Source: Polyangiaceae bacterium (GTDB taxonomy: Bacteria; Myxococcota_A; Polyangia; Polyangiales; Polyangiaceae). Taken from it: 56,388 bases of DNA. The position numbers and the translations under genes are program-made. Position 1 is the stretch's first letter; each line of letters begins with the position of its first letter. This document shows positions 1-56,388 of the stretch, piece after piece. Under the pieces are notes generated by a model, which had not been told where the DNA came from, did no database searches, and saw nothing but the letters and a program-made list of their open reading frames with translations. The DNA lies in NCBI GenBank assembly GCA_020848455.1, contig JADLAB010000076.1, forward strand, positions 1 to 56,388, read 5' to 3'.

Positions 1-780
1 CCGCACGGCGAGCCGGTCGAGCACGAGCCTCGGGTGCACCTCCGCGCCGAGCCCCACGTCGGCGCCGTCCCAGATGACGCGCACCGTGCCGGTCGAGGCG
101 ACGTGCGCCACGACGGAGGCGGTGCCGGCCGGGAGGGTCACCTTGCTGGCGAGGTAGGAGCAGGTCTCCGTGCGCGGCGACACGTAGAGGTCGAGCGGCA
201 GCCCGCGCGCGGTGGCCGACTCCGGCAGCGCGCGCCGCCAGGTCACGGTGTACGCGCCCCAGCTGTAGTCGGCCGCGCCGTTCGACCAGCGCTCGGCCGG
301 CGCCTCGGGTCCCTCGCGGCGCGCGAGCCCGTCGCCCGGGTCGCGGAAGGGGCCGAGCACGGCGAAGCTGCGGACGAGACCGTCCGGATCCGGCGCGACA
401 TCGTAGGCGCGCGTGGCGAGATCCACCCAGGGCTCGGGCGCGGGTGCCGGCGCGAGGACGCGGCCGAGCAGGCGCGCCTCGCTCGCGAGGGGGCCTCCGC
501 CCGCGGCCAGGGCCGCGAGCCCCGCCCGCACCTTGCCGAAGCTCGCGCGCTCGTCGAGCGCCGCCGCCACGACGAGCCCCGCGAGCGCATCGTCGCCACC
601 GCGCGCGGCGCGGGCGAGCGCGGCCTCCGCCATCGCGTCCGGCGTCGCGGCCGTCCAGCGCGCCTTCGGGGGCCCGTCGGCGCGTCCCTCGGCGGCGAGC
701 CCGAGCGCGGCGAGCGCCCCGCAGGCGGAGAGCACGAGGGCGAGGCGCGAGCGGCGTGGGGTGCGGGTGGGAGCGCGCAT
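1..780 (-). CDS. Exported protein, partial, runs off the left edge
   Basis: The reading frame stays open from ATG at 780 to the window edge (260 codons, no stop), so the C-terminus is missing. Residues 1-34 form a Sec signal: an Arg-rich start, a hydrophobic Ala/Leu core and an Ala-rich cleavage region ending near GRAD. The mature part begins with helical Ala/Leu-rich sequence, then a beta-rich stretch containing VLGPFRDPGDG and YSWGAYTV. By memory this resembles the N-terminal region of large myxobacterial exported proteins that carry transglutaminase-like (DUF3857) or TPR domains further on, but those domains would lie outside this window. It is divergent from the ArsA-type pair, with a 77-bp gap. 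Coding is well supported; the function is not. Confidence 0.7.
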   Translation of the reverse strand, partial: MRAPTRTPRRSRLALVLSACGALAALGLAAEGRADGPPKARWTAATPDAMAEAALARAARGGDDALAGLVVAAALDERASFGKVRAGLAALAAGGGPLASEARLLGRVLAPAPAPEPWVDLATRAYDVAPDPDGLVRSFAVLGPFRDPGDGLARREGPEAPAERWSNGAADYSWGAYTVTWRRALPESATARGLPLDLYVSPRTETCSYLASKVTLPAGTASVVAHVASTGTVRVIWDGADVGLGAEVHPRLVLDRLAVR

Positions 781-844
781 CGACCTCCGTCCATAGCGCG
801 GCGCCCGCACGGTCGCGAGCCACCCCGCCCGCGGACCCGTGCGG

Positions 845-850
845 TAGGCT
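845..850 (+). promoter_or_regulatory. Putative -10 element (TAGGCT), leaderless start
   Basis: TAGGCT lies 7 nt before the GTG at 858, so transcription would begin at or next to the start codon. No Shine-Dalgarno sequence is present. No clear -35 was identified. Confidence 0.35.
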
Positions 851-857
851 CCCCGCC

Positions 858-1802
858 GTGACGCACGCGCCGTCGAAGATCGTCTTCGTGCTCGGCAAGG
901 GCGGCGTCGGGCGCAGCACCGTCGCGGCCGCGCTCGGCCTGTCGCTCGCGCGGCGCGGCCAGCGCACGCTCGTGTTCGAGTGGACGCTCGCCGAGGCGAT
1001 CGCGCCGTGGTTCGGCCTGCCCCCGGCCGGGACCGACCCGGTGCTCGTCGCCGAGCGGCTGTCGGTCGCGCGCTACGAGCTCGACGAGGCCCTGCGCGCG
1101 TACTTCGTCGACCACCTCGGGCTCGGCCTGTTCCACCGGCGCATCGTGCGCGGCGCGCTCGGCCGCTTCGTCGACGCCGCGCCCGGCATCGCCGAGATGC
1201 TCTTCCTCGGCTCGCTCTTCTGGCTCTCGTCCCAGGCCGAGGCGGAGGCCGGGCTCGCCTTCGACCACATCGTCGTGGACGCCCCCGCGACCGGGCACGG
1301 CGCCTCGGTGCTCGACATGCCGACGACGCTGGGTGAGCTGCGCGCGTCCGGCCTGCTCGGGCTCGAGGTCGAGCGCATCGCACAGATGATGCGCGACCCC
1401 GCCTGGACGAGCGTCGTCGCGGTCGCGCTGCCCGAGGAGCTCGCCGTCGCCGAGACGCTCGAGCTCGTCCCGCGCGTCGCCCGCTCCCTCGGCCGGCCGC
1501 CCGTGCTCGCGATCGTCAACCGCAGCGTGACGCGCTTCTTTGCGTCGCCCGCGCCCGCCGGCTGGCTCGCGGCGCTCGGCGCGGCCCTGCCGCCCGACGA
1601 GCACGCGGCGCTCGTCGGGCTCGACGCCGAGCTCCGCGCGCGGGCGCGCACCGAGCGCGAGCTGGTCGCGGCGCTCGCCGGCCTGACGAGCGACGGTGTG
1701 CTCGCGCTCGAGGACGTGCTCGTGGCGCGCGGGGACACGCAGCCGCGCCGCATCGTCGAGGCGTGCGCGGACGCGCTCGCGGCGCGCGTCGAGGTCGCAT
1801 GA
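858..1802 (+). CDS. ArsA/Get3-family ATPase, subunit A (signature-Lys subunit)
   Basis: A 314-residue protein of the ArsA (anion-transporting ATPase)/Get3 branch of the SIMIBI NTPases. The deviant P-loop at residues 13-21 reads GKGGVGRST. It keeps the signature Lys (K14), but the second, canonical Walker A Lys is Arg19. The switch region DAPATGHG is typical of ArsA proteins. There is no membrane segment, so it is cytosolic. GTG at 858 is chosen because the family motif begins 12 residues later; in-frame starts further upstream would overlap the divergent gene. Its stop overlaps the next ATPase gene (ATGA), implying translational coupling. Comparable adjacent pairs of ArsA-like proteins occur in actinobacteria (the Rv3679-Rv3680 type). 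Arsenite transport is unlikely because no arsB or arsR is nearby. The real client is unknown. Confidence 0.85.
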   Translation: MTHAPSKIVFVLGKGGVGRSTVAAALGLSLARRGQRTLVFEWTLAEAIAPWFGLPPAGTDPVLVAERLSVARYELDEALRAYFVDHLGLGLFHRRIVRGALGRFVDAAPGIAEMLFLGSLFWLSSQAEAEAGLAFDHIVVDAPATGHGASVLDMPTTLGELRASGLLGLEVERIAQMMRDPAWTSVVAVALPEELAVAETLELVPRVARSLGRPPVLAIVNRSVTRFFASPAPAGWLAALGAALPPDEHAALVGLDAELRARARTERELVAALAGLTSDGVLALEDVLVARGDTQPRRIVEACADALAARVEVA

Positions 1803-2851
1803 GCGCGCGCCTGCACGTGCTGCTCGGGGCCGGGGGCGTCGGCAAGACGACCCTCGCGGCCGGCTACGCGCTCGCGCTCGCACGGGGCGGCGCGCGCGTG
1901 GGCCTGCTCGGCATCGACCCCGCGCTGCGCCTCGGCACGGCCCTCGGGCTCGACCTCGGCGCGGGGGAGGCCGACGTCCCCGGCAGCGGCAGCCTGCGCG
2001 CCGCGCTGCTCGCGCCCGAGCAGACGCTGCACCGCTGGGCGGTCGAGGCCTCGCCGGACGCCGCGGCGCGCGCGCGGCTCCTGGCCAATCCGCTCTTCGT
2101 GGCGCTCGCCGAGCGGCTCGCGAGCGCGACCGATCTGCTCGCCGCGGCGCGCGTCGCCGAGTGGGTCGAGCACGACCCCGAGCTCGCGCACCTCGTCGTC
2201 GACACGGCGCCGGGGCTCGGCGCGGTCGAGTTCCTGCGGCGGCCCGAGCGCATCGCGGCCCTGCTCGAGGGGCGGCTCGTGGCGCTCTTGCGGCGGCTCG
2301 GTCGGCAGGGGGTGCGGCGGGCGCCGCGCGGCATCGCTCGGCGCGTGCTCGCGGGCGTGATGCGCATCGGCGGCTCCGCCCTGTTGCTCGACCTCGCCGA
2401 GCTCATGGCGCTCGCCGAGGGGCTGCTCGCCAAGCTGCTCGAGCGCGTGGAGCGTGCGCGGCGCTGGCTCGCGGACCCGTCGACCGAGATCCTGCTCGTC
2501 GCGGCCGTGCGCACCGACGCCGCGGACGTCGCCGAACGCTTCGCCGCGGCCCTCGAGGAGGTGGGCCTCGCGCCGAGCGCCGCGGTCCTGAACCGCGCGC
2601 TGCCGCCCGGGCTCGGCGCGCGCCTCGCCGGGCTCGACGTGCCCGAGCTCCCGGACGCGCAGGCGCTCGTGCGCTACGCGCGCGCCTACGCGAGGCAGCA
2701 GGCCGAGGTGGCGCGCGAGGCCGGGCGCTGGGCGCGGCGGGTGGTGACGCTCCCGTCCGTGCGCGGCCTCGACGGCGCGGAGCGCCACGCGGCGCTCGGG
2801 GCGCTCGGCGAGGCCCTGCGCGCGGGGCTCGCGGCGGGACCGGCGGGGTGA
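1799..2851 (+). CDS. ArsA/Get3-family ATPase, subunit B (Walker A Lys subunit)
   Basis: A 350-residue partner of the preceding ATPase, starting at an ATG that overlaps its stop codon by 4 nt. The P-loop at residues 10-18 is GAGGVGKTT. The canonical Walker A Lys (K16) is present, but the ArsA/Get3 signature Lys position is Ala11, the opposite of subunit A. Further motifs are LLGIDPALRLG and LVVDTAPGLG (the switch region). The C-terminal half is rich in Ala, Leu and Arg helices and has no membrane span. In Get3/ArsA the signature Lys reaches across the dimer to the partner's nucleotide, so a heterodimer with one composite site is a natural reading. No metal-binding Cys pair typical of ArsA is evident. 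The biological role is not known. Confidence 0.85.
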   Translation: MSARLHVLLGAGGVGKTTLAAGYALALARGGARVGLLGIDPALRLGTALGLDLGAGEADVPGSGSLRAALLAPEQTLHRWAVEASPDAAARARLLANPLFVALAERLASATDLLAAARVAEWVEHDPELAHLVVDTAPGLGAVEFLRRPERIAALLEGRLVALLRRLGRQGVRRAPRGIARRVLAGVMRIGGSALLLDLAELMALAEGLLAKLLERVERARRWLADPSTEILLVAAVRTDAADVAERFAAALEEVGLAPSAAVLNRALPPGLGARLAGLDVPELPDAQALVRYARAYARQQAEVAREAGRWARRVVTLPSVRGLDGAERHAALGALGEALRAGLAAGPAG

Positions 2852-2936
2852 GGCTGGGCGTGCGCGCCGCGCAAGTCGCCGCGACCGAAGCCGTCGGCCG
2901 AGTAGGTGGTCTTGGGTCTTGTGTTGTGCTCCGAGG

Positions 2937-2942
2937 TAGGAT
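2937..2942 (+). promoter_or_regulatory. Putative -10 element (TAGGAT)
   Basis: TAGGAT followed by AAA lies about 70 nt upstream of the Cys-rich lipoprotein gene at 3014. A weak -35 (TTGGGT) sits 19 nt upstream. The 160-bp gap before the gene holds nothing else recognisable. Confidence 0.25.
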
Positions 2943-3013
2943 AAACGGGCGCTCTGTGGGCCCTGAGTAGCGGCCCGCCTACACACGACCCAACCACCGA
3001 AGGGGATGAACCC

Positions 3014-3640
3014 ATGAAGAAGTCCTGGATGCTGCTCGTTGCCGGTGTCGCGCTCGCGCTGCCCGCCTGCGTCGCCGAGGGGCCGGACGCGACCGGCGAG
3101 GGCGTCGGCGTGAACGACGAGAGCCTGCGCCAGATGTGCGGCGGCTTCGCGGGCATCCCCTGCCCGAGCGGCAAGATCTGCGTGGACGATCCGCGCGACA
3201 GCTGCGACCCCGAAAACGGGGGCGCCGACTGCAGCGGCATCTGCCGGCCCGCCAAGCAGCCCGCCGCCAAGCACTGCAAGGACCCGGCGCGCGAGTACAT
3301 CTCGACCGACCCGGCCGAGTGCGCGCTCATCAAGTACGCCTGCGCCTCGGGCGTCGGGTTCTCGGACGAGTGCGGTTGCGGCTGCGAGCAGGCGACCTGC
3401 GGCAGCAACACCTGCGCCGCGGGCGAGTACTGCTGCAACGCGAGCTGCGGCATCTGCGCGCCGAACGGTGGCGTGTGCACGCAGCAGGTGTGCGAGCCCA
3501 CCTGCCAGGTGTCCGACTGTGGCCCGGCCCTCGGCATGATGAACTACCTCTGTCCCGACGGCGTGACGGTCGCGGGGCCCACGGGCAACTGCATCCCGAG
3601 CGGCGGCAGCTGCGGCTGGGAAATCGTCTCCTGCCCGTAG
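3014..3640 (+). CDS. Cysteine-rich secreted lipoprotein
   Basis: A 208-residue protein with a lipoprotein signal: positive start (MKKSW), hydrophobic core and lipobox LPAC with Cys19. After a short linker it carries two Cys-rich modules. The first (about residues 41-79) reads CGGFAGIPCPSG, then CVDDPRDSCDP and GGADCSGIC. The second (about 115-170) contains CAAGEYCCN and SCGIC. By memory these Cys patterns recur in secreted proteins of myxobacteria and some fungi and probably form disulphide-stabilised domains. AAGGGG about 9 nt upstream supports the ATG at 3014. It stands alone, downstream of the ATPase pair and upstream of another lipoprotein. Surface or periplasmic location is likely; function is unknown. 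Confidence 0.85.
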   Translation: MKKSWMLLVAGVALALPACVAEGPDATGEGVGVNDESLRQMCGGFAGIPCPSGKICVDDPRDSCDPENGGADCSGICRPAKQPAAKHCKDPAREYISTDPAECALIKYACASGVGFSDECGCGCEQATCGSNTCAAGEYCCNASCGICAPNGGVCTQQVCEPTCQVSDCGPALGMMNYLCPDGVTVAGPTGNCIPSGGSCGWEIVSCP

Positions 3641-3687
3641 CGGCGCCTGTGCATCGATCGACGCGGGCCAGCGGCGCCCGGCGGGGG

Positions 3688-3707
3688 TACACTCGCAACG
3701 CAGGAGG
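3688..3707 (+). promoter_or_regulatory. Putative -10 (TACACT) and strong Shine-Dalgarno
   Basis: TACACT at 3688-3693 is followed by a perfect AGGAGG at 3702-3707, 6 nt before the ATG at 3714. This fixes the start of the delta-60 repeat lipoprotein. Confidence 0.45.
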
Positions 3708-3713
3708 CACACC

Positions 3714-5306
3714 ATGGCCCGACGGGCACGCGTGAGCATCCAGGTCGCGGCGCTCCTCGCGGCGAGCGCCGCTTCGTGTACCTCGATCCTGGGAGACTTC
3801 GAGCGCGGCGGTGGTGACGCCACCGGTGCCTCGGGAGGCGGCGGTGGCGCGGTCGCGTCGCTCGTGCTCGCGCCGACGGGCGACCTCGTGCGCGTGCTCC
3901 GCGGCGGCTCCTCCGTGCTCGGCGTCACGGTCGCGCGCAGCGGTCCGGTCGGCGACGTGACGCTCGTGCTCGAGGGGCTCCCGGCCGGCGTGACCGCCGA
4001 GCCCGTCCTCTTCCCGGCGAGTCAGTCGTCCGGGGAGCTCCTGGTGCAGGCGACGGCGGCGGCCCCGCACGGCGCGGTCGTGGCGAGCCTGCGCGACGCC
4101 GCCTCGCTCGCGACCCCGGTCGACGTGCCGCTGCTCGTCGCCGACACGCCGGGCACGCTCGACGCCAGCTTCGACTCGGACGGCGCGCTGTCGACGTTGC
4201 CGCCGGGCGGCACGACCGGCGCCGCGGCGCTCCGCGTGGTGGTGCAGCCGAACGGCGCGCTCGTCGTCGGCGGGACGCTCGCCGCGAACAGCGGCTGGGC
4301 CGTGATGCGCTTCGGCCCGGGAGGCGCGCCCGACGCGACCTTCAACGGTGCGGCCGTGGCGGTCCTGCCGACGACCGGTCAGCTCCACGGCTTGGCCCTC
4401 GACGTCGCGAGCGGCAAGATCGTCGCGACCGGCGTCTCGAGCTCCCAGCTCACGGTGGTGCGCCTCAACGCGGACGGCTCGCCCGACGACGCCTTCGGCA
4501 ACGGGGGCGTGCTGCGCACGTCGACCGTCACCTACTCCCAGGGCTCGGAGGGCTGGGCGGTGGCGGTGCAGCCGGACGGCAAGATGCTGGTCGCCGGCAC
4601 GGACCTCGCGGCACCGCCGCACGGCATCGTGCTGCGCCTCGAGGCGAGCGGCGCGCTCGACGCCTCGTTCTCGGGCGGCACCTTCGACGACCGCGACGAC
4701 ACCAGGCTCGAGTCGGTGCTCGTCGATCCGGACGGCCTCGTCGTCGTGGCGGGGCAGGACCTCGCGGCGAGCCCTCCGGCGTTCTGGGTCACGCGTCTCA
4801 CGAGCGCCGGCGAGCCCGACGCGGCCTTCGGCACCACCGGCAGCGTGTCCTTCGGCAGCGGGTACCACTTCACGCACCAGATCGTGCGCCTGCCGGGCGG
4901 CGATCTGGTCCTCTGTGGCGAGGATCACATCAGCCAGTCCGTCGCCAGCCTCGGCCGGCTGACGCCGGCGGGCGTGCCCGTGTGGCCGTCGGGTGGGGAC
5001 ATCGCGTACGCCATCTTCGGCCCCACGAACAAGGCCTGGGGCTGCGCCGCGCCGGCGGACGGGAAGATCGTGTTCGCCGGCTTCGGCTTCGGCTCGTTGG
5101 AGCACGAGGGCTACGTCGTGCGAGTCGACGGCGACGGCCTCGAGGACCCCGCCTTCGGAGAGCTCGGCACCGTCGCCTTCGTGCCGCCTGGGGGCTCCCC
5201 GCCGAAGTACTCCCTCTACGGCGTGGCGCTCTTGCCCGACGGCCGCATCGTGGCGGTCGGCAACAAGGACGACGCCGGCTGGTTCGTGACACGCCTCTTC
5301 GACTGA
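3714..5306 (+). CDS. Delta-60 repeat lipoprotein
   Basis: A 530-residue exported protein. The N-terminus has a lipoprotein signal ending in AASC (Cys22), followed by TSILGDFE, a phrase often seen after the lipid-anchored Cys in myxobacterial lipoproteins. A Gly-rich linker leads to a small beta domain (about residues 45-140). After that come at least six delta-60 repeats, beta-propeller-like units of about 55-60 residues recognisable by their ends: LDASFDSDGAL, PDATFNG, PDDAFGNGGVL, LDASFSGG, PDAAFGTTG and EDPAFGELG. Such repeats are abundant in myxobacterial surface proteins. The role is unknown; a ligand-binding or structural surface protein is plausible. The start is set by AGGAGG 6 nt upstream. 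Confidence 0.9.
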   Translation: MARRARVSIQVAALLAASAASCTSILGDFERGGGDATGASGGGGGAVASLVLAPTGDLVRVLRGGSSVLGVTVARSGPVGDVTLVLEGLPAGVTAEPVLFPASQSSGELLVQATAAAPHGAVVASLRDAASLATPVDVPLLVADTPGTLDASFDSDGALSTLPPGGTTGAAALRVVVQPNGALVVGGTLAANSGWAVMRFGPGGAPDATFNGAAVAVLPTTGQLHGLALDVASGKIVATGVSSSQLTVVRLNADGSPDDAFGNGGVLRTSTVTYSQGSEGWAVAVQPDGKMLVAGTDLAAPPHGIVLRLEASGALDASFSGGTFDDRDDTRLESVLVDPDGLVVVAGQDLAASPPAFWVTRLTSAGEPDAAFGTTGSVSFGSGYHFTHQIVRLPGGDLVLCGEDHISQSVASLGRLTPAGVPVWPSGGDIAYAIFGPTNKAWGCAAPADGKIVFAGFGFGSLEHEGYVVRVDGDGLEDPAFGELGTVAFVPPGGSPPKYSLYGVALLPDGRIVAVGNKDDAGWFVTRLFD

Positions 5307-5308
5307 AG

Positions 5309-5368
5309 AGCCGTCCGCGCGCGGGCCGGGCATTCCGGCGGGCGCAGCGCACGCTCGGTCGGACGGCT
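5309..5368. terminator. Candidate bidirectional terminator
   Basis: In the convergent gap, AGCCGTCCG (5309-5317) pairs with CGGACGGCT (5360-5368). Between them a second hairpin, GCCGG-GCATT-CCGGC (5325-5339), can form. There is no T-tract, so an intrinsic terminator is only possible. Confidence 0.35.
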
Positions 5369-5378
5369 CGAGTGCCGC

Positions 5379-6296
5379 CTAGGAGCGCTTCGTGCCGAGA
5401 TTGCTGGGCCGCGCCCGCACCTCGTCGACCAGCGCGAGCAGGGTGGGAGCCGCGATCGGCTTGCGCAGGAACACGAGGCTGCCGCGCGACGCGTCCGAGC
5501 GCACGCCGTCGGCGCTCATGAGCACGAACGGCACCTGCACGTTGCGCGCCCGGACTTCCTGCAACAGCGTCGCGCCGCCGATGCGCGGTAGATCGAGGTC
5601 GCAGAAGACGAGGTCGAACTCCCGCAGGAGCAACAGGGCGAGCGCCTCGGCGCCGTCCGTCGCGACGACGACGTCGCAGCACACCGTGGCGAGGAGCCGG
5701 GCGCAGCCGTTCGCGAACGAGAGATCGTCGTCCACCACCAGCACGCGCACGGTCGGCAGGGTCGCCGCGTGGGGCGGGGGGTTGCTCGGGAAGCGCCGCC
5801 GCACGCCGCTCGGCGGCTTCGGTACCGAGCGGATCCCCTCGAGCTCCGGCTCGAAACCCGGCTCGCGGCTCGCGTCGCGCTCCGGCTCGAAGTCCGGCTC
5901 GCCGCTCGCGTCGCGCTCCGGCTCGAAGTCCGCGGTGCGCTCCATGAGGCAGCGGTCGACGAGCTCGAGCAGCTCGCGCTCGCTGCCCGGTCGCAGGAAG
6001 GCCTGCACCTGACAGGGCACGGTTCCCGCCGGGGGAAGCACGGGCAGCGGGTCGCCGGTGAGCGCCACGAGCGAGCGTGCCTCCGCCAGCGTGCCGAGGC
6101 GGTGGAGCGCCGCGACGTCGCTCTCGCTCGCCGACGGGTGGACCACCGCCACCTCGAAGCGCCAGCCGTCGGCGGCCGCCTCGCAGCACTCGCTCGTGCT
6201 GCGAATGGCACGCGGCTCGTGGTTGCGCCGCAACAGGGCACGAACCCACGACCGCGTGACCAGGGCATCGCTGCCGACGATGAGGACACGCGCCAT
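5379..6296 (-). CDS. Tandem-receiver response regulator, first receiver degenerate
   Basis: A 305-residue protein with two CheY-like domains and no output domain. The C-terminal receiver (about residues 182-298) has the acidic cluster DDD (189-191), phosphoacceptor Asp233 in CDLDLP, Ser261 and Lys279, so it should be phosphorylatable. The N-terminal domain (about 1-118) has the receiver-like alternation of strands and helices but lacks the acidic pocket: VGSD replaces VDDD and VVHPS stands where the phosphoacceptor should be. It is therefore a pseudo-receiver. A linker of charged 12-residue repeats (123-151) joins them. The ATG at 6296 is chosen because the receiver-like fold begins immediately. 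It lies 96 bp downstream of mutS2 and a strong hairpin separates them, so it may be transcribed separately. No cognate kinase is adjacent. Confidence 0.85.
   Translation of the reverse strand: MARVLIVGSDALVTRSWVRALLRRNHEPRAIRSTSECCEAAADGWRFEVAVVHPSASESDVAALHRLGTLAEARSLVALTGDPLPVLPPAGTVPCQVQAFLRPGSERELLELVDRCLMERTADFEPERDASGEPDFEPERDASREPGFEPELEGIRSVPKPPSGVRRRFPSNPPPHAATLPTVRVLVVDDDLSFANGCARLLATVCCDVVVATDGAEALALLLLREFDLVFCDLDLPRIGGATLLQEVRARNVQVPFVLMSADGVRSDASRGSLVFLRKPIAAPTLLALVDEVRARPSNLGTKRS
5844..5930 (-). repeat. 36-bp in-frame tandem repeat (receiver linker)
   Basis: Two full units and one partial unit of a 36-bp repeat encode DFEPERDAS-type 12-mers (residues 123-151 of the response regulator). 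The copies are nearly identical at the DNA level, which suggests recent slippage expansion. Confidence 0.8.
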
Positions 6297-6347
6297 GCGA
6301 ATTGTCTCAGGGTCGAGAGTACGCGCGATCAGGTCACCCGCGCAATC

Positions 6348-6391
6348 CCGGTCCCAGGACCGGCGCACGCGCCGTCCGGGGGTGCGCCGGT
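6348..6391 (-). terminator. Strong hairpin pair after mutS2
   Basis: Directly after the mutS2 stop, 10-bp perfect arms (6359-6368 and 6382-6391, ACCGGCGCAC/GTGCGCCGGT) enclose a 13-nt loop. An overlapping perfect palindrome CCGGTCC-CA-GGACCGG lies at 6348-6363. The two hairpins share 6359-6363, so they are mutually exclusive. No T-tract follows. Transcription stop or mRNA 3' end protection is plausible. Confidence 0.45.
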
Positions 6392-6392
6392 G

Positions 6393-8909
6393 TCAGGCGC
6401 GCAGCCACACCACCGTGAAGGCGTCGCCCCCCTCCTCGATCGCCGCCGGGCGCAGGGCGGCGACGCGGGGGTGGGTCGCGAGGTGCTCGCGCAGGGCGTT
6501 CCGGAGCGCGCCCGTGCCGTGGCCGTGGAGCACGAAGGCCGCTGCCTCGCCGGCCCGCGCGCAGTCGTCGAGGAAGCGCTCGAGGTTCGCGATGGCCTCG
6601 TCCACGCGCTGGCCGCGCAGATCGCAGGTGGCGGAGCTCGTGCGGACCATGCGCGCCGTCGTGTCGGCGCGGGCGCTCGTCGACGCGCCGCTCGGGGCCC
6701 GCTCCTTCGCCTGGCGCTCGCGCGCGGCCCGCGCCGCGCCGCCCGCCGTCCGCTGCGCCGCGCTCGGCGTCGCGAGCTCGCCCACCGGCACCCGCAGGGT
6801 GAAGGCGCCGGCCTTCACCTCGACCTGTCCCCGCTCGGGCGCAGACACGACCTCGGCCACCGCACCGAGCCGCGCGACCCAGACGCGCGCGCCCGGTCGC
6901 AGGGCCGGAGCGTCGACCGGGCGCCGCAGGGCGGCGTCGTCGGCGCGGAGCGCGCGCCCGACCTTGCCGTCGATGCCGACGAGGCGCGCCTCCTCGTCCA
7001 CGCGGCGTTCGGCGGCGCGGAGCCGCTCGGCCACGGCCGGATCGCGCGCCGCGCTCCCGAGCTCCTCGACGAGCGCGCGCAGCCGGAGGCGCGCCTGCTT
7101 CACCTCCCCGTAGAGCTTGCCGGAGGCACGCGCCAGCTTCTCGCGCTCGCGCGTGCGCACGGCCGCGCGCTCCTCTTCGAGCTCGGCGCGGAGCGCCGTC
7201 GCCGCCGCGCGCTCGGCCTCCGCGGCGGCGCGCTCGGCCTCGAGCCGGTGGCGCTCCTGCTCGAGCTCGCGCACCAGCCGCTCGCGGTCGCGCGCCGGGC
7301 CGGACAAGAGGGTGCGCGCGCGCGTGACCACCTCGGGCGGCAGGCCGAAACGCGTCGCCACCTCGAGCGCGCTCGACGCGCCGGGGGCGCCGAGCGCGAG
7401 GCGGAAGGTCGGCAGCATGCGCTCGAAGTCGAAGCCGACGGCGGCGTTGGCGAAGCGCGGATCCGTGGCCCCGAGCTCCTTCAGCCGCTCGTGGTGGGTC
7501 GTGACGGCCACGGCCGCGCCGCGCTGGAGCAGCGTCTCGAGCACCGCCACGGCGAGCGCGGCGCCCTCCTCGGGGTCGGTGCCGCCGGCCGCCTCGTCGA
7601 GCAGGACGAGGACGCGCGGCGCGGCGCGCCCGACGATGCGGCCGAGGTTCGCCACGTGGGCGCTGAAGGTCGAGAGCGACTGCGCCAGCGACTGCGCGTC
7701 GCCGATGTCGCTCAGCACCTCGTCGAAGAACCCGATGTGCGACTCGCGCCGCGCCGGCACCGGCACGCCGGCGCGCGCCATCCAGGCCGCGAGGCCCAGG
7801 CACTTGAGCGCCACGGTCTTGCCGCCGGCGTTCGGCCCCGAGACGACGAGCGCCTGGCCGGAGCGGAGGGCGAGGTCGTTCGGCACCACCTCGACGCCCC
7901 GCGCCACGAGCAGCGGGTGGCGCATGCCCTCGAGCTCGAGCCGGGGCTCGGCGTCCGGCACGAAGACGACGGCGCGCGTCGCGGCCGCGTACTGGCAGAG
8001 CGCCGCGAGCACGTCGGCGCGCACGCAGGCCTCGAAGGCCTCGGCGAGCGGCCCGGACAGCGCCTGCACTTGCCGGCACAGCTCGCGCAGCACGCGCTGC
8101 TCCTCGCGGCTCACCTCGCTTGCCGCGAGGGCGAGCTCGTTGGCGAGCTCGGTGATCTCGGGCGGCTCGACGTAGAGCGTGACGCCGGTCGCGCTCGTGC
8201 CGAGCACGATGCCGGGCACGGAGCGGTGCGAGTCGGCCCGAACCGGCAGGCCGTAGCGCCCGTCGCGCTCCACCGGCCCCGCGTCGCGCAGCACGTCGGC
8301 GTAGCGGGCGCACAGGCGCGCGAGCTCGCCCTGCATGCGCTGGCGCAGCTTGCCGACGCGCCGGCGCGCGTCGCGCAGGCCGACCGAGGCGGCGTCGCTC
8401 ACCCGGCCGTCGGGCTCGAGCGTGCGGTCGAGCTCGGCGCGGAGCGCTGCGAGCGCGGGGCTCGAGCTCACGGCGGCGCCGAGGGCCGGCCGCTCGACCG
8501 CCTGCGCGCGCGCCCAGGCGCGGAGCTCGTCGGCGTACGCGAGGACGATCGCCACGCGGCGCAGCTCGTCGCCGCGCGCCTCGCCACCGCGCGCGATGCG
8601 GGCCGCGAGCTCCTCGACGTCCGGGAACGCCCGTGCGGGCAGGCCCGCGCCGACGTCGAGCGCATCGAGCGCCTCGCGGGCGAGCTCGGCGCGGGCGACG
8701 GCCTCCGCGAGCGTGGGGGCGGGGCGCAGGCTCCCGAGGCGCTTGGCGCCGCGCTCGCTCTGACAGCGCGCGGCCAGCGTGTCGCAGAGCCACGGCCACT
8801 CGAGGTCGGCGGCGGTCTTGCGGAACGCCTCCTCGGCGCCGCCCACGGCCGCGGCCGCCGGCTCCCGATCTCGCTCGCGTGCCACGATGGTCTCGCTGGT
8901 CTCTGTCAT
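6393..8909 (-). CDS. mutS2: Endonuclease MutS2 (MutS-like ATPase with Smr domain)
   Basis: An 838-residue protein with the full MutS2 layout: N-terminal coiled core, ABC-type ATPase, long charged coiled coil and C-terminal Smr domain. Walker A is GPNAGGKT with Lys364. Next come the STFSAH signature, Walker B with LLDEAAGGTDP (the usual form is DELGAGTDP) and TTHHERLKEL. The Smr domain (about residues 765-838) contains CDLRGQRVDEA and LHGHGTGALR, which carry the DLHG-type and HGxG motifs. MutS2 is linked to suppression of homologous recombination and, in Firmicutes, to rescue of collided ribosomes. ATG at 8909 has GGGAG upstream; an alternative GTG lies at 8927. A TAGGCT element at 8955-8960 could be its -10. 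Confidence 0.93.
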   Translation of the reverse strand: MTETSETIVARERDREPAAAAVGGAEEAFRKTAADLEWPWLCDTLAARCQSERGAKRLGSLRPAPTLAEAVARAELAREALDALDVGAGLPARAFPDVEELAARIARGGEARGDELRRVAIVLAYADELRAWARAQAVERPALGAAVSSSPALAALRAELDRTLEPDGRVSDAASVGLRDARRRVGKLRQRMQGELARLCARYADVLRDAGPVERDGRYGLPVRADSHRSVPGIVLGTSATGVTLYVEPPEITELANELALAASEVSREEQRVLRELCRQVQALSGPLAEAFEACVRADVLAALCQYAAATRAVVFVPDAEPRLELEGMRHPLLVARGVEVVPNDLALRSGQALVVSGPNAGGKTVALKCLGLAAWMARAGVPVPARRESHIGFFDEVLSDIGDAQSLAQSLSTFSAHVANLGRIVGRAAPRVLVLLDEAAGGTDPEEGAALAVAVLETLLQRGAAVAVTTHHERLKELGATDPRFANAAVGFDFERMLPTFRLALGAPGASSALEVATRFGLPPEVVTRARTLLSGPARDRERLVRELEQERHRLEAERAAAEAERAAATALRAELEEERAAVRTREREKLARASGKLYGEVKQARLRLRALVEELGSAARDPAVAERLRAAERRVDEEARLVGIDGKVGRALRADDAALRRPVDAPALRPGARVWVARLGAVAEVVSAPERGQVEVKAGAFTLRVPVGELATPSAAQRTAGGAARAARERQAKERAPSGASTSARADTTARMVRTSSATCDLRGQRVDEAIANLERFLDDCARAGEAAAFVLHGHGTGALRNALREHLATHPRVAALRPAAIEEGGDAFTVVWLRA

Positions 8910-8954
8910 GCTCGCGCTCCCGCGCACGAGGGCCTCGCCGGGCGCGGCCCGGGG

Positions 8955-8960
8955 AGCCTA
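8955..8960 (-). promoter_or_regulatory. Putative -10 element of mutS2
   Basis: On the minus strand this reads TAGGCT, 45 nt before the preferred ATG at 8909. The same hexamer occurs before other genes in the window. Confidence 0.3.
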
Positions 8961-8977
8961 CACGAAGCGGAGCGAAC

Positions 8978-9031
8978 GGAACCACGGAGCTCGGCGCGGA
9001 CCGCCCGGTTGGCCGGGGCCTGGTCTCCGTG
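8978..9031. repeat. Imperfect inverted repeat with ACCACGGAG core
   Basis: In the 255-bp gap between mutS2 and phoD, CACGGAG (8983-8989) and CTCCGTG (9025-9031) form an inverted repeat. The left part, GGAACCACGGAG, matches the repeat at 16433. The rest of the gap shows nothing I can name. Confidence 0.35.
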
Positions 9032-9164
9032 AGTCCGTGCTTGTCTCCCTCCCAGCTCTTGGCCGGCAGTTGCAGGCCGGGCCGTTCGGCGCGGCCGGCC
9101 GCCCGGCGGCGTGGTATGGACGCCCATTGCCGGATATCTCGACTCCCGTACCGCCGAGGAAATC

Positions 9165-11438
9165 ATGAAACAGCGCCCCGCCGACGAGCACGCCCCCGCA
9201 GGCACCCCGACCGACGCCCCCGACGCGCCGCGCGTGTCGCGTCGCTTGCTGCTGCAGTTCGCCGGCATCGGTCTCGCGGCGCCCGCCCTCCTCGCCGACT
9301 GCAAGGGTGACGAGGAGGAGACGCCCGCCGAGGTGCTCGTGCCGGGCGACGCCTTCTTCAAGCAGTCGGTCGCCTCCGGCGACCCCCGGCCCGAGAGCGT
9401 CGTCTTGTGGACGCGCGTCGAGGACGGCAGCGCGGACATCCCGCTCACGCTCACCATCGCGCGCGACTCGGCCTTCGCCGACGTGGTGGCGACGCAGGCC
9501 CTGCTCGCCACCGCCGCCCACGACCACGTCATCAAGCTGCGCGTCTCCGGGCTCGCGGCCGGCAGCTACTACTACTTCCGCTTCGTCTACGACAAGGGCG
9601 GCACGAAGTACGTGTCGCGCACCGGCCGCACCAAGACCGCGCCCGCGGCGGGCAGCGACGTGCCGGTGAAGTTCGCCTTCGTGTCGTGCCAGGACTTCAT
9701 CGGGCGCTTCTACAACGCCTACGCCAAGATGCTCGAGATCGTCGACGAGCTCGACTTCGTCGTGCACCTCGGCGACTACATCTACGAGACGACCGGCGAC
9801 CCGAACTTCCAGAGCACGCCCGGCGCGCGCGGCGTCGCCTTCACGGACACCGCCGGCGCCATCGCCTTCACGGACGCGAACGGCGACGTCACGCACTACG
9901 CCGCGCAGTCGCTGTCGAACTACCGCGAGCTCTACAAGGCCTACCGCACCGATCCGTACCTGCAGCGCGTGCACGAGAGCGTGCCCTTCATCGCGATCTG
10001 GGACGACCACGAGTTCACCGACGACTGCTGGCAGGACACGTCCACCTACTACGACGGCAAGGTGGACGAGACCGCCCGGACCGAGCGCCGCCGCGCCGCC
10101 GAGCAGGCCTACTTCGAGCACATGCCGTGCGAGTTCGGCATCGACGCCGAGGGCGCGCTCGCCGTCGACGCCGACCACGTGCCCATCGTGGATCCGGCGA
10201 CGGTCATTCACCGCGACTTCGAGTTCGGCCAGCACCTGCACCTCGTGATGAGCGACACCCGCACCTATCGGCCGGACCACCTGGTCGCCGAGGACGCCTT
10301 CTACGGCACCGTGGTCGTCGACCAGACCGCGCTCGCGGCGGCCGGCGAGGATCCCGCGGCGGCGGGCTGGGCGCCGTACCTCGACATCGACGCCGGGGTG
10401 TTCGCCAGCTACAAGTTCGCGGCCCTCGCGGCGCTCGAGGCCGACTACCAGGCGGCCGTCCCGACGATGACGGCCGCCGAGGCCCAGGCCCGCGCCGCGG
10501 CCGCGCTCACCGGCAACGTGACCATCTCGGCCATCAACGACCTGACCACGGGCATGACGCCGATCGACCCGGCGGGCGCCCCGCGCGGCATGAGCATCGA
10601 CGAGCTGCGCTTCCAGAAGGGCAAGCTCTTCTCGAACGACGGCATCAATGCGCGCTACCTCGTCAACAAGCGCACCTTCGACATCTTCGCGCGGGCGCGC
10701 TTCGCCGCGTCGGCGCAGTCGCAGGACTTGTTCGGCGCCGCTCAGCAGACCTGGCTCGACAACACGCTGAGCCAGGCGACCGCCACCTGGAAGGTGCTCG
10801 GCACCTCGATCTCGCTCGCCGCCATGATCATCGACATGCGCCCCGCGAGCTTCCCGCCGAGCCTCGAGGGGCTGCCCGACAGCGCCGACATCCACTCCGG
10901 GGCGAGCCTGTTCCAGGCCTTCTTCCCCGAGCCCTATCTCTTCAGCGTGGATCAGTGGGACGGCTTCCCCGACAAGCGCACCCAGCTGCTCGACACGCTG
11001 CGCGGCATCGAGAACACGGTCATCATCTCGGGTGACATCCACTCGGCGTACGTGAGCGACTACGGCAAGGGCGCGACCGGCGCCTACAACGTCCACGAGT
11101 TCACCGGCGTGCAGGTCTCGAGCGAGAGCTTCAAGGGCTTCACGCGCGGCAAGGTCGACGCCGTCGTGCCGGGCGCGAGCCAGAACACCGGCGTCGCCGC
11201 GCTCATCCTGCACCTCGAGGAGTTCCTGATGCAGGCCAACCCCTCGATGGTCTACGCCTCGAACGACACCGTGGGCTTCTCGACCATCGAGGTCGACGCC
11301 ACGCAGCTCACCTCGGTCTACTACTTCGCGCCCGAGGACTTCGCGCACGAGGACCACAACACCGACCGCGTGGCCGCGGCGGCGCCGTTCCAGACGCGCA
11401 CCTGGGTCATCCAGAACAACCAGCTGTCCGAGGTCTAG
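9165..11438 (+). CDS. phoD: PhoD-family alkaline phosphatase/phosphodiesterase, Tat-exported
   Basis: A 757-residue protein. Its N-terminus has a twin-arginine signal: SRRLLLQFAG with Arg26-Arg27, then a mild hydrophobic core and LLADC with Cys46, so it could be a Tat lipoprotein, although Asp before the Cys is atypical. It continues with the PhoD N-terminal beta domain (SVASGDPRPESVVLWTRV) and the metallophosphatase domain. Metal-site motifs are VSCQD, HLGDYIYE, IWDDHEFTDD and SGDIHSAYV. PhoD enzymes bind Ca2+ and Fe3+ and release phosphate from mono- and diesters outside the cytoplasm. It is somewhat longer than Bacillus PhoD because of inserts in the middle (about residues 350-450). The ATG at 9165 precedes the signal. 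No Pho-box was recognised. Confidence 0.9.
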   Translation: MKQRPADEHAPAGTPTDAPDAPRVSRRLLLQFAGIGLAAPALLADCKGDEEETPAEVLVPGDAFFKQSVASGDPRPESVVLWTRVEDGSADIPLTLTIARDSAFADVVATQALLATAAHDHVIKLRVSGLAAGSYYYFRFVYDKGGTKYVSRTGRTKTAPAAGSDVPVKFAFVSCQDFIGRFYNAYAKMLEIVDELDFVVHLGDYIYETTGDPNFQSTPGARGVAFTDTAGAIAFTDANGDVTHYAAQSLSNYRELYKAYRTDPYLQRVHESVPFIAIWDDHEFTDDCWQDTSTYYDGKVDETARTERRRAAEQAYFEHMPCEFGIDAEGALAVDADHVPIVDPATVIHRDFEFGQHLHLVMSDTRTYRPDHLVAEDAFYGTVVVDQTALAAAGEDPAAAGWAPYLDIDAGVFASYKFAALAALEADYQAAVPTMTAAEAQARAAAALTGNVTISAINDLTTGMTPIDPAGAPRGMSIDELRFQKGKLFSNDGINARYLVNKRTFDIFARARFAASAQSQDLFGAAQQTWLDNTLSQATATWKVLGTSISLAAMIIDMRPASFPPSLEGLPDSADIHSGASLFQAFFPEPYLFSVDQWDGFPDKRTQLLDTLRGIENTVIISGDIHSAYVSDYGKGATGAYNVHEFTGVQVSSESFKGFTRGKVDAVVPGASQNTGVAALILHLEEFLMQANPSMVYASNDTVGFSTIEVDATQLTSVYYFAPEDFAHEDHNTDRVAAAAPFQTRTWVIQNNQLSEV

Positions 11439-11513
11439 CCTCGCGCGCGCCACGCCTCAGGGCATGAAGCAGCCGGCTCGCTCGCGCAGCGAAGTGCCGC
11501 AGCGCGGGCGTCG

Positions 11514-13559
11514 TCAGGTGTGCGTGCCGAGCACGACCGGGGAGAGGCTCCAGCGGAAGTTGTCGAGCAGGACGAGCGTGTCGTAGATGTGGTCGCTCAC
11601 GTCGAACACGACGAGCTCGAGCGTGATGGTCTCGCCCGGCACGATGGGCGCGTCGGTCGTGAGCCACTCGGTCGAGCCGCCCTGCACCTGGTCGAAGCCC
11701 GTGCCGGCGAGCGAGGCCGTGCCGAAGGGGCAGGGCCCGCAGTTCTTGCCGTTGCCGCCGCAGTCCTGGAAAAAGCCGTTGTTCACCGACACGGCGTTGT
11801 TGAGGGCGTCGAAGGAGATCTGGTGGTCGGCCGGAATCGCCGGGGCGCCCGAGGTCAACATCGCGAGGTAGTAGTCGTTGAACGTCGTGCACTGGTAGGT
11901 CTGGTACTCCGCCGAGTAGAAGCGGAAATCGTACGAGAAGCCCTGGGCGTTGGTCGGCGTGCGGATGGAGAGCCGGATGTTGACCGAGTCGTTTGCGCCC
12001 GTGCCGACCGGGCAGGTCGTGCCGGCGCACTGGCCCGGCACGAGCCCACCGCCGTGGGCGTTGACGTAGGTGGACAGCGGCGGAGCGCCCGGGAAGCCGA
12101 TGGCCGAGGTGAAGGTCGTGCCGGCGATCGGCAACACCCAGCCCGCGTCGTTGGCGTCGCGCGCCATGCCCGAGGAGATGACCCCCAGCGTCGCGCCCTT
12201 CTTCGGCACGACGCCGCCCGTCCCGAAGGCCGTCAGGATCGCGGTCTGGTTGTTCTGCAGGCTCGCGAGGTCGGTCGCGTTCGGGGTCGCGCCGTTCGCG
12301 AAGCGGTGCACGGCGCTGATGAGGCCCCACTTTCTCGACGCCATGGGCGGGTTGGCCGTCGTCGTCTGGCAGAGGTCCATGGCCTGGGCGACCTGGGTGG
12401 CCGTCACGGCGGTGAAGTCGGCCACGTTCGAGCACGCGGCGGGGGCGACCGAGTCCGAGGTGGCGGGGTCGCAGTCGTTGTCGATGCCGTCGTTCAGGGC
12501 CTCGAGGGCGCCCGGGTTCACGAGCCGCGGGCTCGGGCAGGAGGCGCTCGCAACGTCGCAGCAGTCGCCGTTGCAGGTCGTCCAGCCGTCGCCGTCCATG
12601 TCGACGACGTCGTCGACGACGTTGTTGCAGTCCTCGTCGACGGCGTTGGCGCAGAGCTCGTAGTGCGGCAGCACCTGTCCGAGGCACGCGCCCCACGAGG
12701 TACCGCTCGGGTCGCAGGTCTGCGTGCCGCCGTGGCACGGCCCGACGTTCTCGGTGCCCGGCGTGCCCTGGTAGCAGGGCTGCGTCGAGCCCGGCGCGCA
12801 CAGGCACGGCCCGTCGAGGATCGTGTTCCACTCGCAGCCGTCGCCGAGGTCGCCGTTGCAGTCGGCGAAGGCGCCGATGCACGCCGACGCGCACACCTGG
12901 CCGAGGCAGGCCTCGACGGTGTTGACCCCGCCGGGGCAGGGGTGGCCGCACTGACCGCAGTTGTCCGGGTCGGCCACGAGGTTCTTGCACTGGTCGGTGC
13001 AGCAGGTGAGACCGGCCGGGCAATCGTGGTTTGCGTTGCAGCCGAACTCGCAGATGCGCTCGGCCGAGCACACCGTGCCCGGCAGGCAGTCGTCGTCGGT
13101 CAGGCAGATGACGCACTGGTGCGTCTGCAGGTCGCAGTGCTGGAAGCCGAGGTCGACGCACTCCTGCTCGGTGGCGCAGCCCGTGACGCAGTCGTGGGAG
13201 ACCGGGTCGCAGTACTCGGTGCTGCTGCAGCCCGTGCCATCGGGCAGGCACACGACGCAGTTGCCCGTCGCCGGGTCGCACACCGGGCCGCCGGGGTCGC
13301 TGCTGCAGTCGCCGTTGTCGACGCAGCCGTTCGGGTGGTTGCCGGCGCCGCCGTTGCCGCCGTTCTGGGTGGTGCCGCCGGTGCTCGCACCCGAGCCGCC
13401 CTGGTGGCTCGTGGTGCTGGCGCCCGAGCCGCCGTTGCCGGCGCCGAGCACGATCTCGCCCTGGGTGTCGCAGCCGGCGAAGGCCGCGAGCGCCGCGGGC
13501 ACGGCGGCGAGGGCGAGCGAAGTGACGAGCGCGCGCGAGGGGAGCTTGCGGATGGTCAT
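11514..13559 (-). CDS. Choice-of-anchor L lipoprotein with Cys-rich and MopE-type motifs
   Basis: A 681-residue lipoprotein, last gene of a three-gene operon. The lipobox is FAGC with Cys30. A Gly/Ser/Thr linker (about 35-65) leads to Cys-rich repeats (about 70-310) with CDPATGNCVVC- and CDLQTHQCVIC-type units. A MopE-like metal-binding motif follows near residue 320: DMDGDGW, GDCCD, then VNPGALE and DNDCDPA. The C-terminal part matches the choice-of-anchor L domain, with VNNGFFQDC and a terminal beta strand LLDNFRWSL. It is paralogous to the next gene over most of its C-terminal half. The reading frame stays open upstream into the neighbouring gene, but ATG 13559, right before the signal peptide, is clearly the start. 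It is probably a surface-exposed protein; the partner is unknown. Confidence 0.88.
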   Translation of the reverse strand: MTIRKLPSRALVTSLALAAVPAALAAFAGCDTQGEIVLGAGNGGSGASTTSHQGGSGASTGGTTQNGGNGGAGNHPNGCVDNGDCSSDPGGPVCDPATGNCVVCLPDGTGCSSTEYCDPVSHDCVTGCATEQECVDLGFQHCDLQTHQCVICLTDDDCLPGTVCSAERICEFGCNANHDCPAGLTCCTDQCKNLVADPDNCGQCGHPCPGGVNTVEACLGQVCASACIGAFADCNGDLGDGCEWNTILDGPCLCAPGSTQPCYQGTPGTENVGPCHGGTQTCDPSGTSWGACLGQVLPHYELCANAVDEDCNNVVDDVVDMDGDGWTTCNGDCCDVASASCPSPRLVNPGALEALNDGIDNDCDPATSDSVAPAACSNVADFTAVTATQVAQAMDLCQTTTANPPMASRKWGLISAVHRFANGATPNATDLASLQNNQTAILTAFGTGGVVPKKGATLGVISSGMARDANDAGWVLPIAGTTFTSAIGFPGAPPLSTYVNAHGGGLVPGQCAGTTCPVGTGANDSVNIRLSIRTPTNAQGFSYDFRFYSAEYQTYQCTTFNDYYLAMLTSGAPAIPADHQISFDALNNAVSVNNGFFQDCGGNGKNCGPCPFGTASLAGTGFDQVQGGSTEWLTTDAPIVPGETITLELVVFDVSDHIYDTLVLLDNFRWSLSPVVLGTHT

Positions 13560-13582
13560 GACGTTCTCCAGGGCCTCGCGGC

Positions 13583-15043
13583 CTACTTCGACAGCCCCAC
13601 GGGCGAGGCGTCGACGCTCCAGCGGAAGCGGTCGAGCAGCACGAGCGAGTCGACGTTGTGGTCGCCGGCGTCCCAGATCATGAACTCGATCTCCATCGTC
13701 TCGCCGGGCACGACGGGCGCCGTGTTCGTGAGCCACTCGGTGCCGCCGCCGTCGGTGAGGTTGTTGCCCCAGCCGCCCATGCCCGTGCCGACGAGCTCGA
13801 GCGTGCCCGAGGGACAGGTGCCCGGCGGCGAGCCGAGCGGCGGGAAGCACACCTGGAAGAAGCCGTTGTTGACCGAGAGCTGCCCGCCGAGGGCGTCGAT
13901 CGCGATGTTGCCATCCGCGGGCAGGGGCAGCTCGGGCGGGTTCGCGTTCGGGTCGGGCAGCCACGAGCTCGTGAGCAGCGTGACGAAGAAGTCGTTGTAG
14001 GCCTGGCAGAGGTACTCGGGGAACTCGGCCGAATAGAACTTCACGGCGTACGAGAACGACTTCGCGTTGGTCGGCACGCGGATGCGCGCCCGGAGCGACA
14101 CGCTGTCGTAGGCCTGCGTGCAGGCGGCGCCGTTGCACGCCGGGCAGTTCGCGGGCGAGGGGAATTTCCCGCCGTTCGGCCCGAGGAAGCTCGCCGGCGC
14201 GCTCACCTGCGTGTTGCCGTTGAAGTTGCCCGTCTGGCCCGCCTGCGAGCCGTTCTGCGGGTGCACGTAGCCCGCGTCGCCCGGCGCCCGCGCCGTGCCC
14301 GACGAGAGCGAGGCCATGGTGGGGCCGCGCCTCGGCTTGCCCTGCTGGGCGTCGCTGCCGTACTGCGCGAGCACGCCCGCCTGCACGTTGTCGTTCGCGG
14401 GCAGCGTCGTCGACTCGTCGGCGAGCGTGAGCGCCGTCGAGATGACGCCCCACTTCTTCTGCGCGAGCGGCGGGTTCTCCGTCGTCGTCTGGCAGAGGTC
14501 CATCGCCTGGATGAGCGCGTCGCTCGTCGTCGGCGGGCTGAGGGGTGCCGGGCTGCAGTCGGCCGGCGCGACCAGATCCGAGGTGGCCGGGTCGCAGTCG
14601 TCGTCGACGAGGTTGCCCGGGTACTCGTAGGCGCCCGGGTTCACGAGCGCCGGGGCGGAGCAGAGGTTGGGGGTGTCGCAGCAGTCGCCCTGGTTGGGTG
14701 TCCAGCCGTCGGCGTCGGCGTCGGTCTCGCCCGGGTCGCCGCCCGAGCCGCCCGTACCGACGTTGCCCGAGCCGCCGGAGCCGCCCGTCTGGCTCGAGGT
14801 CGTGCTGCCGCCGGCGCCACCGGCGCCACCCGGCTGGCTCGAGGTCGTCGTGCCGCCGGAGCCGCCCGTCTGGCTGGAGGTCGTCGAGGAGGAGGTCGTC
14901 TGGCCGCCGTGGCCGCCACTGTTGCCGCTCGCACCGGTGCCGTTGCCACCCGTGCCGAGGCCGACCGTCTCGTTCGACGAGCAACCGAGCCATCCGGCGA
15001 GCCCCAGTGCCAGGCCACAAGCTCCCAATCCCAAGCGCGTCAT
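13583..15043 (-). CDS. Choice-of-anchor L lipoprotein (short paralogue)
   Basis: A 486-residue lipoprotein. Lipobox WLGC with Cys21 is followed by a long Gly/Ser/Thr linker (about 25-110) of GGSGG and TTSSQ repeats. A MopE-type motif comes next (DADGW, GDCCD, LVNPGAYE, DDDCDPATSD), then a choice-of-anchor L domain with LSVNNGFFQVC and LLDRFRWSV near the C-terminus. It shares the order of elements and many phrases with the downstream gene (for example AMDLCQTTT) but lacks its Cys-rich repeats. The two likely arose by duplication. GGGAG sits 7 nt before ATG 15043; alternative ATGs at 15064 and 15082 are less likely, although the latter overlaps the upstream stop. Gaps to its operon neighbours are 35 and 23 bp. 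Confidence 0.88.
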   Translation of the reverse strand: MTRLGLGACGLALGLAGWLGCSSNETVGLGTGGNGTGASGNSGGHGGQTTSSSTTSSQTGGSGGTTTSSQPGGAGGAGGSTTSSQTGGSGGSGNVGTGGSGGDPGETDADADGWTPNQGDCCDTPNLCSAPALVNPGAYEYPGNLVDDDCDPATSDLVAPADCSPAPLSPPTTSDALIQAMDLCQTTTENPPLAQKKWGVISTALTLADESTTLPANDNVQAGVLAQYGSDAQQGKPRRGPTMASLSSGTARAPGDAGYVHPQNGSQAGQTGNFNGNTQVSAPASFLGPNGGKFPSPANCPACNGAACTQAYDSVSLRARIRVPTNAKSFSYAVKFYSAEFPEYLCQAYNDFFVTLLTSSWLPDPNANPPELPLPADGNIAIDALGGQLSVNNGFFQVCFPPLGSPPGTCPSGTLELVGTGMGGWGNNLTDGGGTEWLTNTAPVVPGETMEIEFMIWDAGDHNVDSLVLLDRFRWSVDASPVGLSK

Positions 15044-15078
15044 CGTCGATCTCCCGTCCGCCATCTTCACGCGGGGCC

Positions 15079-16326
15079 TCATGGCACGATGGTGGTGCAG
15101 CCGAGCACGATGTCGATCTCGCCCCCGGCGTCGGCCTTGACCTTGTTGCACGTCGCGTCGCAGAGCAGGATCTGCTGCGGGCTCTGGTTGTCGTCGTAGT
15201 ACCAGGCATCGCCGTTCGGCGGGCAGTCGGCCGGGCCCGAGACCTTCGGGAAGGGCTGCGTCCCGCCGCCGAGGCCCGGCGTGTACTCGACGTTGACCTT
15301 CGTGTAGTCGATGGTGCCCTGCTGCGGCTGCGGGATCTGGTAGACGCAGCCGAGCGCCTGGCCCTGGATCTGGTTGAGCGCGTTCAGGAACTGCTCGCCC
15401 ACGTCCTGCGAGGTGTCGACCAGGAACGCCGCCGTCGTGCCGCCGGCCGCCGCGATGCCGTTCAGGGCCGACAGCGACGTGCCGACGCCGATGACGAAGG
15501 TGAGCACGCGCGGGGTGCCCGCGGCCGCGCCCGCGGCGATGGCGTTGATGTTCGCGAGGTTCGTGTCGCACTCGGTCGGGTCGCCGTCCGTGGCGAGCAC
15601 CACGATGGTCACGTGGTCGAGGTGCGCGCTCGCCCAGCTCGTCGCGTAGCTCACCGCCCCGGCGAGCGCGGCGCTCGTCGGCGTGGCGCCGACGGGCACG
15701 TGGCCGAGCAGCGAGGTGAGGACGTCGGCCCTGACGGCCGGCAGCGTCTGGATCGGCACCTCCGGCGTCGCGTAGTCGACGGTGCTGCACGAATCGACGC
15801 CGCTGCAGGTGCCGGTGCCGTTCACGACGAAGCACGAGCCGCAGCCGGCGCAGTCGGCGTTCGACTGGCACGAGGCGGGACACTGCGCGGTCGTCACGAG
15901 CGGGAAGTACTGCAGGCCGATCCCGATCCCGAGCGCCGCGGGCTGCTGCACGAAGGCCCCGAACGCCGACGTCACCGCTCCCCACTTGTCGCCGCCGCCG
16001 GCGACCGGATCGGTCATCGACCCGGACTGGTCGAACATCACGTACATGTCGAGCGGCTGCTTCTCGGCCTTGACCGACTCGCTGGCGCAGCCGCCGCCGG
16101 CGCCCTGGTAGCCGGCCTCTCCGCCGGTGCCGGTGAAGATGAAGCCACCTTGACCGGTGCCGCCCTGATGCGAGCCGCCCGCCCCGCCCACGTGGCTCGC
16201 ACCGGTGCCGTTGCCGGCGGCCGCGCCCGTTCCTTCGGCATCGCCGGACTTGCAGGCCGCCGCCGCGCCGAGCGCGCCCGCCGTGGCAACGAGGGCGCCG
16301 AGGTAGAGGATCTTACGTAGGGACAT
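15079..16326 (-). CDS. VWA-domain lipoprotein
   Basis: A 415-residue protein, first gene of the operon with the two choice-of-anchor L lipoproteins. The signal peptide ends in AAAC (Cys25). A Gly-rich linker leads to a von Willebrand factor A domain (about 95-340). The MIDAS metal site starts with MFDQSGSMTD, and the second half has VVLATDGDPTEC. A Cys-rich insert with CQSNADCAGCGSC lies inside the domain. VWA domains bind protein ligands through the MIDAS ion, so this could be an outer-membrane-attached adhesin or a scaffold for the two co-transcribed proteins. It is followed by a divergent hydrolase gene after a gap of about 400 bp. Confidence 0.9.
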   Translation of the reverse strand: MSLRKILYLGALVATAGALGAAAACKSGDAEGTGAAAGNGTGASHVGGAGGSHQGGTGQGGFIFTGTGGEAGYQGAGGGCASESVKAEKQPLDMYVMFDQSGSMTDPVAGGGDKWGAVTSAFGAFVQQPAALGIGIGLQYFPLVTTAQCPASCQSNADCAGCGSCFVVNGTGTCSGVDSCSTVDYATPEVPIQTLPAVRADVLTSLLGHVPVGATPTSAALAGAVSYATSWASAHLDHVTIVVLATDGDPTECDTNLANINAIAAGAAAGTPRVLTFVIGVGTSLSALNGIAAAGGTTAAFLVDTSQDVGEQFLNALNQIQGQALGCVYQIPQPQQGTIDYTKVNVEYTPGLGGGTQPFPKVSGPADCPPNGDAWYYDDNQSPQQILLCDATCNKVKADAGGEIDIVLGCTTIVP

Positions 16327-16432
16327 GATGCTTGGACCTGTGGAGCGAGCGCACGCGGGGCCATTTCCGCTCGCAACGTGATTTTCCAGCCCATCAGATT
16401 CGTTCCCCAGCGTCAAGTGGGGCGAGCAGCAG

Positions 16433-16511
16433 AACCACGGAGGCACCGCGACACGGAGCGGACACGGAGGAGCTCCGTGTAGCCCTCCAGTCCCCGTGTC
16501 TCGGTGGTCTT
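16433..16511. repeat. Compound imperfect palindrome with ACACGGAG units
   Basis: Lies in the 407-bp intergenic region 16327-16733. A perfect hairpin ACACGGAG-GAG-CTCCGTGT occupies 16462-16480. Around it, imperfect outer arms (16445-16459 and 16494-16508) extend the structure, and AACCACGGAG at the left edge matches the site near 8978. It looks like a dispersed palindromic repeat family. The remainder of the gap must hold promoters for both flanking genes, but none is clear. Confidence 0.5.
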
Positions 16512-16733
16512 CTCTTTGCTGACTCCTCTCGGTGGTGCGCCCCTCGTGGCTGGATCGATCTCGGAGTCGGAGCTGCTCGAGGGGTAGTCAAAGGTCGTAT
16601 CCGCGTGCCGCGCGGTCCCGTTGCTGCTAAAGCGCCCGGCGTCGGAATCGTGTCGCTCGACTGCAGCACTGCTGCGTCCGTGCGAAACGTGACGTCGTTC
16701 GGGCTGGGGCCGGAGATGAGGATCGGTAGCAGT

Positions 16734-18425
16734 ATGTGGACGCGGCTCGGCACATTCGGCGCGCGGCTCGGCGTGCTCGCGGCGCTCGGGCTGGGGCTCG
16801 CCGCGGCGCCCGGCAGCGCGCGCGCCGACGATCCGCCCAAGGCCGACCCGCAGGTGGTGCCCGGCGCCGACGCCGGTCCGCCGCGCACGGGCGACGGCGC
16901 CGGCAAGGTCGAGAACCGCGCCAGCTGGAAGCGCGACGGCGTCAACCCGTGCAACACCCCCGACCCGGGCTGGGGCATCTACGACAAGTGGTCGCGCGCC
17001 CCCTCGATGGGCCAGATGATCGCCCCGGCGCACGGTGGCATCTCGAAGAGCGGCGCCTTCGACCTCATCGTGCACTTTCACGGCCACGAGGCGGTGCGCA
17101 AGGAGTTCGTCAAGACGGCCAACGGCGTCGTGCTCGTGGGCATCGACCTCGGGCTCGGCTCGGGCCCGTACTACCAGGCCTTCGCGACCCCCGCGGCGTT
17201 CGAGAAGCTGCTCGCGAGCGTCGAGGCCGAGATGGCGCGCCGCAGCGGCAACCCGAAGGCGCACGTGCGCAAGCTCGCGCTCACGTCGTGGAGCGCCGGG
17301 TACGGCTCGATCGCGCAGATCCTGGAGCAACCGGCCGGCAAGAAGGTCGACGCCGTCGTCCTCATGGACTCGCTCTACGCGGGTTACGCCGACGAGGCGC
17401 AGGGCACGCTCGACACGAGCCAGCTGCAGCCCTTCCTCAAGTTCGCGCGCCGGGCGGCGGCCGGCCACAAGCTGATGCTCGAGAGCTACTCGTCGATCCG
17501 CCCGCCGGGCTATGCGTCGACGGCCGAGGTCGCGCACTACCTCGTGGGCGAGCTCGGCGGCAAGCTCACGAAGAAGACCAAGAAGGACGTGCTCGGCCTC
17601 GAGATGTTCGAGCGCTACGACCGCGCCGGCTACCACGTCGCCGGCTTCAAGGGTCAGGACAAGCCCGACCACTGCGCCCACATCGGCCTGATGAAGGATG
17701 CGGTGAAGAAGCTCAACGCCCGCTGGAGCCCGCCGAAGGGCACCGGTCCGAAGCTCGCGAAGGACCCGAGCGCGAAGAAGGGCAAGGGCCCGAAGGCGAT
17801 CAAGGCCGGCACGCTGACCCACGTCGTGGCGTCCGGCCAGTCGCTGAAGTCGATCGCCAAGCGCTACCAGGTGACCGTCGACGAGCTGCGCGCCCTCAAC
17901 GATCTCGTGCCCGGTGTGCGCTTGCAGCCCGGCCAGGAGCTCGCGCTGCCGAAAGGTGCGGTCCCGCCGAAGGCGAAGGGCGACAAGTCCGCAGCCAAGG
18001 ACAAGGCCGCGGCCAAGGACAAGGCCGCTGGTGCGAAGGGCAAGAGCGACGCCCCTGCCGTCAAGGACAAGCCCAAGCCGAAGGTGCTGCCGCCCGGCCA
18101 GGTGCACGTGGTGCGCGACGGCCAGTCGCTCAAGCTCATCGCCAAGCGCTACAAGGTGACGGTCGACGAGCTGCTCGCCTACAACGGCCTCGCCCGCAAG
18201 AACAAGCTGAAGCCGGGCGACAAGGTCGTCATTCCGCCGAGGCGCGTGCTCGGCAAGGCGCCGGCGAAGCCCCCCGCCGACGGCGCCAAGGCCGCGGTCC
18301 CGGCGACTGCGCCGGCCCTGCCCGCGCCCGCGGCGCCGGTCCCAGGTGCTCCCGCGGCCGCACCCGAGTCGACCTCGCAGCCCCCGGCGTCCGGCGGGAC
18401 CCCGGACGGCGCGCACGCGCGCTGA
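16734..18425 (+). CDS. Secreted alpha/beta-hydrolase-like protein with two LysM domains
   Basis: A 563-residue exported protein. Its Sec signal (about 1-32) ends in GSARA. The catalytic-like domain (about 50-340) has [10 protein letters not shown], a nucleophile-elbow-like SWSAGYG with Ser187, then [10 protein letters not shown] and HCAHIGL, which could supply Asp and His. Two LysM domains follow (about 359-407 and 455-502) with [16 protein letters not shown] and [17 protein letters not shown] Lys/Ala-rich linker separates them and a Pro/Ala-rich tail ends the protein. LysM binds GlcNAc-containing glycans such as peptidoglycan, so the enzyme is probably held at the cell wall. The substrate is unknown. 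An ATG six codons upstream (16716) is an alternative start. Confidence 0.8.
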
Positions 18426-18456
18426 GCCTCGGGCCGGCGAGCATCTCCCGCGACGC

Positions 18457-21400
18457 ATGGCGCTCGACAAGGCCGCGTTCGACGCCCTGTTCACCGCGAT
18501 TCGCGGGGCGAGCTCGGCGCGCACGTGGTCGCGCGGCATCGAGCTGTCGCGCACGGGTGCGGTGCGCAGCATCGAGCCGCAAGGCAAGGCGGGCGAAGAG
18601 CTGCACGTCCGGGTCCGCACCCCCGGCCGGGCGATTGCGCCGAGCGTCATCCTGTACCCGGCCGACGAGGGCTGGACGTGCGACTGCGACGCGCCCGAGG
18701 ACAGCTGCGAGCACGCCGTGGCTGCCGTGCTCGTGTGCCGCAAGCTCGCCGAGACGGGGGAGCTCGGCGCGCGCGCGGAGCTCGAGGACGAGAGCCCGCC
18801 ACCGGCGCCCGCGGCGCGGCCGGCACCGCGCACCGCGCCGTCGGCCGCGCGCCCGGCGTCGTCGCCCGCCCCGCGCCGCGGGCAAGAGAACGAGCTGCGC
18901 CCGGCCTCGCCGGTCGCCCCGACGCCCGCGACCCGCACCGGCGCCCGGCTCGCGTGGCTCGGCTACCGCTTCACGCGCCGCGCCGACAAGCTCGCCCTCG
19001 GCCGCGTCGTCGTAGAGGGGGGCGAGGAGCGGCCGCTCGGCCACCCGCTGCTGTCGGCCGCCGCCCGCGGCGAGCGGGGCGCCTTCGAGCCGACGCAGGT
19101 GGACTTCCAGATCGAGCGCCTGCTCGAGTCGTGGCGCCTCGCCGCGCTGCCCGCCGACCGGGTGGCGTTCCTGCTCGATCTGCTCGCCGACGCGCGCGAC
19201 GTGCGCCTCGAGGGCGCGCCCGTCGTCCCGCGCTCCGCCCCCCTCGCCCCGCTCGCGCGCCTGGTCGAGCGCGACAAGGTGCTCGTGCTGCGCATCGAGC
19301 CGCCGGCGGGGGCCACGCCCGTCATCCCCGGCATCGGCCTCCTGGCTCGTGCGGGCGAGCCGCCCGAGCTGCGACCCCTCGGCGCCATCCTGCTCGCGGG
19401 CAGCCGCTGGGAGCAGCTGCCGGTGGAGCGCAGCTTCGGCCCCGAGGAGGTGAGCGAGCTCGTCGGCGACGTGCTGCCGGCGCTCGAGCGGCAAGGCGTC
19501 GCGCTCGAGATCAAGACGCGCCGCTTCGAGCGCCGCTTCGTCGAGCTGCCGCCGCGCCTCGTCGTGGAGGTCGCGCAGGAGGGCGGGGCGTTGTCGGTGC
19601 GCGCCAGCCTCGTCTACGGCGACCCGCCCTGCGCGCGCATCGATCCCGGCGGCCTGCGCGACGCCGGTCGGCTCGTGCACCTGCGGGGCCCCATCCCGAA
19701 GCGCGACGAGCGCGCCGAGCGGCGCCTGTGCGCCGCGCTCGAGGCCGAGCTCGGCCTCACGCCTGGCAAGCGCCGCATCGTCGAGGGCGACGAGGCCGCG
19801 CGCTACGCGAAGCGGCTGCGCGCCTTCTGCCCGCCGGCGCCGCCCGCTCCGGCGGAGCGCGTGCGCGGCGAGGCGCGCGCCACGCCGAGCCGCTGCATCG
19901 TCGGCGACGCTCACCTGCGCCTCTACCCCGACGCGCCTCTCGCGCCGGAGATCGCGCTCGCCCCGGACGGGCGGCTCGCGGCGCGCTTCGTGCTCGGCCC
20001 GGGTGCCCGCGCGTCGGCGGAGGACGCGGACGCGGTGCCGCTCGCGCGCGGCGAGCTCGCGGCCGATCCCGAGCGAGTGCTCGCCGCGTGGGAGGCGGGG
20101 CAGAGCCTCGTCGCGCTCGACGGCGGCGGCTGGGCGCCGCTGCCGCACGACTGGCTCGCGCGCCACGGCCATCGGCTCGCGGAGCTGCTCGCCGCGCGGG
20201 CGCCGGACGGCGCCGTGTCGCCCCACGCGCGCCCGGCGCTGCTCGCGTTCGCGGACGAGCTCGAGCTGCCCCGGCCGCCGGCGCTCGCAGGTCTGGCGCC
20301 GCTCGTCGACGGCTTCGAGGCGCTGCCCGAGCCGGCCCTGCCGGACGACCTCTGCGCCGAGCTCCGGCCCTACCAGCTGCGCGGCGTCGCGTGGCTGTCG
20401 TTCCTGCGGCAGGCCGGGCTCGGCGCCGTCCTCGCGGACGACATGGGCCTCGGCAAAACTTTGCAGGTCCTGTGCGCCCTCAGGCGCGGCGAGCGCGCGC
20501 TCGTCGTGTGCCCGACGAGCGTGGTCCACGGCTGGGCGAGCGAGATCGCGCGCTTCCGTCCGGCCCTGCGGGTCGCGCTCTACCGCGGCGTCGGGCGCGA
20601 GCTCGACCGGCGCGCCGACATCGTCGTGACGAGCTACGCCATCGTGCGCCTCGACATCGAGCGGCTCGCCGCCGAGCACTTCCACGTGTGCGTGCTCGAC
20701 GAGGCGCAGGCCATCAAGAACCCCGACAGCCAGGTGGCGCGCGCCGCCTACCGCCTCGACGCCGAGTTCCGCATCGCGCTCTCGGGCACGCCCATCGAGA
20801 ACCGCCTCGACGAGCTGTGGAGCATGCTCCACTACACGAACCCGGGCCTGCTCGGCGGGCGCTCGAGCTTCGAGGCGACGTACGGGCGGCCCATCCTTGC
20901 CGGCGACGCCGACGCGCTCGCGCGCATGCGCACCAAGATCCGCCCGATGGTGCTGCGCCGCACGAAGAAGGAGGTGCTGTCGGACTTGCCGCCCAAGACC
21001 GAGAGCGTGCTCTGGGTCGAGCTCGACGAGGGCGAGCGCGCCGTCTACGAGACGGTGCTCGCGGCGACGCGCGAGGAGCTCGTGAGCGAGCTCGGCGCGA
21101 TCGAGGGCGGGCGCGGCAACGTGCTCGCCGTGCTCGAGGCCCTGCTCCGGCTGCGGCAGGCGGCGTGTCACGCGGGGCTCGTGCCGGGCCAGCACGCCGA
21201 GCGCTCGACCAAGGTGGCGCTGCTGCGCGAGGCGCTCGAGGAGGCCTGCGCGGACGGCCACAAGGCGCTCGTGTTCTCGCAGTGGACCTCGCTGCTCGAC
21301 AAGGTGGAGCCCGAGCTCCGCGAGGCGGGCATCGACTTCGTGCGCCTCGACGGCTCGACGCGCGACCGCGGCGCGGTGGTCGGGCGCTTCCAGGACGCGG

Positions 21401-21708
21401 CCGGCCCGCCCGTCATGCTGGTGTCGCTGAAGGCCGGCGGCACCGGGCTCAACCTCACGGCGGCCGACCACGTATTCCTGCTCGATCCGTGGTGGAACCC
21501 CGCCGTCGAGGACCAGGCCGCGGACCGCGCGCACCGCATCGGCCAGGACCGGCCGGTCGTCGTCTACCGCCTCGTCGCCAAGGACACGATCGAGGAGCGC
21601 GTGCTCGCCCTCGGCGCGCGCAAGCGCGCGCTCGCCGACGCCGCGCTCGAGGGCACCGGCCGGGCGGCGGCGCTCGGGCGGGAGGATCTGCTGGCTCTGC
21701 TCGCGTGA
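18457..21708 (+). CDS. SNF2-family helicase with N-terminal SWIM zinc finger
   Basis: A 1083-residue DNA-dependent ATPase. The SWIM finger has Cys75, Cys77, Cys84 and His86 (CxC...CxH) after WTCDCD. A linker rich in Pro and Ala (about 110-165) and a long middle region precede the SNF2 motor. Motif I is DDMGLGKT (near residue 660), motif II DEAQ instead of DEAH, and motif [18 protein letters not shown]. The second lobe has [33 protein letters not shown] and [12 protein letters not shown]. This matches the bacterial SWIM-SNF2 (HepA/RapA-like) group, thought to remodel protein-DNA or transcription complexes. It begins 31 bp after the LysM gene on the same strand. The 1083-residue size is normal for the group. 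Confidence 0.92.
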
Positions 21709-21718
21709 GCCACGGCAG

Positions 21719-21741
21719 GCGGGCCCGCGGCGCGCGCCCGC
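21719..21741. terminator. Candidate GC-rich hairpin between convergent genes
   Basis: GCGGGC (21719-21724) and GCCCGC (21736-21741) flank an 11-nt loop in the 36-bp convergent gap after the SNF2 gene. No T-tract is present. Confidence 0.25.
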
Positions 21742-21744
21742 GCC

Positions 21745-22020
21745 TCACAGCGTGTCGACGTAGTCCTCGATGTCGTAGAGCTGCGTGTGGAGCTCGGGCA
21801 TCTGGAGCGGCACGCCGCGGATGCAGTTGCACGCCGTCACGAGGTTCCGCTTCTCCTCCGCGGTGGGCTTGGCCTTCTTCAGCAGGGTCTTCAACATCTG
21901 CTGCAGGTAGCGCTTGGCGTTCGCCTTGGGCGGATCCGAGCCCAGCTGGGCGATGACCTTGTCGATCTTGGAGAGCGCGTCTTCGAGGGTGGCGGTGCAC
22001 TGCGCGTGGGTCGAGATCAT
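21745..22020 (-). CDS. Small hypothetical helical protein
   Basis: A 91-residue acidic/basic mixed, mostly helical protein without signal or membrane segment. It begins MISTHAQCTATLEDALSK and contains a Lys-rich stretch (LKTLLKKAKPTAEEK) and CNCIRG, ending in DIEDYVDTL. I do not recognise the family. The start at 22020 is supported by GGAGG 5 nt upstream; a TACGCT element about 36 nt upstream might be its -10. It is convergent with the SNF2 helicase gene and 96 bp downstream of the zinc-finger gene on the same strand. Confidence 0.65.
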   Translation of the reverse strand: MISTHAQCTATLEDALSKIDKVIAQLGSDPPKANAKRYLQQMLKTLLKKAKPTAEEKRNLVTACNCIRGVPLQMPELHTQLYDIEDYVDTL

Positions 22021-22116
22021 CGCGGCCTCCGGTCGGTTGGAGCGGGCGGACGACGGAGCGTACACGTCTTTGGCCGGGGGCACCCAGCCCGAACGGGCGC
22101 CGCGGCGCGGCCCCGG

Positions 22117-22854
22117 TCAGTGCGAGCAGTGGCTGTGGCGACTGCAGCTGCAGTGAGGACAGCGATTGCCGGCGAGCAGCAGGCCGAGCACCGTCCCGAT
22201 GGCCCGAAACACGGCGACGACGGTGCTCCGGCGCTCGGCCGAGCGGCGCAGCTCGTCCTCCATGACGTCGGTCTCGTCCACGAGGCGGCTTCTCTCCTCG
22301 GCCGTGAGCTCGGACGGTTCCGCGTTGGCGCGCTCGCCGCAGGCGTCGCACATCACGCCGCGGCCGGTGAGGAGCGTGCGGCGCAGCGGCACGACGGTGC
22401 CGCACGCCGTGCACGCCACGTGATCGTCCGCGATGGCCGCCGCGACCGCGCGCTCGCCGCCCGGCGGCTCGGGGGCGGCCCGGCCCGCGGCGCGATCGGC
22501 CGTGCGCGCCAGGGCCTCGAGCTCGTCGCCGTCGATCCACACGCCGTAGCAGAGCGAGCAGACGTCGAGCGCGACGCCGAGATAGGGCAGATCGACCGTG
22601 TCCGACCCGCAGCGCGGACAGGTGCCGACGCCGCTCGTGCGCGCGCCCGCCGACGCGGACAGGAGGGTCTCCCGCAGCACGCCGAGGTGGTCGCCGAGCT
22701 CGCGGAAGGCCTGCGCCACCTCGTCGCCGTCGAGCCACACGCCGCGGCAGGCGCGACAGATGTCGACCTCGAGACGGCTCCCGGTCGCGGGGACGGTGTG
22801 CAGCTCGGCGGAGGTTGGACCGTGACAGCGGGGGCAGGCGATGGGGTCGGCCAT
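22117..22854 (-). CDS. Zinc-ribbon protein with two TFIIB-type zinc fingers
   Basis: A 245-residue cytosolic protein. Two zf-TFIIB-like units are visible: CPRCHG with CRACRGVWLDGDE (about residues 7-45), and CPRCGS with CSLCYGVWIDGDE (about 80-115). Each combines a CxxC pair with the CxxCxGxWxD pattern of this family. A third, simpler ribbon follows (CTACG and CDACG), then a short hydrophobic stretch (AIGTVLGLLLAG) and a Cys/His-rich tail beginning CPHCSC and ending SHCSH. The zinc units suggest nucleic-acid or protein binding; the hydrophobic stretch is too short to call a membrane span with certainty. ATG 22854 is chosen because the first finger starts within seven residues. Confidence 0.8.
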   Translation of the reverse strand: MADPIACPRCHGPTSAELHTVPATGSRLEVDICRACRGVWLDGDEVAQAFRELGDHLGVLRETLLSASAGARTSGVGTCPRCGSDTVDLPYLGVALDVCSLCYGVWIDGDELEALARTADRAAGRAAPEPPGGERAVAAAIADDHVACTACGTVVPLRRTLLTGRGVMCDACGERANAEPSELTAEERSRLVDETDVMEDELRRSAERRSTVVAVFRAIGTVLGLLLAGNRCPHCSCSRHSHCSH

Positions 22855-23011
22855 GGGCGTGGTCGTCGCACGGCCGAGGGGCAGCGGCCAGCCTCCCACT
22901 CACGCCCCCGCCCTCGCGCCCGCGCCCGCGCCCGCGTCGACTCGCGCCCGCACCCGCCCCCGCTCGCCCGCACTTGCCTGCGGGCCCCCCGCCAGCGTAT
23001 AGGAGCGCGCC

Positions 23012-23158
23012 ATGCATCGCCCCACCCGCAAGCTCCAGACTCTCCAGGCCAAGCTCGCTCGCAAGCTCGCGCGCGGCGCCGCGAGCGGCAAGCTCGTCAA
23101 GCGCGCCAAGAAGTGGCTCGAGGCCTACAAGGGTCTCGCCGTCGGTCAGGCCGACTGA
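23012..23158 (+). CDS. Small basic protein, 48 residues
   Basis: A short ORF starting MHRPTRKLQ and ending GLAVGQAD. It has AGGAG ending 6 nt before the ATG and a TATAGG element overlapping that site. The product is very basic: about a third of residues are Lys or Arg and they recur along predicted helices (KLARKLARG, KLVKRAKKWLEAYK), the kind of protein that binds nucleic acid or ribosomes. Its stop lies inside the 3' end of the convergent MFS gene (13-bp overlap). Frame, Shine-Dalgarno and codon use support a gene; no family was recognised. Confidence 0.6.
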   Translation: MHRPTRKLQTLQAKLARKLARGAASGKLVKRAKKWLEAYKGLAVGQAD

Positions 23159-24309
23159 GCCACCGACGCTCGCGTCGCGCGCGCACCCTTGCGCTCGGGC
23201 ACACGCGCCCCGAGCAGGCGTAGCGCCGCGTAGAGCGCCGCGGCCGACGCGAGCACCAGGCCGAGGAAGAGCGGCGGGCCGTAGAGCGTCCGCGTCCCGT
23301 CGAGGAAGCTCGGGAGCGAGCCCGACACGAGCGCGAGGCAGGTGAGCCCGAAGGCGAAGCCGGGGCGCGCGGGCGTGACCCGCACCGCGGCGGCGAGCGT
23401 CACGGGCATCGTCATCTGGAAGAAGAAGAGGCCGGCGAGCACGACCTCGGTGTGGGCGCCGCCGAAGGCGATGAGCGGCGCGGACACGACGAGCGCGCCG
23501 ACGCCGGTCTCGACCCATCCGAGCCGGTCCGCGAGCCAGCCGCCGAGCGCCTTGCCGCCGAAGGCCGCGAGCGGGAGCCCGAGCGCGACGAGCGAGCCCT
23601 TCGGGCACGCGTAGCTGCCGCCCATGCCGACGAACGCGCGCACGGCGATCGACAGGCAGAGCAGCGACACGACGAGCCACGCCGCGCCGAGCGCGGGCTC
23701 GGTCGGGCGGACGCGCGGCGCCGGGGCGGCGTCGGACGCGGTGCGGGAGGCGGTGCCGGTGCCCGCGGCGGGGTAGGGCAGCTCCGGGCTCTGCACCACG
23801 CTCGCGACCCCGAGGCACACGCCGAGCGCGGCGATGAACGGCCACGGCTCGAAGGCGCCGCGGTTGCCGAGCCACATGCCGAGCCCGAGGCCGAGCGCGC
23901 CGGGCGCGACGAACACCCCGGCGGGCGCCGCGCGCTGCGGAGCGACGCTGAGCGCGAAGACGCTCGCGCCGACGTGGAAGAGCGCGTTGCCGAGGCCCAC
24001 GAGCACCATCGCGAGCACGGGGCCGAAGGGCAGCAAGCCCGCGCCGAGGGCGATGAGCACGAGGCCCGCCTGCAGCACGGGCCGCGGCGCGCGCAGCCGG
24101 TCGGTGACAAGGCCGATCGCGAACTGCGGCGCGAAGGCGAGCAGATCGTAGGCGAGCACGAGCCCGTACCCCTCCTCGAGCGTGAGCCCGTGCAGGCCGA
24201 TGGCCGCCATGGTCGTGCCGACGCTCGTCGCGTCCACGACGAAGTGCAGGGCGCCCTGGATCGGCGCGGCGTGGCGAGCGGACCAGGCCCGCTCCGGTCG
24301 AGGTGGCAT
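23146..24309 (-). CDS. MFS transporter
   Basis: A 387-residue integral membrane protein with about twelve hydrophobic segments, split by a hydrophilic loop rich in Pro, Thr and Arg (about 185-215). Segments such as VLAMVLVGLGNALFHVG and LFFFQMTMPVTLAA fit the major facilitator fold, and LVTDRLRAPR is the loop 2-3 signature (variant of GxxxDRxGRR). FGGKALGGWLADRLG is the matching element in the second half. The substrate cannot be read from sequence. It is shorter than most MFS proteins but has no obvious truncation. A TACGCT element 6 nt before ATG 24309 suggests a leaderless start. Confidence 0.85.
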   Translation of the reverse strand: MPPRPERAWSARHAAPIQGALHFVVDATSVGTTMAAIGLHGLTLEEGYGLVLAYDLLAFAPQFAIGLVTDRLRAPRPVLQAGLVLIALGAGLLPFGPVLAMVLVGLGNALFHVGASVFALSVAPQRAAPAGVFVAPGALGLGLGMWLGNRGAFEPWPFIAALGVCLGVASVVQSPELPYPAAGTGTASRTASDAAPAPRVRPTEPALGAAWLVVSLLCLSIAVRAFVGMGGSYACPKGSLVALGLPLAAFGGKALGGWLADRLGWVETGVGALVVSAPLIAFGGAHTEVVLAGLFFFQMTMPVTLAAAVRVTPARPGFAFGLTCLALVSGSLPSFLDGTRTLYGPPLFLGLVLASAAALYAALRLLGARVPERKGARATRASVAQSA

Positions 24310-24315
24310 CGGGCG

Positions 24316-24321
24316 AGCGTA
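24316..24321 (-). promoter_or_regulatory. Putative -10 (TACGCT), leaderless start
   Basis: Minus-strand TACGCT lies 6 nt before the ATG of the MFS gene. No Shine-Dalgarno sequence is possible in this spacing. Confidence 0.35.
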
Positions 24322-24391
24322 GCCGCGGCGGGCGCAGGCGTCAGCTCCCGCACTTTCCGGTTGCCCGACCGGGGCGCGCGGGCCCAACCTG

Positions 24392-25576
24392 ATGGCGCTC
24401 ATGGCGAAGGGCGAACGCGGCGACGGAGGGGGTAGCGGGGCCGGCGAGACCTTCCTCACGCTGCGCCCCGAGGGCGAGGACGTGCGCGCCTTCTACCGCC
24501 GCGTCGCGGCGGCGCTCGTCGCGGCGGGAGCGCCCGTCGTGCTCGAGCGCTGTCACGCGGCGCCGGGCGCGCTTCGCGAGGTCGAGGCCGCGCGCAGGGC
24601 CGCGTACGGCGCGGCCGGCATCGAGGCCGCGGGCGCCCTCGCGCTCGTCGGCCAGCGCTCGTGCAGCGGGCACGAGGTCGCGGGCGTGCAGCTCTGGCTC
24701 GCACCCGCGGGGGCCGAGGTCGCGCCGCTCGGCTGCGACGGCGAGGTCGTCGGACGCGCCTGCGCCCGCGGCGACGCCCGCGTCGTGTGGCTGCCCGAGG
24801 TCGGGCCGCGCGATCCGGGCCTCACGCGGCAGGAGCAGGCGCGCTCGATGCTGCACGAGGCGGGGCGCTTGCTCGGCGCCGTCGGCTCGTCGTGGCGGCG
24901 TGTGCTGCGCACGTGGATCTACCTGCCCGAGCTGCTCGCCTGGTACCCGGCGTTCAACGCCGTGCGCCGGGAGGCGTTCCGGGAGGCCGGCCTCCTCGCG
25001 CCCGCGGACGGCGGCGGGCTGCCGGCGAGCACCGGCATCGAGGGCACCCTCGGGGCCAGCGTCGGGGCCAGCGTCGGCGGCGACCTCGGGGGCAGCGCGC
25101 GCGGCCGGGCGGCGTGCAGCCTGAGCGTGCTCGCCCTCGCGGACGACGGGCTGCCGCTCGCGAGCGCGCGCGCCGTCCGGAGCCCGGTCCAGTGCGAGGC
25201 GCTCGCGTACGGCGCCGCCTTCGCGCGCGCGGTCGAGCTCGGCGGAGCCGGCGCGAGCCTGCTGTTCGTCTCCGGCACGGCCAGCATCGGTCCGGGCGGC
25301 GAGTCGCTCCACCCCGGGGACCTCGGCGCGCAGGCGCGCCACACGCTCGCGGCCGTGGCGGAGCTCCTCGCGGCCGCGGGCCACGCGCCCGGCGACGCCG
25401 TGCACGCCGTCGCGTACCTGAAGGACGGCGCCGACGCGCCCGCGTTCCGCGCGCTCGCGGGCCGGGCGGGCTTCGACCCGAGCGTCCTCGTCGAGACCGA
25501 GGCCGACGTGTGCCGCGCGGAGCTCCTGATCGAGCTCGAGGTGACGTCGGTCCGGCGCGCGACCTCCGCGCCGTGA
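24392..25576 (+). CDS. Chorismatase-like/RidA-fold protein
   Basis: A 394-residue soluble protein with the layout of FkbO/Hyg5/XanB2 chorismatases: an N-terminal half with a degenerate RidA (YjgF) fold and a C-terminal half with a clear one. Recognisable phrases are LPASTGIEG, LLFVSGTASIGPGGESLHPGD and CRAELLIELEV; the SGTASI and C-R-x-x-L-L-x-E-x-E patterns are shared with that family. Chorismatases cleave chorismate to pyruvate plus a dihydrobenzoate or hydroxybenzoate starter. There is a Gly/Ser-rich slip-like repeat (GASVGASVGG) in the middle. No biosynthetic gene cluster surrounds it, so the assigned chemistry is tentative and a general RidA-like role is possible. The start may be ATG 24392 or 24401. 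Confidence 0.65.
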   Translation: MALMAKGERGDGGGSGAGETFLTLRPEGEDVRAFYRRVAAALVAAGAPVVLERCHAAPGALREVEAARRAAYGAAGIEAAGALALVGQRSCSGHEVAGVQLWLAPAGAEVAPLGCDGEVVGRACARGDARVVWLPEVGPRDPGLTRQEQARSMLHEAGRLLGAVGSSWRRVLRTWIYLPELLAWYPAFNAVRREAFREAGLLAPADGGGLPASTGIEGTLGASVGASVGGDLGGSARGRAACSLSVLALADDGLPLASARAVRSPVQCEALAYGAAFARAVELGGAGASLLFVSGTASIGPGGESLHPGDLGAQARHTLAAVAELLAAAGHAPGDAVHAVAYLKDGADAPAFRALAGRAGFDPSVLVETEADVCRAELLIELEVTSVRRATSAP

Positions 25577-25587
25577 ACCGCGACGGC

Positions 25588-26619
25588 TCAGAAGCGCCAG
25601 TAGGGCGCGAGCTCGCGCTCGAGCCGGCCGAGGACGGCGCCGCCGCGCTCGGTCGTGCCGGCGAAGGACGGCGGGGTCGCGCCGGCGAGGACTTCCACGC
25701 AGGCGCGCGTGCTCTCGGCGAGCGCGCGCAGATCGTAGCCGCCCTCGAGCAGGAGCACGAGCCGCCCGGCGGCGTGCTCGTCGGCGATGTCGCGCACGAG
25801 GCCGGTCATCGCCGCGAAGCCCTCCTCGGTGAGGCGCATCTCGGCGAGTGGGTCGGCGGCGTGCGCGTCGAAACCCGCGGACACGAGCACGAGCTCCGGG
25901 CGGTAGGCCGCGGCGATGGGCGCGAGCACGTCCTCGAGCGCGCGGGCGTAGTCGGCGTTGCCGCGGCCCTCGGGGAAGGGGACGTTGACGGTGAAGCCGC
26001 GCCCCTCGCCCGCGCCGACTTCCTCGAGCGCGCCCGTGCCGGGGTAGAACGGAAACTGGTGCAGGCTCATGAAGAGCACGTCGCTCCGGGCGAGGAATGC
26101 CGCCTGCGTGCCGTTGCCGTGGTGCACGTCCCAGTCGACCACGAGCACGCGCTCGAGGCCGAGCGCAGCGCGGGCGTGCGCGGCCGCGATGGCCACGTTG
26201 TTGAAGACGCAGAAGCCCATCCCGTGGTCCGCCTCGGCGTGGTGCCCGGGCGGCCGCACGAGCGCGAAGGCGCTGCGCGCGCGTCCGTCGACCACGGCCG
26301 TCACGGCCTCGACGGCCGCCCCCGCGGCGAGGTAGGCGGCCTCGACGCTCCCGGCCGAGAGGTGCGTGTCGGCGTCGAGGCTCGCCGGGTGGCCGCGCAG
26401 GGACTCGATGTGCTCGACGTAGGCCGGCGCGTGCACCCGCTCGAGCGCCGCACGCTCGGCCGCGGGCGCCTCCGCCCAGCGCGTGCCGCGCGCCCCGTCG
26501 AGCGCCGCGCACACCGTGGCGAGCCGTGCCGGTCGCTCGGGGTGCCCGGGCCCGGGCTCGTGGCGGCGCATGCGCGGGTCGGTCAGGAGCAGGATGACGT
26601 CGTCGGCGGGGCTGCGCAT
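25588..26619 (-). CDS. Histone deacetylase-family amidohydrolase
   Basis: A 343-residue class II-type deacetylase/acetylpolyamine amidohydrolase. Key residues are visible: His126-His127 in RPPGHHAEADHG, zinc ligands Asp164 and His166 in DWDVHHGNGTQ, Asp251 in SAGFDAHAADP, and a Tyr in LLEGGYDL. GHPERPARL near the N-terminus is also typical. It hydrolyses acetyl-lysine, acetylpolyamine or a related amide in the cytoplasm. It is the last gene of a tight minus-strand operon, 20 bp after a Ser/Thr kinase and downstream of a sensor kinase, so it may act on a signalling target. No acetyltransferase is nearby. Confidence 0.92.
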   Translation of the reverse strand: MRSPADDVILLLTDPRMRRHEPGPGHPERPARLATVCAALDGARGTRWAEAPAAERAALERVHAPAYVEHIESLRGHPASLDADTHLSAGSVEAAYLAAGAAVEAVTAVVDGRARSAFALVRPPGHHAEADHGMGFCVFNNVAIAAAHARAALGLERVLVVDWDVHHGNGTQAAFLARSDVLFMSLHQFPFYPGTGALEEVGAGEGRGFTVNVPFPEGRGNADYARALEDVLAPIAAAYRPELVLVSAGFDAHAADPLAEMRLTEEGFAAMTGLVRDIADEHAAGRLVLLLEGGYDLRALAESTRACVEVLAGATPPSFAGTTERGGAVLGRLERELAPYWRF

Positions 26620-26639
26620 CGGCGTGCTCGGGCGCGGCG

Positions 26640-28073
26640 TCAGAAGCCGCGGTCCTTCGTCTTCGTGGCGGTCGCGGTCGGGGGCGGTGCGCCCGTGTCG
26701 GTCGCGGTCCTCTTGCCCGGCGTGCCGGCGCCGGCGACTCCGACGGTCGCGGTCGCCCGCGTCGTCGGAGGGACGGGCCCCGATGCGCTCGCGCTCGCGA
26801 CGCTCGGGGCGCTGGCGCTCTCTTTCGGCTCGACGGCCGCGACGCTCGCGGTCGCGGTCGCGACCGCTGCCGCGGCGGGGTGCGCGCTCGCCGCGGTGGC
26901 GCCCCCCGGGCCGCTCGCGCCCGGCTCCGCACCCGCGCCGTCGGCGCCGCCGCGCGTCGCGAGCCACGCGACGGCCGCCATCGCACCGGCGCCGAGCACG
27001 CCGAGCGCGAGCCACAGCCGCCCGCGGCCACGCTGCCGGGGCGGCTCGTAGCCGCCGAGCGTCGTCTGCGCGAAGGCCGCCATGCTCGCGGCCGGGACCG
27101 CGTGCGTCGCAGGGGTGAGCTGCGTGGAGCCCTCGGGCGGGTGCGTCGCGGCGCGCGCTCCGGACGCATCTGCGCCCGAGGGCGCGCTCGCTCGTGCTGC
27201 GCCCGGGCCCACGCCGCCGACGCGCGCCCCGGGGATGGCGTCGAAGGCGTCGGTCAGCTCCTTGGCCGTGGCGAAGCGGTCGGCGAGCCGCACCGCCAGG
27301 GCGCGCCGCATGAAGGTGTCGACCTCGGGCGGCAGGTCCGGACGGCGCGCGGTCGCGGGCTCGTAGCTCGCCTGCGAGATCGCGACCGCGATGGCGCCGA
27401 GCGTCTCGCCGTCGAAGGGCGGCTCGCCGGTGAGCGCGTGGTACGCGACGACGCCGAGCGACCAGAGGTCGGAGCGCGCGTCGAGGTCCTTGCCCGAGAG
27501 CACCTGCTCCGGGCTCATGTACCCGGGTGTGCCCACCATGACGCCCGTGGAGGTCACCTGGCGCGCGGCCGGGAGGCCCGTCTGCTTGGCGATGCCGAAG
27601 TCGAGCACCTTGCAGGCGAGCTCGCCGTCGGTGTCGGTGAGGTAGATGTTGTCGGGCTTGATGTCGCGATGGACGATGCCGAGCTTGTGGGCGCGGGCGA
27701 GCGCCTTGCCGACCTGCCGCACGATCTCGGCCGTGGTCGGCAGATCGAGCCGCCCGAGCCGGAAGATGCGCGCTCCGAGGTCTTCGCCCTCGAGCATCTC
27801 CATCACGATGTACGGCAGCCCGTCCGCCGTCACGCCGTGGTCGAAGGTCTGCACGACGTACGGGCTCTTGATCTGGGCGGCCGCGGCGGCCTCACGGCTG
27901 AAGCGCGCCAGCACCTCGGGCTGACCGAGCCCCTCGCTGGCGATGAACTTCACGGCGACCTGCGTGCGCAGCGTGGTGTGCTCGGCCGCCCACACGCTGC
28001 CCATGCCGCCCTCACCCAGCATGCGCAGCAGCCGGACGTTCGGCGTCACGAGCATGCCGGGCGCGAGCTGCAT
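26640..28073 (-). CDS. Membrane-anchored Ser/Thr protein kinase (Pkn type)
   Basis: A 477-residue kinase. The catalytic domain (about 12-275) has GEGGMGSVW, Lys42, HRDIKPDN with Asp137, DFGIA with Asp158, and GTPGYMSPEQ. A Ala/Gly/Ser-rich linker leads to one membrane span (about 345-370, LWLALGVLGAGAMAAVAWLA) and a low-complexity extracytoplasmic tail rich in Ala, Thr, Ser and Pro that ends in KTKDRGF. No sensor domain is recognisable in the tail. I prefer ATG 28073 over 28085, because the 28085 ATG lies within a TATGCT -10-like element. It sits 32 bp from the sensor kinase gene upstream and 20 bp from the deacetylase gene downstream. Confidence 0.92.
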   Translation of the reverse strand: MQLAPGMLVTPNVRLLRMLGEGGMGSVWAAEHTTLRTQVAVKFIASEGLGQPEVLARFSREAAAAAQIKSPYVVQTFDHGVTADGLPYIVMEMLEGEDLGARIFRLGRLDLPTTAEIVRQVGKALARAHKLGIVHRDIKPDNIYLTDTDGELACKVLDFGIAKQTGLPAARQVTSTGVMVGTPGYMSPEQVLSGKDLDARSDLWSLGVVAYHALTGEPPFDGETLGAIAVAISQASYEPATARRPDLPPEVDTFMRRALAVRLADRFATAKELTDAFDAIPGARVGGVGPGAARASAPSGADASGARAATHPPEGSTQLTPATHAVPAASMAAFAQTTLGGYEPPRQRGRGRLWLALGVLGAGAMAAVAWLATRGGADGAGAEPGASGPGGATAASAHPAAAAVATATASVAAVEPKESASAPSVASASASGPVPPTTRATATVGVAGAGTPGKRTATDTGAPPPTATATKTKDRGF

Positions 28074-28080
28074 CGAGGGC

Positions 28081-28086
28081 AGCATA
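28081..28086 (-). promoter_or_regulatory. Putative -10 (TATGCT), leaderless start
   Basis: Minus-strand TATGCT lies 7 nt before ATG 28073 of the Ser/Thr kinase. It would give the kinase and deacetylase a promoter of their own inside the operon. Confidence 0.35.
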
Positions 28087-28105
28087 CACCGCCGGCCCGT
28101 GCCGC

Positions 28106-29302
28106 TCACGCGGTCGGCGGGCGCGCGGAGCGGGGCGCGCCACCGGGTGGCGCGAGGAGCTCGCGCAGCAGCGCCGGATCGACGGGCTTCGACAGGACGT
28201 GGTCGATGCCGGGCAGGTCGTGCAGGCCGTCGGTGTCGGAGCCGGTCAAGAGCACCGCCCGCACGAGCGCCGGGTGAGCGTGCCGCCAGCGGGCGATCGC
28301 CGCGGCGCCGAGCTCGTCGCCGTCGCCGAGGTGCTGGTCGCAGACGACGTGGGTCGGCGGGCACGCGGGGTCGGCGAGCAGGCGCCCGGCGCTCGCGAGA
28401 TCGTGGGCCACGTGCACGACGTCGAAGCTGCGGCGCAGGCAGCGCGCGATGCCGCGGGCCATCGCCGGCGCGTCGTCGACCACGAGCAGGACCCGGCGGG
28501 CGCTCGCGTCGGCGCGCGCCGTCGCGGTCGACGCAGCGCGCGCCACGCGCCGACCGGGCAGGCGCAGCGTGAGGACGACCCCGCGCTTGCCGGCCGACGC
28601 CGCCTCGATCGAGCCGCCCATCAGGCGGAGCTGCCGCGCGACGAGGTAGAGCGAGAGCCCGTCGCGGCCGGCGCGCTCCCCCGCGCCGCGCGGCTCGAAG
28701 GCGCGGGCGCGCTCCTCGTCGGTGAGCGCACGGCCGTCGTCGGCGAGCTCGAGCACGAGCTCCGTCGGGCTCGCTTCGAGGCCGAGCCTCACGCGGCCGG
28801 CGCCCGCGCGTGCGGCGCTGCGCACGAGGTGCGCGAGCACGGCGCGCAGGTGCTCCGGATCGCCCTCGGCCACGCACGGCGGGAGCGTGGCCGCGCGTTC
28901 GAGCCGCACGGGCGCCCGCGCGCGCGCGACCTCGCCGACGAGCTCGTCGACCCGGTAGGTCGAGGCGCGCGGCTCGCTGCCGGCCCGCAGCGCCGCGACC
29001 TCGCGCGCTACGAGCGACTGCAGCTCGAGGCCGGCGCGGTACGCGTCGGCGAGCGCCCCCTCGCGCTCGGGGTCGCCCGGGTCGGCGGAGGTCGCGTACT
29101 CGAGGTTGGCGCCGAGGGCACCGGTCGCCGTGCCGAGGTCGTGCAGGAGCTCGCCGAGCCCGAGCAGGGCGGCGCCGAGCGCGCGCTCGACGTCGACCTC
29201 GAGCTCCGCGCGGGGCGCCGGCTCGCGCGCCTCGGCGCCGCGGCGCACGGGGCCACGCGCGCGTCGGCGCGAGGGCTCGGGGGGACGGGCGGCACGCACC
29301 AC
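28106..29302 (-). CDS. Histidine kinase-like protein with C-terminal receiver
   Basis: A 398-residue soluble protein. A dimerisation helix carries His54 in LLHDLGTATGALGANLEY. The ATPase-like domain (about 145-250) keeps a G1-type Asp-Gly (ADDGRAL) and a G2-like GRDGLSLYLV, but the N-box Asn is replaced: LVRSAARA has Ser162 where Asn binds Mg-ATP. Kinase activity may therefore be weak or lost. The receiver (about 270-385) is complete: Asp276-Asp277, phosphoacceptor Asp322, Thr353 and Lys372. There is no membrane segment or recognisable sensor domain. The start is GTG 29302 (or GTG 29299); no ATG is available. It heads the operon with the Ser/Thr kinase and the deacetylase-fold enzyme. Confidence 0.8.
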   Translation of the reverse strand: MVRAARPPEPSRRRARGPVRRGAEAREPAPRAELEVDVERALGAALLGLGELLHDLGTATGALGANLEYATSADPGDPEREGALADAYRAGLELQSLVAREVAALRAGSEPRASTYRVDELVGEVARARAPVRLERAATLPPCVAEGDPEHLRAVLAHLVRSAARAGAGRVRLGLEASPTELVLELADDGRALTDEERARAFEPRGAGERAGRDGLSLYLVARQLRLMGGSIEAASAGKRGVVLTLRLPGRRVARAASTATARADASARRVLLVVDDAPAMARGIARCLRRSFDVVHVAHDLASAGRLLADPACPPTHVVCDQHLGDGDELGAAAIARWRHAHPALVRAVLLTGSDTDGLHDLPGIDHVLSKPVDPALLRELLAPPGGAPRSARPPTA

Positions 29303-29401
29303 GGCGCGATCCTACCCGCTTGTCGCCCGCGCGCCTCGCCTGTCATGCTGGTCCCGGCGCCGTTGCCCGTCTCCCCTCGCCCCTCGCGCCCCGCCCGAGC
29401 C

Positions 29402-30238
29402 ATGCCCTGGACCGTACGCCCCCTCGTCCTGTCGCGCTTCGCCCTCGACGGCGGGGCGATGCACGGCATCGTGCCGAAGGCGCTCTGGAGCCGCCAGCAC
29501 GCGCCCGACGCCGACAACCGCATCGCGCTCGTGGCGCGCGCGCTGCTGCTCGAGGACGTCGCGCGCGGCCTGCGCGTTGTCTGCGAGGCCGGGCTCGGCG
29601 ACCGGTGGAGCGACAAGGAGCGGCGCATGTACCGCGTCGAGTCGGAGCCGCTCCCGGCGGCGCTCGGCCGCGCGGGCGTGGACCCCGACACCATCACGCA
29701 CGTCCTGTGCACCCACCTGCACTGGGACCACGCCGCGGGCCTCTTCGTAGGGGCGCTCGAAGCGCCCGAGCTCGCGCTGCCGCGGGCCCTGCATGTCGTG
29801 AGCGAGGCCAGCCTGCGCCACGCCGCCGAGCCGAACGACAAGGACGCCGGGAGCTTCCACCCGGCCGAGCTCGGGCGGCTCTTCGGGGCGTCCGTGCTCC
29901 GCCCGTGGCGTCCGGGCGAGGCCCTGCTCGAGGGCCTCGAGGGGCGACTCTCGCACGGCCACACGCCCGGCCTGCTCGTGGTCGTCGTTCGCGAGCGCTC
30001 GGACGGTCGGCCGCTCGCGTTCCCCGCCGACCTCGTGCCGACGCGCAGTCACCTCGCCACGCGCTGGGTGATGGCCTACGACAACGAGCCGGTGCGGGTC
30101 GTCGCCGAGAAGCGGGAGCTCTACGCCGAGCTCGTGCGCATCGGCGGCGGGCTCGCGCTCTACCACGACCCCGACGTCGAGGCCGCCTGGCCCGAGGCGG
30201 GAGCTGGCGAGCCGAAGCTCGTGCCCGGCGGGCTGTAG
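29402..30238 (+). CDS. Metallo-beta-lactamase-fold hydrolase
   Basis: A 278-residue soluble protein. The metal site HxHxDH is at His105, His107, Asp109 and His110 (CTHLHWDHAAG). LSHGHTPG supplies the next His and FPADLVPT the bridging Asp region. Overall it resembles the MBL enzymes related to AHL lactonases and quinoline-type hydrolases, but the substrate is not deducible. ATG 29402 is preceded by a 99-bp divergent gap shared with the sensor kinase. A CATGCT element lies about 50 nt upstream. It is convergent with a lipoprotein gene. Confidence 0.88.
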   Translation: MPWTVRPLVLSRFALDGGAMHGIVPKALWSRQHAPDADNRIALVARALLLEDVARGLRVVCEAGLGDRWSDKERRMYRVESEPLPAALGRAGVDPDTITHVLCTHLHWDHAAGLFVGALEAPELALPRALHVVSEASLRHAAEPNDKDAGSFHPAELGRLFGASVLRPWRPGEALLEGLEGRLSHGHTPGLLVVVVRERSDGRPLAFPADLVPTRSHLATRWVMAYDNEPVRVVAEKRELYAELVRIGGGLALYHDPDVEAAWPEAGAGEPKLVPGGL

Positions 30239-30247
30239 ACGACGCCC

Positions 30248-30302
30248 TCAGCCGCCCGTGCCGCCTGCCGCGGTTGGACGACGCTCAGCCGCCCGTGCCG
30301 CC
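30248..30302. repeat. 18-bp direct repeat, 37-bp offset, at a gene end
   Basis: TCAGCCGCCCGTGCCGCC occurs at 30248-30265 and again at 30285-30302, where it encodes the last codons and stop of the Gly-tail lipoprotein. GGACGACG also recurs. The copy is out of frame, downstream of the stop, so it looks like a remnant of a 37-bp tandem duplication. Confidence 0.6.
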
Positions 30303-30701
30303 GCTGCCCGCAGTCGAGCCGCCCGTGCCGCCGCTGCCCGCGGCCGAGCCGCCCTGGCCGCCCTGTCCGCCCGCGCCGCCACCGCCCGTCGCGGACGTCG
30401 TGGAGCTCGTGGTGGAGCTCGTGGTGCCGCCGCCCGCGCCGCCGCCGCCCGTGTTGAAGGTGCCGGCGCAGATGCTCGTGGTCGCCTGCCCGGGCGGTGG
30501 GCAGCAGATGTCGGAGGTGGTGCCGAGCTCCTGCTTCGACGTGCAGAGGAGCCCGTCGTCGCAGTCGGACTCCTCGCCGCTCACGCCGGCCGCGAGATCG
30601 CAGCGCTCTCCCTCCCCTTGTTTCGAGCAGCTGGCCACCGCGAGGACGGAGCCGAGCGCGAACAGGCCGGTGGCCGCGAGGACGAGCAGCGGGCGAGACA
30701 T
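30285..30701 (-). CDS. Cys-containing lipoprotein with C-terminal Gly-rich tail
   Basis: A 138-residue lipoprotein. The signal ends in lipobox VASC (Cys25). The short mature domain (about 26-80) has Cys residues in CDLAAG, SDCDDGLLCTSKQ and ICCPPPGQ, so disulphides are likely. The last 55 residues are low complexity: Gly, Ser and Thr with repeats such as GGQGGQGG and SGGTGG, and the protein ends in GGTGG. In most myxobacterial lipoproteins such tracts follow the lipobox, but here the tract is at the extreme C-terminus. The upstream element TAAACG is 8 nt from the ATG. It lies 88 bp downstream of pgsA on the same strand. Function unknown. Confidence 0.78.
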   Translation of the reverse strand: MSRPLLVLAATGLFALGSVLAVASCSKQGEGERCDLAAGVSGEESDCDDGLLCTSKQELGTTSDICCPPPGQATTSICAGTFNTGGGGAGGGTTSSTTSSTTSATGGGGAGGQGGQGGSAAGSGGTGGSTAGSGGTGG

Positions 30702-30709
30702 CGGCGATG

Positions 30710-30715
30710 CGTTTA
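30710..30715 (-). promoter_or_regulatory. Putative -10 (TAAACG), near-leaderless start
   Basis: Minus-strand TAAACG lies 8 nt before ATG 30701 of the Gly-tail lipoprotein. Confidence 0.25.
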
Positions 30716-30789
30716 GCAGAAAGGGCCGAGCGTTGCTACGCGCTCGCACGCCGCCCGGCGCTCTGCCCCGCGCGCGCGGTGACGCAGCG

Positions 30790-31515
30790 TCAGGCCGTGC
30801 CGCGGCGGTTCTTGGCGTCGATCGCCTCGGCGAAGAGCCCGAGGTAGCTCGCCGCGCTCGTGATCGAGAAGACGAGCGACAGGAGCACGAGCATGCGCCC
30901 GACGTGCACGAAGTCGACGACGCCGAAGTCGTACACGCCGAGGTGCAGCCGGTACGGGAAGCCGATGACGAGGCAGATGATGCCCACCATCTGCAGGGCC
31001 GTCTTCAGCTTGCCGCCCTCGCCCGCGGCGATGACGAGGCCCTCGGTGGAGGCGATGCCGCGCAGCGCGGTGATGGTGATCTCGCGGCCGAGCAGCAGCA
31101 CCACCATCCAGGTGGGCACGCGCCCCATCGCCACGAGCCACACGAGCGTGGAGGCCACGATGAGCTTGTCGGCGAGCGGGTCGAGGAACTTGCCGAGCAC
31201 GCTCACGAGCCCCTGCCGGCGCGCGAGCCAGCCGTCGAGCATGTCGGTGATGGCGGCCGCCGCGTACGCGATCGCCGCCCAGAAGCAGTTCTCGGGCGTG
31301 CCGCGCTCGAGCAGCACGAGCACGAGCGGGATGAGCAGGATGCGGAAGAAGGTGAGCAGGTTGGGGAGGTTGCGCGCGTCGTCCCACAGCGTCTTGCGCC
31401 GCTGGGCGCGCTCGGCCGCGCGCACCTGTCGCGCCAGGAGGCGGTCCGGATCGCGCTCCCGGCGCAGCTTGCGGCGACCCTTGCGCCGGCCGGCGCTGCG
31501 CGGCACCTCGCTCAT
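30790..31515 (-). CDS. pgsA: CDP-diacylglycerol--glycerol-3-phosphate 3-phosphatidyltransferase
   Basis: A 241-residue membrane enzyme of phosphatidylglycerol synthesis. The CDP-alcohol phosphotransferase signature DxxDGxxAR...GxxxDxxxD is complete (Asp91, Asp94, Asp112 and Asp116). About five or six hydrophobic segments follow a basic N-terminal extension (residues 1-45, rich in Arg and Lys) that is longer than in typical PgsA. The motif and the LPNLLTFFRILLIP segment fit PgsA better than other family members. It starts 38 bp after the gamma-glutamyltransferase gene. TAGGCT on the minus strand (31528-31533) lies 12 nt before the ATG, so it may also have its own promoter. Confidence 0.9.
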   Translation of the reverse strand: MSEVPRSAGRRKGRRKLRRERDPDRLLARQVRAAERAQRRKTLWDDARNLPNLLTFFRILLIPLVLVLLERGTPENCFWAAIAYAAAAITDMLDGWLARRQGLVSVLGKFLDPLADKLIVASTLVWLVAMGRVPTWMVVLLLGREITITALRGIASTEGLVIAAGEGGKLKTALQMVGIICLVIGFPYRLHLGVYDFGVVDFVHVGRMLVLLSLVFSITSAASYLGLFAEAIDAKNRRGTA

Positions 31516-31553
31516 CGACGTCGGCGGAGCCTACACGAGCCGGGCGGCAAAAC

Positions 31554-33329
31554 CTACTCCACGAGCCCCGCGCCGAACTTGCGCGGATCGCCGGCCGCCT
31601 CGACGCGACGCGGGCCCGCGCCGAGCACGACGAGCTGGATGGCACTCGTGTTCGGCTTCTTCGCCACGGTCTCGCCGCGCTGGCGCAGATCCTCGGCGAG
31701 CGCGTCGGGGGTCGCCTCCTCGAGCACGAGCCCGCCCATCGGAGGCACCTCGATGCGCGGATCGGCCACGGCCTCGGCGGCCGTGCGGTCGAACGCGAGC
31801 ACGGCGAGCACGACCTGCGCCACGCCCGTCGCGATGCGCGTGCCGCCCGAGCCGCCGAGCGCCAAGAGGGGCCGCCCGTCGGCGACGACGAGGGTGGGGG
31901 TCATGCTCGAGACCGGGCGCGCCCCCGGCCGCGGCAGGTTGACGCCGGGCTTGCCGAAGCGCTCCTCGGCCGCCTGGCGCGCGAAGTCGTCGAGCTCGTC
32001 GTTGAGCGGGAAGCCCCCGGCCGTGACGAGCCGCGCACCGAAGGCGTCGTTCACCGTGCTCGTGAGGCTGGCCACGTTGCCGGCGGCGTCGACCACGACG
32101 AGGTGATTGGTGCCGCTCTCGGCGAGCGGGAACCGGTCGGCCTCGCGGGTCGCCGTCTCGGAGATGGCCGCGCGGCGCGCACGCATGCGCTCGGGCGCCG
32201 TGAGCGCCGCGACGTCGACCTTCACGAAGGCCGGGTCGCCGACGAAGCGCATGCGGTCCGCGATGGCGCCGCGGAAGGTCTCGGCGAGCACGTGCTGGTA
32301 GCGGCCGGTCCCGTAGCCGAGGCGCGCGACGTCCGCGCGGCCGTGCATCGCCAGGGTCTCGAGCAAGAGCAGCCCGCCGGCCGACGGCGGCGGCATCGTG
32401 TAGACGTCCTTGCCTTCCCACACCGCGTGCAGGGGCTCGCGCTCGACGACGGCGTAGCTCGCGAGATCCTCGAGGGCGAGCCGGCCCCCGGCGGCGTTCG
32501 CGGTGGCGACGACGTCGCGCGCGAGATCGCCCTCGTAGAAGGCGGCGCGGCCCTCGGCGGCGAGCTTCTCGAGGCTGCGGCCGAGCGCCTCGTTGCGCGT
32601 GAGCTCGCCCTTCGCGAGCAAGCTCCCCGCGGGCGCGAACACCGCGGCGTAGCGCGGCGTCGCCTTCACCCAGGCCTCGTTCGGCCCGAGCGTGCGCGCG
32701 AGGTGCGGATCGAGCCGGAAGCCCTGGCGCGCGAGCTCGGCCGCCGGGCGGGCGAGCTCCGCGAAGGGCCGCGTGCCGAAGCGCCGGTGCAGCTCGAAGA
32801 GCCCCGCGACCTCGCCCGGCACGCCCACCATCACGCCGCGCCGCTCCTCCTTCGGGGGCCGCGCGTCGAAGTCGGACGGGCGGAGGTCGCGCGGCCCGAC
32901 CTCGCGGAAGTCGAGCACGGTGGCGCGCTTCGCCGCGGCGTCCCAGTAGAGCGCGAAGCCGCCGCCGCCGAGGCCGCTCGACACCGGCTGCACGACCCCG
33001 TCCACGAGGACCGCCGCGATGGCCGCGTCGGCGGCGCTGCCTCCCTCGCGCAGGACGGCGAGCGCGACCTCGGCGGCCGTGGCGTTCTCGGTCGCGACCG
33101 CGAGCCTCGGGCCGCGAGCCTCGGGGCCGGGTGCCGGCGCGCTCGTCGTGGCCGCGCTCGCGCCGGCGCTCGCGCTCGCGCCGCCGGCCGGCGGCCCGTC
33201 GGGCCCGCGCCCGAGGCCCCCGGGGCCACACGCCCAGAGGCCGAGCGCCACGGCGATGGCGAGGCTGCCCGCGAGCCCCGCGATGCGGGCGCGGGGCGTC
33301 GCGCGGGACGGATCTCGTTCGGTGTGCAC
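31554..33329 (-). CDS. ggt: Gamma-glutamyltransferase (lipoprotein)
   Basis: A 591-residue Ntn-type proenzyme. The N-terminus has a signal with lipobox LWAC, so the enzyme is probably anchored outside the cytoplasm. The large subunit is followed by the autocleavage/nucleophile Thr407 in GTNHLVVVD. Further family motifs are GGSAADAAIA, GLGGGGFALY and GNVASLTSTVND. Gamma-glutamyltransferases hydrolyse glutathione or transfer its glutamyl group. The start codon is GTG 33329; TAAGAC 6 nt upstream suggests leaderless transcription. It is divergent from a glutathione synthetase-like gene (136-bp gap), which supports a link to glutathione turnover. Confidence 0.93.
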   Translation of the reverse strand: MHTERDPSRATPRARIAGLAGSLAIAVALGLWACGPGGLGRGPDGPPAGGASASAGASAATTSAPAPGPEARGPRLAVATENATAAEVALAVLREGGSAADAAIAAVLVDGVVQPVSSGLGGGGFALYWDAAAKRATVLDFREVGPRDLRPSDFDARPPKEERRGVMVGVPGEVAGLFELHRRFGTRPFAELARPAAELARQGFRLDPHLARTLGPNEAWVKATPRYAAVFAPAGSLLAKGELTRNEALGRSLEKLAAEGRAAFYEGDLARDVVATANAAGGRLALEDLASYAVVEREPLHAVWEGKDVYTMPPPSAGGLLLLETLAMHGRADVARLGYGTGRYQHVLAETFRGAIADRMRFVGDPAFVKVDVAALTAPERMRARRAAISETATREADRFPLAESGTNHLVVVDAAGNVASLTSTVNDAFGARLVTAGGFPLNDELDDFARQAAEERFGKPGVNLPRPGARPVSSMTPTLVVADGRPLLALGGSGGTRIATGVAQVVLAVLAFDRTAAEAVADPRIEVPPMGGLVLEEATPDALAEDLRQRGETVAKKPNTSAIQLVVLGAGPRRVEAAGDPRKFGAGLVE

Positions 33330-33335
33330 GCGCAG

Positions 33336-33341
33336 GTCTTA
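33336..33341 (-). promoter_or_regulatory. Putative -10 (TAAGAC), leaderless start of ggt
   Basis: Minus-strand TAAGAC lies 6 nt before GTG 33329. It sits downstream of the terminator-like hairpin at 33355-33401. Confidence 0.3.
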
Positions 33342-33354
33342 TCACGCGTCGGCG

Positions 33355-33401
33355 AAAAAAAGGGCTGGGCGCGAAGGGCGAGCCGGGCTCTATTCGCGCC
33401 C
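33355..33401 (-). terminator. Hairpin plus T7 tract in the ggt/gshB gap
   Basis: GGGCGCGAA (33367-33375) and TTCGCGCCC (33393-33401) are perfect arms, and the loop contains a further palindrome GAGCC-G-GGCTC. Read on the minus strand, the stem is followed by AGCCC and seven T, like an intrinsic terminator. It would stop minus-strand read-through before the ggt promoter. As a near-perfect inverted repeat it could instead be an operator for the divergent pair. An overlapping alternative pairing (33372-33380 with 33397-33405) is also possible. Confidence 0.5.
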
Positions 33402-33465
33402 TTCGACGGCCGACCGCGCGCGAGGCGCGCGGCGCTCGCGCTCGTCCTCACCGGAGCCAGCCAGC

Positions 33466-34404
33466 ATGCGTTTCGCGTTCGTGATGGATACGCTCGATCG
33501 GGTCTCGCCCGACAAGGACACCACCTACGGCTTCATCGAGGCGGCGCAGGCGCGCGGGCACCAGAGCTACCACTGTCAGCCCCACGAGGTCGGTCACGCC
33601 GAGGGCCGCGTGCGCGCCGTGGTGCGGCCGATCCGCGAGCGCCCGGGCGCGCTCGAGCTCACGGGCGACTACGAGCGGCTGTGGCTCGACGAGGTCGACG
33701 CCGTCTTCGTGCGCAAGGACCCGCCCTTCGACCAGGCCTACTTCTACCTCACGCTCGTGCTCGAGCGGCTGCGCGGCAAGACCCTCGTCGTGAACGACCC
33801 GCGCGGGCTGCGCGACGCCAACGAGAAGCTCTACGCGCTCGAGTTCCCCGAGCTCGTGCCGCGCACGCTGGTGAGCTCGGACCGCCTGGCGCTGCTCGAC
33901 TTCGTGGCCGCGGTCGGCGGTCACGCCGTCATCAAGCCGCTCGATGGCGCCGGCGGCTGGGGCGTGCTGTCGCTGCGCAGCGACGACCGGAACGCGCGCG
34001 CCATCGTCGATCTGCACACGCTCGAGGGCAAGAAGCTCGCGCTCGTGCAGGAGTACCTGCCGGCGGTGGCAGAGGGCGACAAGCGCGTCCTGTTGCTCGA
34101 CGGCGAGCTGCTCGGGGCGATCGTGCGCGTGCCCATGCAGGGCGAGCTGCGCGCGAACATCCACGTCGGCGGCAGCGTGGCCCCGACCGAGCTCACGGCG
34201 CGCGAGCTCGAGCTCGTGGCCGCCATGGGGCCCCGGCTGCGCCGGGACGGGCTCGTGTTCGTGGGCCTCGACCTCATCGGCGAGCGCCTGACCGAGGTGA
34301 ACGTGACGAGCCCGACCGGCATCCGCGAGCTCAGCCGCTTCACCGGCGAGCGCGTGAGCGACCGCGTGATCGAGTGGGTCGAGCGGCACGCCCTGCCGCG
34401 CTGA
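33466..34404 (+). CDS. gshB: Glutathione synthetase (ATP-grasp)
   Basis: A 312-residue enzyme of the prokaryotic GshB type, which joins gamma-glutamylcysteine and glycine using ATP. The N-terminus MRFAFVMDTLDRVSPDKDTT is characteristic, followed by VFVRKDPPFDQAY, VNDPRGLRDANEKLYAL and the ATP-grasp elements VIKPLDGAGGWGV, LVQEYLPAV, GDKRVLLLDGE and LTEVNVTSPTGIREL. Length matches the family (about 315). No gshA lies in the window. It is divergent from ggt. Confidence 0.95.
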   Translation: MRFAFVMDTLDRVSPDKDTTYGFIEAAQARGHQSYHCQPHEVGHAEGRVRAVVRPIRERPGALELTGDYERLWLDEVDAVFVRKDPPFDQAYFYLTLVLERLRGKTLVVNDPRGLRDANEKLYALEFPELVPRTLVSSDRLALLDFVAAVGGHAVIKPLDGAGGWGVLSLRSDDRNARAIVDLHTLEGKKLALVQEYLPAVAEGDKRVLLLDGELLGAIVRVPMQGELRANIHVGGSVAPTELTARELELVAAMGPRLRRDGLVFVGLDLIGERLTEVNVTSPTGIRELSRFTGERVSDRVIEWVERHALPR

Positions 34405-34456
34405 GCCGCCCTCGGTTCTCGGTCGTCCGGTGCGGCTCGGTCGCGTGGGGGCGCGC

Positions 34457-34507
34457 GAAGCGGCCGTAACTCGGGGTAGAGCGGAGGTCTCGGGGCCGTT
34501 ACGGCCG
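34457..34507. repeat. 51-bp repeat, copy 1, with internal inverted repeat
   Basis: This copy matches the one at 34573 in 50 of 51 positions. Its ends, CGGCCGTAAC (34461-34470) and GTTACGGCCG, are perfect inverted repeats that can form a hairpin. It lies in the convergent region after gshB. Confidence 0.8.
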
Positions 34508-34572
34508 GTTGGGCACGCGCAAGTGCGCGATGGGTCGTCGAGGGCGCGAGCCTTCGCCCCGAAATGCGGCTC

Positions 34573-34623
34573 GAAGCGGCCGTAACTCGGGGTAGACCGG
34601 AGGTCTCGGGGCCGTTACGGCCG
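34573..34623. repeat. 51-bp repeat, copy 2
   Basis: Direct repeat of 34457-34507 with a G/C difference in the centre. The copies are 116 bp apart in the same orientation. The region 34405-34683 holds these repeats and no gene. Confidence 0.8.
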
Positions 34624-34683
34624 CTTGCTTGCGGCACGGGCGCGCGGGAGCACGCCTCTGGCCGTGAATGGACCGAGGGGCGC

Positions 34684-35442
34684 TCAGCCGCCGGTGCCGC
34701 CGGTGCCGCCGGTGCCACCCGCGCCGCCGGTGCCGCCCGCACCGCCGCAGCCGGGCGCGCTCACGCACTCGGGCGTGGCCGCGCAGTCGGCGCAGTCGCA
34801 GCCCTCGTAGAGGATGAGGCACACGCCGTCGTCGGTGCAGCCGGCCGTGCCCATGCAGACCGACTCGCAGATGCAGTCCGCGCAGCTGCAGGGATCGTCC
34901 GCGCCGCAGCTCGCGTCGACGGTGCAGGGCACGCAGGCCGGCTGACCGATGCAGTCCGGGCACTCGCACGAGTCGCCCGGCTGCGTGCAGGTGCCGTCCG
35001 CGGCGCCGCCCTGGCACGCGGCGAAGTTGTTGGCGCAGTTGGCGGCGTCGACGCAGTCGGCGCACGCGCAGCCCTCGTTGTACTCGTCGCAGACCCCGTC
35101 GTCGGTGCAGTACGGCTGGCCGCAGATGTAGGTGTTGTCGCACTCGTCGCAGGTGCAGGCGTCGTCGCCGTCGCAGGTTCCGTCGGTGACACACGCGCCG
35201 CACACGGGCGAGCCTGCGCAGTCGGGGCAGGTGGTGCAGTCCTCGCCCGGGTCGCAGGTGCCGTCGGCGGCGCCGAAGCAGCCCTGGCTGGTCGTGGTCG
35301 TGGTCGTCGACGACGAGGTCGTGGTCGTCGTCGTGGTCGTCGTGGTCACGCCGCCGCTGCCACCGGTGCCGTCGTCTCCGCTCTCCGTGCACGCGCCCCA
35401 CGCCATCATCCCGAGCACCGCGAAGGCTGCGACTTTTCTCAT
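34684..35442 (-). CDS. Cys-rich repeat lipoprotein with poly-Thr linker and Gly-rich C-terminus
   Basis: A 252-residue lipoprotein. The signal ends in WGAC (Cys18). A linker follows that is almost pure Thr/Ser (about residues 32-52). Six Cys-rich units of about 30-35 residues come next, each of the form DGxC...CxCxxC: CDPGEDCTTCPDC, CDGDDACTCDEC, CDEYNEGCACADC, CTQPGDSCECPDC, CGADDPCSCADC and one near the end with EGCDCADC. Acidic residues dominate (Asp/Glu), so metal binding is possible beside disulphides. The protein ends in a GGAGGTGG-type tail directly before the stop. No family name recognised. Downstream are the 51-bp repeats; upstream is a 309-bp gap. A TAACTC element lies 9 nt before the ATG. 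Confidence 0.8.
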   Translation of the reverse strand: MRKVAAFAVLGMMAWGACTESGDDGTGGSGGVTTTTTTTTTTSSSTTTTTTSQGCFGAADGTCDPGEDCTTCPDCAGSPVCGACVTDGTCDGDDACTCDECDNTYICGQPYCTDDGVCDEYNEGCACADCVDAANCANNFAACQGGAADGTCTQPGDSCECPDCIGQPACVPCTVDASCGADDPCSCADCICESVCMGTAGCTDDGVCLILYEGCDCADCAATPECVSAPGCGGAGGTGGAGGTGGTGGTGG

Positions 35443-35751
35443 GGTAAGACAGAGTTACCGCGAGGCTGCGAACCACGTCAAGCGCCCGCCGGCGCGCAGC
35501 GGCGCGCATGCGGCCGCGCCCGCAGGCCGCGCGGGCGAGCGCCGGCGAGCACGATCGCGACGTCCGCTGGCGGCTCCCATCCCGGCCGGCGCCGCAAGAC
35601 GCCGGCCCGGCTCGCGTTTCCATGAGGAGGCCCCACGACCGCCCGGCGTCCACGCCCGGTCGGTCACGGTCTCGCGGACCGCCGCCGTCGATTCCGAGGA
35701 AGCTTCGGGGCAGGCAGCCGGTTGTCGAACAGCCAGCCAAGGGAGAACGCG
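35443..35751. other. 309-bp divergent intergenic region
   Basis: Between the Cys-rich lipoprotein gene (minus) and the epsilon-like gene (plus). TAACTC on the minus strand (35452-35457) is a possible -10 for the lipoprotein. The middle part is GC-rich and I see no convincing ORF, RNA gene or repeat. Confidence 0.4.
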
Positions 35752-36057
35752 ATGCAACGACCCCACGATACCCGGCAGCTGCGGCTCGTTTTGCGAACGC
35801 CGTACCAGCTCGTGCTCGATCTGCCCTCGCGCCGCGTGTCCGCGGCCGCCCGCCACGGACGCCTGTCGATCGAGCGCGGCAGCGCGCCGGTGCTCGACTC
35901 GCTCGTGCCGGGCGACCTCTTCATCGAGGCGGCCGACGGGAGCGAGGCGCGCATCCCGGTGGGCTGGGGGTTGCTCACCTGGGACGGCAGCGAGCTCCGG
36001 ATCACGGTGAGCGAGGCCGAGCTCGAGCACGTGCGCACGCTGCCGCTCGCGGTCTAG
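35752..36057 (+). CDS. Orphan ATP-synthase epsilon-subunit-like protein
   Basis: A 101-residue protein whose whole length fits the N-terminal beta-sandwich of F1 epsilon: LRLVLRTPYQLVLDLPSRRV corresponds to the strand that normally reads MKLxIVTPEGxVF, followed by RHGRLSIERGSAPVLDSL and a GWGLLTWDG strand. The C-terminal helical hairpin of AtpC is short or absent. No other ATP synthase gene is in the window. GGGAGA lies 6 nt before ATG 35752; an upstream TTG (35722) is less likely. It is 68 bp upstream of recC on the same strand. It may serve a stand-alone or alternative F-type ATPase elsewhere in the genome, or have taken a new role. Confidence 0.7.
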   Translation: MQRPHDTRQLRLVLRTPYQLVLDLPSRRVSAAARHGRLSIERGSAPVLDSLVPGDLFIEAADGSEARIPVGWGLLTWDGSELRITVSEAELEHVRTLPLAV

Positions 36058-36112
36058 CCCGAGAAGAGCACGCCCCGGGCTGGCGCGGCGAGCCGCGCGG
36101 CGGGCTTTGCGC

Positions 36113-36118
36113 TATCGC
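36113..36118 (+). promoter_or_regulatory. Putative -10 (TATCGC), leaderless recC start
   Basis: TATCGC lies 7 nt before ATG 36126 of recC. There is no Shine-Dalgarno sequence. Confidence 0.3.
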
Positions 36119-36125
36119 GGCAGCC

Positions 36126-39100
36126 ATGCAGCGCGCGCCTCGCCCGAGTGCGGTGCCCGCCACGGTGACCGTGGTGCGCTCGAACCGCCTCGAGCGGCTC
36201 GCCGACGCGCTCGCGGACGTCGTGCGCGAGCCGCGGGGCGGGGTGCTCGCGGGCGAGTGCATCGTCGTGCCGGGGCGCGCGCTCGCCGTGTGGCTCGGGC
36301 GCGAGCTCGCGAACCGCCTCGGGGTGTGGCTCGGCGGCGACTTCGTGTACCCCCGCAACTTCGTCGAGCGCGCGCTCGGCGCCGTGCTCGGCCCAGCGAG
36401 CCCGAAGGAGCGGAGCTTCGAGGCCGAGCGGCTCGCCTGGGGGCTGTTCGATCTCTTGCCCGAGCTGTGGCACCGGCCGGAGCTCGGGCTCCTGCGGCGC
36501 CATGCCGAGACCGACGAGCGCGGGCGCTTCGAGCTCGCGGGCGCGCTCGGGCGGCTGTTCGACCGCTACCTCGTCTTCCGGCCCGACATGCTGCGCGCCT
36601 GGGAGCGCGGCGACGATCGCAGCGCGGCGACCGAGCCGTGGCAGCCCCTCCTGTGGCGGGCGCTCGTGGCGCGCTTCGGCGACCGGCATCCCGCCGCGCT
36701 CGAGCCGCGCTACCTCGCGGCGCTCGCCGCCCCCGCCGGCCTCCCGCCCGAGGTCGCGGCCGCCCTGCCGCCGCGGGTGTCCTTGTTCGTGCCGACGAGC
36801 CTGCCGCCGCTCTACGTGCGCGTCGTCGCCGCCCTCGCGCGCCACGTCGAGGTCCACGCCTTCTTCCTCTCGCCGTGTCGGGAGCACTGGACCGAGGCGT
36901 GGCGCGGCGCGGCGGCCGAGCCGCCGCCCGAGCACCACCCGCTGCTCGCGTCGCTCGGCCGCACCGGCGCCGACTTCGCGGAGCTCTGGCAGGAGGAGCT
37001 CGAGCGGCTCGAGGTCGGCGAGCAGGAGCCGCTCGACGCGCACGAGGAGCCGGCGGGGACGAGCCTGCTCGCCGAGCTGCAGCGCGATCTGCTCCTCGGA
37101 CGACCCCCACCGGGCCCGCCGGGGACGCGCGCGGCGGACGGGTCGGTCGCGCTGCACGCCTGCCACGGACCGCTGCGCGAGGTGGAGGCGCTCCACGGCG
37201 AGCTGCTCCGCGCGCTCGGCGACGTCGACGCGCCGCTCGAGCCGGGCGACGTCGGCGTGCTCGTGAGCGACCTCGAGACCTACGGCCCGCTCGTCGACGC
37301 CGTGTTCGACCGCGACCGGCACGACCCGACCTTCATCCCGTACCGGGTGGCGGGGCGCGCGACGCGGCGCGAGTGTCCGGTGGCCGACGCGCTCGTGCGC
37401 CTGTGCGCGCTCGCGCGGGCGCGCCTGACGGCCTCCGAGGTGCTCGACTTCCTCGCCCTCGAGCCGGTGCACCGCGCCGCGGAGCTCGCGCCCGCGGAGC
37501 TCGAGACCGTGGCGCGCTGGGTGGAGCAGTGCGGCATCCGCTGGGGCGTCGACGCCGCGCACCGCGCGGCGCACGGCCAGCCCGCGAGCCACGCGAACAC
37601 CTGGCGCTTCGGGCTCGAGCGCCTGCTCGTGGGCCACGCGCTGCCGCCCGCCTCGGGCGCGCTCTTCGGGGGCGTGCTCGGCCACGACGTCGGCGAGGGC
37701 GATGCCGCGGACCTGCTCGGGCGCTTCGCCGGCTTCGCCGAGCGGCTCTTCGGCTGGCTCGAGCGCCTGCGCGGGGCGCGCGCGCTCGCGGCGTGGCGCA
37801 CCGACCTCGGGCTCGCCGCCGAGCTGCTCCTGTGGGGCGACGGCGACGGCTGGCAGCACGAGCTCGTGCGCCGCGCGCTCGCCGCGCTGGCGGACGACGC
37901 CGCCGCGGCGGGCTGCGACGCGCCCTGCGGTCTCGAGGTGGTCGAGAGCGCGCTCGGCGCCGCGCTCGACCGCGCGCGACCCGACCCCGGGCCCTTCGGC
38001 GGCGGTGTGTGCTTCGGCACGCTCGGCGAGCTCGCGGCCGTGCCCTTCGAGGTCGTGTGCCTGCTCGGCTTCGGCGCGGGGCAGTTTCCGCGCCGCCCCG
38101 CCGAGCTCGCCTTCGATCTCTGCGGGCATCCCGCGCGGCGCGGCGACCCCGACGTCGGCCACGAGGACCGCTACCGGCTGCTCGCGGCCGTGTGCGCGGC
38201 GCGCCGGCGCCTGTGCGTGACCTACACCGGGCAGAGCGCGCGCGACGACGCCAACCTGCCGCCGGCGAGCCCCATCGTGGGCCTCGAGGCCGCCGCGGCC
38301 GCCACGACGGCGCTCGCGCTGCGCCACCCGCTCCAGCCCTGGAGTCGGCGCTACTTCGACGGTAGCGACGCGCGGCTCGCGAGCTTCGAGCGCGTCCACC
38401 TCGAGGGCGCGCGCGCGGCGTGCGCGCCCCCGCGCCCCGCGCCGCCCTTCTTCTCCGGCGCGCTGCCCGCCCCGCGCGCGGCGGACGCGCCGGTTTCGCT
38501 CGCGGAGCTCCTGCACTTCTTCCGCGGCCCGGCGCGCTACCTCTTCGAGCGCGTGCTCGGCGTCGAGCTGCCCGACGTCGACGACGCGCCGGAGGACCGC
38601 GAGCCCCTGGCGCTCGACGCGCTCGAGGTGCACCGGCTCGGTGCGCGCGTGCTCGAGCACCGCCTCGGCGGCGTGGGCGAGCACGAGAGCGAGATCCTGG
38701 CGCGCGCCGCCGGCCTCCTGCCGCCCGGGGCCGCGGGCGTCGGCGAGCACCGCGCGGCGTACGCACGGGCCCGGGCGATGCAGCAGGCGCTCGAGCCGTC
38801 GCGGCGCGCGCCGGCACGTCCGCCGCTCGTGCTCGACCGCGTCACGCCGTCCGGCGTGCGCCTGGTGGGCGCGCTCGACGGCGTGTGGGGCAGGGGGCTG
38901 TCGTTGTGTCGCCACGTGCGCGTCGGCGGGCGCGAGTGGCTCGAGCTGTGGCTGCGCCACCTGTGCCTGTGCTGGGTCGAGCCCGGCGGCCCCGGGCCCG
39001 AGAGCGTGCTCGTCGCCCGCCCCGCCTCGGACGAGGCGGGGCAGGTCGCCCGCCTGCGCCTGGGTCCGGTCGAGGCGCCGGCCGCGCGGCTCGACGAGCT

Positions 39101-39449
39101 CGTCGCCCTCTTCCGCTCGGGCTCGAGCGCGCCGCTCGAGCTGTTCCCGACCGCGAGCCTGCACTACGCCGAGCGCGTCGCCCGGGACGGCGAGCCGAGC
39201 GCGGCGCTCGCGTCGGCGCGCGCGCTCCTGCGGCGCCCGGCGCGCGAGGGACAGGCGGCGGGGGAACTCGTCGCCGGCTACACCGCGCGCGCCTTCGGCG
39301 CGGGCTACGAGCCGGCCGAGCGCTTCGCGGAGCTCGCGCTCGCGGTCTTCGGGCCACTGCTCGCGTGTGCCGAGCCCGACCCCGGCGCCGGGCTCGGTGG
39401 CGACGCCGGCGCCGGCGCAGAGGGGGCCGACGATGACCGGGCGCCGTGA
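36126..39449 (+). CDS. recC: RecBCD subunit RecC (exodeoxyribonuclease V gamma)
   Basis: A 1107-residue subunit that recognises Chi-like sequences and holds the split DNA strands. The N-terminal part is typical: VVRSNRLERLADALA, IVVPGRALAVWLGREL and WLGGDFVYPRNFV. Further on come LHACHGPLREVEALH, the fragment FVPTSLPPLYVRVVAALARH and PFEVVCLLGFGAGQFPRRP. Like other RecC proteins it has helicase-fold remnants without functional ATP motifs. ATG 36126 is the first start at the family N-terminus. It overlaps recB by 17 bp, so translation is coupled. Order recC-recB-recD is the usual bacterial operon order (E. coli has ptrA inserted). Confidence 0.95.
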   Translation: MQRAPRPSAVPATVTVVRSNRLERLADALADVVREPRGGVLAGECIVVPGRALAVWLGRELANRLGVWLGGDFVYPRNFVERALGAVLGPASPKERSFEAERLAWGLFDLLPELWHRPELGLLRRHAETDERGRFELAGALGRLFDRYLVFRPDMLRAWERGDDRSAATEPWQPLLWRALVARFGDRHPAALEPRYLAALAAPAGLPPEVAAALPPRVSLFVPTSLPPLYVRVVAALARHVEVHAFFLSPCREHWTEAWRGAAAEPPPEHHPLLASLGRTGADFAELWQEELERLEVGEQEPLDAHEEPAGTSLLAELQRDLLLGRPPPGPPGTRAADGSVALHACHGPLREVEALHGELLRALGDVDAPLEPGDVGVLVSDLETYGPLVDAVFDRDRHDPTFIPYRVAGRATRRECPVADALVRLCALARARLTASEVLDFLALEPVHRAAELAPAELETVARWVEQCGIRWGVDAAHRAAHGQPASHANTWRFGLERLLVGHALPPASGALFGGVLGHDVGEGDAADLLGRFAGFAERLFGWLERLRGARALAAWRTDLGLAAELLLWGDGDGWQHELVRRALAALADDAAAAGCDAPCGLEVVESALGAALDRARPDPGPFGGGVCFGTLGELAAVPFEVVCLLGFGAGQFPRRPAELAFDLCGHPARRGDPDVGHEDRYRLLAAVCAARRRLCVTYTGQSARDDANLPPASPIVGLEAAAAATTALALRHPLQPWSRRYFDGSDARLASFERVHLEGARAACAPPRPAPPFFSGALPAPRAADAPVSLAELLHFFRGPARYLFERVLGVELPDVDDAPEDREPLALDALEVHRLGARVLEHRLGGVGEHESEILARAAGLLPPGAAGVGEHRAAYARARAMQQALEPSRRAPARPPLVLDRVTPSGVRLVGALDGVWGRGLSLCRHVRVGGREWLELWLRHLCLCWVEPGGPGPESVLVARPASDEAGQVARLRLGPVEAPAARLDELVALFRSGSSAPLELFPTASLHYAERVARDGEPSAALASARALLRRPAREGQAAGELVAGYTARAFGAGYEPAERFAELALAVFGPLLACAEPDPGAGLGGDAGAGAEGADDDRAP

Positions 39450-42400
39450 CGATCCCGCCGGCGCGACGCCGCTCGAGCCCTTCGTGCTCGGGGCGGTCGA
39501 TCTCGCGGTCGGTGGGCTCATCGAGGCGGGTGCGGGCACCGGCAAGACGCACGCCATCACGAGCCTGTTCGTGCGCCTGCTCATCGAGCGCGAGCTCGCC
39601 GTCGACGACATCCTGGTCGTCACCTTCACCGAGGCCGCGACGGCGGAGCTGCGCAGCCGCCTGCGCCAGCGGCTCGCCGAGGCGCTCGGCTTCGCGCAGG
39701 CGGCGCTCGCCGCGCGCTCCGGCCCGGAGGCCGCCGCCGGGCCGTCCGCCGCGGGCGACGACGAGCTCGGCGCGTGGCTCGCGGCGCGCGGAGCCGCGCT
39801 CGCCGGGGACCGCCACCGCCTCGCGACCGCCCTCTACGCGATCGACCGCGCCAGCGTCTTCACCATCCACGGGTACTGTCAGAGGCTGCTCGCCGACAGC
39901 GCGCTCGTCGCGGGGGTGCCGCTCGCCTTCGAGCTCCTGGCCGACACGGTGCCACTCTCGGACGAGCTCGTCGCCGACTTCTTCGCGCACGAGCTCAGCG
40001 CCGCCGAGCCGTGGCGCGCGGAGCTGCTGCGCCGCGAGAAGCTCGGCCCGGCGCGCTGCCGAGACCTCGCGCTGCGCGTCCTCGCGGACCCGGAGCTGCC
40101 GGTCGTGCCGTCCGCCCGCGGCGAGCGGCCCGACTTCGGGGCTTGCGCCCGGGCGCTCGGCGCCGCGCGGGCCGCGTGGCGGCGGGCCGAGGTGGAGCCC
40201 CTGCTCCGCTCACCGCCGCTCCAGAAGCGCTCGGTGACGCACGCGCGCGAGGACTGCGACGAGCTCGACGCCTGGTATGCGGCCGGCACCGCCGATCCGG
40301 ACGGCGACGCGCCCGTCGAGTGGCTCGCGCCGCGCTACCTCGAGGACCGGCCCGACGCCTTCACACGCCTCCGCCCCTCGAGCCTCAAGGTCCTCAAGGG
40401 GCAGCGCCTGCCCGAGCACCCCTTTCTCGACGCCTGCGAGGCGCTCGGCGCGGCGCGCGCCGCGCTCGCGCGCGCGCTCGACGACGTGCTCGTCGACGTG
40501 GAGCAGCGGCTCGTGGCCCACGTCCGCGCGACCCTGCCGGCGCGGCTCGATCGCGAGCGCGTGCTCGGCTTCGACGATCTCTTGGTGCGGGCGCGCGCGG
40601 CGCTGCGCGCGGACGGGGCGCGGCGCCTGCACGGCGCCCTCGCGCGCCGCTACCCGGCGGCGCTCGTCGACGAGTTCCAGGACACGGACCCGATCCAGCT
40701 CGAGATCTTCTCCGAGATCTACGGTGCGGGCCGCGGCGCGCTCTTCTTCGTCGGGGATCCGAAGCAGGCGATCTACTCGTTTCGCGGCGCCGACGTGCAG
40801 AGCTACCTCGAGGCCCGCCGCCGGGCGCCGCGCCGTTACGGGCTCGCGGTCAACCGCCGCAGCGACGCCGCGCTCTTGCGGGCCTTCGGCGCGATCTTCG
40901 GCCGGCCCGCGCGCCCCTTCGTCGAGGCCGGCATCGCGCTCGGCGCCCTCGCGCCGCGGCCCGGCGCTCCCGAGGCGACCTTCGCGGCGACGGCTGCCGC
41001 GCCGCCCGGGGCGCCGCTCGAGATCCTCTTCCTGCGCCGCGCGCCGGGGGAGAAGTTCCTCGCGGGTGACACGGCGGCGCTCGCGGCGCTCGTGGCCGGC
41101 GAGCTCGCCGCACACTTCGCGGCCGGTGCGCGTCTCGGGTCGACCCCGCGCGGGTCGACCCCGCTCGGGCCGGAGCACTGCGCCGTGCTCACGCGCACGA
41201 ACGACGAGGCCTTCGCGGTGCAGGTCGCGCTCGCGGCCGTGGGGATCTCGGCCGCCGTGCTCGGCGACCGCAGCGTGCTCGCCAGCCCCGAGGCCACGGA
41301 CCTCGCGCGCATCCTGCGCGCCGCGCTCGAGCCCTCGCGCCTCGGCGCCGCGCTCACGAGCGAGCTGTTCGAGGTGACGGCCGCGGATCTCGCGGTGGGG
41401 CGCGCGAGCGCGGAGCTGGCCCGCCTCGGCGAGCGCTTCCGCGTCTGGGCCGCGAGCTGGACGAGCCGGGGCTTCGTGCGCCTCGCCCGCGCGCTCGTCG
41501 CCGAGGTGGAGCCGCGGCTGCTCGCGCGTCCCGACGGCGCCCGGCGGCTCACGGACCTCGTCCACCTGTGCGAGCTGTGCCACGCCGCGGAGTCGCGCCT
41601 GCACCTCGGCCCGGCGGCGCTCGTCGCCTGGCTCGAGCGCGAGATCCACGCGGCGCGCGGGCCGACGCGGCGCGAGGACGCGCAGCTGCGTCTCGACCGC
41701 GACGGCGCCGCCGTGCGCGTCACGACCGTGCACCGCAGCAAGGGCCTGGAGTACCCGGTCGTCTACCTGCCCTTCGGGGGGCTCACGCCAGGCGCGCACA
41801 AGCCGCGCGGCCCCGTGCTGTTCCACGACCCCGAGGACGGAGCGCGCTTGAAGCTCGCCCTCGACGTGGGGGGCGGCGCGGACCGCGCGCTCGTCGCGCG
41901 CGAGCGGCTCGCCGAGGGCGTGCGCCTGGCGTACGTCGCGCTCACCCGGGCGCAGCATCGCGTGTCGCTCGTGTGGGGTGCCTTCAAGGGTTTCGAGAAG
42001 ACGCCGCTCGCCCACCTCTGGCACGCGCCCGCCGCGGGTGAGGAGCCCGGCGCTGCGCTCGAGGCGCGGGTGCGCAGCCTCGACGACGACGCGCTCCTCG
42101 CCGCGCTCGGGGCGATCGCGGCGACGGCGCCTGGCGCCATCGAGGTGCGCGAGCTCGCGGCCGGGCCGCGGGCGGCGCCGCCCCCGGCCGCCGTCGCGCC
42201 GGAGCCGCCCGTGCTCGCGGCCCTGGCCGCCGTGCGCCGCGACCCCGGGGCGCGCACGGCGAGCTTCTCCGAGCTCGTGGCCTCGCCCGGGCGCGGCCCC
42301 GCGCTCGGCGAGCTCGGTGCGCTCGCCGATGGGCGCGACCGCGACGAGCTCGATGCCGCCCCGGCGCGCACCGTGCGCGGCGCGCCGGCCGCGGGCGGGA

Positions 42401-43257
42401 CCGCGGTACCGCTCGCCGCCTTCCCGCGCGGACCGCGCGCCGGCAGCTTCTTCCACGAGCTGCTCGAGCGCCTCGACTTCGGCGCCGAGCTCGACCGCGG
42501 ACCGAGCGCCGAGCTCGTCTCGGAGCTCCTGCTCGCGCACGGCCTCCTGCCGGTCGCGACCCACCGCGAGCCCGTGTGTCGCGCGCTCGCCGCCGTGCTC
42601 GGGACCGAGCTCCGGCCGGGCCTGCGCCTCTGCGACGTGCCGCGGGGCGCGCGCCGGAGCGAGGTCGAGTTCGTCGCACCGGTCGGACGGCGCCGCCCCC
42701 CGGCCGAGGGCGCGCAGGTCTGGCTGCTGCCCGAGGCGCGCGCGCCCGGCGTCGGGGCCGCGGCGCTCGCGCGCGCGCTCGCCGACCACCCGAGCGAGGC
42801 CGTGCCGCCGAGCTACCCGCGGGCGCTCGCCGGGCTCGGGTTCGCGGCGCTCCGCGGCCACCTCAAGGGCTACGTCGATCTGCTCTTCGAGCACGACGGC
42901 GCGGTGTACCTCGTCGACTACAAGTCGAACCACCTCGGCGACGACTTCGACGACTACGCGCCCGCCGAGCTCCGCGTCGCGATGGCCGAGGGCCACTACT
43001 ACCTGCAGTACCACCTCTACGCGCACGCGCTCGACCGCCACCTCGCCCTGCGTCACGGCGCCGCCTACGACTACGAGCGGCACTTCGGCGGGGTGCTCTA
43101 CCTCTTCCTGCGCGGCATGAGCCCCGAGCGCGGCGCCGCGACCGGCGTGTTCTGGGAGCGGCCGCCCCTGCCCCGCATGCGGGCGCTCGCCGACCTCATG
43201 TCGGCGGCCGAGCGCGGCGCGGCGCGCGGCCGCGGCCGGGGAGGCGGTCGCTCGTGA
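39433..43257 (+). CDS. recB: RecBCD subunit RecB (helicase-nuclease)
   Basis: A 1274-residue 3'-5' helicase and nuclease. UvrD/RecB helicase motifs are present: EAGAGTGKT (residues 31-39), VTFTEAATAELRSRLR, IHGYCQRLL, DEFQDTDPIQ, VGDPKQAIYSFRGAD, TVHRSKGLEYPVV and YVALTRAQHR. The C-terminal nuclease keeps His1008, Asp1149 (GYVDLLFE), Asp1162 and Lys1164 (LVDYKSN), matching the E. coli catalytic residues. The enzyme resects double-strand breaks and degrades foreign linear DNA. A small in-frame repeat (GSTPRGSTPLG) sits near the middle. It overlaps recC by 17 bp and recD by 4 bp. Confidence 0.96.
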   Translation: MTGRRDDPAGATPLEPFVLGAVDLAVGGLIEAGAGTGKTHAITSLFVRLLIERELAVDDILVVTFTEAATAELRSRLRQRLAEALGFAQAALAARSGPEAAAGPSAAGDDELGAWLAARGAALAGDRHRLATALYAIDRASVFTIHGYCQRLLADSALVAGVPLAFELLADTVPLSDELVADFFAHELSAAEPWRAELLRREKLGPARCRDLALRVLADPELPVVPSARGERPDFGACARALGAARAAWRRAEVEPLLRSPPLQKRSVTHAREDCDELDAWYAAGTADPDGDAPVEWLAPRYLEDRPDAFTRLRPSSLKVLKGQRLPEHPFLDACEALGAARAALARALDDVLVDVEQRLVAHVRATLPARLDRERVLGFDDLLVRARAALRADGARRLHGALARRYPAALVDEFQDTDPIQLEIFSEIYGAGRGALFFVGDPKQAIYSFRGADVQSYLEARRRAPRRYGLAVNRRSDAALLRAFGAIFGRPARPFVEAGIALGALAPRPGAPEATFAATAAAPPGAPLEILFLRRAPGEKFLAGDTAALAALVAGELAAHFAAGARLGSTPRGSTPLGPEHCAVLTRTNDEAFAVQVALAAVGISAAVLGDRSVLASPEATDLARILRAALEPSRLGAALTSELFEVTAADLAVGRASAELARLGERFRVWAASWTSRGFVRLARALVAEVEPRLLARPDGARRLTDLVHLCELCHAAESRLHLGPAALVAWLEREIHAARGPTRREDAQLRLDRDGAAVRVTTVHRSKGLEYPVVYLPFGGLTPGAHKPRGPVLFHDPEDGARLKLALDVGGGADRALVARERLAEGVRLAYVALTRAQHRVSLVWGAFKGFEKTPLAHLWHAPAAGEEPGAALEARVRSLDDDALLAALGAIAATAPGAIEVRELAAGPRAAPPPAAVAPEPPVLAALAAVRRDPGARTASFSELVASPGRGPALGELGALADGRDRDELDAAPARTVRGAPAAGGTAVPLAAFPRGPRAGSFFHELLERLDFGAELDRGPSAELVSELLLAHGLLPVATHREPVCRALAAVLGTELRPGLRLCDVPRGARRSEVEFVAPVGRRRPPAEGAQVWLLPEARAPGVGAAALARALADHPSEAVPPSYPRALAGLGFAALRGHLKGYVDLLFEHDGAVYLVDYKSNHLGDDFDDYAPAELRVAMAEGHYYLQYHLYAHALDRHLALRHGAAYDYERHFGGVLYLFLRGMSPERGAATGVFWERPPLPRMRALADLMSAAERGAARGRGRGGGRS

Positions 43258-45119
43258 GCACGGGTCGCGCCCCCGCCACGTGCGCCGAGCTCTGCGCCCG
43301 GCTCGAGGCCTCCGGGAGCTTCGAGCCGCTGGCGCTCGCGCTCGCGGTCACGCTCGGCCGCGTCGCCGGTTCGGTCGCGGTGGCTGCCGGCGCGGCGCTC
43401 GCGGCGCGCGCGGTCGCGCTCGGACACGTGTGCGTGGATCTCGCGACGCTGCCCGAGCTCGAGCCCGAGCTCGATGCGCTCGTCGGCGGCGGACCGGCGC
43501 TCGCCGCCGCGCTCGTGCGCGAGGGGGGCGCCGCGCCGGCCGCACGGCTCGACGCCTGGCCCGCGGCGGCGCTCGCGCTCGACGGCGCCGGCCGGCTCTA
43601 CCTCGCGCGCTACGCCCACTACCAGGGGGTGCTCGCGCGCGCGCTCGCGGGCCGGCTCGGGTGGCACGCCCCCGGGCCCGACCTCGCGCTCCTGCGCCGC
43701 GGTCTCGGGCGCCTCTTCGTCGGCGAGTCGCTCGCGGGCCAGCGCCTCGCGGCCGCGACGGCGCTCGTTGCGCGGCTCACGCTCGTCGCCGGCGGTCCGG
43801 GCACCGGCAAGACGACGACCGTGACGCGCGTGCTCGCGCTCGCCGTGGAGCAGGCGCTCGCGGCGGGCAGGCCGCCGCCCCGCGTGCTGCTCGTCGCGCC
43901 CACCGGCAAGGCGGCCCAGCGCCTGGGGGAGGCCGTCGCCCGGGGCCTCGCGGAGCTCGACTGCGCGCCCGAGGTCGCGGCGGCGCTCGCGCCCGAGGCG
44001 CGCACCATCCACCGCGCGCTCGGCCCGCGGAGCCGCACGCCGGGTCGCTTCGTCCACGACGCCGAGCACCCGCTCGCCTGCGATCTGCTCGTGTGCGACG
44101 AGGCGTCGATGGTCGATCTGGCGCTCCTCGCCAAGCTCCTCGCCGCCGTGCCCGCGACGGCGCGCGTGGTGCTGCTCGGCGACCCGGATCAGCTCGCCGC
44201 GGTCGACGCCGGGGCGGCCTTCGCCGATGCCTACGCGGCCCTCGCCGGTCCCGAAGCGGACGACGCGGCGGACGACGACGGCGCCACCGAGGCGCTGCTC
44301 GCGGCCTGCGCGGCCGGCGCGCCCTTCGCCGCGCCGCGCGCGGCCGTGCGCCTCCGGCGCGCCCAGCGCTACGCGGAGACGAGCGGCATCGCGGCGCTCG
44401 CCCGCGCCGTCCGCCGCGGCGACGCCCCCGAGGCGCTGCGCGTGCTCGCGGACGGCCCCGACGTGGCGCTGCGTGAGCTCGGCCCCCGCGCCCTCGGCCG
44501 GGCCCTCGACGAGCTCGCGACGCGCGACGTCGCGCCCTACCTCGCGGCGCGCGCGCCGGGACCGCGCCTCGCCGCGCTCGGGCGCTTTCGCCTGCTCTGC
44601 GCCCATCGCCGCGGCCCCGCCGGCGTCGCCGACGTCAACCTGCGCGTCGAGCGCGCGCTCGCACGCTCGGCCGGTCTCGCTCCGCGCGGCCGGCTGCACT
44701 ACGACGGCCGACCGCTGCTCGTCACGCGCAACGACTACCGCATCGAGCTCTACAACGGCGAGCTCGGCGTCGAGGCCGTGGGCCCGGACGGCGTGCTCGG
44801 CGCGTTCTTCCCGGCGTCGAGCCCCGAGGCCCCGCCGCGCGCGCTGCCGCTCGAGCGCCTGCCCCCCCACGAGACGGCGTTCGCGATGACGGTCCACCGC
44901 AGTCAGGGCTCGGAGTTCGAGCGGGTGGCCCTCGTGCTCCCGGAGCGTACGTCGCAGCTCGTCAGCCGCGAGCTCGTCTACACCGCGGTGACGCGCGCCC
45001 GTCGCTCGCTCGTCGTGCTCGGGAGCGCGGCGGCGCTCTGCGACGCGCTCGGCCGGCGCTCGGTGCGACAGTCGGGGCTCGGGGACGCGCTCGCCGACGC
45101 GCGCGCCGATGAGGGTTGA
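43254..45119 (+). CDS. recD: RecBCD subunit RecD (5'-3' helicase)
   Basis: A 621-residue superfamily 1B helicase. Walker A GGPGTGKTT includes Lys186. VCDEASMVDLALL is motif II, LLGDPDQLAAVDAG motif III, and TVHRSQGSEFERV with YTAVTRARRSLVV motifs V-VI. The start is GTG 43254, overlapping the recB stop (GTGA). Length is close to E. coli RecD (608), so this is RecD1 and not the longer RecD2. Its 3' end overlaps the next gene by 11 bp, binding that gene into the recCBD operon. Confidence 0.95.
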   Translation: MSTGRAPATCAELCARLEASGSFEPLALALAVTLGRVAGSVAVAAGAALAARAVALGHVCVDLATLPELEPELDALVGGGPALAAALVREGGAAPAARLDAWPAAALALDGAGRLYLARYAHYQGVLARALAGRLGWHAPGPDLALLRRGLGRLFVGESLAGQRLAAATALVARLTLVAGGPGTGKTTTVTRVLALAVEQALAAGRPPPRVLLVAPTGKAAQRLGEAVARGLAELDCAPEVAAALAPEARTIHRALGPRSRTPGRFVHDAEHPLACDLLVCDEASMVDLALLAKLLAAVPATARVVLLGDPDQLAAVDAGAAFADAYAALAGPEADDAADDDGATEALLAACAAGAPFAAPRAAVRLRRAQRYAETSGIAALARAVRRGDAPEALRVLADGPDVALRELGPRALGRALDELATRDVAPYLAARAPGPRLAALGRFRLLCAHRRGPAGVADVNLRVERALARSAGLAPRGRLHYDGRPLLVTRNDYRIELYNGELGVEAVGPDGVLGAFFPASSPEAPPRALPLERLPPHETAFAMTVHRSQGSEFERVALVLPERTSQLVSRELVYTAVTRARRSLVVLGSAAALCDALGRRSVRQSGLGDALADARADEG

Positions 45120-46209
45120 CAGCGCCCGACGTTGGGACGCGAGATCGGGTCATCTGGTGAGCCCGCGAGGCTCGGGAGACCGCCGCTTGCTCTACCGACT
45201 CGACCCGCAACGGCCCGCGCTCGGACCGCTCGAGCTCGCGCGCGACGAGGCCGACGACGGCGCCACCCGTGCCGCGCTCGCCGCGTCGTTCGAGACGCTC
45301 TTCAGGCCCGGCCGGCTCGGCCCGCCCGTCGTCGTGGCGCGGCGTCCGGCCCACCCCCTCGACGCCAGCAGCCTCCTCGTGGGCGTCGACGCCGAGGCGC
45401 GCCTGCTCCTGCTCGCCTGCACGAGCGCGTGGGCCGACCGCGGCCTGCTCGAGCAGCTGCTCGACGGGGCCGCGACCTACGGCGAGGACCCGTACCGGCG
45501 CCTGCTGCAGGACTGGAGCGAGGGGGGCGGGCACGCCGAGTCCTTCCTGCCGAGCCTGCGCGCCCTGTGCGACGATCCGGAGCTGCGGCCCGAGGACGTC
45601 GCCCGCGACCACGTGCTCGTCGTCGCCGGTCCCGGGCGCGACGGCAGCTTCCAGAAGATCGCCGATTTTCTCGAGCGTCGCGGCGTGCTCGTGTGCTTCG
45701 CCCCGGTGCGCAGCTACCGGGCGCCGGACGGCCAGCGTCTCGTCGAGGTGCCGACCGTCGATCTGTCGCGCGGCTACCCGACCGAGTACGGCGGCGAGGA
45801 CGAGCGCAGCTGGCTCGTCGTGCTCGACGAGGCCGGCGGGCACCGCCGCTTCCTCGAGCACCAGGTGGCCGCGGTGTGGGGCCACGCCGACGGGCCGGCG
45901 GTGCTCGACCAGGGCGTGCAGCCCGGCGACGTCGTGTACGCCTACGAGCTCGGCGTCGGCGTGGTGGCGCGCGGCATCGTGATGGACCACGAGATCCGCT
46001 GCGCCCCGCCCGGCGAGGGCGTCTTCCCCGCGTGCCAGGACGGCAACGAGTGGCAGCTGCGCGTGGAGTGGATCGTCGTGCCGGGCAAGCAGCCGCTGCG
46101 CCACTCGGAGGTGCGCCGCAACGCCGGGGCCGGGCTGCCCGTGCGGACGCCCTTCGGACGGCTGTGGCGTGCCGAGGTGGGCCGCGTGCTCGCGCGCCAC
46201 TGGGAGTGA
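45109..46209 (+). CDS. Nuclease-like fold (catalytic residues lost) with C-terminal EVE/PUA-like domain
   Basis: A 366-residue soluble protein translationally coupled to recD (11-bp overlap, ATG inside the recD end). Residues about 40-215 resemble PD-(D/E)xK nuclease-type proteins. LLVGVDAEARLLLLACT (89-105) aligns with the usual D...ExK strand, but ExK is replaced by Ala-Cys-Thr; HVLVVAGPGRD and DFLERRGVLVCFAPVRSYR (187-204) match the later strand-helix part seen in DUF91-like nucleases. Residues about 232-366 look like an EVE/PUA-like domain: SWLVVLDEAGG, QPGDVVYAYELGVGVVARGIV and WQLRVEW. EVE domains often read modified bases in DNA. The domain calls rest on pattern memory only, so they need profile searches. 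No signal or membrane span. Confidence 0.6.
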   Translation: MRVDSARRWDARSGHLVSPRGSGDRRLLYRLDPQRPALGPLELARDEADDGATRAALAASFETLFRPGRLGPPVVVARRPAHPLDASSLLVGVDAEARLLLLACTSAWADRGLLEQLLDGAATYGEDPYRRLLQDWSEGGGHAESFLPSLRALCDDPELRPEDVARDHVLVVAGPGRDGSFQKIADFLERRGVLVCFAPVRSYRAPDGQRLVEVPTVDLSRGYPTEYGGEDERSWLVVLDEAGGHRRFLEHQVAAVWGHADGPAVLDQGVQPGDVVYAYELGVGVVARGIVMDHEIRCAPPGEGVFPACQDGNEWQLRVEWIVVPGKQPLRHSEVRRNAGAGLPVRTPFGRLWRAEVGRVLARHWE

Positions 46210-46268
46210 GCGGCCGCCGAGCCGGCGCTGCGGTGCCGCGAGGCTTGCACGGCCGGCGCGGGACGGCG

Positions 46269-46274
46269 CATGCT
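46269..46274 (+). promoter_or_regulatory. Putative -10 (CATGCT), leaderless start
   Basis: CATGCT lies 6 nt before ATG 46281 of the Pro-rich lipoprotein. Confidence 0.3.
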
Positions 46275-46280
46275 CGGTCC

Positions 46281-46736
46281 ATGCGCGGCACGCTCGGCAT
46301 CGTCGCGGCCCTCGGCCTGTCCTTCGCCGGCACGGCCTGCGGCTCGAAGGAAGAGACCGACCCACCCCCGATCCAGTTCGGCAAGCAGGCGCCGGGCGGC
46401 CCCGCGCAGCGGACGGCCGCGCCACCGGCCCAGCCCCCGGCGGCCCAGCCCCCGCCCGCCCAGCCCCCGGCCGCGACGCCCGATCCGGGCACGCCCGCTC
46501 CCACGTCGCCCGGCGCGCCCCCGCCCGACGCCGGCGCCCCGGCGCCGAGCGACGCGGGCGTGCAGGATGCGGGCGGCGACGCAGCAGCACCGGACGCGGG
46601 CGGCGGCGCGCAGCAGGGTTGCCTCGCGCGCTGTCAGTCCGCGGCGCAGACCTGCGCCCTGCCGAAGCTCGGGCAGCTGCCCGACCCGGCGAAGTGCCAG
46701 GCCGCGTTCGAGAGCTGTCGCAAGGCGTGCTTCTGA
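46281..46736 (+). CDS. Proline/alanine-rich lipoprotein with C-terminal Cys motif
   Basis: A 151-residue lipoprotein. The lipobox is GTAC (Cys20). Residues about 40-115 are low complexity: PPAQPPAA-type repeats, then acidic Asp/Ala/Gly stretches. The C-terminal 40 residues carry four Cys (CLARC, CALP, CQAAF, CRKAC pattern), probably two disulphides. It starts 71 bp after the EVE-like gene. Codon use matches the neighbours. Function is unknown; a long linker holding a small disulphide domain away from the membrane is a reasonable reading. The heptad repeat array begins just after its stop. Confidence 0.75.
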   Translation: MRGTLGIVAALGLSFAGTACGSKEETDPPPIQFGKQAPGGPAQRTAAPPAQPPAAQPPPAQPPAATPDPGTPAPTSPGAPPPDAGAPAPSDAGVQDAGGDAAAPDAGGGAQQGCLARCQSAAQTCALPKLGQLPDPAKCQAAFESCRKACF

Positions 46737-46742
46737 GTGAGT

Positions 46743-47000
46743 AGTTATCAGTTGTCAGTTATCAGTTGTCAGTTGTCGGCCCGAGAGTCGGAGAGGCGGG
46801 CATCCGCTGGCCCACAGGGCCGCTAGAGGCTGACGGCCGATAGCTGACAACTGCTCAACGCGCAGCCCGAGGCGGGCCTCCGGGGCTGATAACTGATGAC
46901 TCCCGTGGCGGGTCTCCGGGGCTGACAACTGATAGCTGAGAACTGACAACTCCTCCGGCGGTCTTCGGGGCTGAGAACTGACGACCGATAACTGACAACT
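46743..47000. repeat. Heptanucleotide repeat array with 17-bp spacers
   Basis: A 258-bp convergent gap filled by a 7-bp repeat. On the left, five AGTTRTC units run head to tail (46743-46777). On the right the reverse complement GAYAACT (with variants GATAGCT, GAGAACT, GACGACC) occurs in clusters of three (46832-46852), two (46888-46901), four (46924-46951) and four (46973-47000). A spacer reading GGCGGGYCTCCGGGGCT or close to it precedes the last three clusters (46871-46887, 46907-46923, 46957-46972). Left and right arms are inverted, so a large hairpin is possible. AT content is far above the surroundings. Confidence 0.9.
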
Positions 47001-47003
47001 GCT

Positions 47004-47900
47004 CTACGCGACCTCGTGCCCGACGACCTCGTGGCGCGTCCAGGGCTCCGGCTCGGCGCCGCAGCTCGCGCGGCGCAGGCCCGCCCCGGGGCGCCGGGCG
47101 AGCGTGAGCCGGTGCTCCTGCCCCGCGAGCTCGAGGCGCACCTCGTGCCGGCCGTCGGCCTCCGCGCGGACCTCGAGCAGCCGGACCGCGTCGTGCTCGA
47201 GGACGCCGGTCTCGGCGCGGAGCCACGCCTCGGCGACCTGGGCCGCGGCCGGCTCGCCGACCCGGCCGCGATAGCGCTCGAGCGCGAACAGGCGCCCCGC
47301 CGCGCAGGCGCGCGCGAACGGCCCCGCCTCGCCGCTCGCGAGCCGGCCGTGGTGCCGCCCCGAGGGCAGCTCGAGCACCGTCGCGGCGTAGCGGTGCCCG
47401 CCCTGGTGCGTGCTCTCCCACACCGCCTCCGGGCCGAGCTCCGCCGCGAGCGCGTGGTAGAACGCGGCCCCGTGGCGCGCGCAGCACGCGTCGCGCCGGC
47501 CGTGCGTGCACACCAAGAAGAGCGGCCGCTCCCGGGCCTCGCCCGTGGCGCCGGCGAAGAGCCGGTCGAGGTCGAGCGCGTCGAGCGCGTCGAGCGAGCC
47601 GAGCTCGGCGCGGTAGACGCGGCCCGCGCGCCCGACCGTCGCGGCGAAGACGGCGAGCGGGGCGTCGGGGGCGTGGCGCGCGCCCGGCCCCGTGCGGCGC
47701 ACGAACTGCAGGCGCGTGCGCGGCAGGCGCGCGAGGCAGGCGTCGAGGGCAGCGCGCGCCGGCGCGGCGAGCGCGAAGCCCGCGACGTCGCGCTCCCAGT
47801 GGCCCCGGTACTCGACGCAGAGCAGGCGGTCGGCGTCGGCGATGGCGCTGCCCGCGATGGGCTCGCCGCACCCGAGCGACTCCGCGCTGCAGCTGTCCAC
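47004..47900 (-). CDS. Sucrase/ferredoxin-like protein (thioredoxin-like [2Fe-2S])
   Basis: A 298-residue protein of the sucrase/ferredoxin-like family. The N-terminus has C-S-x-E-x-L-G followed by EPIAGSA, and the central motif is VCTHGRRDACCARHG, which carries the Cys residues expected to bind a [2Fe-2S] cluster in a thioredoxin-like fold. THQGGHRYAATVLELPSG completes the signature. Function in bacteria is poorly defined. The start is GTG 47900, which places the conserved Cys-Ser at residues 3-4; GGAGG lies 14 nt upstream, slightly far. TACGCT lies 26 nt upstream as a possible -10. Its stop abuts the heptad repeat array. Confidence 0.82.
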   Translation of the reverse strand: MDSCSAESLGCGEPIAGSAIADADRLLCVEYRGHWERDVAGFALAAPARAALDACLARLPRTRLQFVRRTGPGARHAPDAPLAVFAATVGRAGRVYRAELGSLDALDALDLDRLFAGATGEARERPLFLVCTHGRRDACCARHGAAFYHALAAELGPEAVWESTHQGGHRYAATVLELPSGRHHGRLASGEAGPFARACAAGRLFALERYRGRVGEPAAAQVAEAWLRAETGVLEHDAVRLLEVRAEADGRHEVRLELAGQEHRLTLARRPGAGLRRASCGAEPEPWTRHEVVGHEVA

Positions 47901-47942
47901 CGGCTCGATGGCGCGCCTCCGCCCCGAGCGTAGCTCGGCGCA

Positions 47943-47963
47943 GGGGCGCGGGCGCCCCTTTTT
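47943..47963 (+). terminator. Rho-independent terminator-like hairpin with T5
   Basis: GGGGCG (47943-47948), loop CGGG, CGCCCC (47953-47958) and then TTTTT (47959-47963). It points rightward, but lies upstream of the kinase gene and its -10, in a divergent gap. It would stop read-through transcripts coming from the left across the sucrase/ferredoxin-like gene. Confidence 0.6.
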
Positions 47964-47983
47964 CCGGGCGTGCGATCGTGGGA

Positions 47984-47989
47984 TATGCT
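47984..47989 (+). promoter_or_regulatory. Putative -10 (TATGCT) of the kinase operon
   Basis: TATGCT lies 40 nt before ATG 48030 and 20 nt after the terminator-like hairpin. No clear -35. Confidence 0.35.
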
Positions 47990-48029
47990 CCCCCGCCCGG
48001 CCGAGGAGTGCGGTCGGGGTGACGGACGC

Positions 48030-49025
48030 ATGCATCACACGCCGGACGCGAAGGGGGAGCTGCTCGCCGACCGCTACGAGCTCGTGGAGCTCGCGGGGCA
48101 GGGCGGGATGGCCACCGTGTGGCGCGCCGTGCAGCACGGCGCGGCGGGCTTCTCGCGTCCGGTCGGCATCAAACGCCTGCGCCCCGAGCTCATGGGCCAG
48201 CGCGAGTTCGTGTCGATGTTCATCGAGGAGGCGCGGGTGTGCGCCGAGCTCGTGCACCCGAACGTCGTGCAGGTGTACGACTTCGGCTACGACGCCGGCG
48301 GCTACTTCCTCGTGATGGAGTGGGTCGAGGGCGTCAGCCTCGCGCACTACCTCGAGTCCTACCTGCGCAAGCAGGAGTTCGCGCCCTGGACGCTCGTGAC
48401 GGCCATCGGCATCGAGGCCCTGCGCGCGCTCTCGGCCGCCCACGTGCGCATCGACCGCAACGGCGACCCGGCGCCCGTCTATCACCGCGACGTCTCGCCC
48501 GCGAACATCCTGCTCGGCCTGAACGGCATCGTGAAGCTCAGCGACTTCGGTCTGGCGCGGGCGATGGACCGCGCGCGCACCACGGCGCCCGACATCGTCA
48601 AGGGCAAGGTCGGCTACCTCGCGCCCGAGATGCTCGAGAGCGCCCACCCCACCCCGCAGAGCGACATCTACGCCCTCGGCGTCGTCTTGTGGCAGGCGCT
48701 CGCCGGCCGGCGCCTGTTCGTGGGCGACAACGACATCGACATCTTCCTCGAGGCGCGGCGCGCCGACATCCCGCCCGTGGTCGAGTTCCGGAACGATCTG
48801 CCCCAGGAGCTCACCGCCACCGTGGAGCGGGCGCTGGCCCGCGACCCCGACGACCGCTTCCGCTCGGCGCGCCAGATGGGGCGCGTGCTCGCCAACCTGC
48901 TGCGCACCGTGAGCGTGCCCACCGACGCCAAGGTGCTCGCGCAGAGCGTCGCCGCGGCGCGCGTCGAGATGGCGTTCGCCCGCAGCCAGGAGGCCGAGGA
49001 GTCGCACGGCGTGCACACGGAGTGA
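48030..49025 (+). CDS. Ser/Thr protein kinase (Pkn type, soluble)
   Basis: A 331-residue kinase consisting of the catalytic domain alone. Motifs: AGQGGMATVW, Lys48 in VGIKRL, YHRDVSPANILL with Asp154, SDFGLA with Asp172, and GKVGYLAPEM (activation loop end). HRDVSPAN instead of HRDLKPEN is common among myxobacterial kinases. There is no membrane span. The C-terminal tail (about 290-331) is helical. ATG 48030 is chosen close to the domain; an upstream in-frame ATG at 47970 would lie before the putative promoter. It precedes a hybrid sensor kinase gene by 67 bp in the same direction. Confidence 0.9.
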   Translation: MHHTPDAKGELLADRYELVELAGQGGMATVWRAVQHGAAGFSRPVGIKRLRPELMGQREFVSMFIEEARVCAELVHPNVVQVYDFGYDAGGYFLVMEWVEGVSLAHYLESYLRKQEFAPWTLVTAIGIEALRALSAAHVRIDRNGDPAPVYHRDVSPANILLGLNGIVKLSDFGLARAMDRARTTAPDIVKGKVGYLAPEMLESAHPTPQSDIYALGVVLWQALAGRRLFVGDNDIDIFLEARRADIPPVVEFRNDLPQELTATVERALARDPDDRFRSARQMGRVLANLLRTVSVPTDAKVLAQSVAAARVEMAFARSQEAEESHGVHTE

Positions 49026-49092
49026 CCACCGTCCACGCGCTCCGTGGGCCGCCGGATGGTAAGGTCCATTCTCGTCCGAGCCACCGACCGTC

Positions 49093-51672
49093 ATGACCCT
49101 GCGCACCGAGCTCCTGCAACTGCTGCAGCATCTGCCGGAGGAGCGGCTCGCGGCGGCGGCGCGCGCCCTCGCGGCGCTCGAGACCGAGCCGCCACCGTCC
49201 TCGCGCGGGCGCTCGGCCGCCGAGCTCGAGCGCACCGTGGCCGCCCTCGAGGCGAGCGAGGCCCGCTTCCGCACCATCGCCGACTACACCTTCGACTGGG
49301 AGAACTGGACGGGGCCGGGCGGCGAGCTCCGCTGGGTGAGCCCCTCGGTCGAGCGCTTCACCGGCTACACCGTGGCGGAGTGCGAGGCGATGCCGGACTT
49401 CCCGCTGCCGCTCGTCGTGGAAGCCGACCGGCCCATCGTGGCGGCCTACTGGGCCCGCGCCGAGCAGGCGCCGCCGGTGAGCGAGGAGGTCGAGTTCCGG
49501 GTGCGGCGCAAGGACGGGGCGGAGCGCTGGGCCGCGGCCACCTTCCAGCCCATCCGCGACGCCGCGGGCGTGTTGCTCGGCCAGCGCTCGAGCGTGCGCG
49601 ACGTCACGGAGCGCAAGCGCGTCGATGAGGAGCTGCGCGGCGATCTGCGCGTCACGGCGGCGCTCTCCTCGCTCTACCCGTCGCTCATCGCGCCCACGCC
49701 CTCGCTCGCCGGCGTCGCCACGGCGATCCTCGAGCAGGCGCGCGCGCTCACCGGCAGCCGCCACGGCCTCGTGTCGCTGGTCGACGCCAACGGCGGCCAC
49801 GTGGCGCAGGTGCTCACCGACCCGAAGGCCGGCGACGCGGCTGCGGCCCCTGCGCTCGTGCCGCTCGTGCGCGACCACGACGGCGAGTACCCCGGGCTCT
49901 GGGGCGTGGCGCTGCGCACGCGCGCCGCCTTCTACACGAACGAGCCGGCGGCGCACGCCGAGGCGCGCGACGCGCCCTTCGGGCAGGACCCGCTCGCCGC
50001 CTTCCTCGCCGTGCCGGTGCTGCTCGGGCCCGAGCTCGTCGGTCAGATCGCGCTCGCCAACCCCGGGCGCGACTACGGCGCGCGCGACCTCGCGGCGGTG
50101 CAGCGCCTCGCCGAGCTCTACGCGCTCGCCATCCAGCGCGCGCGGGTCGACGAGCGCCTGCAGGCCTCGGAGCGGCTCTACCACTCGCTCGTGGCGAACC
50201 TGCCGCAGGGCGTCGTGCGCAAGGACCTCGAGCTCCGCTACGTGTTCGCCAACGCGCGCTTCTGCGAGGGCGTCGGCAAGAGCCCCGCCGAGCTGCTCGG
50301 CAAGACCGCCACCGAGGTCCTGCCGACGGAGCTCGCGGCCTGCGAGGAGGCGGCCGATCGCGAGGTGCTCGCGTCGGGGGCGGCGCACGCCGGCGTCGAG
50401 GAGCGGCGTCGGCCCGGGGGTGCGCTCGCCATCGCCGAGGTCACCCGCACGCCCCTGTTCGACGCGCAGGGCGAGCTCGTCGGCGTGCAGACGCTCTACT
50501 CGGACGTCACCGAGCGCCGCCTGCTCGAGGACGAGCTGCGCCAGGCCCAGAAGATGGAGTCGATCGGCCGGCTCGCGGGCGGCGTGGCCCACGACTTCAA
50601 CAACCTCTTGTCGCCGATCCTCGTGTACGCCGAGCTCCTCATGCAGGGGCTGGCGCGCGACGACCGCCGCTACGAGGACCTCGGGCAGATCCGCGAGGCG
50701 GCCGAGCGAGCGCGCGCGCTCACGCGCCAGCTGCTCGCCCTCGGCCGCAAACAGGTGCTCGAGCTCGCGCCGGTGGATCTCGGGCAGCTCGTGACTACCA
50801 CCCACCGCCTGCTCGGCCGCACCTTCGTCGAGGACGTGCGCATCGCGCTCGAGCTGCCCCCGGGGCCGACGATGGTGATGGCGGACGCGGGGCAGATCGA
50901 GCAGGTGCTCCTCAACCTGGCGATCAACGCTCAGGACGCGATGCCCCGCGGCGGCGTCCTCGGCCTCGGCCTCGGCGAGCGCTGCTTCGACGAGGCCCAG
51001 GCGGCCGCGCTCGGCGTGGCGCCCGGCACCTACGCGGAGCTCGCGGTCACCGACACGGGCTCGGGCATGGACGCCGCCACGCTCGCCAAGCTGTTCGAGC
51101 CGTTCTTCACGACGAAGGAGCGCGGCAAGGGGACCGGTCTCGGCCTCGCGACCGCCTACGGCATCGCCAAGCAGCACGGCGGCACGATCGTGGCCGAGTC
51201 CGAGCTCGGCCACGGCAGCGTGTTTCGCGTCTACCTGCCGCGCGTGACGAGCGAGGGGGCGCGCGCCGCGGTCGCCGCGACCGGGGAGCCGGTCGGCGCG
51301 GCGCGGCGCGCCACGATCGCGGTCGTCGACGACGACGAGATGACGCGCCGCATGGCCGCCCGCGTGCTCCTGCTCGCCGGCTACGAGGTGCTCGACCTGC
51401 CGAGCGCCGAGAGCTGCCTCGCGCTCGTCGACGCGGGCGGTCCGCGGGTCGACCTGCTGCTCACCGACGTGGTCATGCCGGGCATGGACGGGCGGCACCT
51501 CTACCAGGAGCTCGCGCGCCGCCGCCGCGGCATCAAGGCGCTCTTCATGTCGGGCCACACCGAGGAGGTCGTCGCCCGGCGCGGCGTGCCGGCGCCGGGC
51601 CAGCACTTCCTCTCGAAGCCCTTCTCGGCCCACGCCCTCACCCTGCGCGTGCGGCAGATCCTCGAGGGCTAG
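49093..51672 (+). CDS. Hybrid sensor histidine kinase (PAS-GAF-PAS-HisKA-HATPase-REC)
   Basis: An 859-residue soluble kinase. A short helix comes first, followed by PAS (about 55-180), GAF (about 195-345, with [14 protein letters not shown]), a second PAS (about 360-485), HisKA with His500 in [14 protein letters not shown], and an HATPase (about 600-715) with [12 protein letters not shown] (N-box), TDTGSGM and [11 protein letters not shown]. The receiver (about 735-855) has VVDDDEM, phosphoacceptor Asp792 in TDVVMPG and Lys in LSKPF. The HDFNNLL H-box type is usual for kinases regulated by PAS input. All catalytic residues are intact. It lies 12 bp before a predicted Ntn hydrolase gene and 67 bp after a Ser/Thr kinase gene, probably one operon. 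Confidence 0.93.
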
Positions 51673-51684
51673 AGGCCCGCCCCG

Positions 51685-52524
51685 ATGTGCACCATCGGCG
51701 CCGTCTTCGAGCCCGCGCGCGGGAGCCTCGTGTGCTTCAAGCAGTGCGATCTGCCCGAGCCACGGCGCTTTCTCGAGCCGGCGCGGCGCGTGGGACCGAG
51801 CGGCATCCGCTACCTGTCCTTCGAGCGCGTGGGCGCGAGCGGGCCGTGGGCGGGGGTCAACGAGCGGGGCGTGTGCTTCGCCGGCGCCGACGCCTACCTC
51901 GACGGCGAGGTGATGCGCGCGACCCGCCGCCACTTCGACCTCGCGCCCGGCGACGTGCTCGCGGCCTACGAGCGCATCCTGTCCGACTCGGCCTCCGCCG
52001 CCGAGGGCGCCGACCACATGTGTCGCTTCTACGCTCGCCACGACTGGCCCGACATCGTGCTCGTCGCCGACCGCCACGAGGCCCTGCTCGTCGAGCACTG
52101 CCCCGGGCTCGGCTTCGAGGTGGCGCGCCTCGAGGCGGGCTTGCTCGTGGCCACGAACCACTTTCGCCTGCTGCCCGGCGCCGTCTCCGCGGCCGACGAT
52201 CCGAGCACCCACCTGCGCCTGGCGCGCGCGGAGCTCATCCTCGGCGGGGTGCCCGGCCTCGCGGGCGTCGCCGCGCTGCTCGCCGATCAGGCCGAGGGAC
52301 CGAGCGAGCGGAGCATCTGTCGCGAGGCCGAGCGACCCGGCGACTACTTCACGCAGGCGACCTTCGTCGCGCGCGTCGGCCCGGGCGAGCTCGAGTGCTT
52401 CTACCTGCTCGGCGGCAACCCCCTCACGCGCCCCTACCTGCACTGTCGCGACCCCTTCGGCGCCGAGCGCCGGCGCGTGGTCGCGAGCCCCGTGCACGCC
52501 TACGACATGCTCGGCGTGCGCTGA
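51685..52524 (+). CDS. Ntn-hydrolase, C45/acyltransferase-like
   Basis: A 279-residue cytosolic protein beginning MCTIGAVFEP, so removal of Met1 would expose Cys2 as the N-terminal nucleophile. GPWAGVNERGVCFAGADAYL and LLVATNHFRLLPG match the C45 peptidase/acyl-CoA:6-aminopenicillanate acyltransferase-like Ntn hydrolases, with N in ATNHF as a family residue. It has no signal peptide and, unlike canonical C45 members, no propeptide before the Cys. The substrate (an acyl amide or N-acyl amino acid) is unknown. It follows the hybrid kinase by 12 bp, so the two are probably co-transcribed. It is convergent with the S46 peptidase. Confidence 0.7.
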   Translation: MCTIGAVFEPARGSLVCFKQCDLPEPRRFLEPARRVGPSGIRYLSFERVGASGPWAGVNERGVCFAGADAYLDGEVMRATRRHFDLAPGDVLAAYERILSDSASAAEGADHMCRFYARHDWPDIVLVADRHEALLVEHCPGLGFEVARLEAGLLVATNHFRLLPGAVSAADDPSTHLRLARAELILGGVPGLAGVAALLADQAEGPSERSICREAERPGDYFTQATFVARVGPGELECFYLLGGNPLTRPYLHCRDPFGAERRRVVASPVHAYDMLGVR

Positions 52525-52533
52525 GTCCGGGCG

Positions 52534-54678
52534 CTACTTGCCGAGCTCCTCGACCAGCCGGGCGGCGCCGTAGATCTTGGCGAGTGCCTCGACGAGCGCG
52601 CGGCTGTGGACCGCGACGGCGCGGTTCTTCTGGTCGTCGAAGCCGAAGGCGCCCCCGAGCGAGTGGATGTTGCCGTCGAACACGAGGCCCACGATCTCGG
52701 ACTTCGCGTTGAAGACCGGCGAGCCGCTGTTGCCGCCGATGATGTCGTTCGTCGTGACGAAGTCGAAGGGCGTGTCGAGGGCGAGCTTCGACCGCGCGTC
52801 GAGCCAGCGCTGCGGCAGCGCGAAGGGCTCCTTGCCCGTCGCGCGCTCGAAGGCGCCGCCGAGGGTGGTGAAGGGCGCCACGTCCCGGCCCTCGTCGCTC
52901 CAGCCCCTGACGACCCCATAGGAGAGCCGCAGCGTGAAGGTCGCGTCGGGGTACTGCGCCGTGCCGAACGCGAGGAAGCGCGCCTTGGCGACGAGCTCGC
53001 CGTTCCGGGTCTCGACCCCATCGACCTCTTGCTCGAAGCGCCGGCGGTAGGCGCGCGCCTCGCCGTCGATGCGGCGCGCCAGCTCGATGAACGGGTCCTT
53101 CGAGGCGTCCAGTGCCGCCTTGCCGCCGTCCCAGAGCGCCTGGCGCACCTTCGGGTCCGCCAGCTTCGTGCCCGCGACCAGGCGCCGCGCGAGCTCGCGC
53201 GGCTCGTCCGCGCCGAGCAGCTTCTTCACGAGCGCATCGTCCGGCCCGAGGACCTCGCGCAGGTGCACGAGGCTGGCGCCGAGCGTCAGGCTCTCGAGCT
53301 CGGCGCTCACGGGCGCGCTCGAGAAGAGCGACTGCTTCAGGGCCGGCAGGTTCGCGTCGCCGAACTCGTGCAGGCGCTCGGCGTTCGGCTTGCCGAGCTC
53401 CTCGGGCCCGCGCACGAGCGCCCGCGCGATGCTGAACAGCGTCGACTCGAGGCCCTCGCCCTCCTCGACGAGCTCGTAGTGCCGGTGGAGGCGCCGGCGC
53501 GCGGTCTGCGCGCTCTCGATGGCGTCCCAGGCACCGCCGACGCTCGCGGCGAGCGCCGGATCGGCCGCCACCCGCGCGCGCAGGGCGCGCTCCTCGTCCA
53601 CCTTGCGGGCGAAGAAGGCCGAGTCGTGGAGCGCCGCGAGCCGCCCCTTGTAGGCCTTGATGGCGTTCTCGCGCTTGAAGAGCAGGCTGCGGGCGAGCCG
53701 GCGCTGGTCCTCGCCGCGCTGGCTCCACTCGGTGAGCAGACCGCGCTCCTCGCTCCACCACAGCAGGCGCTCGGGCAAGCGCACGTCGCGCCGATTGGCG
53801 AGCTGCGAGACGGTGAGGGAGCGTTCGGTGCTCCCGGGGTGTCCGGCGACGAAGGTGAGCTCGCCCTCCGCTGCCCCCGCCGCGGACCACCCGAAGTGCC
53901 GGCTCGACGCGAGCGGCGCGCCGCCGTCGTAGATGCGCAGGAACGACACGTCGAGGTCGAAGCGCGGGAACATGAAGTTGTCCGGGTCGCCGCCGAAGAA
54001 GGCGATGGCCACCTCCGGCGCGAAGACCAGCCGCACGTCCTGGAAGCGCCGGTACTTGTAGAGGTGGTACTTGCCGCCGCGGTAGAGGTCGACGACGTCG
54101 CAGCGCACGGCGTCGCTCGTCGTGCAGGCCTGCTCGAGGCTCGCCACCGCGGCCTTGCGGCGCGTCGCGAACTCCTGCTCGCTCGCGCCGGCGAGCGCCG
54201 CCTTCATGCGGTCGGTCACGTCCTCGATGCCGGTGAGCTGGTTCACCTCCATGTCGGGGCAGCGGAGCTCGTCCGCCGCGCTCGCGGCGTAGAAGCCGGC
54301 CTCGGTGAGGTCCTTCTGCTTCGTCGAGAGCTGCTGGATGCATTTCTCGGCGCAGTGGTGGTTGGTCATCACGAGGCCGTGGCTCGACACGAGGCTCCCG
54401 GAGCACCCGCCGGCGAGCCGGATGCTGCTGTCGCGCACGTGGTCGAGCCACGCCTGGGTGGGCGCGAAGCCGTGGAGCCGCTCGAGCCGCTCGGTGGGGA
54501 ACTCGTTCAGCAGCCACATGCCCTCGTCGGTGTCGCCGAGGCCCGCGGCGAGCGGCGGGCCGCTCGTCGCCGTCGGGTGCGGCGTCGGCACCTCCGTGCT
54601 GGGGCAGAGGGGGGCGCGCTCGGGGCAGGCGCAGGCCGCGAGGGTGAGGCATCCCAGCAGGGCGAGCGAACGGTGCAT
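52534..54678 (-). CDS. S46-family dipeptidyl peptidase (lipoprotein)
   Basis: A 714-residue exported peptidase of the DPP7/DPP11 group. The lipobox is LAAC (Cys16). Catalytic elements are visible: TNHHC (His107-His108) in SHGLVMTNHHC, an Asp further on, and Ser651 in NDIIGGNSGSPVFN. GGCSGSLVSSHG and FDGNIHSLGGAF are also typical. S46 peptidases release dipeptides from the N-termini of oligopeptides in the periplasm or at the surface, fitting a proteolytic, predatory or saprophytic lifestyle. Length matches the family (about 710-720). TAGAAC is 8 nt upstream of the ATG. The 9-bp gap to the convergent Ntn hydrolase gene is very short. Confidence 0.93.
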   Translation of the reverse strand: MHRSLALLGCLTLAACACPERAPLCPSTEVPTPHPTATSGPPLAAGLGDTDEGMWLLNEFPTERLERLHGFAPTQAWLDHVRDSSIRLAGGCSGSLVSSHGLVMTNHHCAEKCIQQLSTKQKDLTEAGFYAASAADELRCPDMEVNQLTGIEDVTDRMKAALAGASEQEFATRRKAAVASLEQACTTSDAVRCDVVDLYRGGKYHLYKYRRFQDVRLVFAPEVAIAFFGGDPDNFMFPRFDLDVSFLRIYDGGAPLASSRHFGWSAAGAAEGELTFVAGHPGSTERSLTVSQLANRRDVRLPERLLWWSEERGLLTEWSQRGEDQRRLARSLLFKRENAIKAYKGRLAALHDSAFFARKVDEERALRARVAADPALAASVGGAWDAIESAQTARRRLHRHYELVEEGEGLESTLFSIARALVRGPEELGKPNAERLHEFGDANLPALKQSLFSSAPVSAELESLTLGASLVHLREVLGPDDALVKKLLGADEPRELARRLVAGTKLADPKVRQALWDGGKAALDASKDPFIELARRIDGEARAYRRRFEQEVDGVETRNGELVAKARFLAFGTAQYPDATFTLRLSYGVVRGWSDEGRDVAPFTTLGGAFERATGKEPFALPQRWLDARSKLALDTPFDFVTTNDIIGGNSGSPVFNAKSEIVGLVFDGNIHSLGGAFGFDDQKNRAVAVHSRALVEALAKIYGAARLVEELGK

Positions 54679-54686
54679 GGTGGCCG

Positions 54687-54692
54687 GTTCTA
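54687..54692 (-). promoter_or_regulatory. Putative -10 (TAGAAC), near-leaderless start
   Basis: Minus-strand TAGAAC lies 8 nt before ATG 54678 of the S46 peptidase. Confidence 0.25.
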
Positions 54693-54756
54693 CCACGGGC
54701 TCCCGCCCGGGCGGTGCGCCCGCTCGAGCGCGCTTCTGTGCACCCGAGGCCCCGTG

Positions 54757-54762
54757 TATCCT
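54757..54762 (+). promoter_or_regulatory. Putative -10 (TATCCT), leaderless start
   Basis: TATCCT lies 7 nt before GTG 54770 of the small lipoprotein. Confidence 0.35.
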
Positions 54763-54769
54763 CGAGCGG

Positions 54770-55210
54770 GTGAGGGGTGCGGTCCCGGTGCTCGGCACGG
54801 TCGTCGCGCTCGCGGCGAGCGCCGGCTGCGAGAGCGGCAGCGTGTGCGGCGCGACGCCCACACCGTTCGAGGTCGTCGACGTGAGCCCCGCCCCGGGCAG
54901 CGTGGTGGCGGCCGCCCCGGTGGTGCACAGCTTCACGCTGGTGAGCCCGCCCGGGGTGTTCCGGGACTTCACCTTCGCCTACGGCAGCGCGCACAGCGCC
55001 GGCGCGCCCGTGCCGGCCACGCTCCACTTCGTCATCACGTCGACGCCCACCACCGTCCACTACGAGCTCGGGCCCGTCACCTGGTCGAGCCCGCCCGGCG
55101 ACGTCGTCATCGACGTGCCCGAGACCTACCAGGCGCCCGACGGCTGCGCCTACGTCTTCCCATCGCCCCTCTTCGACTACACCGTCGCGGGCAGCGGCGG
55201 CGGCCCCTGA
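54770..55210 (+). CDS. Small secreted lipoprotein, beta-rich
   Basis: A 146-residue protein starting at GTG. The signal is short and hydrophobic, ending in lipobox SAGC (Cys20). The mature part has several beta strands (VVHSFTLVSPPG, TLHFVITSTP, TVHYELGPVTW) and a few Cys residues (CGATPT, DGCAYVF). It ends in GSGGGP. I do not recognise a family; an Ig-like single domain is possible. It is divergent from the S46 peptidase gene (91-bp gap). The start is inferred from the signal peptide, since no Shine-Dalgarno is present. Confidence 0.65.
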   Translation: MRGAVPVLGTVVALAASAGCESGSVCGATPTPFEVVDVSPAPGSVVAAAPVVHSFTLVSPPGVFRDFTFAYGSAHSAGAPVPATLHFVITSTPTTVHYELGPVTWSSPPGDVVIDVPETYQAPDGCAYVFPSPLFDYTVAGSGGGP

Positions 55211-55289
55211 GCTCGCGGTGAGCGCGGCGGCTTCAGGCCGCGGCCCACGGGCTTCATGCGCGCCGACCGCCGCCGACCGCCCCCGAGTG

Positions 55290-55319
55290 TGGACACCTCC
55301 GCGGAGGGGGGCATACAAT
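55290..55319 (+). promoter_or_regulatory. Good sigma-70-like promoter (TGGACA-18-TACAAT)
   Basis: The -35 TGGACA (55290-55295) and -10 TACAAT (55314-55319) are separated by 18 bp, 60 nt before ATG 55380. It is the best match to the housekeeping consensus in the window. Confidence 0.5.
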
Positions 55320-55379
55320 CAGGACCCGGCGGGCACGTCGCCCGCCCCGTAGCGTGGCGCGCGCCGCCGGAACAACGCC

Positions 55380-56207
55380 ATGGAACGTCGCCGCCGGCTC
55401 GCAGCCCTTCCCCCCGACCCGCCCGGTCGCGGCGACGATGCGCCCGACTCGGAGCTCTGGGTGGTGCCGGCCGCGGTCCTCTGCGCGTTCTGCGGGCAGC
55501 CCGACTGCGCGGGCTGCCACGCCGAGGAGACGCGCTCGGGCTTCGTCGCCATCGTGCCGTGGGAGCGTCCCGGCAAGCTGTGGTCGCGCCTGTGGTCGAC
55601 GGCCGGGAGCGCCACGCGCTCGGCCGACACGTTCTTCGGCGCGCTGCCCGACGGTCCCATCGGGACGGCGCTCCGCTTCGCGCTGCTCGCGGAGCTGCTC
55701 GCCATCACCTCGGTCGCGCTCTTTCTCTTGCCGCTCCTCGCGCTCGCGCTGCCGTCGGTCGCCTTCGATCTGCTCGCCGACCCAGGGCATCGCGCGGCGC
55801 TGCTGCGCGGGATCTGCCTCGGCATTCCGCTCCTGTCGCTCTGGATGGTCGGGGCCCACGTGCTGCACGGCGCGGCGCTCGACGCCGGGGCGCGCCGCCT
55901 CGGCGGACGCCGGCAGCGGCGGCGCGCGCTGCGCTTCGGTCTCTACGCGTGCGGCTGGGATCTCATGACGGGACCCTTCGGCGCGCTCGGGACCCTGTTC
56001 GGCCGCGGCCTGCGCGCCCTCGGCGAGATCGCCGTCCTGTCGATGCGCGTGCCCGGACAGGCCTCGCTCGCCTTCTTGCAGGGCGTCTACGGCCTGCGCA
56101 AGGAGACCGCGCAGCGCGCCCGGCGAGCCGGCACGGCCGCGGCGCTCGGGCTCACGCTCGTCTCGGCGCTGGTGGCCCTGGTCGCCGCGCTGCTGCTGCT
56201 GTTCTGA
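55380..56207 (+). CDS. Membrane protein with N-terminal Cys knuckle
   Basis: A 275-residue protein. Residues 34-46 have CAFCGQPDCAGC, a CxxC...CxxC knuckle that could bind zinc. The rest has about four hydrophobic segments (around 95-115, 135-155, 195-215 and 255-275, for example ALLAELLAITSVALFLLPLL), with the C-terminus being a last span (LVSALVALVAALLLLF). The layout (zinc knuckle plus Yip1-like membrane part) is seen in several myxobacterial hypothetical proteins, but no family is certain. The promoter 60 nt upstream supports this start. Confidence 0.75.
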   Translation: MERRRRLAALPPDPPGRGDDAPDSELWVVPAAVLCAFCGQPDCAGCHAEETRSGFVAIVPWERPGKLWSRLWSTAGSATRSADTFFGALPDGPIGTALRFALLAELLAITSVALFLLPLLALALPSVAFDLLADPGHRAALLRGICLGIPLLSLWMVGAHVLHGAALDAGARRLGGRRQRRRALRFGLYACGWDLMTGPFGALGTLFGRGLRALGEIAVLSMRVPGQASLAFLQGVYGLRKETAQRARRAGTAAALGLTLVSALVALVAALLLLF

Positions 56208-56388
56208 TCTGACACGCAACTGGATCGCGCGTGTCGGACGAGACTGCGTTCGGGCGGTGCTCGGCTGGCAGGGCTCGGATCAAGGGCGAATGGGGCGGGG
56301 ATGGCGCGGTCGGACTTCGGTGAGAGGCGACGTCGAAGCCCGGTGCCCGAGGCGGGGTCACGAAACGATGGAGCGCCACGGCTCACCC
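56208..56388. other. Right edge, nothing recognised
   Basis: After the membrane protein stop the last 181 bp show no convincing ORF start with Shine-Dalgarno, repeat or RNA gene. Confidence 0.4.

Follow-up and report, generated by a model that had tools for sequence, protein, structure and literature searches.

A putative non-cutting member of the EVE-PD-(D/E)XK proteins lies 3' of recCBD in one genus of Polyangiaceae

The gene that follows recCBD in a draft genome of a Polyangiaceae bacterium (9.2 Mb, 742 contigs) probably specifies a member of the EVE-PD-(D/E)XK proteins, of the PDC-S11-like, NucS_C-type kind, that has lost catalysis and now serves as a putative non-cutting reader of modified bases; we give this reading a probability of roughly 0.65. 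The gene was studied in a contig of 56,388 nt (JADLAB010000076.1), which was analysed as a whole and is called the window here. The nuclease-like domain has lost its catalytic residues and the protein is conserved, and the simplest account of this combination is therefore a protein that would bind and not cut DNA.

recC, recB and recD are genuine genes that overlap each other and are followed 3' by an open reading frame in the same direction, as the preliminary description had proposed and as sequence, Pfam and NCBIfam confirmed (Table 1). The start of recC at 36126 is the one chosen in that description and lies within an open reading frame of 35508-39449. The ATG of recB at 39433 sits 17 nt inside recC, the stop codon of which is at 39447-39449, and the GTG start of recD lies on the recB stop codon (GTGA, 43254-43257). 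RecB retains both the Walker A motif GAGTGKT and the nuclease motif VDYK.

Table 1. Features of the recCBD locus and of the downstream gene in the window.
Feature	Position	Strand	Basis or remark
recC	36126..39449	+	Pfam Exonuc_V_gamma 6e-71, RecC_C 1e-41
recB	39433..43257	+	Pfam; Walker A and nuclease motif kept
recD	43254..45119	+	TIGR01447, 412 bits, above cut-off
Spacer between recD and the nuclease-EVE-like gene	45120..45186	+	67 nt
Shine-Dalgarno-like GGGAG (about 45174-45178)	45172..45178	+	8 nt 5' of TTG 45187
Nuclease-EVE-like gene, predicted catalytically dead	45187..46209	+	340 aa from TTG
Nuclease-like domain, residues 1-202 of 340	45187..45792	+	PDC-S11 homology; match to NucS 2vld
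Leu63 codon (Leu89 when 366 aa are read), where the catalytic Asp would stand	45373..45375	+	Alignments
Ala77-Cys78-Thr79 codons (103-105 when 366 aa are read), where E-x-K would stand	45415..45423	+	Alignments
EVE-like domain	45793..46206	+	49-53% identical to the domain of active relatives

The downstream gene almost certainly starts at TTG 45187. In the intact homologues of G088 and G582, genomes of two other genera, the initiator Met aligns exactly with the residue encoded at this position (MLYHF), and the Shine-Dalgarno-like GGGAG in front of it recurs as GGGAGG in the sister species (G401, JACRDA010000471.1, labelled as a Myxococcales MAG and counted as one with L004). The preliminary description had the gene start at ATG 45109, giving 366 aa and an 11-bp overlap with recD. 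This start was rejected: it has no Shine-Dalgarno-like site, residues ahead of residue 27 of the 366-aa reading show no convincing homology, and in the sister species a 1-nt insertion between the two candidate starts breaks the frame from 45109. The start at 45187 therefore leaves a protein of 340 aa that begins past the recD stop without overlap. No terminator-like and no sigma-70 promoter-like match was found when the spacer was scanned, and because no terminator-like match was seen, co-transcription with recCBD is plausible. Tight translational coupling to recD is not plausible. The lack of overlap, the 67-nt spacer and an adjacency seen in just two genomes of a single genus do not bear out the view that the recCBD operon carries this gene as a coupled fourth member.

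An open frame in GC-rich DNA has little weight alone. That this one is a real gene and not a chance frame is shown by homology and by purifying selection (see below). The homologue in G088 (P0005), from another family of the same phylum, is 39% identical over its full length (E=6.6e-70) and keeps an intact PD...ECK, and the homologue in G582, from the same family as the window, was found with a profile at E=7.8e-132 and has an intact D...ECK. Both match PDC-S11, a candidate anti-phage single-gene family of PADLOC (models PDLC04909-04916), with E=4.8e-18 and 2.5e-21, respectively (PDLC04916). The window protein itself matches PDC-S11 directly at no better than E=0.018-0.023, and alone it gives no Pfam match. 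When profiles of the window group and of PDC-S11 proteins (Myxococcota, Deinococcus) were compared by hhalign, the probability was 98.6% (E=1.4e-15) over 290 columns covering both domains, so that the order of PDC-S11, with the reader domain after a NucS_C-type nuclease domain, is found with full-length homology. The profile of the PDC-S11 proteins in turn matched the archaeal nuclease NucS (2vld) across the catalytic region with E=1.5e-4. PDB matches of the nuclease-like region such as that to manganese catalase (E 0.017) were judged to be due to chance; they had no motif support and were lost when profiles were used.

The alignment with these homologues confirmed what the preliminary description had read from the sequence, namely a PD-(D/E)xK fold with Ala-Cys-Thr at residues 103-105 (366-aa reading) in place of ExK. 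The relatives carry the motif (P/A/I)D...(I)E(C/L)K and the window and sister species L...A-C-T, so that the exchanges D to L, E to A and K to T are present in both genomes of the genus and the catalytic D...(D/E)xK of PDC-S11 and of the EVE-PD-(D/E)XK proteins is replaced by L, A and T. ExK is kept by every other aligned homologue. The alignments thus predict a loss of catalysis. An enzyme that stays active through a relocated or unusual active site is highly improbable: the acidic residues Asp59, Asp68, Glu70 and Glu89 (340-aa form) are nearby, but no Lys is near the site (the 340 aa hold 2 Lys), the strand that should bear the Asp has no acid, and in both species A-C-T occupies the ExK strand. 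PDC-S11-like matches can accordingly include proteins that appear catalytically dead, a warning that holds even if the neighbourhood of recCBD is accidental. The nuclease part of PDC-S11 seems to be joined to varied readers; a protein in genome G051 (L010:1381-2277) carries the PDC-S11-type nuclease with a RAMA reader (Pfam 6e-24) instead of EVE.

The C-terminal domain is probably EVE-like, as judged from profile comparisons. Identity to the G088 and G582 proteins is 49-53% over the C-terminal 136 residues versus 33-37% over the nuclease-like part. Compared with canonical EVE domains by hhalign, the probability was 52% (E=1.4e-4), and relatives of the domain from a wider set matched Pfam EVE (PF01878, PUA superfamily) at E=0.0018-0.004, short of the curated cut-off, which neither the window protein nor its relatives reached. 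The EVE assignment of the preliminary description thus has some support, weaker than that for the loss of the active site, and the window protein itself has no Pfam match. Weak collinear PDB matches were obtained to the HNH endonuclease chain 6yex (E about 1), which we take to be the EVE-HNH enzyme VcaM4I. AlphaFold models, made with the window and sister sequences as the only input, were unusable (pLDDT 34.7 for the whole protein and 36.5 for the EVE part). The same EVE-like domain was also observed with a ribbon-helix-helix region in small plasmid proteins (L049:311-916, AP026483.1; about 147 plasmid records), several of them annotated as ribbon-helix-helix; the plasmids, from Klebsiella, Escherichia and others, range from 2.7 kb to conjugative.

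The estimate of selection comes from a single pair of species, that of the window and its sister, between which the gene differs by 55 substitutions, 34 synonymous and 21 non-synonymous. When the same changes were placed at random in 2000 simulations, 40.0 ± 3.1 non-synonymous changes were expected, and none of the simulations was as low as the 21 observed. The deficit was strongest in the nuclease-like part (10 versus 24.6 expected, 0/2000 simulations as low) and was weaker in the EVE-like part alone (11 versus 15.2 ± 1.9 expected, 50/2000). dN/dS of the gene (0.028/0.141) is close to that of recD (0.037/0.150). From the non-synonymous deficit it is therefore concluded that the dead enzyme is maintained as a protein. 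A defence gene that is decaying into a pseudogene is correspondingly improbable; the loss of all catalytic residues, the TTG start, the patchy distribution and the sister species' 1-nt insertion shortly before the gene would fit such a remnant, but from 45187 to the end neither species has a stop or frameshift, and 36 of the 55 substitutions fall on third positions (p=2e-6). The nuclease-like domain evolved at roughly twice the rate of the EVE-like domain, on the branch to the genus as well as between the active relatives G088 and G582; since the rates differ in the same way between active relatives, no relaxation of the nuclease-like domain by the loss of catalysis is visible.

Taken as a non-cutting reader, the protein would descend from a cutting enzyme of the genus ancestor, putatively a modification-dependent restriction enzyme, in which the lineage would have replaced all three catalytic residues, with purifying selection persisting on both domains. 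It would probably be transcribed by read-through from recCBD and translated separately. Most likely it would bind DNA at a modified base through the EVE pocket and mark or occupy the site without cutting, and it may act alone or, more speculatively, through the putatively co-transcribed RecBCD. If the protein is indeed such a reader kept by selection, nature would here have made a sensor or regulator out of a defence nuclease, and the protein could serve at once in tests of whether modification reading can be joined to RecBCD.

Full-length matches were confined to the window genome (G000) and G088 in a protein search of 379 genomes of the phylum, and to G000, G401 and G582 in a profile search of 318 genomes of the class. 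Matches in G016 (E=7.6e-4, 50 aa, internal stop), G230 (E=0.003) and G379 were not counted as full-length relatives. A scan of genome contigs gave nothing beyond the sister species, viral contigs scanned with the protein, its relatives and the domains gave no match, and none was found in phage records. Within the family, the gene follows recD at 2 of 30 recD loci, those of the window and G401, and is absent from the other 28 examined. Adjacency to recD is one event in one genus, and linkage to RecBCD across independent lineages was not found. The synteny survey thus showed no conservation beside recD outside the genus, a finding that the preliminary description itself had named as refuting its proposal.

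This distribution bears on two readings of the neighbourhood. According to the first, which we consider somewhat better than an even bet, a former defence gene landed after recD and was kept for a role unrelated to RecBCD, as a regulator, decoy or reader of RNA modification. The relatives lie in varied places: in G582 (complete, one contig of 14.6 Mb) the intact copy stands alone among unrelated genes, and in that genome no RecD of the RecBCD type passes the cut-off of the family, a RecD2-like helicase being all that was found; in G088 the intact copy and recD are on different contigs, and the copy lies beside a TmtA-type ATPase. Genes downstream of recD are generally not conserved across the family. 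A precedent for such co-option is PcdA of Staphylococcus, which derives from an EVE-containing restriction family and was recruited for cell division (PMC10602043); it differs from the window protein in being an AAA+ McrB protein and in acting in cell division. Against a chance neighbour, the gene is common to both species at the same place, and no alternative pathway was identified.

According to the second reading, which is unlikely though it keeps a real share, the dead reader would attach to modified (foreign) DNA or to RecBCD itself and would load, stimulate or restrain the nuclease of that complex, RecB supplying the cutting that the reader has lost. Both genomes of the genus have the gene on the same strand, 67 nt past recD, with no terminator-like match in between, and loss of catalysis coincides with the position next to recD, the intact copies being unlinked. 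Defence systems such as Gabija watch RecBCD, and systems that respond to its inhibition exist (PMC12904381). Opposed to this are the single evolutionary event, the 28 family recD loci that lack the gene, a spacer and a ribosome site of the gene's own, where recC, recB and recD overlap, and the literature searched, in which no RecBCD-linked modification reader or RecBCD-EVE pair was found. A RecBCD link is hinted at by where the gene lies and by its inactivation having gone along with its relocation, and both rest on that single event. The fuller scenario, in which a type IV restriction-like enzyme became a cutting-dead modified-base reader working with RecBCD and letting RecBCD respond to base modification, is more doubtful again. 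The RecBCD link, which held most of the interest of the preliminary description, is specific to one genus and unproven.

According to that description, no RecBCD accessory protein of this form is known to have been described. In the literature searched this holds for the pair; the architecture itself is already known, being listed as PDC-S11 and reported among EVE-PD(D/E)XK fusions, which were proposed to be modification-dependent or type IV restriction enzymes, EVE domains reading modified bases (Bell, Wolf, Koonin 2020, PMC7641849). What is new is the catalytically dead state. The window protein shares with PDC-S11 the domain order and full-length homology and differs in its lack of catalytic residues and its weak direct match; with the putative type IV enzymes it shares a nuclease-like and an EVE-like part in one chain, but its nuclease site appears dead and its gene follows recCBD. 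VcaM4I uses its EVE domain to flip the modified base into a pocket (PMC7897488). This enzyme likewise joins an EVE-type reader to a nuclease-type domain; it is, however, an active HNH enzyme with the reverse domain order. Archaeal NucS/EndoMS (2vld, 5gke) has the same NucS_C-type nuclease core, but the window protein lacks both the catalytic residues and the N-terminal domain of NucS and is not a mismatch-repair NucS.

Two neighbourhoods were noted in addition. In G088, a 1459-aa TmtA-type candidate defence protein (L005:6717-11096; PADLOC 1.8e-78, ATPase) has its end a short way upstream of the intact homologue and lies on the opposite strand, and an open reading frame at 5617-6732 nearby looks like a caspase-type protein and has no Pfam match. 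In the window, a lipoprotein-like gene with Pro/Ala repeats follows at 46282-46740, and the repeats carry indels between the two species.
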